Position numbers and translations under genes: made by a program
Part shown: positions 1 through 45,156 of the stretch, one piece after another
Position numbering within the stretch: position 1 is the stretch's first letter
Layout: each line of letters starts with the position of its first letter
From: Roseiflexus sp.
Lineage (GTDB): Bacteria; Chloroflexota; Chloroflexia; Chloroflexales; Roseiflexaceae
NCBI GenBank assembly: GCA_017743475.1
Contig: JAGHYV010000035.1
Coordinates: forward strand, 1-45,156
DNA: 45,156 nt
Direction: 5' to 3'
Notes under the pieces: generated by a model
The model's database searches: none
Seen by the model: the letters and a program-made list of their open reading frames with translations, nothing else
What the model was told of the DNA's origin: nothing

Positions 1-369
1 GTACGGGTGCCGGTGCGCGCGCCACCACACGCGCCAGCGGACGGTGCGCGCGCGGTAGCGCTGTGGGATGAGATCGCGCAAGGGCAGGCGCGGGCGGCTT
101 GCCTGCCCGGGCGTTGCCAGGCGCCGGCATAGCCTGGGCGCGAACGGCGGTGTGGGCGGGTACGGGTGCCGGTGCGCGCGCCACCACACGCGCCAGCGGA
201 CGGTGCGCGCGCGGCAGGGCTGTCGGGGTGCTGAGGCATGCGCGCGAAGCGAGCGGGCGAGCGAGCGAGGGCGCCAGCCCGAGCGAGCGAGCCCGATTTT
301 TCTTTGGTGCGGTAGAACGTCTGTGCGGAAACGCTTTACACTTTCCGGGGTGTTTCGAGTAGAACGCTT
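1..369. repeat. GC-rich direct repeats, no credible gene
   Basis: A 55-bp sequence at 1-55 recurs exactly at 160-214, in the same orientation and 159 bp apart. It is followed at about 246-295 by short GCGA/GAGC tandem units. Around 311-345 and 359-395 there is a second, imperfect pair of about 35 bp sharing a TAGAACG...TGTGCGG...TTTACA pattern. The short open frames here encode Arg/Ala/Gly-rich products typical of random GC-rich DNA. The block ends where homology to the truncated VWA-type protein begins, so it probably marks a rearrangement junction. Confidence 0.8.
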
Positions 370-1539
370 GTGCGGGGAAATGTTTTACATTTACACTTGA
401 TCTGTGCTAATAATGATGATAATCACGGCGGCGGACGCACCTTTCTGACCGAACGTGCCGCCGATCTTCCTGACCTGTTGATGGATGAAGCTGAAATGAT
501 CATTCAACCTTCGATCATTGAAGGGGTTGTCACACCGTTGCGCGGCGCGCCGCATCCCGCGATCCGCAGCATCGATGCAGCACCCGATCTATCCGGCTAT
601 GTTTTGACAACGCCGCGTGACACTGCGCAGGTGACGCTCGTCACTCCAGAGGGGGATACATTGATGGCAGCGTGGCAGTATGGTCTGGGACGCTCAATTG
701 CCTGGACGAGCGATTTCAGTGGACGATGGGCAAAGGAGTGGATGGCGTGGGATCGGTTCCCACGGTTTAGCGCGCACCTCTTCAACTGGCTCCTGCCGCT
801 GCAAACCGATGATGTTCTGAGCATCACAACGCACCCGTCGGGTGACACGCTGGCGATCGAAACGATTGTGCGGAAGCCCGATGGCGCACCCTGGACTGGC
901 TTACTCGTCTCTGTGCGTCTCATCGCGGCTTCTGGCGAGGTTATCGAAACCGTGCTGCGCGAAGTCAGCCCTGGTCAGTACCGCGCTGCCCCAGACGGCG
1001 TGCCGCCTGGTGCGTATCTGGTTCAGGCGACCGCGCAGGACAGCCAGGACGCACTGGTCGCGGCAGTTACAGGCGGGGCAGTTATGCCGCTCAGCGGGGA
1101 GTATCGCAGCCAGGCGGAGAATCGGCGTCTTCTCGAAGAGCTGGCGCAGATCACCGGTGGGCGACTTGATCCGCAACCACCCCAGGTGTTCGAGCGGAGT
1201 GGCGAAACGCGCGGCGCCGTGCGCGAGGTGGGCCTGCCATTGATCGTGCTGGCGCTGATCCTGCTGCCGCTCGACATTGCAGTGCGACGCTTCCCGATCC
1301 GGCGCAGGATGATAGTCGCCGTACTGCGGAAGGCTGGTCTGAGCGCACGTACAGGGCAGTTCGAGACGCAGGCAACGCCGGTTGCTGTTCCGTTTTCCCC
1401 GTCTCGCTCTGAATCGGCATCGCACCCCAGTCCAGCAGGTGAAGTGCGGGCGCCTCCTGCTGAACTAGAACGTCTGCGTGCAGCGCAGGAAGCGGCACGT
1501 CGGCGGCTGCGCGGCGAAGACACTGACATGCGCCGCTGA
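370..1539 (+). pseudogene. C-terminal half of VWA/amidotransferase-like membrane protein (5'-truncated)
   Basis: The open frame encodes 389 residues resembling the C-terminal part of large (usually 800-1000 aa) bacterial membrane proteins with a von Willebrand A domain and a glutamine-amidotransferase-like fold. Recognisable pieces are GGGRTFLTERAADLP (about 20-34), which in full-length relatives follows the VWA domain, then WQYGLGRSIAWTSDFSGRW (102-120). A beta-sandwich region follows, then one membrane segment (about 288-304) before a basic, charged C-terminal tail. The VWA domain and N-terminal membrane helices are missing, and the first 18 residues come from low-quality repeat-like DNA. 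I therefore read it as a 3' remnant. The retained 1.1 kb is free of stops, so truncation is either recent or the fragment is still selected. Confidence 0.6.
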
Positions 1540-1544
1540 CGGAT

Positions 1545-2579
1545 TCAGGCTGCCAGCGCTCCAGTGCGACCGATAGTTGCATTGCTCCAGTGGTCGATCA
1601 GCATGCTGGCGTGCTGCTGCATCCACGCCGAAAGACGCTTCCCCTGCGCCAGCACTGCTGCGTGGTAATCAGGCGCTCCCTCCGGCGTCGAAATAACACG
1701 TCCGAGTTCGCCGCGCAACCAGAGAACCTCGATCAGCACCGGCAACGCAGCGACTTCGCCAGGGAGCAGCGGCGCAATCCGCCCATAACTGCACACCAGG
1801 GTGATCGTCTGCGCAATATCTAGAGGGCCGCGGAAGACACCCCACGACGTTGCTTCAGACGGCAGCGGTCTGGTCGTAAACCCGACCAGCGCATCCGCGA
1901 GGTCGACGATTCGGGCATCGTGTTCGACCTGATCGAAATCGAGCAGTGCCACGACTCGATCGCCAGCAAAGCGCACATTGTCAGGGTGCATATCGCCATG
2001 GATCAAGACCCGCGGTAACGCCGCATAGACCTGATCGGGCATTACACTGCGGAGTGCGGCTGCGCGGGCATCGTACCAGGCGAGATCAGCGTGCAGTTCG
2101 CCCATCACGTCTCGTTCATACAGAGTCTCGGTCAACGCAGTAATACGCGCCGGTGTATAGCGGGGCAGCGTCTCGTTTCCTGGAGAGGGGAATTCCGCAA
2201 CTGCCTGATGGTAACAGGCGAGCGTTGCACCGACCTCCGCGATCTGACCATGACGGTGCGGATCGAAATCCGTTCCATGGACATACTCCTGGACTTCATA
2301 GATCCGCCCATCAATGATAGTCACTGTCGACCCGCTAGCGTTCGGAATGAGACGTGCCGTGGAAAATGATCGCTGGCAGAGATGATCGATCAGGCGATGC
2401 CGATAGCAAACTGCAGGCAGTGAAAACCGGTGATGATTGCGGCGTACCACGAAGCGCCCGCATTTGGTAACGACGATGGCTGTCTCATTGACAAATCCGT
2501 GCCCTGCGGCTGCGATTCCTTCGACTGGTCCCAGGTTGTACCGGGACAAAACGCGTGTGATGTCAGATGATGTCAACAT
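1545..2579 (-). CDS. APH/homoserine-kinase-like phosphotransferase
   Basis: This 344-residue protein belongs to the aminoglycoside phosphotransferase/choline kinase/ThrB2 superfamily of small-molecule kinases with a protein-kinase-like fold. The catalytic loop is HGDMHPDNVRF, with D196 as the likely base and N201 as a metal ligand. The metal-binding aspartates follow in LLDFDQ (214-216). An N-lobe nucleotide-binding segment with VVRR lies near residues 44-47. Length and motif order fit the family. The substrate cannot be told from sequence: homoserine, choline, an amino sugar and a spore-coat-like substrate are all possible. It is convergent with the truncated VWA-type gene (5-bp gap) and stands alone, with gene-poor DNA upstream. 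Confidence 0.8.
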   Translation of the reverse strand: MLTSSDITRVLSRYNLGPVEGIAAAGHGFVNETAIVVTKCGRFVVRRNHHRFSLPAVCYRHRLIDHLCQRSFSTARLIPNASGSTVTIIDGRIYEVQEYVHGTDFDPHRHGQIAEVGATLACYHQAVAEFPSPGNETLPRYTPARITALTETLYERDVMGELHADLAWYDARAAALRSVMPDQVYAALPRVLIHGDMHPDNVRFAGDRVVALLDFDQVEHDARIVDLADALVGFTTRPLPSEATSWGVFRGPLDIAQTITLVCSYGRIAPLLPGEVAALPVLIEVLWLRGELGRVISTPEGAPDYHAAVLAQGKRLSAWMQQHASMLIDHWSNATIGRTGALAA

Positions 2580-3704
2580 TGTCTATGATGTGCCGGGGCG
2601 CTTCATTGCGCTCAGATGCCTGTTCGCCTGTTGCAAGCGATGTTGGACAGGGAACGGGGGCATTGTGCAGGGTATTGTGCGGATGCTCGCCGGAGCGTTT
2701 GCCTCACAATACCCGAAGCTCATCCGAGCGAGCGGTAAAGCCTACGCTGCCTTTACCGCCGTGACCACGGCAATATCTCCTGTTACGCTCTAGTTTCAGG
2801 TCTTAATCAATCCACTGGCGCCTGTACGAACGCAATGATTCTGTTGCGCTCTACAGGCGTTATTCCCGACCATGTACAAAGTCTGGTGCTGGCAGGATGA
2901 CCCTCAACGAGGGAACAATCGGTCGCACACAACACCTCGTCAGCATGTTGACCAGTTCATTGACGCCGGATGGTCGTTCGTCCATAGTTTGCGTGCCAAA
3001 AACTGCTACTGCCATACACCTGAGACGGTGCTCTGGAATAGTCCTGACCAGATGCCGTATACGCCAGCTGGCGTGATAAGCGTGGGTGAAACTCCCCAGC
3101 ATCAACAAGTCACGTCCAAATGGTATCGCTGGCAGTTACAGCGGCTACTGGTACGCGGATCACGTGTGAAGCACAGGACGAGATCTGGTCGGCGATGATC
3201 TGATGATTCCACAATTGTGTCCGAAAAATATCTAGACGATCAAGATTCGCAAGGCATACCTCGTTGCATTCGCACCGCATTGTACTCTTCTTGAGCATAC
3301 CATAGCACCGTTGCGGTGTAATCACGGTCCGGCAACTGCCTGTAAAGGTCTCATTACGCAGTGCGTTATCATCAACACCAAGGGTGAATATTTCTTTACG
3401 CAGTGCGTTATATTGCTTAACTCAGAATTGTCGTTTCTCAATGCCGCACTGCGGCATGGGAGTGCTATACTTATAGCGGTCGATGGACCTGTCGGGTCGG
3501 GCAAAGGCGGTTGGCGGAGAGCCGCGTTTGCCGTATCGCTTAGAGCGACGCCCGACTGAGCCGCGACCCACGGTGGCCGCCCCCCCAAGCCACGTGTACT
3601 GGCGTCGGCACCCCCGCCGGCGCCAGTTGTCTTTAAGAGCGCGGGGCATAGCACCGGTGCGCCGGTACGGGGGGTTAGGGTCGAGACGGAGCATGGCTGC
3701 GCGG
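2580..3704. other. Long intergenic region without a recognisable gene
   Basis: About 1.1 kb in which no open frame gives a recognisable protein. It includes one exact 16-bp direct repeat, TTACGCAGTGCGTTAT, at 3354-3369 and 3396-3411 (42 bp apart). From about 3480 the base composition becomes very G/C-rich. This is most likely decayed or repeat-derived sequence bordering the IS4-type element to its right. Confidence 0.6.
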
Positions 3705-5148
3705 GGGCGCAGTACTGCCACGCCCATACGGGGGGCAGGGCCGGGGCCTTTCAGGGATAGAGTTTTTAGGACTTTCCGGCTATCTGTAAAGGATTATGGA
3801 AGGCGGGTTGACCTTCTCTGCTCCGATAGGGTTATCACTCTCAATCGTCGCATAGGAGATACCCACGACTCGCCTTCCCAGATTGTCGCAATGGTTTGCT
3901 CTCGTGTCAACCCATCTACCCTACCTGACCCCTCCCTAGGCATGGGACCTAGCGCTTTGGAGTATGGGTCTCGTGCCAGTGTAGCGCATCGGTTTGCTGA
4001 TGGTGTCGATCATCCCGGCATCCTTATTGAATCGCACGATTGTGGCCACCCGTAGGCGTTTGCGTGACTGGTTCCTGCATGGCGCCGACAAACAGGGCAC
4101 CAAACATGATTACCAGCAGCGGACATTCGCAGTGACCACCTGTTTTACCCCTCTGATCCGCTGGGTAGTGGCGCTTCGTCATGCCAATACTCGCTGGCTC
4201 GTGTTGGCGATGGACGCTTCAACCCGCTGCTGACGCTTCACTGTCTTTCCATTCACGGTCATCCAGGGATGCGCGATGCCCGTGGCTTGGTCGATCGGGC
4301 ACGCCATTGCCAAAGGGACGTGGCGTCCGCATTGGGAAGCGCTCGTCACGCACTTCACGGGCTGCTTGCCAACCACGTGGACAGTGTTGGTGCTGGCCAA
4401 CCTAGGCTGGTACGCCAAAAGGCTGTTCGCTGCCATCACGAAGCATGGATGGCACCCGTACCTGCGCATCAACCGGCGAGGCACGTATCACCCAGCGGAG
4501 GCCACGGCATTCCAGGGCCTCAGTACGGTCGTGGTCAAGGGCAGTCCTGGCTGGAAAGGCCGGGTGGTCTGTTTTGCGACTCCCAAGTGCCAGGTGACAT
4601 GCACTATGCTGGCTTGCTAAGAACCAGGCTCCCCTAATCTGTGGGTGGTGCTGACCGAGCTGCCACTCGATGAAGCCGAGATGGACTGGTAGGGCGTGCG
4701 AGCCTGGATCGAGGGTGGCAACAACGACATGAAGCACAGCGGTTGGTATGAGGAGCAGACCAAGATGACCGACCTGGCGCGCGCCGAATGGCAGTGGTTG
4801 GTGCTGGCGCTGGCTACATGACTGGTTGTGAGCGTTGGAATCTTCGCCGAAGCGACCACACCCTAGCCTGTCTCGGAGCACCTGCCTCCCACGCATATCG
4901 CCCGTCAGCGGAAAGACGCCCAAACCCTACGCCGCTGGATCAGGTGTTTTCATCGCCGACGGTTGCTGGTACTGGCAGCCTTCGCCCACAGCCGCCCCCT
5001 ACCGCCGATGGCGCTCATCCTGGAACCCTGTTAACGCCACTCCATCCGTCGGTTTACCGCACCGGCATGCGGCAGGGCAAAAACTCTATCCCTAAAAGGG
5101 GCCAGGGCGAAGGAGCGCTGCGTCCGCATGGGTGGCGTGGCTGCGCCC
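3705..5148 (+). mobile_element. Decayed IS4-type insertion sequence bounded by long inverted repeats
   Basis: A broken DDE transposase is bracketed by a long imperfect inverted repeat. The left arm is about 3705-3768 and the right arm about 5079-5148. The best-matching core is AGGGATAGAGTTTTT, at 3753-3767 on the plus strand and on the minus strand at 5079-5093. GGCC and CTTT blocks lie just outside it, and a GGGCGCAG...CCACG...CCCAT pattern lies further out. Both cores point inwards, as terminal inverted repeats would. The spacing of about 1.36 kb between cores suits a one-gene IS. No clear target-site duplication is visible. Confidence 0.6.
3994..5034 (+). pseudogene. IS4-superfamily DDE transposase, multiply broken
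   Basis: Read in pieces, the translation follows the usual order of an IS4-like DDE_Tnp_1 transposase: an N-terminal LLNRTIVATRRRLRDWF stretch; LVLAMDAST (first Asp region, near 4200-4230); then PVAW...KGTWRPHWEALVTHF, WTVLVLANLGWYAKRLF and GWHPYLRINRRGTY; and finally VRAWIEGGNNDMK...QTKMTD, which replaces the family's usual WIE..FKD/KR region. In-frame stops interrupt it near 4232, 4620, 4690 and 4820, and a further TAG follows near 4865. The usual WLVLAD aspartate also reads N. It cannot make a functional enzyme. Confidence 0.8.
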
Positions 5149-5169
5149 GGCAGGTATTCTGCCCCACAT

Positions 5170-5604
5170 TCATTCGGCAGTAGATTCGCGTTCGACCATT
5201 CTGCGAAACAGATCGCTCTCGGTGATGATCCCAACCACGCGATCCCCTTCGACAACCGGGACGCTGCCAATACGATGGTGCATCAGGAGTTGCGCAACCG
5301 CAATGATCGGCTCGTCAGGTCCGACGGTGATGACAGGACGGGTCATGAAATCGTGCAAGGGAAGATCTGCGGCGCGGTGATAAAGATTGTATTCGCGCAC
5401 ATGGTGGGCATGCGATGCAGAGATACGATTGATGTCGCCTTCGGTGACGATCCCGATCAGGCGACCGGTGCTGTCCAGAACCGGCAGACGACGGATACGG
5501 GATTTGTGCATCAGCCGTTGCGCTTCAAGCAAGGTCATCGTTTCGGGAGCGCAGATCGGCGGCTGGCTCATCCAGTCACGTACTTTATCCATACTCTTCC
5601 ACAT
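5170..5604 (-). CDS. Tandem CBS-domain protein
   Basis: This 144-residue protein consists almost entirely of two CBS motifs (about 10-62 and 82-138), which together form a Bateman module binding adenosine nucleotides such as AMP, ATP or SAM. Typical elements are MHKSRIRRLPVLD...GRLIGIVTEGDI in the first repeat and MHHRIGSVPVVEGDRVVGIITESDLF in the second. There is no attached enzyme or channel domain, so it likely senses cellular energy state for an unidentified partner. It is followed upstream on the same strand by the small Cys-containing gene (24-bp gap), so the two may be co-transcribed. Confidence 0.85.
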   Translation of the reverse strand: MWKSMDKVRDWMSQPPICAPETMTLLEAQRLMHKSRIRRLPVLDSTGRLIGIVTEGDINRISASHAHHVREYNLYHRAADLPLHDFMTRPVITVGPDEPIIAVAQLLMHHRIGSVPVVEGDRVVGIITESDLFRRMVERESTAE

Positions 5605-5628
5605 ATAAGTAAGTTCGATCCGGCTGTC

Positions 5629-5937
5629 CTAGCCCCAGTGAATGCCGCTTTCGGAGGCGTTGATCAGGTTTCCGTCGCGATCAAAGAGCAGGCGAATCGA
5701 ATGCCGGATCGGACAGTCAATGATCGGGCATCGTCCACTGGCAGCATCCTCGGAAGGAACTTCGTATGGACATCCGTTCGCGCGGCATTGCTCGATTGAG
5801 ACTGCATATCGCGGCGATCCGGGCGGTCCGTCAAGCAGGTGGATGCGCAGCGGAGCCTCTTTCAACGCCGGTTGGTGTTCGCTCAAATAAGCGCGGGCAA
5901 CCTTGATCAGCGGATGTTGACGTTTTCTTCGGGGCAT
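5629..5937 (-). CDS. Small conserved-looking protein with paired cysteines
   Basis: A 102-residue protein beginning at an internal ATG (MPRRKRQHPLIK). The longer upstream reading runs into promoter-like AT-rich DNA and looks non-coding. It has CRANGCP and GRCPIIDCP, four cysteines spaced C-x4-C...C-x4-C, which could bind a metal. The C-terminus, IRLLFDRDGNLINASESGIHWG, looks like a short beta hairpin. I do not recognise the family. It lies 24 bp upstream of the CBS gene on the same strand, suggesting a two-gene unit. The function is unknown. Confidence 0.6.
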   Translation of the reverse strand: MPRRKRQHPLIKVARAYLSEHQPALKEAPLRIHLLDGPPGSPRYAVSIEQCRANGCPYEVPSEDAASGRCPIIDCPIRHSIRLLFDRDGNLINASESGIHWG

Positions 5938-6051
5938 GGTTGTGCTCTCACAGATCGATATAATACACAGGGTAGCGATAGTGTACTTTTTTTGCACCAC
6001 ACTACACGAGAAATCTTCTCGACTGCCCGTTACTGTCTCACAACATTCCGT

Positions 6052-6080
6052 TTGCGACAGAAGCAAAGGTGTGATACGAT
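6052..6080 (+). promoter_or_regulatory. Probable sigma-70-type promoter for the histidine kinase
   Basis: TTGCGA (6052-6057) and TACGAT (6075-6080) are separated by 17 bp. They lie 34 bp upstream of the ATG at 6114, giving a leader of roughly 27 nt. Both hexamers match consensus at four of six positions. Confidence 0.45.
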
Positions 6081-6113
6081 GATATTCAGTAGAAAGTTGC
6101 GCATATCAGGACG

Positions 6114-7580
6114 ATGAAACAGCAATCTGTCTCTTCACGACGGCAGCGAGCCCGGTCTGCGAATGGGCAGCGGGACGAAATTGCTCATTTGCGGGCGGAA
6201 CTAATGGCGGCATACGCCCGTATTGCGGAGCTTGATGCTCAACTGGCTGCGTCCATACAACAGACGCGCCTGGTTAATGAGCGCCTGAACACGATTCTCA
6301 CGGTGAGCGCCGCGTTGCTTATCACCCATGAGATAGATACTGTCATGCAGGTGGTGGTGCGCGAAGCAGTTCACCTGTTTCCCGATACCAGCGGTGCGTT
6401 GCTATTTCTGGTCGATCAGGGGGGGATGCGGTTGCGTCTTGCTGCGAGCAGTAGTGGGCAGACAGGCGTGCCCGTGCTGCGACCGGGTCAGGGTCTTGCG
6501 GGGCGTGCGTTTCTTTCGCCTCGCGCTATGCTGATCGCCGGTCCGGCACTTGAGGATGCGCTGAGTGAACTGAGTGAGACGCAGAGTGCGCAGGAACGAA
6601 GCGCTCTGACGTACTGGCCCCCAAGCAGCGCTTTGCTAGCGCCGTTGCGGATCGAAGATACCCGGCTCGGTGCACTGGTGGTGTATGGTAATCAGAATCC
6701 GCACCTGATCCACCCTCGTGATATTCCCTTTGCGCAGGCTCTGGCAGACCTGACGGCAGTGGCGATTGCAGAACACCGTCAGCGGACGCGGGCGGCGTCA
6801 TTACAGCGCGATCTTGATCAGACGCAGTCGCTGCATGCCGAGGCGCAGGCACGTCTCAACGCAGCACAGGCGCAGTTGTTGCAAAGCGCTAAGCTTGCCG
6901 CTGTCGGCGAACTGGCGGCTTCAGTAGCGCACGAAATCAATAATCCGCTCTACGCGGCGAGAAACAGTCTCTATCTCGTCGAGCAGGATATGCCGCCCGA
7001 CGCGCCGCAACGCCATTTCCTTACAATCGCCCAGAATGAACTCGGTCGTATTGCGCGCATCATCACCCGCATGCGCGATTTCTATCGCCCAGCGCGTGAT
7101 GAATTGGAGCTGACCGAAATCAACGATCTGCTAGCGGAAACGATTGAACTCGTGCAGACTCATCTACGTCATGGGCATGTGACGGTCACTGCCAGTTTCT
7201 GTCCGAATCTTCCGCCTCTGGTCGCCCACCCGGATCAGTTACGTCAGGTATTTCTCAATTTGATGCTGAATGCGTGTGATGCCATGCCCAACGGCGGTCA
7301 GTTGCATATTTCAACCGAACTTTCCTGCCGTAACGAGCGAGATGAGCGGTGGGTCGTTATTGCCGTGCGCGATACTGGCGTCGGTATCAATCCGGAACAT
7401 ATGCCGCATCTCTTCGAGCCATTCTACACTACGAAACCTCAGGGCACCGGGCTTGGTCTGGCCATCAGCGCCCATATTGTGACTCAGCACGGCGGGCATA
7501 TTCAGGTCGAAAGTACGCCAGGTGTCGGGAGTACATTTACCGTTTTGCTTCCTGTTGATCGCGGAGTTGAGGAGGCCTGA
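6114..7580 (+). CDS. GAF-domain sensor histidine kinase
   Basis: This 488-residue soluble two-component kinase starts with a coiled coil (about 18-60), followed by a GAF sensor domain (about 55-220). A second helical segment (225-260) leads into the kinase core. The H-box is VAHEINNPL with phospho-acceptor H273. The N-box is FLNLMLNACDAMP (about 380-392), the G1 box DTGVGI (420-425), the F-box LFEPFYTT (433-440) and the G2 box GTGLGL (444-449), so all ATP-binding motifs are intact. There are no membrane segments, so it should sense a cytoplasmic signal or a ligand of the GAF pocket. No response regulator is adjacent. The nearest receiver-domain gene is at 10247, beyond the decayed serpin region. 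Confidence 0.93.
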   Translation: MKQQSVSSRRQRARSANGQRDEIAHLRAELMAAYARIAELDAQLAASIQQTRLVNERLNTILTVSAALLITHEIDTVMQVVVREAVHLFPDTSGALLFLVDQGGMRLRLAASSSGQTGVPVLRPGQGLAGRAFLSPRAMLIAGPALEDALSELSETQSAQERSALTYWPPSSALLAPLRIEDTRLGALVVYGNQNPHLIHPRDIPFAQALADLTAVAIAEHRQRTRAASLQRDLDQTQSLHAEAQARLNAAQAQLLQSAKLAAVGELAASVAHEINNPLYAARNSLYLVEQDMPPDAPQRHFLTIAQNELGRIARIITRMRDFYRPARDELELTEINDLLAETIELVQTHLRHGHVTVTASFCPNLPPLVAHPDQLRQVFLNLMLNACDAMPNGGQLHISTELSCRNERDERWVVIAVRDTGVGINPEHMPHLFEPFYTTKPQGTGLGLAISAHIVTQHGGHIQVESTPGVGSTFTVLLPVDRGVEEA

Positions 7581-8529
7581 TGCCGGGTTTGCTTGCCGCC
7601 TGCGCTGCAACCTACAAATGCGGTGTGTTCAACCTTGACCGATAGGTTCAACCTCTGTGAGAACTGATATATACGTGTGAAACCATTGGATTCCCGTCGG
7701 GATGACAACCTCCCACGAACTCGCACTCTGCGGAGAGGTCATCGATTTACAACTAGCAATCAAGGTAATCTTGCCTGAAAGTTTCAACCTCTGTGAGAAC
7801 TGCTATAAGCATAGTGTCTGATGCAGCATTCAGCGTAGTTCAGTGAAGATGTACACTAGCGTCTGGAGCGTGGGCGTGCCTAAGATGGATTGTGCTGGTT
7901 TGCCACACGCAACGCGAGTTCCGACGCTACTCCGAGCTGTTCTTCTGCACGTTTGACTTGCTGCTCCTTCCACTGTGACGACGGCTGCACCGATTTGAAG
8001 ACCTGGACCTGGCGATCTGTGCGCCAAGATGACGTGGTGCGCCGCCCTGTTTAGGTCTGACCAATCTGCCTGCTATCTTGCTTCTCTATGACAGTGATGT
8101 GCATAGACTGTTGATTGAGATGCAGCGTTACCGATCACTAGCGGGGAGGTCTGTGGCAATGACGTGGGGACGGCGACCGAATCGATTGAGATGCAGCGTT
8201 ATCGGTCACCGGCAGAAATCAAAGCGCCTACATGTGGCTCATGCTTGGGAACAGGCTACCGCTCATCTGGCGATCAAAGATGGGAACCTCAAAAGGCGAA
8301 AGCCCGTCTTCTCAATACGATGCGCTGCAAGAGCGTGTCTCAAGTCTATAATCAGGAGGATTCCATATCCATCATCCGACACCCGCTGATTGGCTTTCTC
8401 GTGCTCAGCCCGATGGATGACAGGATGCGTTCGTCCGGGCGGGGATCTGGCTTCAGTGCCACTTGCTTGATCCAGCGCAGCGTGGGTGAAGGCGCTAAAG
8501 TTCCCTTTTCTGATCTGCAGGACTGAGGC
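7581..8529. other. Gene-poor region with short direct repeats
   Basis: No recognisable gene. Two pairs of direct repeats stand out. TTCAACCTCTGTGAGAACTG occurs at 7647-7666 and 7783-7802. A 26-bp unit, GATTGAGATGCAGCGTTAYCGRTCAC written in two parts as GATTGAGATGCAGCG and TTAYCGRTCAC, occurs at 8113-8138 and 8184-8209. The right end leads into the serpin remnant and may contain its lost upstream part. Confidence 0.6.
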
Positions 8530-9635
8530 GCGGGAATAGTGCCTTTGCCTTCGACCTCTATCGCACTTTGCGGGAGGATCGAGAGGGAAGCAACTTCTTC
8601 TACTCCCCGTTCAGCATTTCTATCGCCCTGGCTATGACCTGGGCAGGTGAACGCGGGGAGACCGAACGAGAAATGGCGCATGTCCCGCACTTCACGTTGC
8701 CGCGGGATCGTCTCCATCCCGCTTTCAGTGCCCTGGACCTTGAGCTGACTCGCTGTGGACAGGACGTACAAGGTAAAGATGGGAAAGGGTTTCGTCTACA
8801 TATTATCGACGCACTCTGGGGGCAAAAGGACTTCCAGTTTCTCCCTGAATTTCTGGATGGGCTGGCTCGCAACTATGGCGCCGGATTGCGACTGCTGGAT
8901 TTTGTGAACGATGCCAAGGCTGCCCGATAAGGTGATCAATCGCTGGATCAGCGATTAGACCGAAGGTCGCATTCAAGAACTGATACCGCTGAATATGCTG
9001 AACGAAATGACCCGGCTGGTGCTGACCGACGCCATCTAAACGCTGCCTGGGCCCAACCGTTCGAGAAGCAACTGACTGCCGATAAACCCTTTTACCTGCT
9101 GGATGGCAGTCAGGTGATGGTGCCGATGATGCAGCATGATGCCAATTGGAACTACCTGAAGGGGGAAAGTTTTCGGGTAGTGTCGGTGCCCTATGACGGC
9201 AGAGAACTATCCGTAGTCATCCTCTTGCCCTGCAAGGGTCGGTTCAAGGAATTTGAAAGATCTCTGGATTTTGAGAGGGTAGATCAGACCCTGAAAGGCA
9301 TAACCCCTCACCGGGTTCTCTTCAAGATGCCCCGCTTTCGCACGGGGTCGTCTTTAGACCTTCGGGATGGGGATGTCCTCTCCCTTCAAACCTGATCTGG
9401 CCGATTTTTCGGGAATGAGTGGCGAGTGCAATCTTTTCATGCATAGCATTACACATAGCGTTTATCCTGGTGAATGAAGCCAGCACGGAAGCCGCTGTGG
9501 TGACAGTAATTATGTCGGGAGTCACTCCTGCGCCCGACAGGGTGGAGATGACCGTGAACCGTCATTTCATAATCCGCAACTATCAGACCGGGGCTAACCC
9601 TCTTCGTTGGGCAGGTGCTCAATCCGACCCGGTAG
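8530..9635 (+). pseudogene. Broken serpin (serine protease inhibitor family) gene
   Basis: Piecing the frames together gives a nearly full serpin fold. It begins NSAFAFDLYRTLRE...SNFFYSPFSISIALAM (the classic serpin N-terminal signature), then GFRLHIIDALWGQKDFQFLPEFL. After a stop near 8928 come fragments matching TEGRIQ.LIP..MLNEMTRLVLTDAI, then PFYLLDGSQVMVPMMQHD and VPYDGRELSVVILLP. The reactive-centre-loop hinge follows as LVNEASTEAAVVTVIMSGVT, and last the C-terminal strand NRHFII.NYQTGA. At least one nonsense change and several frameshifts separate these blocks, and no complete start is visible. Serpins inhibit proteases by loop insertion; bacterial members are known mostly from thermophiles and gut bacteria. 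This copy cannot produce an intact inhibitor. Confidence 0.85.
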
Positions 9636-10246
9636 TATCAAATCTGGTAGAACATCATAGTGTAGGTTCACCAATGTTCGCTCCCCATCCGCGCTGTGTA
9701 CCACCCTGTGAGGGCATCCTGCTCTCGTGAGATGACGAAGGGCAGATGCCTTCGCTTCTATGCGGGGTTACATCGCCTGACTCAGGGAATCTTGCTTTCG
9801 CTTCCGTGACAGGTCGCACCGCTGCACGCGGACAAGATGTCCGCATGCCCACACATGTGGGGATGTGCGCCGTTCTAGCGCGCTAGGAACATTCCACAAA
9901 CACCATTTGTCGCCCCGGCAAGAATGCATCCTCTCAATCAAGATTATTACACGTCGCCAGCTACCCAAACCCTCATCAGCGGAACATTGGCGGGGATCTG
10001 GCACAGGCTGAATACTTTGTTATGAACCCTTTACGTTCAGTAGCAACCCTGTAACCTTTGCCTCAAGATACCTCTGGTATCGTACTATTTCGATGTTGTG
10101 TGATTGCAACGCGGAGTTGTTGCCTCACTTTCCTGAGCAATCCTCGTTTTTGTTATAGTGACGGCAGAGTTGCCGACTACAGCGCAGGATTGAAGCGCTA
10201 CGGACGTTCATGATAGTAGTAGTCAACAGACGTCTGGAAAGATATC
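9636..10246. other. Intergenic region, nothing recognised
   Basis: No credible open frame or RNA gene was found in these 610 bp. The last 120 bp are more AT-rich. A TATAGT sequence at 10154-10159 could be a -10 element for the receiver-domain gene at 10247, but no good -35 match sits at the right distance. Confidence 0.5.
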
Positions 10247-10657
10247 GTGTCGAACTTGCAGCACATTCTGGTTGTCGACAGCGATCCGGTTGCCGCGATG
10301 GTGACCCAACAGGGGCTGCAACTCCTCCTCGGCAAGGATGTTGAGGTTTCACTGGCACCATCGCCAGGAGCGGCCTGGTTGCGCTGTATGCGCGAATCTG
10401 TCGATCTGCTGATTGTCGATCCAAGCCCACCTGGTCGTGCCGCTGCCGCGTTGATCAAAGCACTCCACGACGAACGTCCCCATATTCCGGTTGTGGTATT
10501 GACTGCCTACGACACGCCGCGTCTGCGATCGCAGATGAAGCGGTTGGGCGTTCGTCACTATCTGGCAAAGCCGGTAGAACTGGCGGAACTAAAGAATACG
10601 GTCAGCAGCGTGCTGGCTTCTCTTAATAACGCTCAGGCATCGCCGGTTATACATTGA
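10247..10657 (+). CDS. Single-domain response regulator (CheY-like receiver)
   Basis: This 136-residue protein starts at GTG and contains one receiver domain and no output domain. The acidic pair is in VVDSDP (D11/D13), the phospho-acceptor is D58 in LLIVDPSPPG, the switch threonine is T86 in VVLTAYD, and the conserved lysine is K108 in YLAKPVE. All key residues are present, so phosphorylation should be possible. It probably relays a signal by protein-protein contact. The cognate kinase is unknown; the GAF histidine kinase at 6114-7580 is on the same strand but 2.7 kb away. Confidence 0.9.
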   Translation: MSNLQHILVVDSDPVAAMVTQQGLQLLLGKDVEVSLAPSPGAAWLRCMRESVDLLIVDPSPPGRAAAALIKALHDERPHIPVVVLTAYDTPRLRSQMKRLGVRHYLAKPVELAELKNTVSSVLASLNNAQASPVIH

Positions 10658-10744
10658 GTTCACGGAGACGTCGTGCTTCGCGGATGTGCAAAGTCACGCA
10701 CCTGCAGTTATGGTATTCACGACGCTCCCCCTTGAACACACCTT

Positions 10745-11362
10745 TCATCCCTTCGCTCTGATCGCCGCCAGGAAATCGGCGACGGTAAATGCGGAGTTGC
10801 GGTGAAGCGCCGGTTCGAGCACGACGTCACTGATCTGCCGGTAGCGCGTGGCACGGTCGTGTACCAGATGCAGGTAGCAGCGCGCCAGTGTTGCTGCGGG
10901 GGGTTCATCAGGTTGAGGCTGGTACAGGCCATTCCAGACGATTGGTCGTGGGCGCACAAGATATTCCTCCAGCAACTGCTTCCGCAGTTCCGGATCATCC
11001 GCCAGGTAAACCATTGTTGCGTGTCGCCTGATGCGCTGGATTAACGCAGGGTCGAGATAGATGACGCTGCCGGTCATATCGATGACGATATTGTCCTCTT
11101 CGGCGATGCGTTCCGCGATCTCGACCATCACCTCCTGTTCGCAGGTGAGATAGGTGCGTTCACGTGCGGCATAGTGCGCTTCATAGGGAAATCCCATCCA
11201 GCGTCCGATATCGTAGACCGTGACCGTGTCGGCGTTGTGTTCGCTCCGGAGGCGTTCCGCGATCAGGTCATCGCAGTGCAACGCGGTGAATCCAGCATCG
11301 GCGAGTCGCGCTGCCCAGTGTGACTTGCCGATGCCTGCCATGCCGATCAAGCCGATAACCAC
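10745..11362 (-). CDS. Shikimate-kinase-like P-loop protein
   Basis: This 205-residue nucleotide-binding protein opens with a Walker A loop, GMAGIGKSHWA (7-17). The overall order resembles shikimate kinase/NMP-kinase folds: P-loop, CDD (about 30-32), FPYEAHYAARE, then IDMTGSVIYL where canonical shikimate kinases have a GGG motif, and an Arg-rich lid segment RPRPIVW. The GGG-to-TGS change and the extra C-terminal length mean the substrate is uncertain. Its start is 3 bp from the end of the acetoacetyl-CoA synthetase gene, so the two are almost certainly co-transcribed, and aroC lies further upstream in the same cluster. A role in the shikimate pathway is an inference from that context. Confidence 0.65.
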   Translation of the reverse strand: MVIGLIGMAGIGKSHWAARLADAGFTALHCDDLIAERLRSEHNADTVTVYDIGRWMGFPYEAHYAARERTYLTCEQEVMVEIAERIAEEDNIVIDMTGSVIYLDPALIQRIRRHATMVYLADDPELRKQLLEEYLVRPRPIVWNGLYQPQPDEPPAATLARCYLHLVHDRATRYRQISDVVLEPALHRNSAFTVADFLAAIRAKG

Positions 11363-11365
11363 GCT

Positions 11366-13339
11366 TTACCTCTGAAGTTGAGCTGCAAGTTCCACAAATA
11401 CGTCGAGCGTCTCCGGATTGGCCATGGCATCGCGGTTGGCGGCTTTTTCTGGAGGAACGCCGCGCAAGATTTTTTTGATCGGCACTTCCAGTTTTTTGCC
11501 GTTCAGCGTGCGTGGTACGTCGGGAATGGCAATGATAGCGTCGGGGACGTGGCGCGGCGAGAGCATCGCGCGGATTGTTGCGCGTATGCGCTCTTTCAAC
11601 GCGTCGTCAAGGGTCACGCCAGCTTCAAGCGCGACAAACAGGTACATAGTGGCAGTTCCGTCGGGGTTTTCCAGATCGATCACCAGACTGTCACGCACTT
11701 CGGCGATGCCTTCGACCGCACGGTACATTTCGCTGGTGCCCATCCGCACGCCATGGCGGTTGATCGTCGAGTCGGAACGACCGTAGATAACCAGCGTTCC
11801 GCGTTCAGTCAGTTTGACCCAGTCGCCATGACGCCAGACGCCGGGATATACATCGAAGTAACTGCTGCGGTAGCGCGAGCCGTCGGCATCGCCCCAGAAG
11901 AAGAGCGGCATCGAGGGGAGCGGGGCAGTGACGACCAGTTCGCCGACATCGCCGACCAGCGAGTTTCCTTGTTCGTCGAAGACGTCGACACGCGCACCCA
12001 GGCACCGGCACTGGATTTCGCCTGCAGTCACCGGGAGCAGCGGACACCCGCCGACAAAGGCAGTGCAGACGTCGGTGCCGCCGCTGAGTGACACCAGCCA
12101 GAGGTCGCGCTTGACGCGCTCGTAGACCCACTGGAACCCTTCAACCGGCAGCGGTGATCCGGTCGATCCGATTGTCCGCAAGTTTGACAGGTCGAACATC
12201 GTTCCTGGTGTAATATCGGCTTTACGACAGGCAGTGAGGTAGGCAGCGCTTGTGCCAAACAGGGTCATGCGGGTATCGGCGGCAAATCGCCAGAGGGCAT
12301 GCATATTGGGCCAGGCAGGGTTGCCGTCGTAGAGCAGCAGCGTACTTCCCACCAGCAATCCGCTAATCAGGAAGTTCCACATCATCCATCCGGTGGTGGT
12401 GAACCAGAAGAAACGGTCCTGTGGTCCCAGGTCGAGGTGCAGCGCCAGCGATTTCAGATGTTCGAGTAGAATGCCGCCATGCCCCTGGACAATCGGCTTG
12501 GGCAGGCCGGTCGTTCCCGATGAGTAGAGGATCCAGAGCGGATGGTCGAACGGAACGGGTTCGAACCGGAGCGATGCGTCGTGGTGGATGCACTCGTTCC
12601 AGGGAATGGTGTCGGCGACCTGTGCGTCCGGGTCGAGATATGGTACGATGACTACATGTTCGACACTCGTGAGCGTTGAGCGCAGTTCTGCAAGTGCGGC
12701 GCGGCGGTCGAATGCTCGACCGCCATAGCGATACCCATCAACGGCGATCAGCACCCGCGGTTCGATCTGCTGGAAACGGTCAGCAACGCTGGCAACTCCC
12801 ATTTCAGGCGAGCAACTTGACCAGATTGCGCCGAGGGACGCACAGGCCAGGAATGCAATGACGGCATGCGGCGTATTTGGCAGCACGGCTGCCACCCGGT
12901 CGCCCCGCCGAACACCGAGCATCTCCAGGTGAGCGGCAACCGAGGCGACCTGGCGCTGCAATTCAGCCCACGTCAGCGTCTGAAGCGTTCCGCCTTCAGA
13001 CTGGAATAGGATGGCAGGACGATCGGCGCTGGCGTGACGGAAAGCGTGTGCCGCATAGTTGAGCGTCGCGCCAGGGAACCAGACCGCGCCGGGCATGCGG
13101 GCGTCGGCGAGAACAGCATGTGGCTGCGTCGTCGCCTGGATGTCGAAAAAATCCCAGATCGACTGCCAGAAATCGGACAGTTCGGTGACTGACCAGCGCC
13201 AGAGCGCATGGTAATCAGCAAATGTCAAACCGCGGGTCTGCGCCAGCCAGTCGATATACCGCTGCGTAACACTGGTGCGCATCATGTCGGGGGATGGCGA
13301 CCAAAGCAGATCGCCTTCACGCACAGTCGGTTCAGCCAT
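11366..13339 (-). CDS. Acetoacetyl-CoA synthetase (acetoacetate-CoA ligase)
   Basis: This 657-residue ANL-superfamily adenylating enzyme should activate acetoacetate with ATP and CoA. The start is the ATG at 13339 (MAEPTVREGDLLW). A longer reading would run back into aroC and encodes nothing family-like. The N-terminal ACAS domain is followed by the nucleotide loop LYSSGTTGLPKPIV (about 271-284), SLSGGTDVCTAF (417-428), the hinge-region HGDWVKLTERGTLVIYGRSDSTINRHGVR split as HGDWVKLTE and YGRSDSTINRHGVR (504-532), and the catalytic-lysine region TLNGKKLEVPIKK (611-623). Length and motifs match AacS rather than acetyl-CoA synthetase. Likely roles are ketone-body or poly-hydroxyalkanoate-linked metabolism, or leucine catabolism. 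A 202-bp gap separates it from aroC upstream. Confidence 0.9.
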   Translation of the reverse strand: MAEPTVREGDLLWSPSPDMMRTSVTQRYIDWLAQTRGLTFADYHALWRWSVTELSDFWQSIWDFFDIQATTQPHAVLADARMPGAVWFPGATLNYAAHAFRHASADRPAILFQSEGGTLQTLTWAELQRQVASVAAHLEMLGVRRGDRVAAVLPNTPHAVIAFLACASLGAIWSSCSPEMGVASVADRFQQIEPRVLIAVDGYRYGGRAFDRRAALAELRSTLTSVEHVVIVPYLDPDAQVADTIPWNECIHHDASLRFEPVPFDHPLWILYSSGTTGLPKPIVQGHGGILLEHLKSLALHLDLGPQDRFFWFTTTGWMMWNFLISGLLVGSTLLLYDGNPAWPNMHALWRFAADTRMTLFGTSAAYLTACRKADITPGTMFDLSNLRTIGSTGSPLPVEGFQWVYERVKRDLWLVSLSGGTDVCTAFVGGCPLLPVTAGEIQCRCLGARVDVFDEQGNSLVGDVGELVVTAPLPSMPLFFWGDADGSRYRSSYFDVYPGVWRHGDWVKLTERGTLVIYGRSDSTINRHGVRMGTSEMYRAVEGIAEVRDSLVIDLENPDGTATMYLFVALEAGVTLDDALKERIRATIRAMLSPRHVPDAIIAIPDVPRTLNGKKLEVPIKKILRGVPPEKAANRDAMANPETLDVFVELAAQLQR

Positions 13340-13541
13340 AATCAACTCCAGCCTGTCTCTTTTGCTTTCATGACTTCGCTGCAAACACGCACCGCAGAGA
13401 CGCCGAGGGCACAGAGAACCCTGAAAACGAACCACGACGGAGGCATAGCGCAGCATACGTGTACGTGATGCGCGAGAGAATCTTCCTCTGCGAACACCGC
13501 GTCGCTGCGGTGACATACCCTTTTTGCAGCGGACTCTTTCA

Positions 13542-14618
13542 TTAAGCGTCCACCCGCGCCAGGCGTTGCCGCAGCAGATGATCGGCAAGCACCAGCGCCA
13601 GCATCGCCTCGGCAATCGGAACCAGCCGTGGGAGAACGGTCGGGTCGTGACGGCCGTGAATTTCAATTGTGGCAGGATTTCCGTCGCGATCAACCGTATG
13701 TTGCGGACGGGCGATTGACGCAGGCGGTTTGGCAGCAATGCGCAGCACGATCTCCTCGCCGGTGCTGATGCCGCCAAGAATGCCGCCATGATGGTTGGAC
13801 GCAGTTCCGATTGTGCCATCATCGCGGCGCACGAATGGGTCGTTGTGTGTCGATCCGGTCATATATGCGACACCAAACCCTTCACCGAACTCAACCCCTT
13901 TGACTGCCGGGATGCTGAACATTGCCTTGCCAATATCCGCCTGTAATTTGTCGAAGACCGGCTCGCCGAGACCGGGGGGAACGCCGCGGGCGCGCACTTC
14001 GACCACGCCGCCGAGCGAGTCGAGATTGCGCCGCGCCTGTTCAACGCGCTCGACCATCAGGGCGGCAACCCGCGCATCCGGGCAGCGCATGATGTTGCGC
14101 TCGATTTCGCTCTCATCAATAACCTCGGCTTTCAAATCACCGAGTTGCGATGTCCACGCAATGACCGATATGCCGTAGCGCGCGAGGAGTAGTTTCGCAA
14201 TCGCGCCACCGGCAACACGCCCGATCGTCTCGCGTGCACTGCTCCGTCCGCCGCCGCGCCAGTCACGAAAGCCATACTTCGCGTCCCACGTATAATCAGC
14301 GTGACCGGGGCGGTAGAGGTGCTTGATAGCGTCGTAGTGCCCCGGCTTCGCATCGGCATTGAAGACCAGCATGCTGATAGGTGCGCCGGTCGAACGTCCC
14401 TCAAACACCCCCGACAGGATCTGCACCTGATCGGGTTCCTGACGCGCTGATGTTACCCGGCTCTGCCCAACCCGGCGACGATCCAGTTCACGCTGGATGA
14501 ACGCTTCCGAAATCTCGATACCTGCCGGGCATCCATCGACCACGCACCCAACCGCAGGTCCGTGTGATTCGCCCCAGGTTGTTAATCGAAAAACCTTTCC
14601 AAACGTGTTTCCTGGCAT
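13542..14618 (-). CDS. aroC: Chorismate synthase
   Basis: This 358-residue enzyme catalyses the last common step of aromatic biosynthesis, converting 5-enolpyruvylshikimate-3-phosphate to chorismate with reduced FMN as cofactor. The three family signatures are intact: GESHG (16-20) near the N-terminus, RPGHADYT...[10 protein letters not shown] in the middle, and [12 protein letters not shown] followed by [10 protein letters not shown] towards the C-terminus. Length is normal for bacterial AroC. It lies 16 bp downstream of the TPR membrane-protein gene, so the two are probably one transcript, and precedes acetoacetyl-CoA synthetase. Confidence 0.97.
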
Positions 14619-14634
14619 TGATCCTGTTTCCTGT

Positions 14635-16065
14635 TCAACGTTGCTCCTGCGACGCCAGACGCTCGATCAGCGCCCGATCTTCGCGTAATCTGGGGTTGTC
14701 AGGCGCTGCCTGCAACGCCCGGTCGATCATGGATTGTGCTTTATCGAACTGTTTCAAGCGCGCATATGCCAATCCTAGTGCGCGCAAATACGTTACGTCG
14801 TATGGTGCTTTTTTGACCGCCCATTCCCATTCGAGCGCCGCGACATACCACATGCCGCGGTTCTTTAGCGCAACACCGTTGTTATAGTGCGTTAGATGGT
14901 CGGACGGTTTCAGGATATAACGAAAGCGCTCGAGTCTGCCGACAATAGCATCGTACCCGACAATGGTGAGCGCAATCGTGGCGATATGCGCTACACCTGC
15001 GCCAATCGCGATCAGCCTGGCTCCAGCAATCAGCGGTAGAAGCCAGGTTGATGGGATCGATGTTGCGCTGGTCAGGCGGTTCAGCATTCCTATGAGAGCA
15101 TCGGGACGCACGGCAAGCGCCAGCGCGCCGATCAGTCCAACAGTTGTCAGGCCCACAGCCAGATAGAGCGCCCAGGTGGAGCGTTGCGCCAGTTGCTGCG
15201 CGACCGAAAAACCGGTGATGGTAACCGGCGCGAGGATAACTGACGGTATTAGGATACCTATAGGAAAACCGTTTGCTGGTGCTTCCTGATAAAGAAAGAC
15301 ACCCATCACCGGAAAGACGAGCGCGATCAGAAGCACAGCAACGGCGCCACCGCGCCACATCCAGACCAGCGCCTGCACAATCGGCGACTGTTCATCCGAG
15401 GGTGCCACCCGCACCAGTAGACTTCCGCCGCACTGAGCGCAGCGACGTTGCGTTTCGACCGTTGGCGCGCCGCAGTAGGGGCAGGGAATGGTTGCATCAT
15501 CTGCCGGTGCGACTGATGCCAGGTGACGCGCAGGATCGGTTGATGGCACAGCCACTGCTGTTCTGACAGTCGCCGGAGCGGGAGCAGATGTCGGTAGTGT
15601 TGGTGCAGGATTGGCTCGCGTTGCAACTGGCCAATTCTGCAGTGTGGACGGTACAGGCGCAGATATCGGGTCGGGCTTGGGCCTTGGCGGTGCAACCGGC
15701 TCAACGACTGCCAGTGTTGTACGGTATGCGCGCAGGCGCGCAACCGACAGTGCGTGCGTATCGATCTCGCGCTCCAGGCAGCGGCCAGTTTGATCCGGCG
15801 GGGGGAGAGGCGGCAGTGGCAGACCCATCCGCGCGTGCAGCCATTCCAGCCCCTGGCGCGCGCGTGGATTGGACGGATTCAGCGCCAGCACATTTTCCAG
15901 GCAGATCTTCACGTCCTCGGGATCATCGACAACCCCCGACAGCCAGAGCCAGGCGCGCTCGTTGCGCGGATCGGCTTCCAGAAGATGGAGCAGCAGCGCA
16001 CGGGCGTCGTCGCGACGCCCATCGCGCGCGGCGGCGATTGCCTGGTGCAACGTATCGGCATTCAT
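14635..16065 (-). CDS. TPR, zinc-ribbon and multi-spanning membrane protein
   Basis: This 476-residue protein has a distinctive layout. An N-terminal TPR-like unit (about 1-80, ending [14 protein letters not shown]) is followed by a Pro/Ala-rich linker (80-190) and a zinc ribbon CPYC...CAQC (195-212). About four membrane helices follow (roughly 238-258, 268-290, 298-318, 340-365), and the protein ends with C-terminal TPR repeats (about 390-470) including [31 protein letters not shown]. Such proteins are common in Chloroflexota and probably serve as membrane scaffolds. The partner is unknown. It sits between the amidohydrolase (26-bp gap) and aroC (16-bp gap) in a tight cluster. Confidence 0.75.
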
Positions 16066-16091
16066 ACACGTATCCTTCGATAAACCGGACG

Positions 16092-17684
16092 TTAGCGTTC
16101 CCAGACGACTCGCCCTTCGATCATGGTCATATCGGCGCGCACCGTATGCAACGCTGATGGGTCGATCTTGAACGGATCGGCGGACAGGACGGTGAGATCG
16201 GCAAGCATACCGGGCGCAATCATACCCTGCTCATGGGCAGTCCCGGCTGCGATTGCGCTTCCTGAGCAAAAGCCACGCAGCGCTTCTTCGACGGTCAACC
16301 GCTGTTCTGGATACCATCCGCCAGCAGGTTCACCGTCCGGTCGCTGCCGGGTAACCGCAGCGTGGATGCTAAGCCAGGGATTGAGCGATTCGACCGGCGC
16401 ATCGGATCCAAATGCAAGCGTTGCGCCAGCGTTGAGGAGAGAGCGCCAGGCATATGCATATGCGCAGCGCTGACCCCAGAGGCGTTCTGCCATCTCCATA
16501 TCGGCAATGCAATGGATCGGTTGCATAGAAGCGATGACGCCCAGACGGGCGAAACGCGGTAGATCATTGGGGTGCACCACCTGGCAATGCTCGATGCGGT
16601 TAGGAATGCGAAGCGCCGGAGCTCCGGGCAGCGCCGCTTCGATGGCATCGAGCACCTTGCGGTTGGCGGCATCGCCAATGGCATGAACCATTACTGCCAG
16701 ACCGCCATGGATCGAGCGGTGAACGGCGTTGCACAGCTCATCAAACGACAGGACGGCAATGCCACAATTGCTGCTGCCTTCGTAGGGCGCGAGCATCTCT
16801 GCCGTCTGCGATCCAAGCGATCCATCGGCGAACATCTTGACGCCGCCGATCCGGATCCAGCGATCTCCCAGCCCACTGCGCACGCCGAGTGCCAGCGCTG
16901 CATCGAGTCCATCGAGACCGAGATACACCAGGCAGCGCAGGTGCAGGTGACCCTGTTCGCGCAGGGTCTGCACGTCGCTAAGGGTCTGGGCGCCATCGCC
17001 GGGGATCATGCTGGCGGGCAGGTGCATGCCGACCATACCGTAGGAATGAGCTTCAGCGATTGCTTCGCGGATTGCCGCCAGGCGCTCGTCCTGTCCCGGC
17101 TCAGGAATATGACGACGCACCAGATCCATTGCCGTTTCCAGCAGGATGCCGGTTGGTTCGCCATGCTCGCGCTGGATGGTGCCGCCAGGCGGATCGGGGG
17201 TATCGCTGGTGATGCCTGCCAGGCGAAGCGCCGCGCTGCTGACCCAGGCGGAATGCCCATCCCTGCGCGAGAAATACGCAGGCCGATCACCAATGACCAT
17301 ATCGAGGTGCGCTGCGGTGGGCCAGCGCCCCCAGCGCGAGTGGTCCCACCCGCGTCCGCGCACCCAGGCGCCTTCGGGGAGGTGTTGCACCGCAGCGCTG
17401 ATCCGTTGCAGCGCCTCATCGAGCGTCGCTGCGTCGCTGAGCGCAATATTGCGACGCGCCAGTGCGTGAGCAACCAGGTGAACGTGGGCATCGGTCAACG
17501 CCGGAATAAGCGCACGACCATTGAGGTTGATCCCCTCGGCGCGTCCGGTCACGGCAGCACGCACCTTGCCCTCGCTGCCGACTGCAATAATGCGCCCATC
17601 GCGCACCGCGACCGCCTGTGCGCGCGGTTGCGCCGGGTTGAGTGTGTAGACAGGACCGTTATAGAGAATAATCGGATCGCTCAT
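16092..17684 (-). CDS. Amidohydrolase of the YtcJ type
   Basis: This 530-residue metal-dependent hydrolase belongs to the amidohydrolase superfamily, YtcJ/AepA-like branch. It starts with the small beta-sandwich portion [10 protein letters not shown], followed by the metal-binding DAHVHL (66-71) with the HxH pair. Later conserved blocks are [42 protein letters not shown] and [13 protein letters not shown], the last holding the catalytic aspartate. Substrates for this branch are rarely known; amide or ester hydrolysis is expected. It is the first gene of the minus-strand cluster that runs through aroC, with a likely promoter about 60 bp upstream. Confidence 0.85.
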
Positions 17685-17744
17685 CGTATGTCTCTAATCG
17701 GCGCCAGCGTCTGGAGGGTTCTGAACGATTCAATGTGTAGTCGC

Positions 17745-17773
17745 ATGGTACGAATGGAACGCACGGTTGTCAA
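17745..17773 (-). promoter_or_regulatory. Probable promoter of the amidohydrolase-aroC cluster
   Basis: On the minus strand a perfect TTGACA (17773-17768) is followed after 17 bp by TACCAT (17750-17745), placing transcription start about 55 nt before the amidohydrolase ATG at 17684. The divergent diguanylate cyclase gene starts at 17939. Confidence 0.5.
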
Positions 17774-17938
17774 TGACGGTCGGAGTGCGTCGTTGTATGA
17801 TGTGCAGGCAATGTTATTGCAGCCGTATGGTAATGCGGCAGCAAGGCCAGCCTGATAAAATGTCTTAACAGGGATTTGTTGATTTATTTCGTTGGCAATG
17901 ACCTGCACGGACACAACCTGTGAATAGCGCTCGCCTGC

Positions 17939-20146
17939 ATGAACGAAGCTGAACACCTTCAATCTGAGAACGACGCACTACGAACACGTATTCGGGAACT
18001 CGAGCGGCAACTGCACCATGTCCGATCTTCCGCTTCTTTTCCTCCTTACGTTTCTCCAGATGTCTCCGATTATTTTACCGTGTTCCACGAAACGACGCTG
18101 GCGATCATGAACCGTCTGGAACTCAACGATGTGCTGGAGGCGATCACTGATCATGCCGCGCGTCTGGCGGGAACAGAACACGGCTATATCTATCTTCGCG
18201 TGGCGGATGCTGAACTGATGGAGATGAAAGTCGGCATTGGCCGGTTTGCGTTGAATCGTGGCAGTGTCATTGCTCCGGGCGAGGGGATTTCCGGGCGCGT
18301 CTGGCAATCGGGCGAGCCGATGATGGTGGAGGATTACCGGTCGTGGGAAGGGCGCATCAAGCGGTTGGAAATGATCGATTTCGGGGCGGTGATTGCAGCG
18401 CCGCTGAAGTCGCGCGGGGAAGTGATCGGGGTGCTGGGAGTGGCGTATGATGCGGCGAACCTTTTCGATTTTCGCACCATTGCAGCACTCCTTGCCCGCT
18501 TCGCCGATCTCGCGGCGATTGCGATTGATAATGCGCAATTGTACACCGCAGCGCAGCGAGAAATCGCTGAGCGACAGCGCATCGAGGCGGAACTGCGCGC
18601 GAGCGCGCAGCATCTGCACGATCTGTACACGGTCACGAAGCGGCAGGCGCAGGAGTCGCGCCTGCTCGGACAGGTGCGTTCGGTGCTGGCGCAGGCGATC
18701 GATCTGTCGGTCATCTTTTGTTCGGTGGTCGAAGCAATCGCCAGAACCTTCGGCTACACGCAGGTCTGCATTTATTTGCGTGAACACGATGAGCTGGTGC
18801 TGCAACATCAGGTCGGGTATTCATTTATCTGGGAGCGTATTCCGCTTGGAAAAGGCATTATCAGTCGCACCATCCTAAGCGGGCGTCCGGCGCTGATTGC
18901 TGATGTGAGCGTCGATAGCGATTTTCTTGGCGCAATTGAAGGAGTAGTGTCCGAAATTTGTGTGCCGCTCTGGGAAGATGACAGGGTTATCGGAGCGCTC
19001 AACATTGAAAGCATTAACGGCGTTGTGCTTACTGAAGATGACCTGCGTTTGATGACAGAAGTGGCGGAACATATCAATGTTGCGATTGAGCGTGCGCAGC
19101 TGTATGAGCGGCTGTGGCAGCGCGTGCAGCAACTCGATGCGCTGTACAGCATTATGGGCGACATTACCAGCAATCTGAATCTCGATAATGTGTTACGGAC
19201 GATCGTGACGCGGATGCTGACCCTGATACGCGCTGCGCACGGTGCGCTGGCGTTGTACGACGCGCAGCAGAATCATCTCATCGTCCATGTGAGCGTTAAC
19301 ATGGACTATGACTATGCAGGTGTGCGCCTGGCGTTGGGGGAGGGTGCGATGGGCAAGGCCGCGCTTACGCGCCAGCCGGTCGTTGTGTTCGATTATCGCG
19401 CGTGGAGTGAGCGTTCACTCCAGTGTGAAGCCGAGTCAACAGCGAATGTCCTAGCGGTTCCACTGCTAGCGGGCGATGAACTGATTGGCGCGATGAGCGC
19501 GGGAGATAGCGATCTCAAGCGCATCTTCACTGTGGATGATATCCAGTTGCTCAGAATGTTCGCGCAACAGGCGACAGTTGCGATCAAAAATGCCCGCCTG
19601 TTTGAAGAAGTGCAGTATCTGGCGATCACCGATCCGCTCACAGGGCTGTACAACCGGCGATATTTCCTGAGTGCGGCGCGGCGCGAACTTGAACGCGCGC
19701 GTCGTCACCACTCGCCGCTGGTGGTAATCATCACCGACCTTGACGATTTCAAACAGATCAATGATGCCTTCGGTCATCCGGTTGGTGACCGGGCGCTCCG
19801 GGAGTTCAGCGGTCTGTTGCGCCGCGAATTGCGCTCTATCGATCTGCTGGCACGCTATGGCGGTGAGGAATTCATTCTGCTGTTGCCGGAGACAGATGAA
19901 AACGGCGGCGTGCAGGTTGTCGAGCGTGTGCGCCTGGTGTTGAGCCAGACAACGATTGCAACCAGTCAGGGGGTGGCGAGGGTGACGGCCAGTTTTGGCA
20001 TGGCAGTGTATGCTGAGCCGTTTGATGGGATGAGCATCGATATGCTGGTTGCGCGGGCGGATGAGGCACTGCTCCGTGCAAAGCAGGCGGGTAAGAATCG
20101 GCTGGAAATCTGGCAGTTGCGGTGGAAGGCGGAAGGTGAGCAGTGA
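17939..20146 (+). CDS. Triple-GAF diguanylate cyclase
   Basis: This 735-residue soluble protein makes cyclic di-GMP from two GTP. An N-terminal coiled coil (about 3-30) leads to three GAF domains (roughly 47-200, 245-390 and 402-555) joined by helical linkers, then a GGDEF domain (562-722). The active-site motif is GGEEF (641-645), a fully functional variant. RSID (632-635), five residues before it, is a canonical inhibitory I-site, so product feedback is expected. DLTDFK-like metal-binding DLDDFKQIND (600-609) is also intact. No EAL or membrane segment is present, so the GAF domains probably sense small cytoplasmic ligands. It is divergent from the amidohydrolase cluster and convergent with the penicillin-binding protein (16-bp gap). 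Confidence 0.95.
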   Translation: MNEAEHLQSENDALRTRIRELERQLHHVRSSASFPPYVSPDVSDYFTVFHETTLAIMNRLELNDVLEAITDHAARLAGTEHGYIYLRVADAELMEMKVGIGRFALNRGSVIAPGEGISGRVWQSGEPMMVEDYRSWEGRIKRLEMIDFGAVIAAPLKSRGEVIGVLGVAYDAANLFDFRTIAALLARFADLAAIAIDNAQLYTAAQREIAERQRIEAELRASAQHLHDLYTVTKRQAQESRLLGQVRSVLAQAIDLSVIFCSVVEAIARTFGYTQVCIYLREHDELVLQHQVGYSFIWERIPLGKGIISRTILSGRPALIADVSVDSDFLGAIEGVVSEICVPLWEDDRVIGALNIESINGVVLTEDDLRLMTEVAEHINVAIERAQLYERLWQRVQQLDALYSIMGDITSNLNLDNVLRTIVTRMLTLIRAAHGALALYDAQQNHLIVHVSVNMDYDYAGVRLALGEGAMGKAALTRQPVVVFDYRAWSERSLQCEAESTANVLAVPLLAGDELIGAMSAGDSDLKRIFTVDDIQLLRMFAQQATVAIKNARLFEEVQYLAITDPLTGLYNRRYFLSAARRELERARRHHSPLVVIITDLDDFKQINDAFGHPVGDRALREFSGLLRRELRSIDLLARYGGEEFILLLPETDENGGVQVVERVRLVLSQTTIATSQGVARVTASFGMAVYAEPFDGMSIDMLVARADEALLRAKQAGKNRLEIWQLRWKAEGEQ

Positions 20147-20162
20147 CAGGACATCTACCTTC

Positions 20163-22772
20163 TCAGTTCCCGCTTCCCGCTTCTCTTTCCAGTCGCACCC
20201 ACACGTGTTGTTCGAGCAGGATTCCTTCGCGGGTTGTCACGCGCAGACGCAGCGTATATTCTCCTGGCGCGTCGTCGCCTGTCTGCCAGATGCCCAGCAT
20301 ACCTTCCTGGATCGCCTCGCCACGGGCAATTGTGCGCCAGCCTCCCTGGGGGCTGCGACCGGGTGCGATCTCAAGTGCATAGACGCCAAGAGCGGCGCCT
20401 CGCACATACACCAGCGGTCCGTGCACGGTCGTGTTGGTGATCGGTTGGGTGATCCGTGCGATGATCCCTCCTTCGCGCCCGGTTGTGGCTTCCGGCGGCG
20501 GGCAGTAGCGCTGTGGCGGTTGAGGAATGCCATGTGACTCCGCCCAGTCCCGGAATGCTGGCGGATAAACAACAAATGTGACCTGGCGGACACGCTCCGG
20601 TGGCGTGTACGATGCCGCCAGACAGGCGCCGTCATCGGAGACGCGGACGGTCAGGATGGTCACATCGCTGGTGCGCGGCTCAGTGCCAGCAATGAATCGC
20701 TCGCTGATCGGTCGCGGGCAATGCTCACCTGCGAGTGCGCCGGTGTCGGCGCAGATCACCACTTCGCTGATCCCATCTGGCGGCTCGAACGTCAGGATGG
20801 GGCGCCCTTCGTGGTAGCGTTCCATAAGAGCGCGCCAGATGACCCCCGCACCGTTCGAGCCAGCAACTTCCTGCATCGGTGCGTTGTCGTTGTTGCCCAC
20901 CCACACGCCTATCGTAATGTCGGGCGTGTATCCGACCGTCCAGGAGTCGCGCCACTCATTGCTGGTGCCGGTCTTGACCGCAGCCGGTCGCCCGTCGCGG
21001 AGTTCCATCACGTTGTTTCGACCGAACATATACCGGCGCGCAGCGTTGTCGCTGAGGATGTCGGTGATCAGATAGGCGATCTGGTCACCGCGCTCGCCGA
21101 GAGTTTGACGACCGGGAGTATCGTTCAGAGTTTCGAGCGTTTCACCACGCGCATTCGTGACCTTCAGGATCGCTGCTGGCGGGCGATAACGTCCGCCGTT
21201 GCGAAAGGTATTGTATACCGCTGTTAAGTCGAGTAAGCGAACCTCGCCAGCGCCAAGCGCTAGTGGCAAACCGTAACGCTGCGGGTCGTTCAGAGTGGTG
21301 ATTCCCATGCGTTGGGCGAGTTCTACGAAGTTCTCAATGCCGACATATTCGAGCGTTCGGACTGCCGGAATGTTGAGGGAGTTTGCCAGCGCCATGCGCA
21401 GACGTTGCGGACCATGGAAGGCATTGTCGTAATTGCGTGGCGCGTAGACAGTTCCATCGCCAGCAGGGTATGTTACTGGCGTATCCCAGATGATCGTCGC
21501 TGGCGTCCATCCCCGCTGGAGTGCAGCGGCATAAATTACTGGCTTAAGCGCAGAACCCGGTTGACGCGGTGCGAGGGTGACATTCACCTGCCCGTCAATG
21601 GTTGGATCGTTGTAATCAATACTGCCAACCATCGCAATGATTTGTGCGTCGGGCGTAAGCATTACCACACCGGCGTTAGTTGCGTTGCGATCACGCAGGG
21701 GCGTGTATCCCGGTCCACCTTCGCGGATCCATTGCCGAGCGATACGTTCAGCTTCCGCCTGCCACCGCGGGTCGAGCGTCGTCACGACACGCAATCCGCC
21801 ACGATAGAGCATCTCTGGTCCGTAGCGCTCTTCGAGCAACCGTATGACGTAAAACACAAAGTGCGGTGCGGTAATGTCTCTGACAATTGGGGCGAAACGC
21901 AGCGGCTCTTCAAAGATCTCCTGTGCCTCTGTTGCGGTCAGGTAGCCATATTTGACCATCAGGTCGAGGGTAGTACGCTGACGCTGCTTCGCGCCAGCAA
22001 AATTGTGCAGCGGATTGAGGGTTGTTGGCGATTGGGGAAGACCAGCAAGCAGTGTGGCCTCGCCTGCAGAGAGTTCCCAGACGTGTTTCCCGAAATAGGA
22101 CTGCGCCGCCGCTTCGATGCCATATGCCTGATTGCCGTAGTAGACTTCGTTCAGGTACATGCTGAGGATCTGTTCTTTACTGTAGCGACGGGATACTTCG
22201 ATTGCCAGGATGGCTTCGCGCAGTTTCCGGTCGAGCGAGAGGTCGTCGCGCTCATTGGGCGAGAGCAGGACGTTCCGCACCAGTTGCTGGGTGATCGTTG
22301 AACCGCCGCTGACCACTTTGCCCGCCTGGTAGTTGAGGATCAACGCGCGCAGAATGCCGCGCAGATCAACGCCGGGGTTGGTCCAGAAACCGGCATCCTC
22401 AACTGCGACGGTCGCATCGATCAGGATGCGCGGAATACGCTCGAACGGCACAACAGTGCGTCTGCCGCTCAGCGGATCGATCAGTTCGTAGAGCAGTGTT
22501 CCATCACGCGCATAGATGTACCCCGTTTCCGCCGGGCGGTGTTGCCCAATCTGCGCCGGATCGGGCAGGTCGCGGCTGTAGTGCCGGTACACGACGAAGA
22601 CCGCCAGCGCCGTCAGGATAGTCGCCACGATCGTCAATTTCACGAATGCCAGGCAAAGACTCCAGAGAAAGCGTATCAGCGCGATGAAGCGTCGCCGATA
22701 GATCGAACCGCTGTTCGGCTTTACCCGCATCGCCTGTTTCCTGCGCCACACTGAGAACCGGGCAACGGACAA
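20163..22772 (-). CDS. Class A penicillin-binding protein (PBP1A type)
   Basis: This 869-residue bifunctional peptidoglycan synthase has a short cytoplasmic start, a signal-anchor helix (about 40-62), a GT51 glycosyltransferase domain (about 85-255) and a transpeptidase domain (about 360-640). The GT motifs are VEDAGFW with catalytic E125, GGSTITQQLVRN (156-167) and RKLREAILAIE (182-192). The transpeptidase motifs are SALK (S407-K410), SLN (465-467) and KTGT (600-603), so both activities should be intact. After about residue 760 there is an extra beta-sandwich-like region (ITQPITNTTVHGPLVYVRG...) that may be a wall-binding module. It follows the zinc peptidase gene by 3 bp on the same strand, implying co-expression. 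Confidence 0.95.
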   Translation of the reverse strand: MSVARFSVWRRKQAMRVKPNSGSIYRRRFIALIRFLWSLCLAFVKLTIVATILTALAVFVVYRHYSRDLPDPAQIGQHRPAETGYIYARDGTLLYELIDPLSGRRTVVPFERIPRILIDATVAVEDAGFWTNPGVDLRGILRALILNYQAGKVVSGGSTITQQLVRNVLLSPNERDDLSLDRKLREAILAIEVSRRYSKEQILSMYLNEVYYGNQAYGIEAAAQSYFGKHVWELSAGEATLLAGLPQSPTTLNPLHNFAGAKQRQRTTLDLMVKYGYLTATEAQEIFEEPLRFAPIVRDITAPHFVFYVIRLLEERYGPEMLYRGGLRVVTTLDPRWQAEAERIARQWIREGGPGYTPLRDRNATNAGVVMLTPDAQIIAMVGSIDYNDPTIDGQVNVTLAPRQPGSALKPVIYAAALQRGWTPATIIWDTPVTYPAGDGTVYAPRNYDNAFHGPQRLRMALANSLNIPAVRTLEYVGIENFVELAQRMGITTLNDPQRYGLPLALGAGEVRLLDLTAVYNTFRNGGRYRPPAAILKVTNARGETLETLNDTPGRQTLGERGDQIAYLITDILSDNAARRYMFGRNNVMELRDGRPAAVKTGTSNEWRDSWTVGYTPDITIGVWVGNNDNAPMQEVAGSNGAGVIWRALMERYHEGRPILTFEPPDGISEVVICADTGALAGEHCPRPISERFIAGTEPRTSDVTILTVRVSDDGACLAASYTPPERVRQVTFVVYPPAFRDWAESHGIPQPPQRYCPPPEATTGREGGIIARITQPITNTTVHGPLVYVRGAALGVYALEIAPGRSPQGGWRTIARGEAIQEGMLGIWQTGDDAPGEYTLRLRVTTREGILLEQHVWVRLEREAGSGN

Positions 22773-22775
22773 CGT

Positions 22776-23588
22776 TCAAGGAGCGGCTTCCAGCCAGGCT
22801 ATCCATTCCTGTTCAAGCGTTGCCAGGTCTTTTCCGTACACTGCGCGATAATCTGCCGATCCGGGCGTTCCTGCGCTGGTAACGTACACAGCGTCCAGAC
22901 GTTCACGCCCATACTGGTCGATGAGGAACTCAACAAAACTTGCCCACTGGTAGTAGAGTGCGTTCATAACCGCGACGCCGCGCCCTGCGTAGTGGGTTGC
23001 CAGGGGGTAGGAGATGCCGTTCGTCCGCTGAGCGCGCACATATCTGCGAAAATCGGGGTATTCACCGAGCCAGTAGATCCCTGCTCCCCAGGTTGCCATG
23101 CCCTCAGACAGGATCAGATCGGCGCTCAGATGCCGCGACCCGTACCGGTCCTGCTGGAGTTGATGCACATATTCGTGTGCCAGAATGGCAATCGCCCGTT
23201 CGCGCCCGATAGCATTGCAGGTGAAGACCTGAACCCGACGAATATCAGTATAGGCAATGCCGCTCAGGGCGCATCCGGCATCCTGGATGAATGCGACGGT
23301 GAGCGGACTCATCAGTTCGCTGCCGAATCGCGCAGCGACATACGCATAGGCGCGGCGTGCATCCTGATCGAGTCGATCACGTTCGTCGACGTAGAGTCCC
23401 TCATTCACCACGATGTTCAACGGCGATACGTCCGCAACCGGCACGGCAACAGCGCCGATCGTCGGCACTGATGGACTGACCGGCGACCAGCGCGACAGCA
23501 CCAGGGGTTGGGGTTGCGCGAAAAGGAGCAGCGCCACACACGCGACAAGCGCAAGAATCGCGATCCGGTTGAGCGTGAGATAGTTCAT
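22776..23588 (-). CDS. Membrane-anchored or secreted zinc peptidase (gluzincin, peptidase-MA-like)
   Basis: This 270-residue protein has a hydrophobic N-terminal segment (about 9-24) acting as signal or anchor, then an extracellular domain. HEYVHQ (H138, E139, H142) is a zincin motif, and the downstream glutamate in LSEGMATW (E162) fits the third ligand of gluzincins. The first cysteine pair (C106 and C124) could form a disulphide. Close relatives in Chloroflexota are usually annotated only as hypothetical or peptidase-MA-like. It is the promoter-proximal partner of the penicillin-binding protein (3-bp gap), so a role in cell-envelope maintenance is plausible but inferred. Confidence 0.8.
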
Positions 23589-23599
23589 AGTGGAATGTA

Positions 23600-23630
23600 T
23601 TGTAGCATGCGGGTTCGCACTTGCTATAAT
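23600..23630 (+). promoter_or_regulatory. Promoter giving a near-leaderless mutM transcript
   Basis: A perfect TATAAT (23625-23630) lies only 7 bp before the mutM ATG at 23638. A weak TTGTAG (23600-23605) sits 19 bp upstream of it. Transcription from this -10 would start at or within a base or two of the start codon. Confidence 0.55.
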
Positions 23631-23637
23631 AGCAGCT

Positions 23638-24489
23638 ATGCCTGAGTTACCCGAAGTTCAACTTGCTGCCGATAGCCTGGGAGTGCAGATCGCCGGTACG
23701 CGGATTGTGCGTGTTGAGCGGCTCGACTGGTACCGTATGGTCGAGACGCCAGCACCCGATACGTTCATTACGTTGCTCACTGGTCGTCAGGTGCGTGGGT
23801 GGGGGCGTCGCGCCAAGTGGATCCTGATCGATCTCGATAGCGGGTGGACGCTGGCGTTGCACCTGCGTATGTCTGGCAGTCTGACCGTTCAACCTGTCGA
23901 TGCATTGCCCGATCCGCACACGCACCTGGTGCTACGCCTGGATGATGGTCGGCAGGTCTTCTTTCGCGACCCGCGCAAGTTCGGGCGTGCGCGATTGCTG
24001 GATGCGGATGGTCTGGCAGCGCTCGATGCAGCGCATGGTGACGAGCCGCTCTCGGACGCATTTACGGTTGAGCGCCTGGCGGAACTGCTGCGCGGGCGGA
24101 AACGGGCGATCAAGCCGCTGTTGCTAGACCAGTCGGTGATTGCGGGAATTGGAAACATTTACGCCGATGAAGCGCTATGGCACGCCCGCATCCATCCATT
24201 GCGCCCGGCGTCCGATCTGAGCACTGACGAAGTTGCGGCACTCCACGATGGTATTCGTACAGCGCTACGGCAGGCGCTGACCAACGGCGGCAGCACGCTA
24301 CGCGACTACCGCAACTCGTATGGGGCGCGTGGCACAAACCAGGATCACTTCAACGCCTATGACCGTGAGGGACAACCGTGTCCGCGCTGCAGTGCAACGA
24401 TCATTAAAACGGTCGTCGCGCAGCGGGGAACGCACTACTGCCCAGCGTGTCAGGCTATTCCGTCAGCAGCGACCATCCGCCGCGAATGA
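23638..24489 (+). CDS. mutM: Formamidopyrimidine-DNA glycosylase
   Basis: This 283-residue base-excision repair enzyme removes 8-oxoguanine and formamidopyrimidines and nicks the DNA by beta/delta elimination. The start at 23638 is fixed by the required MPELPEV N-terminus, where Pro2 is the nucleophile and Glu3 the partner after Met removal. A longer upstream reading adds an unlikely 16 residues. K60 in GRRAKW corresponds to the conserved active-site lysine. [18 protein letters not shown] is the helix-two-turn-helix signature. The C-terminal zinc finger CPRC-x16-CPAC is complete. It is divergent from the zinc peptidase and its 3' end overlaps the convergent membrane-protein gene by 35 bp. Confidence 0.97.
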
Positions 24490-25018
24490 GGAGTTCGGGG
24501 AGGTAGGTCAGCACCACTGCAGCAATGTAGGGACTCCACCAGAACAGGTTGAGGAACTGCCCAATGCCGGTCGATTGTGCCGCGAGGGAAGAGATGCCCA
24601 GGTAGGTGGTGTAGATGTCGATGCCGTGGGTGAGAACGAGCAGAACGATCAACGCCAGGAGTTGGGCGGGACCACCGAACGGGTTCAGGCGCACACTCGA
24701 TTCGACATACGAAAAGAGCAGCCCGATCGGGATAAGCAGCAGGTTCCACCACCCGGTTGGCGAAGGAAGGCGGGCAGGCAATTCGAGGAACGCCGCCAGC
24801 ATATTGATCCCGATCACTATGCCATCGAGAGTGTATTTTGCGCCGAGCGCCCAAAGCGGCAGCCCGAAGAGGATCATTAGCAGCCCGGCGGGTGCGCCGA
24901 TGCCGCTGCGCGCTGGCGGTTCGACAATCGGGTAGGGTGCGAACGGTCTGCGCGGCGGAACAGCAGGTTTGCGCTGTCGCAACGGTGTGGAACCGAGCGG
25001 TTTACTGCGAACTGCCAT
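24455..25018 (-). CDS. Unknown small multi-spanning membrane protein
   Basis: This 187-residue protein begins with a basic, Pro-rich cytoplasmic tail (about 1-40, [15 protein letters not shown]), followed by about four membrane helices (roughly 45-60, 88-106, 118-134, 155-178). I do not recognise a family. It starts 9 bp after the stop of the coiled-coil membrane-protein gene upstream on the same strand, so the two are likely translated from one mRNA and may act together. Its last 35 bp overlap the 3' end of mutM on the other strand. Confidence 0.7.
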
Positions 25019-25027
25019 GCGTGCCCC

Positions 25028-25882
25028 CTATCGCTTTCGCTCTAAGCGAGGGGTGCTATGCTGCGGCGTGTCCTCACGCTCCTGCGGCTCATTTTCCAGC
25101 ACCCCGGTTTGCAGCGTCTCACCGATGTAATCGAGAATATCGCGGATGTCCTCATTATCGTCGAGGATACTATCGAACGGCAGCGCCACACCGGAAACGG
25201 TCTTCACCGTCTGCCCGATCTCCTTCAGCGTGCGGTCGATACCGCTCACCAGCGACCGCATCACCGACGCCAGCTCCTCGCGCTCCTGCACCGTCAGATT
25301 GGCGAACCCGATCAGCGCCTTCTCCTGCGCCCGCAGCAGCGTCGCCCGCAGGATCGCAATATCCGCCTGCGTCTGCAACTCGTAACGCTTCACCAGATGC
25401 GCCTGCCGCACCTGCTCCACCAGTTCGTCCGACGATACCGGCGTCCAGAGCAGGGCGGGGATGATGATAAAGCCGATCATGCCGATCAGCACCTGCTGAT
25501 AGACCAGGTTGGTCTCGGCGACGACCGGTTGCGCCGCCCACCAGGCCCACTGGAGCTGGAAGGCGTAGTAGAGGAGGTAGAGGGCGCAGCCGATGACGAC
25601 CGGGAAAGCCCAGGTGCGGGCGTTGACTTTCTGGAGCAGCATCCCGGCGGGAGACCAGGGGATGAGGAACGAGACGAGACTGGGGGGCGCAAGGACCAGA
25701 ATGGCGGTGAAAGCAATAGCGACGACGCGATTGTCGGTCAGTTGCGACTGCACGCCCCACCAGTAGGCGGCAGAACCCGCCATCGCCACGAATGCCAGGA
25801 TGGTCAAGAGCGTGCGCGCGGTAAACTCGATCCCAGCGGAGCGTCGGCGTTGTTGCCGGAGCATATTGAGGTAGTGTGACAT
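25028..25882 (-). CDS. Unknown membrane protein with cytoplasmic coiled coil
   Basis: This 284-residue protein is taken from the ATG at 25882 (MSHYLNMLRQQRRR), where the basic start makes a better N-terminus than the 12-residue extension. It has about four membrane helices (roughly 24-44, 54-76, 90-110, 128-146). A long helical region (150-235) with SSDELVEQVRQAHLVKRYELQTQADIAILRA follows, quoted here in part as SSDELVEQVRQAHLV, and the protein ends in a charged, disordered tail. No family is recognised. Pairing with the next gene (9-bp gap) suggests a two-component membrane complex of unknown role. Confidence 0.75.
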   Translation of the reverse strand: MSHYLNMLRQQRRRSAGIEFTARTLLTILAFVAMAGSAAYWWGVQSQLTDNRVVAIAFTAILVLAPPSLVSFLIPWSPAGMLLQKVNARTWAFPVVIGCALYLLYYAFQLQWAWWAAQPVVAETNLVYQQVLIGMIGFIIIPALLWTPVSSDELVEQVRQAHLVKRYELQTQADIAILRATLLRAQEKALIGFANLTVQEREELASVMRSLVSGIDRTLKEIGQTVKTVSGVALPFDSILDDNEDIRDILDYIGETLQTGVLENEPQEREDTPQHSTPRLERKR

Positions 25883-26080
25883 CGCGTATCTTCTCTCTGA
25901 TGCGACGTGCTTGTACAACGAATAGCAGACACGCAGCAGGCGGGATATGTTTTACCACAGAGACAGCGCATGAGGTGAGTCGCTCCAATTGCAAAACAGG
26001 ATCAAAATCGTTACTCTACGATCAATCATCGCACAGACTGTTTCCATTTGATAGGACAGGCAGTACATAATTTTGCCGGT

Positions 26081-26109
26081 TTGCAGCAAACTGTTCAATC
26101 CAGTATAAT
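26081..26109 (+). promoter_or_regulatory. Strong promoter of tRNA-Arg
   Basis: TTGCAG (26081-26086) and a perfect TATAAT (26104-26109) are 17 bp apart, with the mature tRNA 5' end 14 bp further on. This promoter could also drive the oxidoreductase gene that begins 4 nt after the tRNA CCA. Confidence 0.7.
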
Positions 26110-26123
26110 CGGGATGAAAAGAT

Positions 26124-26199
26124 GCCCCCGTAGCTCAGTGGATAGAGCAGCGGTTTCCTAAACCGCGTGTCAGCCGTTCGAGTCGGCTCGGGGGCGCCA
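26124..26199 (+). tRNA. tRNA-Arg (anticodon CCT)
   Basis: A cloverleaf folds cleanly. The acceptor stem pairs GCCCCCG with CGGGGGC, the D-arm has GCTC...GAGC, and the anticodon stem pairs GCGGT with ACCGC around loop TTCCTAA (anticodon CCT, reading AGG). The T-arm pairs AGCCG with CGGCT around TTCGAGT. The discriminator is G and CCA (26197-26199) is encoded. Confidence 0.95.
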
Positions 26200-26203
26200 C
26201 TGT

Positions 26204-27622
26204 ATGACTGCTGTTCGACGACCACTCTCACTGCGTATACTGGAAGGCGCTGCCGCGCTCGCATCCATGACCTGGCCCGTGGTAGAGCGGCTTTTGCCTG
26301 AGCGCCTGGAATTCGATGATACTCAGTCTATCTGGCACGCCGGGACGCCGGACTATCGACCACGTCCATCGCTCGAAGGTTCAGTCGCTGCCGATCTTGC
26401 CATTATTGGTGGCGGGTTCACTGGCGTTAGCACGGCGTATCATATCGCACAGCGCTTTCCCCAACGGCGCATTGTCTTGCTCGAAGCGACATCGCTGGCG
26501 AATGGCGCCAGTGGACGGAACGGCGGTCTGGCGTTGAACTGGATCAACGGGATCGACACGAGCGACCCCGACCTGACCCGGAAGGTCTACAGGTTGACGA
26601 GCGCCGGGTTGTGCGCGATCCGCACCCTGATTGAACGTCACCGTCTATCGGTTGATCATCGCTTCGATGGGACATTGACGCTGCATACCAGCCCTGAACG
26701 CGCCGAAGCCGCACATGCCGAAGCGGAGTATCTGCGTGAGTTGGGCATTCCGGTAAAGTTCCTGTATCGTGATGAACTGGCGCCACAGTTCAATGCTCGC
26801 GGCGTGTATGGGGCGACGTTCGAGCCAGATACCGGGCAGATCAACGGAGCACAGTTTGTGCGCGGGTTACGCCCGATTCTGGAGGAGCGCGGCGTTGTCA
26901 TCTATGAGCAGACGCCGGTGCTTCGTCTCAGGGTCGGTCGGGAGATCCATCTGATGACGCCAAGCGGCGAAGTGCGCGCACAGGCAGTGGTGCTGGCAAC
27001 AAATGGCTATACCAGCAAACTGGGGCTGTTCCGTGATGCGCTGTTTCCACTGCATTCAAGCGTACTTGCTACGGCGCCGCTCACACCAGCTCAACTGGAG
27101 GAGTTAGGGTGGCGCGCGTTTGCGGGTTTCGCCGATGATCGTGATCGGATCTCCTATGGATCGCTGTCGTCTACTGGTCATCTAGTGTTTGGCGGCGGCA
27201 GCAATCAGTCATATGCCTATCTGTTCAACAACCGTACCCGCTTCCCGATGCAGAGCGGCATTGCCCGTCGTGCTCAGGAAGCGATCCGGCAAACGCTGTT
27301 GGAATACTTTCCATCAGCGTCGACGTTGCCCATCGCCTGTCGCTGGAGTGGAGTTCTGGGCATTACGCTGAACCGTCAACCGCTGTGGGGGCGGTGCGGC
27401 GAGTATCGGAATATCTACTACGCACTGGGGTACTCCGGTCATGGAGTTACACTGGCGAATCTTGCTGGTGAGTTCATTGCCGACCTGTACAGTGGGGATG
27501 ACAGCCGATGGCGGTGGTTGCCGTTCTACGAGCAGCGCTACCCACCTATACCGCCGGAACCGTTCCGCTGGTTGGGGTATCAGGCGTTTACCCGACTTAC
27601 CGGACGTTCGCCGCGGGTGTAG
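26204..27622 (+). CDS. FAD-dependent amino-acid/glycine oxidase-type oxidoreductase
   Basis: This 472-residue flavoenzyme belongs to the DAO superfamily, which oxidises secondary or primary amines and amino acids. The FAD-binding Rossmann motif is LAIIGGGFTGVSTAY (65-79), followed by VLLEATSLANGASGRNGG (about 94-111), the usual ribose- and pyrophosphate-contacting region. Near the C-terminus YALGYSGHGVTLANLAGEFIADL closes the FAD fold; it is quoted here as YALGYSGHGVTLANLAGE. The substrate is unknown. The ATG at 26204 is 4 nt after the tRNA-Arg CCA. A second ATG at 26267 (MTWPVVERLLPERL) would keep the whole fold and leave a 67-nt leader, so the true start is uncertain. Confidence 0.88.
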   Translation: MTAVRRPLSLRILEGAAALASMTWPVVERLLPERLEFDDTQSIWHAGTPDYRPRPSLEGSVAADLAIIGGGFTGVSTAYHIAQRFPQRRIVLLEATSLANGASGRNGGLALNWINGIDTSDPDLTRKVYRLTSAGLCAIRTLIERHRLSVDHRFDGTLTLHTSPERAEAAHAEAEYLRELGIPVKFLYRDELAPQFNARGVYGATFEPDTGQINGAQFVRGLRPILEERGVVIYEQTPVLRLRVGREIHLMTPSGEVRAQAVVLATNGYTSKLGLFRDALFPLHSSVLATAPLTPAQLEELGWRAFAGFADDRDRISYGSLSSTGHLVFGGGSNQSYAYLFNNRTRFPMQSGIARRAQEAIRQTLLEYFPSASTLPIACRWSGVLGITLNRQPLWGRCGEYRNIYYALGYSGHGVTLANLAGEFIADLYSGDDSRWRWLPFYEQRYPPIPPEPFRWLGYQAFTRLTGRSPRV

Positions 27623-28031
27623 GCACCGCTGTGCCCGTGTAGCAACGACGCTTTATGCGCGCCTGATGCGCGCAATCCCGGCAGTCAACCGTTCTGCACT
27701 TCGCTATAGGGATAGGTGAAGGCACCACCTTCGCTTAGAAGGCGTTGCCGCTGCTCACCCGGCACGTTTGAAATCAGGATCTGGCAAACGAGTAGGGAGA
27801 AGGACAATGCCTTCCCCCCTATTCTGCAGCATCGTGGTCAGCCCTGTCAGGCACGCTTCTGTTTCAATGCTCATCAGGATTGTCCTCGTTTGAGATCAAT
27901 CCTGTTCAGGTATTTGGCACAGCAGGAAGAGAGGGACAGAGCAGCAGGGTTGCAACCGCGACAGTTTGGGTTTCTGATCACGAGATGAAACGTAGAGGCT
28001 GACCAGAAACATCTGCTTGATAAGGAAGGAC
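27623..28031. other. Intergenic region, nothing recognised
   Basis: About 400 bp between convergent genes. Open frames here give no family-like sequence, and no strong terminator hairpin or repeat was found. Confidence 0.5.
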
Positions 28032-29420
28032 TCACCCCGTTCCCGGTGTTGGCACCAGCCAGGTCGTCTCGCCAAAAGGAAGTTTTTTCAGCACCACCAC
28101 GAGGGTATGCGCATTCAGATTGACCGGACGGTCGATAGTTGCGCTTCCCCGCACGCGTTCACCGGGCAGGGCGCGAAGTTCGCCTGGTCGCGAGAGTTCA
28201 TCCGCCACCAGGTAGCGTGTTCCGACCGAGTCGCGTACTTCGATGTTCTCCGCTGTCAGCGGCAACACAACGCTCTGGTCGCTCAGATTGTTACGCAGGC
28301 TCCAGCGCAGCGTCATTTTGCCGTCGCAGAACTCAACTTCTTCGAGAGTCACCACCACATCGGGGGATAGTCCAGGAGCGTTACCGCCGACGCCGACATT
28401 TTCCCAGACTCCGTTGATCATGCGCCGCCCGACCGGTTGGAACCCGCTCCAGACACAGGAACTGACCGGCGAGATGGCGCCAGCATCGGCACCGCCAGCG
28501 GGAAGGCTAGTCGAAACCACCAGGCTCTGCACCGATTGATCCGGGCGAGGGGCGGAACGCCCCTGGCTGAACAGGATGCCGATCAGTGTGAGAATGACCA
28601 GGCTTGATGCCAACGCAACGCGACCGGTCCAGGATTGCCAGAGATATGCGAGTCGCTGACCAGACGTCGGAGGTGCATGCGTCAATGCCGGTTGCGCTTC
28701 GGGATCAGCAGTTGATGATCGAGCCTGCTCGGTTGATGGAACATCGATCACAGGACGTTCCAGCAATGTCGGACGTTCCATGACGACGGTCGGTTCATCG
28801 AGACGTGGAAGCACGCCTTTGAGCAACATATTGATCTCCGTCCAGCGCGTGAGGTGGAGCAGTTCCGGGATGCGGAGCATCTCCTCATCGGTGAGGTCAA
28901 TTTCGCTGGAACGCTCGGTCACCAGGTAGGCAGGCAACTCATCAAGCCCTTTGAGATCGACCTTCCAGTCGGTTTCGACGCGTGAGCCTTCCTGGATTGT
29001 CGGCGCGATTACGACCAGGCGGCGGCAGGTGCGAAAATTGACCGTCTTTGCCTTCTGAGGGGGCAGCAGATCAGCACGGTGGTCGTTGAGGAAGTTGACC
29101 AGGTTGTAGTAGTACGAAATCACCTGGTTGTAAGGATTCTTGCGCCCTGGATTCAACCGTTTGCGTTCGCCGTTGGAGCCTTCGACAAACCACGGACCGT
29201 TGACATCGCCGAAGACTTTGCCGTCGCAATGCTTCAGTTCGATGATGAAAATCCCGTCTTGCTTGATAATGACCAGGTCAATGTTTCGACCGCCGACGCT
29301 AAAATTAGCAAGAATCAGGTACAGACCGTCGAGACGATCTAGACCACGCGCCAGCGCCATAATCGCGCGTCGCTCATTTGGGTGTTCTGGTTTCTCACCG
29401 ATCCAGACCTGCACAGCCAT
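28032..29420 (-). CDS. NERD-domain nuclease-like membrane protein
   Basis: This 462-residue protein starts with a NERD (nuclease-related) domain of the PD-(D/E)XK type (about 10-130). The core shows NIDLVIIKQDGIFIIELKH, giving D48 and the E61-x-K63 pair, the expected metal-binding and catalytic residues. After a helical region and a Pro/Thr-rich linker (about 205-260) comes one membrane helix (268-284). An approximately 170-residue C-terminal beta-rich domain resembles DUF4352-like modules (VVVTLEEVEFCDGKMTLRWS). The arrangement places the nuclease domain in the cytoplasm and the C-terminal domain outside. It appears monocistronic. The function is unknown; NERD proteins have been proposed to act in DNA processing, but nothing here proves it. 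Confidence 0.8.
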   Translation of the reverse strand: MAVQVWIGEKPEHPNERRAIMALARGLDRLDGLYLILANFSVGGRNIDLVIIKQDGIFIIELKHCDGKVFGDVNGPWFVEGSNGERKRLNPGRKNPYNQVISYYYNLVNFLNDHRADLLPPQKAKTVNFRTCRRLVVIAPTIQEGSRVETDWKVDLKGLDELPAYLVTERSSEIDLTDEEMLRIPELLHLTRWTEINMLLKGVLPRLDEPTVVMERPTLLERPVIDVPSTEQARSSTADPEAQPALTHAPPTSGQRLAYLWQSWTGRVALASSLVILTLIGILFSQGRSAPRPDQSVQSLVVSTSLPAGGADAGAISPVSSCVWSGFQPVGRRMINGVWENVGVGGNAPGLSPDVVVTLEEVEFCDGKMTLRWSLRNNLSDQSVVLPLTAENIEVRDSVGTRYLVADELSRPGELRALPGERVRGSATIDRPVNLNAHTLVVVLKKLPFGETTWLVPTPGTG

Positions 29421-29630
29421 CCGTTATGCTCCTCAGGCATGTGCCCATGTGCAACTTATAGCTCTGCATGCTTTGTGCACCGTTGCGACCAGACAGAGGA
29501 AGAGTCGTCGTTCGTCCGAGGACCGCGGGAACGGGGCGGGATCGGGCGTATATCGGGACAGGACCTTCCGCATGTGTATTATCGCGCAGATTGCCGCTCT
29601 GTGCAATAACCGAACATGAACATGTTGTAA

Positions 29631-31119
<1,489 letters not shown>

Positions 31120-31369
31120 CTTCGACCTCCATCTCAAGAAGCAATCAGTTGTATGGGCGCTCTGACGTAGAACAACCCGGCGCCATTATACCGCGTAACC
31201 GTTCTGGTACGAGCATCTCGCGTTCCGATGGAGGCGTCAAGACGTACCATGCTACAATGTCTATCTGGTTCGGGTTGCTCTGGTGTGGATGGCAGGTACA
31301 GCGCACCTTATCATCCACACAACACGAGCCTTCTGAGCAGGCGACAAAAGTCGCGGAGATGGAAGTTCT

Positions 31370-32749
31370 ATGCTTCAGCCGTCCTGGTATGCTCTCCTTG
31401 AGCGTCTCGATCCGCTCTTCGCTGCAATAATGCGCGTTGGCGGGCATCCACTGCTCGTAGGTGGAGCGGTGCGTGATCTATTGCTCGGTCTTACGCCAAC
31501 CGATATCGATATCGAGGTCTATGGCGTTGATGCGCAAACACTTGCTGCTGCGCTTGCGCCATTCGGTCGCGTCGATGTCGTCGGGCGATCTTTCGGCGTA
31601 CTAAAGATGCGTCTCGATGCGTATGAGGTCGATGTTGCGTTGCCGTCGCGACGCCATCCGCTGCCTGACGAGGAGTCTGATGCATTGCCAGACTACGACC
31701 CGTCACTGACGCCAGGCGAGGCGCTGGCGCGACGCGATTTTACGATCAACGCGCTGGCACTGACTCCATCCGGCGATCTGATCGACTATTTCGGCGGGCG
31801 TGCGGATCTTGAGGCGCGGGTATTACGTCACACTTCTGAGGCATTCGGCGATGATCCGCTGCGAGTATTGCGCGCGATGCAGTTTGCTGCACGCTTTGCC
31901 ATGCGTCTGGCGCCGGAGACGGCTGCGTTGTGCCGCACATTGTTGCCACAGGCTGCCAGTCTGCCGCCAGATCGAATCTGGCGGGAATGGCAGAAATGGG
32001 CGCTCCTCGGCGTGTTCCCCTCTGCCGGGTTGCGCGCACTTGACGAATCGGGATGGCTGGCGCTCTATCCGGAACTTGCCGCGCTCCAGGGATGCCCACA
32101 GCATCCCCGTTGCCATCCTGAGGGGGATGTATGGACGCACACGTTGCACGTCTGTGATGCTGCAGTGCGGATTGCCAACCGCGATGCGCTCGATGGTCAT
32201 GAACGCCTGACGCTGATCGTCGCGGCGTTGTGCCACGACCTGGGAAAACCACCGACGACGGTGATCGATGACGATGGCGTCCCGCGTAGCATCGGGCATG
32301 CGGAAGCGGGCGTGTCATTGACCCAAACGTTTTTGGTGCGCATTGGCGCGCCGCACTGGCTCGAACGTCTAGTGACGCCGCTGGTACGCGAACATCTAGC
32401 ACATATCAATGTACAACCTACACCGCGCGTTGTGCGGCGTCTGGCGCATCGTCTTGCGCCAGCGACCCTGGCGCAGTGGGAACGACTGGTCGAAGCGGAT
32501 GCCTCTGGCCGACCTCCGCTGCTGCCGGAGCGACCGGCGGCGGCATTTCTGGCAGTTGCCGAAGCGGAAGGTGCAGCAGTGAGCCGCCCGGCGCCATTAG
32601 TGCGCGGGCGCGACCTGATTGCAGCAGGGGTTGCGCCAGGACCGCGCCTAGGGGCATTGCTGCGGCGTGCCTATGAAGCACAGCTCGACGGGGTGTTCAG
32701 TACAGTGGAAGAAGGTGTAACGTGGGTGTTGCAGACCAATGAGGTTTGA
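31370..32749 (+). CDS. CCA-adding-enzyme/poly(A)-polymerase-type nucleotidyltransferase with HD domain
   Basis: This 459-residue class II nucleotidyltransferase probably matures tRNA 3' ends. The head domain shows LVGGAVRDLLLG (29-40), the catalytic carboxylates in DIDIEVYG (D45, D47), RRDFTINALAL (121-131) and DPLRVLRAMQFAARF (162-176). A central HD domain follows (HPEGDVWTHTLHVCD, 249-263; CHDLGKPP, 288-295), as in several bacterial CCA enzymes with phosphohydrolase activity. All catalytic motifs are intact. Whether it adds CCA, only A, or only CC cannot be read from sequence; the tRNA-Arg here already encodes CCA, which does not exclude a repair role. Confidence 0.88.
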   Translation: MLQPSWYALLERLDPLFAAIMRVGGHPLLVGGAVRDLLLGLTPTDIDIEVYGVDAQTLAAALAPFGRVDVVGRSFGVLKMRLDAYEVDVALPSRRHPLPDEESDALPDYDPSLTPGEALARRDFTINALALTPSGDLIDYFGGRADLEARVLRHTSEAFGDDPLRVLRAMQFAARFAMRLAPETAALCRTLLPQAASLPPDRIWREWQKWALLGVFPSAGLRALDESGWLALYPELAALQGCPQHPRCHPEGDVWTHTLHVCDAAVRIANRDALDGHERLTLIVAALCHDLGKPPTTVIDDDGVPRSIGHAEAGVSLTQTFLVRIGAPHWLERLVTPLVREHLAHINVQPTPRVVRRLAHRLAPATLAQWERLVEADASGRPPLLPERPAAAFLAVAEAEGAAVSRPAPLVRGRDLIAAGVAPGPRLGALLRRAYEAQLDGVFSTVEEGVTWVLQTNEV

Positions 32750-32842
32750 TGCAACGCTAATGTTTTTCTGACACAATTCTAACATAGAGACACTAATATA
32801 CATAACAGAAAACACCACATGCCACAAAGGAGGTGAGGACCA

Positions 32843-33292
32843 ATGACAACTGCGTTGACTCGTTTCGAGCCATTCACTGAAGCGCTACGGCTGTCGGATG
32901 CAGTCGAGCAACTGCTGAATGAGAGCTGGGTGTTGCCACGAAGCTTCTTTAGCGGTTGGGCTGGAACGTCACGCATTCCGTTGGACCTCTACGAAACTGA
33001 TGAGGCATACGTGGTGACGGCGCTTATGCCGGGTGTTCCTAGCGATAAAGTCGATATCCAGCTCGAACAGAACACGCTCACCATTCGTGGTGAGGTTCCT
33101 GCCGGTCAGCCGAAGGATGCGCACTACCTGATCCAGGAGCGCACGAGCGGCAGGATCGAGCGGAGCGTCCGTCTACCCGCGACGGTAGACGCGGACAAGA
33201 TCTCGGCGTCGCTCAAAGATGGCGTGCTAACCATCCAGCTACCGAAAGTCGAGCATGCTCGACCGCACCGCATCACCATTCAGGCTGCGTAA
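32843..33292 (+). CDS. Small heat-shock protein of the Hsp20/alpha-crystallin family
   Basis: This 149-residue holdase chaperone binds unfolding proteins without ATP. A short variable N-terminus (1-42) precedes the alpha-crystallin domain (about 43-138), which begins RIPLDLYETDEAYVVTALMPG (quoted in part as LDLYETDEAYVV) and ends with the strand KDGVLTIQLPK. The C-terminal tail contains HRITIQ, standing in for the I-x-I anchoring motif. AAAGGAGGTGAGGA lies just before the ATG, a very strong ribosome-binding site. An HtpX membrane protease gene follows after a terminator, suggesting a local protein-quality-control cluster. Confidence 0.95.
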   Translation: MTTALTRFEPFTEALRLSDAVEQLLNESWVLPRSFFSGWAGTSRIPLDLYETDEAYVVTALMPGVPSDKVDIQLEQNTLTIRGEVPAGQPKDAHYLIQERTSGRIERSVRLPATVDADKISASLKDGVLTIQLPKVEHARPHRITIQAA

Positions 33293-33396
33293 TAGTGTGC
33301 GATTGATACATATGTACCGCAGCCGTGGGCGTTGATGAGGCTAACAGGTAATCTGGGAGCTGGTTCAGGCCCAACGGGATTGCGGGAAGCGAATGT

Positions 33397-33422
33397 GCCG
33401 GGCAGAGAGACTGCCCGGCTTT
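33397..33422 (+). terminator. Rho-independent terminator after the Hsp20 gene
   Basis: GCCGGGCA (33397-33404) pairs perfectly with TGCCCGGC (33412-33419) around a 7-nt loop and is followed by TTT. It separates Hsp20 from htpX 25 bp downstream. Confidence 0.75.
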
Positions 33423-33447
33423 ATGCTAAACTGATGGGGATCTGGCA

Positions 33448-34338
33448 ATGACAAGACTGACGAATGTATTCAAAACGGCAGCCTTGCTGGCGACTCTGAC
33501 CGTGCTGCTGGTTCTGGTGGGCCAGTGGTTTGGCGGGACGCAGGGTATGCTGATTGCTTTCCTTGTTGCTGTATTGATGAACGGCGGGGCATACTGGTTT
33601 TCCGACAAACTGGCGTTAAGCATGGCTGGTGCGCGGGAGGTCGACCGGTACGAAGCGCCGCGTTTGCACCAGATGGTTGCTCAACTAGCGCAGCGCGCCG
33701 ATCTGCCAATGCCGCGCGTCTATCTGATCGACTCGGCGGCGCCGAATGCGTTTGCAACTGGACGTAACCCGCGGCACGGCGCAGTTGCCGTGACCAACGG
33801 GTTGCTGCGTCTCCTGAACGATGATGAGGTCGCAGCAGTGATCGCCCACGAGTTGGGGCATATCAGGAACAGGGACACGTTGATTAGCGCGATTGCGGCA
33901 ACGTTTGCTGGTTCCGTGGCAATTCTGGCGGATATGGCGCAGTGGGCGCTATTACTCGGCGGGTTTGGGCGTCACGACGATGAGGGAGAGGATAGCGGGG
34001 TTGCAGGAGTGGTGGGCGGATTGCTGCTTATCCTGGTTGCGCCAATTGCTGCAACGTTGATCCAGCTGGCGATTTCGCGTACCCGCGAGTTCGAAGCTGA
34101 CGCTGCGGGTGCAGCTATCAGCGGTTCGCCGCTGGCACTGGCTTCGGCGCTGCGCAAGATCGAGGCGTGGAAGCAGCAACTACCGCTTGCGACCAATCCG
34201 GCGATGGCTAACCTGTATATTGTCAACCCACTCGATGGCAGTGCAATCGTCCGTCTCTTCAGCACGCATCCGCCGACTGAAGAGCGCATTGCGCGGCTGG
34301 AGCGGATGGCATTTACTCGAAGCGTACTGGTCTGGTGA
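33448..34338 (+). CDS. htpX: HtpX-type membrane zinc protease
   Basis: This 296-residue M48B metalloprotease degrades damaged membrane proteins. Two N-terminal membrane helices (about 10-28 and 32-52) come first. The catalytic HELGH (134-138) sits just before a further hydrophobic region (145-170). Another membrane segment follows at about 187-207, and the third zinc ligand lies in the EFEAD motif (214-218). A conserved APNAFATG segment (98-105) is typical of HtpX. The C-terminal STHPPTEERIARL is also characteristic. All key residues are intact. It follows Hsp20 after a terminator and precedes the thi riboswitch. Confidence 0.95.
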   Translation: MTRLTNVFKTAALLATLTVLLVLVGQWFGGTQGMLIAFLVAVLMNGGAYWFSDKLALSMAGAREVDRYEAPRLHQMVAQLAQRADLPMPRVYLIDSAAPNAFATGRNPRHGAVAVTNGLLRLLNDDEVAAVIAHELGHIRNRDTLISAIAATFAGSVAILADMAQWALLLGGFGRHDDEGEDSGVAGVVGGLLLILVAPIAATLIQLAISRTREFEADAAGAAISGSPLALASALRKIEAWKQQLPLATNPAMANLYIVNPLDGSAIVRLFSTHPPTEERIARLERMAFTRSVLVW

Positions 34339-34344
34339 AATGTC

Positions 34345-34373
34345 TTGCCATCTGCCACAGTATTGTGTATTAT
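34345..34373 (+). promoter_or_regulatory. Promoter of the thi cluster
   Basis: TTGCCA (34345-34350) and TATTAT (34368-34373) are exactly 17 bp apart, just after the htpX stop. Transcription from about 34380 would include the complete TPP riboswitch. A second TTGACA at 34389-34394 lacks a matching -10. Confidence 0.6.
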
Positions 34374-34424
34374 AACATAAACTACCTGTTGACAATTGTA
34401 TAAAAATGCGCCGGTAGACGGCGC

Positions 34425-34520
34425 CACTGGGGGAGCCAGGTGAGCCTGGCTGAGAGTGCGGCCCCATCGATGCCGCAGACCCTTTGAACCTGACCTGGGT
34501 CATACCAGCGTAGGGAAGTG
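34425..34520 (+). promoter_or_regulatory. TPP riboswitch (THI element)
   Basis: The core thiamine-pyrophosphate aptamer signatures are present in order: CTGGGGGAGCC, then GGCTGAGAG, then ACCCTTTGAACCTGACCTGG, then TCATACCAGCGTAGGGAAG. Outer P1 pairing joins CACT (34425-34428) with AGTG (34517-34520). A terminator hairpin follows directly, so ligand binding should turn expression of thiE-thiM down. Confidence 0.95.
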
Positions 34521-34533
34521 TCCAGACCGGAGT

Positions 34534-34572
34534 CTGCCGCTGATCCACGTTGGTGGGGTCAGCGGCAGTTTT
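34534..34572 (+). terminator. Riboswitch-linked intrinsic terminator
   Basis: CTGCCGCTGA (34534-34543) pairs perfectly with TCAGCGGCAG (34559-34568), with further inner pairing of CCAC and GTGG, and is followed by TTTT. Lying between the TPP aptamer and thiE, it is the likely off-switch of the riboswitch. Confidence 0.85.
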
Positions 34573-34600
34573 GATTCTGGCGCTCAAGGAGGGTACCGCT

Positions 34601-35311
34601 ATGGTTCTGTCCACCCTGATCGAACCACTTCCGTCGGTCCAGTCCGATCCGATACCGTTTCCATCCGAAAGAGGTATTGTCTACGTCATTACCGACCGGC
34701 GCACAGCCGGAGAGCGTTCGCTGACGGATATTGTGAGTGCAGCGTTGCGTGGTGGTGCGAATGTGATCCAACTCCGTGACAAGGACGTACCAGCACGCGA
34801 CATGGTTGCACTGGGGCAGGCGTTACTTCCGCTTACCCGCGATGCCGGAGTCCCGCTTATCGTCAACGACCGTGTCGATGTCGCGCTGGCGCTCGATGCC
34901 GATGGCGTCCATGTTGGTCAGGACGATATTCCGGCGGAAATGGTGCGGCGGATCATCGGTCCGAAACGCATTCTCGGCGTATCGGTCGCAACGGTCGAGC
35001 AGGCGCAGCGCGCGATGGACGCTGGTGCCACGTATGTTAGCGTCGGCGATCTTTTCGGGACGCCAAGTAAACCGGATGCGGGACCACCCATCGGGCTGAA
35101 ACCGCTGGCAGATATTTCCCGTGCCGTTCGTCTGCCAGTGTTGGGGATTGGCGGCATCACTCTCGCAAATGCTGCTTCGGTTGTCCGGGCGGGCGCTGTT
35201 GGGGTGGCGGTTATCTCGGCGGTGATCGGCGCGCCAGACCCTGAAGCAGCAACGCGGGCGCTCCATACCGTCATTGCGTCGGCGCTCGATGAACGCGCAT
35301 ACGCCGGGTAG
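34601..35311 (+). CDS. thiE: Thiamine-phosphate synthase
   Basis: This 236-residue TIM-barrel enzyme joins hydroxymethylpyrimidine diphosphate with thiazole phosphate to make thiamine phosphate. The start at 34601 is chosen because AAGGAGG lies 10 bp upstream. An earlier GTG at 34550 falls inside the terminator. Family motifs are YVITDRR (near the N-terminus), VIQLRDKDVPARD (phosphate/pyrimidine region), PLIVNDRVDVALALDADGVHVGQDD (quoted in part as IVNDRVDVALALDADGVHVG), TYVSVGDLFGTPSKPDAGP and VLGIGGIT. It is the first gene behind the TPP riboswitch and lies 35 bp before thiM. Confidence 0.95.
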   Translation: MVLSTLIEPLPSVQSDPIPFPSERGIVYVITDRRTAGERSLTDIVSAALRGGANVIQLRDKDVPARDMVALGQALLPLTRDAGVPLIVNDRVDVALALDADGVHVGQDDIPAEMVRRIIGPKRILGVSVATVEQAQRAMDAGATYVSVGDLFGTPSKPDAGPPIGLKPLADISRAVRLPVLGIGGITLANAASVVRAGAVGVAVISAVIGAPDPEAATRALHTVIASALDERAYAG

Positions 35312-35346
35312 TCGATATGAGGACGATATGCTTAAGGAGGCGCACG

Positions 35347-36156
35347 ATGGATCCTATCAACCAGCGTATTGGTGATATGCTCGCTCGCATTCGCGCGACC
35401 AAACCATTGATCCACCATATTACCAATCTGGTTGTCATGAACGATACCGCGAATGTAACCTTGCACGTTGGCGGATTGCCGGTCATGGCGCATGATGCGG
35501 GAGAAGTCGCCGAGATGGTGGCACATGCCGGAGCGTTGGTGCTGAATGTCGGTACGCTTTCGCCCGACTGGATCGAGTCGATGCTGATCGCTGGTCGGCG
35601 CGCAAACGAACTCCAGACGCCGGTGGTGCTTGACCCGGTAGGAGCAGGCGCAACCCAGCTCCGCACCAGGACGAATCTTGAGTTGCTGCACTCGTTGCGG
35701 ATCGCCGTGGTGCGCGGCAATGGTGGCGAGATCGGCGCGCTGAGCGGTGAGGGCGGCGAGGTGAAAGGCGTGGAGAGCGTAGCTGGACCGGAAGACCCGT
35801 TGACGGCAGCGCGTCGTCTGGCGCAGACGTATCACACAGTTGTGGCGTTGACCGGCGCGCGCGACATTATTACCGACGGCGAGCGTGTCCTTACAGTCAA
35901 CAATGGTCACATCTGGCTGACAACGCTGACCGGCACCGGATGTATGGCAACGACAATGGTTGCGGCATTTGCGGCGGTCGAGCGTGATTATCTGCTGGCA
36001 GCGGCTGGCGGGCTGGCAATGTTTGGACTAGCGGCGGAACTGGCTGCCGAAAAGGCGTACGGTCCCGCCAGTTTCAAAGTTGCGCTGTTCGACCAGATCT
36101 ACAACCTTACGCCGGAACAGGTGGCGGCTGGCGCACGGGTTGTGGAAGGTGGTTGA
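35347..36156 (+). CDS. thiM: Hydroxyethylthiazole kinase
   Basis: This 269-residue ribokinase-like enzyme phosphorylates salvaged hydroxyethylthiazole using ATP. The ATG at 35347 has AAGGAGG 10 bp upstream. Typical ThiM features are LIHHITNLVVMNDTAN (about 21-36), LPVMAHDAGEVAEM, LDPVGAGAT (about 94-102) and the catalytic-cysteine region LTGTGCMAT (about 195-203). Length is normal. It follows thiE on the same transcript. The next gene of the pathway, thiD, is now separated from it by the decayed RAYT transposase. Confidence 0.95.
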   Translation: MDPINQRIGDMLARIRATKPLIHHITNLVVMNDTANVTLHVGGLPVMAHDAGEVAEMVAHAGALVLNVGTLSPDWIESMLIAGRRANELQTPVVLDPVGAGATQLRTRTNLELLHSLRIAVVRGNGGEIGALSGEGGEVKGVESVAGPEDPLTAARRLAQTYHTVVALTGARDIITDGERVLTVNNGHIWLTTLTGTGCMATTMVAAFAAVERDYLLAAAGGLAMFGLAAELAAEKAYGPASFKVALFDQIYNLTPEQVAAGARVVEGG

Positions 36157-36194
36157 GGGTTGAGGGAACCATTCGTGTCGTTGAGATGCCAGGG

Positions 36195-37005
36195 TTACGG
36201 TGCATGTCCAGAGCCGTGCTGATCGTCGTGCTGCCGGAGCATGTCCCAGATTTCCCGTGCTAACGGATCGTCACCGATACGGTGGATGTTCTTGCTGTCG
36301 AGATGCCAGCGTCGGGGATTGTCTGCAATGTAGCGTCGAGTGGCATTCAGGGCGCGGTCGGTGCGGATAATGTGTTCATAGTAATTGCGTTGCCAGACGG
36401 GTGCACCCGGCGTATTGCGCATGATGTTGATCGCCGGATAACGACCGATTTGAATGACCGGATGATGGCACCCAACGAACCGGGAACGACGTTGGTTTGG
36501 TGTAGCGCCACGGATGGCGCGTCCGGCAGACGTTGGGGCGGCGCCGGGTGGAAATGTGGTGGGGGCGCAGCAGGTAGGGGCGCAGCACCGCTGCGCCCCT
36601 ACGGTGCCGCCACGGGACCGGTCGCCATCATTATCGGACCCGTCGCCATTATCGCGGGGCGTACCGCCGTCAGATCCGTCGTCGCGGGCATCGCTGCCAT
36701 TGTCAACACAATCATTGCCGTTGTCGTTCCCCACAATCCAAATGATGCCATGGATTGTGGTTGGGCATCACCACAAATTCATCGAGGTTTAATACCACGT
36801 ATGGACGCACAACAGCGGTTTGGAACCATTCGGCACGAACGATTTCGCCGCATTCGTTCAATTGCATACCACCATCTACCACTTGCCCAAACAAATGCGC
36901 CCATTTATGCGTGCAGAGGGTAACGAAATACGCAGCGGGTTGGGTATAATCATGCCCTTTGAGGCGGATGGAACGGCGGTGATGAATTCTGCGATTGTAT
37001 GGCAT
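36195..37005 (-). pseudogene. RAYT/Y1-type REP-associated transposase, frameshifted
   Basis: The minus strand encodes a tyrosine transposase of the IS200/RAYT group in two frames. The first frame (from 37005) has RRSIRLKGHDYTQPAAYFVT, LFGQVVDGGMQLNECGEIV and VVMPNH. The second frame (to 36195) has the tyrosine block PVWQRNYYEHIIRT and YIADNPRRWHLD. The family normally reads MPNHIHGIIW here, with the HUH metal motif. A single extra A at 36755-36756 changes the reading straight after MPNH, destroying HUH. Between the domains lies an unusual low-complexity stretch rich in Asn, Asp and Gly, and a perfect palindrome at 36574-36602. It interrupts the thiM-thiD cluster in opposite orientation. Confidence 0.85.
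36574..36602. repeat. REP-like perfect palindrome inside the RAYT gene
   Basis: GTAGGGGCGCAGC (36574-36586) and GCTGCGCCCCTAC (36590-36602) form a perfect 13-bp stem with a 3-nt loop. This shape and composition are typical of repetitive extragenic palindromes mobilised by RAYT enzymes. Here it lies within the coding frame and stays open as ...AQRCCAPTCCAPT. Confidence 0.8.
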
Positions 37006-37224
37006 GGCTTAATCCTTCCTTATTGAAGCGACTCCGCCGGATCACCCATGATCGTCACGTCGCTTCTACGCTGTTTATACCGTTCTGGTAATTGCAGAGG
37101 GTACCTGATGATCAATGCTGGAGTTGCACACCACTGGGAAACTATTGGGTGCGCTGGAAAGACCGGGCGCTTGTCAGCGCAACCCTATTCGTAATGATGC
37201 TCATGATGCTGTGAGGAGGCGCAC

Positions 37225-38028
37225 ATGATACCGCGAGCATTGACGATTGCCGGTTCCGACTCGGGCGGCGGCGCTGGCATCCAGGCAGACCTGAAAACAT
37301 TCATGGCGCATGGGGTCTACGGCGCCAGCGCGATCACCGCTATCACTGCTCAAAACACAGTCGGCGTACATGCCGTGCTCATGCTTGAACCATCACTTGT
37401 TGTCGCGCAAATCGAGGCAGTGCTCGACGACATCGGCGCCGATGCGGTCAAAACTGGCATGCTGGGGAACGCTTCCATTATCCAGGCGGTTGCCGACACG
37501 CTGGAGCGATACCGGGTCGAGCATCTAGTGATCGACCCGGTGATGGTTGCGAAGAGTGGTGCGCGCCTGCTCGAAGAAGATGCTATTACCACGCTGCGTG
37601 CGCGGCTGTTGCCACTGGCGCTGGTAGTGACGCCGAACCTGCCAGAAGCGTCGGTGCTGTTGAATCGCCCGGTGACCGACGAACGCGATATGCAGGATGC
37701 TGCGCGCGATCTCCACACACTCGGACCACGGTATGTGTTGCTGAAGGGAGGGCACCTGTCGGGGAGCGATGTCGTTGATCTGCTGTACGACGGCGAGCGT
37801 TTTGTCACACTGCGCGCACCGCGCCTGGAAACGAACCATACTCATGGCACCGGTTGCACCTACGCTGCTGCCATTGCCGCACTGATCGCGCGCGGTCTAC
37901 CGGTCGAACAGGCGATTCGTCAGGCGCATGCCTATCTCCACGATGCTATCGTCCACGCACCAGCGATCGGCAAAGGATACGGACCGGTCAACCATCTGGT
38001 GTACGGATTGCCGGTCAGTCGCGGGTAG
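37225..38028 (+). CDS. thiD: Hydroxymethylpyrimidine/phosphomethylpyrimidine kinase
   Basis: This 267-residue ribokinase-family enzyme phosphorylates HMP twice to give HMP-diphosphate, the partner substrate of ThiE. GAGGAGG lies 8 bp before the ATG. Signature blocks are [21 protein letters not shown] (quoted in part as [20 protein letters not shown]), [52 protein letters not shown] and the C-terminal catalytic [21 protein letters not shown] (quoted in part as [16 protein letters not shown]). With ThiE and ThiM this completes salvage and coupling; no thiC or thiG is in the window. Confidence 0.95.
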
Positions 38029-38584
38029 GGATGCAGCCTGCTATTCACATTGTCTGCCTGCTGGTGCATCGTTGCAGGAGTGCAGGTGCGAGGGGTGTCC
38101 ACGATCCATGGTGACCAAAAGAAATTTCGGTCGACATCAACGACCGAAGGGAATACCGATCAATAGGGGTGGGGGTGTTGCCTGAGGAGGTGCGAGTGGA
38201 TGGAGAGACTCGCATAGCGTTTTCGATTTTCGTAGCTGCAAGTGTCCACATTTCTCCTGGTAGCGAGGGCATCTTGCCATCGTAGACGCGACGAGGGCGG
38301 GACTCCCTCGCTCCCAGGTGCGTGTGTTTCCCCAGGTGTGAACAGGTACGTGGTTACCCGCTGCCGTATCGTTGGGTTGATGCGCCATTCTCCGAGAGAT
38401 GCAGTGCATAGAGAGATGCAGTGCATAGATGACGCCTTCCGCCAGATTATGCACCGTGGCTACATCTCGCGCGGCGAATCCCATCTGCACTAACATTGCG
38501 GCCGACTCGGGCTGTACTCCAAGGTATTGCAGCTATGGCTACACTGCCAGATGGCAGTTGCGACAGCAATTGCGGCAATAGACA
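38029..38584. other. Intergenic region with palindromic and tandem repeats
   Basis: No recognisable gene was found here. It holds a palindrome-ended repeat at 38256-38318 and a 17-bp tandem duplication (GAGAGATGCAGTGCATA) at 38394-38410 and 38411-38427. The right edge joins the 5'-truncated IS5-type transposase. Confidence 0.6.
38256..38318. repeat. Palindrome-ended intergenic repeat
   Basis: CCTGGTAGCGAGGG (38256-38269) is inversely repeated as CCCTCGCTCCCAGG (38305-38318), matching at 13 of 14 positions around a 35-nt centre. Elements of this kind are common dispersed repeats in Chloroflexota and cyanobacteria. No open frame is involved. Confidence 0.6.
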
Positions 38585-39333
38585 TCATCGCTCTTTATTT
38601 TGACCTACCTGAAACAAAATCCAACGCACGTGATACACGGACACATCTTTCAGATGAGCCAGTCGAACGTGATCAAATGGGTGTATCTTTTGCATGGAGC
38701 GCTTAATTATGCGCTTTCACAGCAGAACCTCCTTCCTGCACGCACTGCCGACGAACTGACGCAGCGATTGTGGGAAGAACCGCCGCCTTCGACGGATACG
38801 CCCCCCTTTTTATCCATGGTGGCGTAGAACATCCTATCTATCGTCCAGGCGACAAAACTGACCGAACGTTGTATTATAGCAGCAAGAAGAAACGGCATAC
38901 CCTGAAGAATGTTCTTATCGTCGATGAGTTTGGTTCTCTTCACTTTTTGAGCGACACCTCTGAAGGACGGGTACATGACACATATATCGCGGATGAAGCG
39001 AGATACACCCTTCCAACGGCGAGTATTCTCTCTCAAGATGCCGGATTTCAAGGACTTAACTCGCCCAGCGTGCAGATCATGCAGCCGAAGAAGAAACCGC
39101 GCAACAGAACTTTCACACCGCAGGAAAAGGCGGAGAACCGGCGTCTATCATCGGTTTGTGTCCGTATCGAACATGTCATTGGTGATATCAAGCGGTATCG
39201 GATTATCCATGACATTATCCGTTTCAGTCGTTCCAAATTTCGGGATATGGTCACGCAAACGTGTTGCAGGCTGCATAACTTCCGAACTCGACTGAAACGC
39301 AAAGAGTGTTTTGAAAATCAAAGTAAACCTTGA
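38585..39333 (+). pseudogene. IS5-family (DDE_Tnp_4) transposase remnant
   Basis: A transposase lacking its N-terminus is split over two frames. The first (to about 38810) reads FILTYLKQNPTHVIHGHIFQ and KWVYLLHGALNYALSQQNL, matching the helix-turn-helix part of IS5-type enzymes. The second (from about 38800 to 39333) has VEHPIYRPGD, YYSSKKKRHTLKNVLIVDE, GRVHDTYIADEA, LSQDAGFQG, QPKKKPRNRTFTPQEKAENR and RIEHVIGDIKRYRI. At the first catalytic aspartate position, where relatives have DGVEHP, the sequence reads GGVEHP. Loss of that residue, the frameshift and the missing start make it a pseudogene. Confidence 0.85.
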
Positions 39334-39387
39334 TGAAGTCTAGTAATATGGCAGATGACCAAACGGCAGCGCATCCGCATCTTCTGT

Positions 39388-39810
39388 TTATTCGTCGGTT
39401 CTGGTGGCGCGCCGTTTGTACCAGACCCAGCCAAATGCGATGAGGCAGACGCACAGCAGGGCACCGCAGAGCACAAGTGTGAGCGTGTTGGTCACGAGGG
39501 TGATGACGCTGCTGGTTGGCGGTTGACCAAGCAGCACTGCGGTCAGTTGTGGCACGACATTGAAGGTGAGTAGTACGCCGAGTAGCGCCAGCGCCGTTAC
39601 GCCGCGCATTGCGCCCGATGCGTATTCCGGTTCCAGCGCCACAAAGCCGAGCATGGAGATCGGCATGCCAAGCAGGGTTGGAACCAGCGAGTTGACACCG
39701 CGTTCCCCAAGGATATAACGGATGACCAGACCGGTCAGAAGCATCAGGAGACCAATCCAGAGTGCGATCCGCGGCGCCTGACCAAAGGTTATGTGTTGCT
39801 GTTTATCCAT
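39388..39810 (-). CDS. Unknown four-helix membrane protein
   Basis: This 140-residue protein has about four membrane helices (roughly 13-32, 43-60, 70-90, 104-128) and a short basic C-terminus (WYKRRATRTDE). I do not recognise the family. It lies 59 bp downstream of the esterase lipoprotein gene on the same strand and could share its transcript, but nothing links the two functionally. Confidence 0.65.
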   Translation of the reverse strand: MDKQQHITFGQAPRIALWIGLLMLLTGLVIRYILGERGVNSLVPTLLGMPISMLGFVALEPEYASGAMRGVTALALLGVLLTFNVVPQLTAVLLGQPPTSSVITLVTNTLTLVLCGALLCVCLIAFGWVWYKRRATRTDE

Positions 39811-39869
39811 ACTCGAAAATTATACAGGGTGTTCGCCCGCCTGTGTATGGTATGCTTGACACATGCTTT

Positions 39870-40787
39870 TTACGGTCTGGGATGTGCCGCGAAAAACTTC
39901 CAGATTACGTCGGACGCGGAGATGCTCTGCGTCGGCTCGTCGCCGCCTACCCGTCCAGGACCGTTGCTGCCGGGCCAGGCGTGCCTGCCGCCGATGATAG
40001 TGTACAGTTCCACCGCTGTGCCATCGCGACATCCGCTCCAGACCTGATGCTGGATGTCGGTGGAGGATGTGGTCTGCGGCTGCGGGTCGCAGCCGTTGAA
40101 CGCCGTCCAGAACCCCACCGATTCCTGCACTGAAGCGAAATTCACCCCAACGCGAGAATCAGGACCTACGCCGCCGTTATAGGGCAGGCGGGTATCGTCC
40201 GTGCCGTAAACATGGATCACCACGACAGGATGGGTCGGCTGACAGGGTTCGTAGTTCAACGTCCCCGCTACGGGAGCAATGGCAGCAATGACATCAGATG
40301 CCTCACACGCCAGGCGGGACGCCATGATCCCGCCGTTGGAGATGCCAGTAACGTAGATGCGCTTCGGGTCGATGGCGTATGCGTTGGCGAGTTCGGCAAT
40401 CAGGGCACGGATGAAACCAACGTCGTCCACGTTGTTCGTCATGGCGTAGCCGCAGCGTGTTCCGCCGTTCCAGGTCAGAAGAGCGTCCTGGCGTCGCCCC
40501 GTTCCGTTTGGATACACAATGATGAAGCCTTTTTCGTCGGCGAAGCGGTTGAAATCGCTGATGCGCCGATAGTGTTCGGCGTTGCCCCCGCCTCCGTGCA
40601 GCGAGATGACTAGCGGAACCGGATGGTGCTCGTTGTACGAAGGAGGGACATGCAGGATGGAGGTCCGTTTCAAACCGTCATACGTCAAGGTGTAGAGGGA
40701 ATCTGCCCTGACGCTTGGAAGAGTTGAAGAACAGGCGATCAAGAGGATAGTGCTCAAAAGCAAGGGTGCGAACAGGCGTTTTATCAT
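39870..40787 (-). CDS. Secreted lipoprotein esterase (PHB depolymerase/feruloyl-esterase-like)
   Basis: This 305-residue alpha/beta hydrolase belongs to the LpqC/esterase family that includes PHB depolymerases and feruloyl esterases. The N-terminus MIKRLFAPLLLSTILLIACSS is quoted in part as LLLSTILLIACSS; it ends in a lipobox with C19 for lipid attachment, so it should sit outside the membrane. The oxyanion region is LVISLHGGGGNAEHY, the nucleophile serine is in VTGISNGGIMAS (GxSxG), the acid is probably in YGTDDTRLPYNGG, and the histidine is in IGGRHAWPG. Several cysteines may form disulphides. The substrate is uncertain. Confidence 0.9.
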   Translation of the reverse strand: MIKRLFAPLLLSTILLIACSSTLPSVRADSLYTLTYDGLKRTSILHVPPSYNEHHPVPLVISLHGGGGNAEHYRRISDFNRFADEKGFIIVYPNGTGRRQDALLTWNGGTRCGYAMTNNVDDVGFIRALIAELANAYAIDPKRIYVTGISNGGIMASRLACEASDVIAAIAPVAGTLNYEPCQPTHPVVVIHVYGTDDTRLPYNGGVGPDSRVGVNFASVQESVGFWTAFNGCDPQPQTTSSTDIQHQVWSGCRDGTAVELYTIIGGRHAWPGSNGPGRVGGDEPTQSISASDVIWKFFAAHPRP

Positions 40788-41078
40788 CCGGACTCCTCCT
40801 TGTTGTCATAGTGCATTGTATGTCCGTGTAATGAAGGAAATGTTTGGAAGTTGTGTGCTTTTGGCGAAGATGATAAAAGACCCAGTGAAGGATAAGCTGA
40901 AGTGCTTTGGGTTATACACACAGTTTGGCGAGCAACTCTTCTTCCCAACGATCAGTGAAGCGTTCAGCGTGTATGTCAGAACGTTCGAGGTGGATTGGGT
41001 CAATTGGGAAGACCGGCAGATGATGGAGACCCGGCCACCGGCACAGTGGGGAACCAGTCCGCACTTGCCCGAAAGCGC
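40788..41078. other. Intergenic region with an unrecognised short open frame
   Basis: A frame from the ATG at 40831 runs to 41085 (84 residues, ...KCFGLYTQFGEQLFFPTISEAF...). Its base composition is more A/T-rich than its neighbours and it matches no family I know. It may be a remnant of transferred DNA. I do not call it a gene. Confidence 0.4.
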
Positions 41079-42776
41079 TCACTGACAATACCCTGGCGGC
41101 AGGGTGATCGGTCCGGCGACAGGCGGGGGCAATTGCGCCCAGGGCAACCCCAGGAACGGGAGGAAGTTCGGGCGCATGCCAGCTGCCAGCACGCGCTCGC
41201 GAGTGAATATGCGCTCCAGCGTCTGATCATCGTGCACCAGACGCATCGTCTGGTACCAGCTCAACCCATCGCGGCGCTCAAAATGCCAGTATTCCAGCGC
41301 CAGCGGTTGGGTGCGCCAGTCGAAGGTCTCACGTTCCTGCGCGGCGATCCGGTTCCAGCCATGCGCGGCAGCCAGCGCCGTGAAATCGACGAAATACCCG
41401 GCGGGGGGCGGCAACATGCGGCGGTTGTGCACGTCGAAGATCGGCGCTGCCAGCGGTTCGCACATACGTCCATCCTGGCGCGCCGCGCGCAGGTAGAGGT
41501 GCCAGAAGAGCCGTCCGGTGCGCCATTCGGGGGAGATGGATCTGCTGCCCATTCACGCGATAATCCCAACGGGTGTCGAACGCCCGCCCCGCCTTATGCC
41601 AGCTGGTGAACGAGGACGTACCATTCTGAAAATCGACCGACCGCGGCACTTCGCTCAACTGTCCGAGAAAATCATACCCGCTGGCTTCGATGACCTCCTG
41701 GCGCAGCGCATCGAATGAAGGTTTGACCGCCGCAGCAAGCACCGGCAACCCGCCAGTGCGCACATCGCCGAGCGGCGCCATGCCACGCGGCAGCGACGCG
41801 ATATCGACCGACGCCGTCGCCGAAGCGAACGAACGCCCGTTCTGCCGGCGATCGTCGAGTAGTGAGGCGCAATCGCGCAGCTGTTCCACGCCGGGCAGTT
41901 ATACCCGTGAACGCTGGCAACCACAAAGGTTCCATCGCTCAACCCAGGAGTAAACAACGCCACCCCCTGCCGTGAAAAGAACCGGCGTCTGCCCAGCGCC
42001 CAGAGTGCGACTGCCATCAACCCGCCGCCCGGCATCCACGCAGGATCACGCATCCCCAGGTTGTCTGGACCGGCACGGCGCTCTTCACCGGTGACCAGAT
42101 CAGCGATATACAGGTTACCGCTGCCGTCGCGATCCGAAATGAACGCTATGAAGCGACCATCGGGCGACCACGCCGGACTGTGATCAGGAGCGGGGTGATT
42201 GGTCAGATTGACAATTGTACTGCCCTCTACGTCGGTGATATAAATCTCCTGGTTGCCGTCGCGCCACGACGTGAATGCAAGTCGTTGTCCATCAGGCGCC
42301 CACGTCGGCTGCGATTCGGCGAATGGGTGGTCGGTGATGGGTCGCAGATCGCCACTATCCAGGTTGAGCGTATAGATATTGAGCTGACCATCACGCATGC
42401 TGGTAAAGGCAATCCACTGTCTATCGGGCGACCATACCGGTTCGCCATCATAGGCGTAATGTTCGGTCAGGCGGCGAAGATCACTGCCATCGGCGCACAT
42501 CACATAGAGATCCCAGTCGTTGTTGCGTCGGCTCGCGAACACAATGCGATCTCCTGCGGGCGACCAGGATGGGCTGCGGTCGGGATGCGGGTCGGCAGTG
42601 AGATTCACCACACGCTCGCCAGCCAGATCGGCGCTAAAGATATCGAATGCACCGCTCTCGCCGCGGGAAGCGGCAAAGACGATCCGCCCCTGGCCGTTCT
42701 ATTGCACTGCGCGCGCCTCGGCAGGGACGACGCCGGTTCCAAGGATCACAATGAGCGCCAGGGTTACGAACCGCAT
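41079..42776 (-). pseudogene. Secreted TolB-like beta-propeller protein, broken at three points
   Basis: Translation from the ATG at 42776 gives a signal peptide (MRFVTLALIVILGTGVVPAEA) quoted in part as LALIVILGTGVVPAEA, then meets a TAG at codon 26 (42699-42701). After it the same frame continues with repeated WD40/TolB-like PD40 units: PSWSPAGDRIVFASRRNNDWDLY, PVWSPDRQWIAFTS, PTWAPDGQRLAFTS and PAWSPDGRFIAFIS, each quoted in short. A frameshift near 41898 and another near 41540 lead into the C-terminal domain (ERETFDWRTQPLALEYWHF). Such proteins are typically periplasmic or extracellular scaffolds or peptidase partners. Three independent lesions make an intact product unlikely. Confidence 0.8.
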
Positions 42777-42809
42777 AATCACAGAGAAACGTCATTCTAA
42801 GCGAAGATG

Positions 42810-42870
42810 CGCAAAATGCTTTTGCGTAAGAAATGTACAGGCAGGATACTATTCAGAGTATACTGTATCC
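42810..42870. promoter_or_regulatory. Possible operator palindromes between divergent genes
   Basis: CGCAAAA (42810-42816) and TTTTGCG (42820-42826) form a perfect 7-bp inverted repeat. Further on, GGATAC (42844-42849) and GTATCC (42865-42870) flank the 8-bp palindrome AGTATACT (42857-42864), which contains a TATACT -10-like sequence. No good -35 is visible. These may regulate the hydrolase starting at 42907. Confidence 0.35.
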
Positions 42871-42906
42871 GATACCCCACAGACAGTTGAAAGAAATGAG
42901 AAATCA

Positions 42907-43776
42907 ATGAGGAACAACGGCTATCCGGTGGACGCACCGCGACAGTTTTATCGCTGGCGCGGCTATCGAGTCGCCTACTACACTGCGGGCGCCGGTCCTG
43001 CAATCCTCCTGATCCACAGCATCAATGCAGCCGCGTCCTCGTTCGAAATGCGCCGTCTGTTTGCAGCGCTTCGCACCGATTATCGCGTCTTTGCGCTCGA
43101 TTTTCTAGGGTTTGGCGGATCGGATCGACCGCAGCGCGTTTACTGCGCCGACGATTACATCGACCTAATTAGCGATTTTGCCCATGATACGGTTGGACAG
43201 GGCGCAGTGGTCATCGCCAGTTCGCTTGGCGCTGCCTACACTATCCGGGCAGCAGCACGGGACGCCAACCTCTTTGGACCTCTGATCCTGATCTGCCCTA
43301 CGGGTATGAGGAATCTCGTGCACCCGCAACAACCCGGACTGGCGTACAGAGCGCTTGCTGGTCCCTTTGGCGATCTGGTCTTTCGCCTGCTGACAAGCCG
43401 CTCCAGCATTGCCTATTTTCTGCGCACGCAATCGTACTACGACCCCGCCGTCGTAGATGATGAACTCATCGAAGGGTTCTACCGTGCAGCGTACCAGGCA
43501 GGCGCAAAGTGGGCGCCGATCTGTTTTCTGACGGGGTTGTTGAACTGTGATGTGCGTGATGCCTTCGGGCAACTGCGTCAGCCGATCCTGCTGATATGGG
43601 GGCGTCAGGCGGATCTGACGCCGCTGCGCAGCGCTAATGACTTTCTGGCGCGCAATCCCCGCGCGCACCTTGCAGTAGTAGACAAAGCGCGTCTCTCAGT
43701 GCAGGATGAACGACCGGAGGAGTTCATCCATCTTGTGCGAGAGTTCCTGGCGGCACCGCGCCCATCCGTCCTATAG
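42907..43776 (+). CDS. Alpha/beta hydrolase with a non-standard catalytic site
   Basis: This 289-residue alpha/beta-fold protein is read from the ATG at 42907, since the upstream in-frame extension runs through the divergent pseudogene and is implausible. LLIHSINAAASSFEMR (about 34-49) is the oxyanion region, DFLGFGGSDRP (65-75) the usual strand-5 approach, and VVIASSLGAAY (101-111) the nucleophile elbow with S106 in the family GxSxG position (here A-x-S-x-G). The expected histidine near the C-terminus (GHxPHxERP in relatives) is absent: the sequence reads ARLSVQDERPEEF. It may have altered chemistry or a non-catalytic role, so enzyme class is uncertain. Confidence 0.8.
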   Translation: MRNNGYPVDAPRQFYRWRGYRVAYYTAGAGPAILLIHSINAAASSFEMRRLFAALRTDYRVFALDFLGFGGSDRPQRVYCADDYIDLISDFAHDTVGQGAVVIASSLGAAYTIRAAARDANLFGPLILICPTGMRNLVHPQQPGLAYRALAGPFGDLVFRLLTSRSSIAYFLRTQSYYDPAVVDDELIEGFYRAAYQAGAKWAPICFLTGLLNCDVRDAFGQLRQPILLIWGRQADLTPLRSANDFLARNPRAHLAVVDKARLSVQDERPEEFIHLVREFLAAPRPSVL

Positions 43777-43849
43777 GAAACATCGTGCCGTGGTTGTGGA
43801 TTCTCTGGCGTCATCCCTCCCTGCCATAGCGATGCTCAAAATCTGGATA

Positions 43850-43879
43850 TTGACATTAGTGGTGCTATTGGTGTACAAT
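43850..43879 (+). promoter_or_regulatory. Strong promoter of the 43917 gene
   Basis: A perfect TTGACA (43850-43855) and TACAAT (43874-43879) are 18 bp apart. Transcription should start near 43886, giving a leader of about 30 nt. Confidence 0.7.
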
Positions 43880-43881
43880 AA

Positions 43882-43893
43882 GAACAAATGTAC
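43882..43893 (+). promoter_or_regulatory. Candidate LexA/SOS-box-like operator
   Basis: GAACAAATGTAC overlaps the expected transcription start of the 43917 gene. It differs at one base from the Gram-positive-type SOS half-site arrangement GAAC-N4-GTTC. The position just after the -10 would allow repression. A single near-match is weak evidence. Confidence 0.3.
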
Positions 43894-43916
43894 TAAAACC
43901 AGAGAAAGAAACAGCC

Positions 43917-44834
43917 ATGGCTATCGGGCGCAACAAAATCCGTCAGTTCACCGATGCAATGACCATCCAGTGGGCAAACGGCAAGAATGAGGCGCGGCTC
44001 ACGCCAGGTGTCGGGCGCTTCGTTTCCCACGTTGGATGGTACGCCGAAGTCGGGCGTGACGACGAATTCGACCGATTCGTCTACCAGGCAGGCATTCCGC
44101 AGATGGAGATTCGCCATCCGCGCCAGGGTGCGACTGCGCAAATTGTCCGTCACTGGAACCTTGGCGAGCAGCTGCGTTTCTTCCCGCTCACCAGTGGTCC
44201 AGTTGCAACGACCGTTGCTGCCAGCCTGTCGGCGCGCAATGTTGCCGCGACAATCGAGGCTGGCATCGGGTTACGCTGGGGTCGAGGCGAAGGTGAGCGC
44301 TCGAAGATGGCGATCCGTGGCTATCTTCAGATCCTCCAACGCGGCACGGATGAAACAGGCAGCAAATGGCTACTGTACCCTCGTCTGATCCAGATCTCGG
44401 TTCGCTCACGCATGACCGATGAATTGCTTGCTGCGCTCGTCGATCATGTGCGGGTCTGCGAAATTGCAGACACCCTAGTAGTAGATCGTGCGAAGCACCC
44501 CGATGTCATCCACTGTTACGAACTGGCGTTGCCGCTTGGTCCGGGGCAGGAAGAGCAGTGGGGCAAGGGCGAAACCACAACGGTTATGCCAATAACCAGT
44601 CTCCATCCCGAAACTATCGATCTCCCCTATCTTCGCACCCTCTGGCGTCCTGATCTGGTTGTCGAACTTGCGCTGCGCGACTGGCCCGATGTGCAGGCAT
44701 GGGCGCATGAGTTCAGTCTGGGCGGGTACACCGAACCCACAGGGCAGACGCCAGCGCCGGTGGATGATGCATATACGGGCGATGAGGCGATGGCTGCGAA
44801 CGGGCGCAGCGTCTACGCTGGTGATGCTCTATGA
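43917..44834 (+). CDS. Unrecognised 305-residue protein
   Basis: This protein opens MAIGRNKIRQFTDAMTIQWANG and has no signal peptide or membrane helix. It is quoted in part as MAIGRNKIRQFTDAMTIQW. It is a mixed alpha/beta sequence with no cofactor or catalytic motif I can name. The middle holds a beta-rich stretch (AGIGLRWGRGEGERSKMAIRG, quoted in part as GIGLRWGRGEGERSK), and the last 35 residues (after about 270) are low-complexity and acidic, like the tail of some single-stranded-DNA-binding proteins. That resemblance is composition only. A strong promoter and a possible SOS-like operator precede it. The downstream genes lie outside or are absent from the window. I do not assign a function. 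Confidence 0.7.
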   Translation: MAIGRNKIRQFTDAMTIQWANGKNEARLTPGVGRFVSHVGWYAEVGRDDEFDRFVYQAGIPQMEIRHPRQGATAQIVRHWNLGEQLRFFPLTSGPVATTVAASLSARNVAATIEAGIGLRWGRGEGERSKMAIRGYLQILQRGTDETGSKWLLYPRLIQISVRSRMTDELLAALVDHVRVCEIADTLVVDRAKHPDVIHCYELALPLGPGQEEQWGKGETTTVMPITSLHPETIDLPYLRTLWRPDLVVELALRDWPDVQAWAHEFSLGGYTEPTGQTPAPVDDAYTGDEAMAANGRSVYAGDAL

Positions 44835-45156
44835 GCGAACATGAAGATTGAGAATGAAATCCGGTATCTCGAACTGCCGCAGGAGTACAGCCCTCGGCTA
44901 TGGAATGCGAAGTCCGCCTGCGCGGGCTGGCGTGCGCCGTCCGGGGTAAACCTCTCGGCGATACCCCCCCAGGCGATACCTTACAGGGGTAGATTTTTTG
45001 GCAAGCCCCTGCGTGCCATCTCCCGTTTCAGCCATCAGGACGCCTAAACTCCCCCTTCTCCCCGTGTGGGAGAAGGGGGTTGGGGGGATGAGGGAGCAAA
45101 CGCGCACGGGAATGCCGCAAACCGCGTATCGCGCCCAAAGAACGCTCCCTTTGAGA
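44835..45156. other. Repeat-rich intergenic end of window
   Basis: No credible gene was found. It contains the motif CAGGGGTAGATTTTTTGG (44984-45001), close to the inverted-repeat core of the IS4-type element near 3753-3767, and a short direct repeat of GGCGATACC. A perfect 12-bp hairpin lies at 45051-45079. Confidence 0.6.
45051..45079. repeat. Perfect 12-bp hairpin repeat
   Basis: CCCCCTTCTCCC (45051-45062) and GGGAGAAGGGGG (45068-45079) pair perfectly around a 5-nt loop. No T-run follows, so it is more likely a dispersed repeat than a terminator. Confidence 0.75.

Follow-up and report, generated by a model that had tools for sequence, protein, structure and literature searches.

Remains of a RAYT gene with an internal REP-type palindrome in Roseiflexus, and covariation of REPs with the alphaC/alpha3 segment among its homologues

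One trait of TnpA-REP subclass 2.4, according to the excerpts of Quentin et al. 2018 (PMC6006769), is that a REP lies in frame in the part of the gene that separates the HuH motif from the Tyr motif. The locus described here lies in a 45,156-nucleotide stretch of a Roseiflexus sp. genome (contig JAGHYV010000035.1, hereafter the window). A reading made from the sequence alone had considered that the in-frame self-insertion of a REP into its RAYT gene would be a notable arrangement; since the trait was already in print for the subclass, the arrangement is of a known kind and, with the window copy broken as well, it is modest as a finding. The homologues that we analyzed resemble subclass 2.4, as excerpted, in their in-frame REPs between the HuH and Tyr motifs, their variable beta3-alphaC insert and their double-foot REPs of the form GTAG...CTAC. 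By contrast, frame breaks interrupt the window copy, and the compared stretch shows no REP on either side of it. The variable insert and the REP do lie, as in the subclass, between its HuH motif and its Tyr motif, though the frame is not continuous, and the probable assignment of this copy to subclass 2.4 rests on the insert and the motifs. The covariation of REPs with alphaC and the REP swaps reported below were not found in the excerpts of Quentin et al. (PMC6006769).

Two further systems are related. GTAG REPs have been described within other genes (PMC3733652, in part), and the REPs studied here resemble these GTAG-tagged REPs in having a GTAG foot, a palindromic stem and dispersed copies, some of them inside genes; the internal copy of the window has a foot on both sides, whereas most copies in the genome have it on one side only. 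In the E. coli TnpA-REP (structure 4er8), helix alpha3 binds DNA and its residue K82 contacts the hairpin, as stated in the available part of PMC8266576. The RAYTs analyzed here are similar to this protein in their HuH and Tyr motifs, as judged by profile search, and the DNA-binding alpha3 probably occupies the place of the covarying segment; the E. coli protein differs in belonging to another subclass, in its bulged REP and in the lack of a loop insert.

The palindrome and the RAYT remains around it

The palindrome occupies positions 36574-36602 (no strand assigned) and consists of GTAGGGGCGCAGC-ACC-GCTGCGCCCCTAC, i.e. two perfect 13-bp arms separated by a 3-nt loop. It combines a palindromic stem with a GTAG foot at either end, which bears out the REP-type, 13-bp-stem palindrome seen by the sequence-only reading. 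No other perfect stem reaches 13 bp (loop of at most 8) anywhere in the window, and none occurred in 100 windows simulated by a first-order model that preserves the dinucleotide frequencies. The minus strand, taken as single-stranded DNA, is computed to fold into exactly this hairpin (-17.4 kcal/mol, z -4.1). A 15-bp half copy of the REP, at 36558-36572 (no strand assigned), abuts the palindrome and matches 36573-36587 at 93%; the palindrome and this half copy are the only places in the window where GTAGGGGCGCAGC is found with at most one mismatch. The interval 36150-37230 contains no further REP-like inverted repeat, and a REPtron, in which a RAYT is flanked by REPs, is not what is observed here.

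Around the palindrome lie the remains of a RAYT (TnpA-REP) gene, on the minus strand, with its start codon at 37005. Its conserved parts are spread over three frames, with breaks near 36760, at about 36574-36547 and at 36431. The N-terminal part, MPYN...VVMPNH, is read in a first frame (36757-37005, minus strand, within the ORF 36712-37005). A second frame contains HGIIWIVG, the palindrome and, between the HuH motif and the latter, a stretch rich in Asn, Asp and Gly (36606-36734, minus strand), so that the proximity of the palindrome to such a stretch, pointed out earlier, is confirmed. The segment with NVVPGSLGAIIRSFKSVVIRR, which corresponds to helix alphaC/alpha3, is read in a third frame (36431-36547, minus strand), and the C-terminal part, INIMRNTPGAPVWQRNYYEHIIR...YIADNP, is again in the second frame up to the stop codon (36195-36431, minus strand). 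The ORF 36195-36734 (minus strand) runs open across the palindrome; the N-terminal third of the RAYT, to VVMPNH, is in a frame other than that of this ORF, and the helix segment GSLGAIIRSFKSVVIRR is in the third frame, which is closed within the palindrome by a TAG stop. As the conserved parts occupy three frames, the palindrome is open only inside the fragment 36195-36734. The earlier statement that it lies inside a RAYT coding sequence and keeps the reading frame is therefore correct for a RAYT-like gene and for this fragment, but not for the gene as a whole, which is frameshifted and of which only remains are left.

Both motifs of the Y1 transposase core are present: the HuH motif as MPNH and HG, with a frame break between them, and the Tyr motif as YIADNP. 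The N-terminal part is 68-73% identical to intact RAYTs having both motifs. The RAYT fragments gave no match in Pfam, and both stayed below threshold with the NCBIfam REP-associated transposase profile (14.8 and 28.9 bits for a cut-off of 80 bits). With three frame breaks instead of an intact single reading frame, the locus is the remains of a RAYT gene and no working RAYT.

The flanks of the locus, thiM and thiD, are about 95% identical to those of a same-genus genome, G166, in which an operon encoding ThiW, an ABC ATPase and CbiQ/EcfT-like proteins lies between the two genes. Homology of the window to G166 ends at 36154 and restarts at 37126, inside the 3' end of the EcfT-like gene. All RAYT remains fall within 36155-37125 (minus strand), for which the syntenic thiM-thiD interval of G166 has no homologous sequence; they thus occupy the place of the G166 transporter operon. 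Over 36155-37214 the ThiW/ECF transporter operon of G166 is absent except for an 89-bp remnant of the 3' end of the EcfT/CbiQ-like gene, whole in G166 (37126-37214, plus strand, the end coordinate being taken from the alignment).

REPs and RAYTs elsewhere in the genome and the phylum

The exact palindrome is present as a single copy in its genome, but its family is not unique: 31 dispersed sites lie within three mismatches of it, many of them with the foot on one side only, and the reversed-pattern control gave 0. The idea that a unique palindrome is no REP was ruled out on this ground, and the palindrome is the RAYT's own REP by type though not as an exact copy. In a phylum sample, the pattern was present exactly in 13 of 400 genomes.

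We searched six genomes of the genus for the single-foot form, allowing up to one mismatch (control 0 throughout). Forward/reverse matches amounted to 14/18 in the window's genome, 38/59 in G166, 2/1 in G400 and 0/2 in G395; G323 and G335 had none. The abundant REP types of the genus tend to agree with the type inside the resident RAYT, as seen in G166, G400 and G395. Indeed, GGGGCACGGC, which is the REP type that the RAYTs of G166 and G400 have inside, gave 31 forward matches in G166 and 13 in G400, as compared with 4 in the genome of the window, a single one in G323 and 0 in G395 and G335. The GACCC type, found inside a RAYT of G395 (locus L010) and searched as a prediction, gave forward/reverse matches in G395 (4/9), G400 (2/2) and G335 (2/1), and 0 in the window's genome, G166 and G323. 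Against this tendency, G166 is rich in GCAGC-type REPs, yet has no known RAYT with that REP inside. Near positions 2352110, 2875976, 4868693 and 5106338 of its contig C1, GCAGC-type REPs form regularly spaced arrays.

The N-terminal part of the window RAYT was matched in 99 of the 400 phylum genomes. We took 128 of 154 loci for reading, the 26 left out being window duplicates, own-genome matches, synteny stretches and own-genome palindrome sites; 61 intact rows were kept and 67 had no intact ORF by motifs, many of these being no RAYT loci. A later set of 59 new loci gave 18 intact rows, 5 with a usable REP. In 40 of the 61 intact homologues, a palindrome with a stem of at least 10 bp lies in the loop that connects the HuH and Tyr motifs; the stem reaches at least 12 bp in 36. 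The loops of the 21 homologues outside these 40 lack any stem of at least 10 bp. Stem-12 palindromes have a density of 2.72 per kb in the loop versus 0.13 per kb for the remainder of the core, and the tags of the internal palindromes fall in the two open frames (25 and 7). The comparison of homologues proposed by the sequence-only reading thus gave a mixed result: some lack the palindrome, and the carriers share the site while their REPs differ in sequence. Three homologues (L009, L037 and L207) have the GCAGC arms of the window in the same loop. Another, L006, which is 72% identical to the N-terminal part of the window RAYT, has the window's exact REP upstream of the gene and a GACCC REP inside.

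Internal and flanking REPs of the same gene match each other: their mean longest common string was 12.5 versus 7.3 (23 loci, 0 of 20,000 shuffles), and 14.2 versus 8.3 when only REP-type flanks were considered (17 loci, 0 of 20,000 shuffles). This string-based comparison replaced an earlier, tag-anchored one (15 loci, 1 of 5000 shuffles), in which footless flanks were out of register. REP type can nevertheless switch wholesale between close RAYTs. L007 and L008 are 94% identical at the DNA level in the N part and 88% in the C part as against 53% in the loop, and L010 and L047 are 92%, 83% and 52% identical, respectively; in both pairs the REPs are wholly different. On a tree of the 61 homologues, many forks of which are poorly supported, REP type is partly clustered (30 changes versus a shuffled mean of 38.1, 0 of 200).

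The RAYT loop often also has in-frame low-complexity repeats, comparable to the Asn/Asp/Gly-rich stretch and the half copy of the window. In G150, the loop of L098 has VGAKN many times, with the half-REP in tandem, and that of its near-copy L096 only a few; the loop of L047 (G400) has PTRADHIPEI-type repeats and that of L109 and L113 TNGV repeats, both as in-frame tandem arrays. Plasmid searches gave few relatives, and searches of PHROGs with L009 and L037 gave no match.

Elsewhere in the window's genome, the REP-associated transposase profile matches only once, in a whole RAYT within an open frame of 1326 residues on contig C142 (L167:4538-8491, plus strand). Its host is HmaB according to PADLOC (1127.5 bits, in two stretches either side of the RAYT), with a Cas10-like gene and HmaA (1679 bits) as neighbours. 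A search of 158 genomes of the class for this RAYT gave 11 matches, of which 5 are whole RAYT domains nested in frame within defence DNA methylases, in open frames of more than 1280 residues: the C142 HmaB, two further HmaB that have it at a different site, and two Eco57I-type IIG methylases, which makes HmaB hosts in three genomes at two sites and IIG hosts in two genomes. Besides the C142 frame, these are L180:3159-6995 (minus), L181:2800-6855 (minus), L182:3403-7947 (plus) and L183:2832-7490 (minus). All five nested RAYTs keep MPNHVH and the YI.ENP motif, and that of G061 is bordered by in-frame GTAG-type inverted repeats. The nested RAYTs of G206 and G375 are 73% identical (pN 0.15, synonymous differences saturated), and the last 450 residues of their hosts 66%. 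Nesting of a RAYT in a methylase was not found in the portions of the literature searched; a few long fusion proteins were discarded by Quentin et al., as the excerpts report (PMC6006769).

Covariation of REPs with the alphaC/alpha3 segment

When overall similarity was controlled for, the stretch that best tracked the similarity of REP arms was the start of the helix following the insert, PGSLGAIIRAFKS. The best 9-residue window had a partial r of 0.58, the maximum of 300 permutations being 0.24 (36 loci), and a smaller rise, of about 0.3, was observed at the end of the preceding helix. With segments fixed, the internal REPs of 43 loci gave 0.44 for alphaC (0/1000), 0.30 for its continuation (0/1000), 0.17 for the end of the preceding helix (0/1000) and -0.10 for the HuH segment. 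The flanking REPs of 28 loci gave 0.36 for alphaC (0/1000), -0.12 for the HuH segment and a weak 0.17 for the C-terminal segment (8/1000), the end of the preceding helix being not significant for these REPs (0.02, 323/1000). All measures were picked after inspection of the training rows, and the distance-matrix permutation behind these values does not fully remove relatedness. The median distance to the REP is about 10 codons for the HuH segment and about 18 for alphaC; since the HuH segment is nearer and yet without signal, linkage alone is no explanation.

A test with held-out loci used looser motifs, which gave 60 rows (32 from the 36 training loci and 28 held out). The nearest alphaC neighbour predicted the REP apex of the held-out loci with a score of 8.0 versus 4.9 after permutation (0/2000, n=28); scoring was mechanical, but most held-out rows had been inspected beforehand for their helix motif and REP. 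The N-terminal part was somewhat predictive too (6.7), alphaC being better in 15 of the 28 loci and worse in 9. Candidate pairings between alpha3 and REP, with exceptions, would be GQ before FK with CCCGNCGGG, AG with CGGCCG, GA with TTCGCGAA and LPEIVR with GGGTTTGAAACCC. L165, L219 and L244 are counter-examples, with an alphaC start like that of the window and a different REP. In L165 and L244 (G323 and G395) the alphaC start is almost that of the window, and the REP is of the GTAGAGACGTTGCA... type.

A profile of 12 RAYTs finds the E. coli TnpA-REP structure 4er8 (E 1.4e-05). Compared with solved structures on its own, a nested RAYT gave a weak TnpA-REP match (E 0.0042), in which its helix aligns with the alpha3 region of 4er8; L009 on its own found no TnpA-REP among them. 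The probable equivalence of 4er8 alpha3 and alphaC rests on the nested-RAYT alignment and on the order of the elements. Comparison of the relatives suggests that alpha3 reads the hairpin.

Interpretation of the internal REP

The reading that we favor, with a probability of about 0.7 for the joint claim, is that the window contains a decaying subclass 2.4 RAYT that already had its cognate REP, and that the internal REP is a target placed near the alpha3 reader. The double-foot REP would already have been in the surface loop between HuH and alpha3. In intact relatives, it would be read through as a tolerated linker, in one of its two stop-free frames, and would be a genuine substrate of the encoded enzyme. 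Since only about 18 codons separate it from the point where the alpha3 FK motif begins, recombination in the REP-alpha3 stretch may exchange REP and helix together, and target and reader would often be co-inherited as a cassette. In the window's genome, the enzyme gene would have lost its frame while REP-like copies remain.

A serious competitor, to which we give somewhat worse than even odds, is that the internal REP is a neutral passenger: the loop would tolerate any REP, the REP would have no role, and its likeness to the flanks would reflect the REPs that are around. Indeed, the loop is variable and peripheral in the published model (excerpts of PMC6006769), it also houses other low-complexity repeats, and REPs are known within unrelated genes (PMC3733652, in part). 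Neutrality covers the site, the frame and the flank match, but does not by itself account for the covariation of REP and alphaC, which is seen for flanking REPs too. It is compatible with alpha3 reading REPs generally, so that only the notion of a target carried within is at stake; even a mere passenger inside the gene would leave the alpha3 signal valid for REPs as a whole.

It is unlikely that the gene is intact and that its frame breaks stem from errors of sequencing or assembly. The genome is a draft in 206 contigs, and part of the breaks could be assembly errors; however, three breaks occur within about 0.8 kb, none of them at long homopolymers, and the thiM- and thiD-like ORFs next to the gene show no interruption across their Pfam domains. 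The wholeness of these neighbours favors real decay rather than poor sequence, but is no proof of it.

It seems quite unlikely that the internal hairpin is an autoregulatory site on the RAYT mRNA or gene, acting through transcript structure or enzyme binding: the hairpin is strong, has a fixed place and matches the REP type of the enzyme, but it is absent from about a third of the intact homologues (21/61). Finally, it is very improbable that, as the sequence-only reading proposed, this RAYT recently inserted a REP of its genome in frame into the gene that encodes it. Near copies are dispersed in the genome, and 21 of the 61 homologues have no internal palindrome. However, 36 of the 61, in other genomes, have a REP at this very site; three homologues share the GCAGC arms, and two of these, L009 and L037, are close to being cases of the same REP at that site in other species. 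The surrounding gene is frameshifted, and the trait is published for the subclass, so that the insertion is no event special to the window gene.

The favored reading, that of a cognate target near its reader, has a further extension, which we regard as tentative and a little short of an even bet. The internal REP would be the enzyme's own target label, the REP and the alpha3 codons would form an exchangeable specificity cassette in which target and reader travel together, and a partial alpha3-to-hairpin code could be read from internal REPs.

Intact relatives seem to carry a copy of their own DNA target near the reading helix, which bears on how RAYTs choose their REP, and one recombination step may be enough to alter REP specificity. 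If the cassette reading is true, a RAYT that enters a new genome would itself contain the founding copy of its REPs there.
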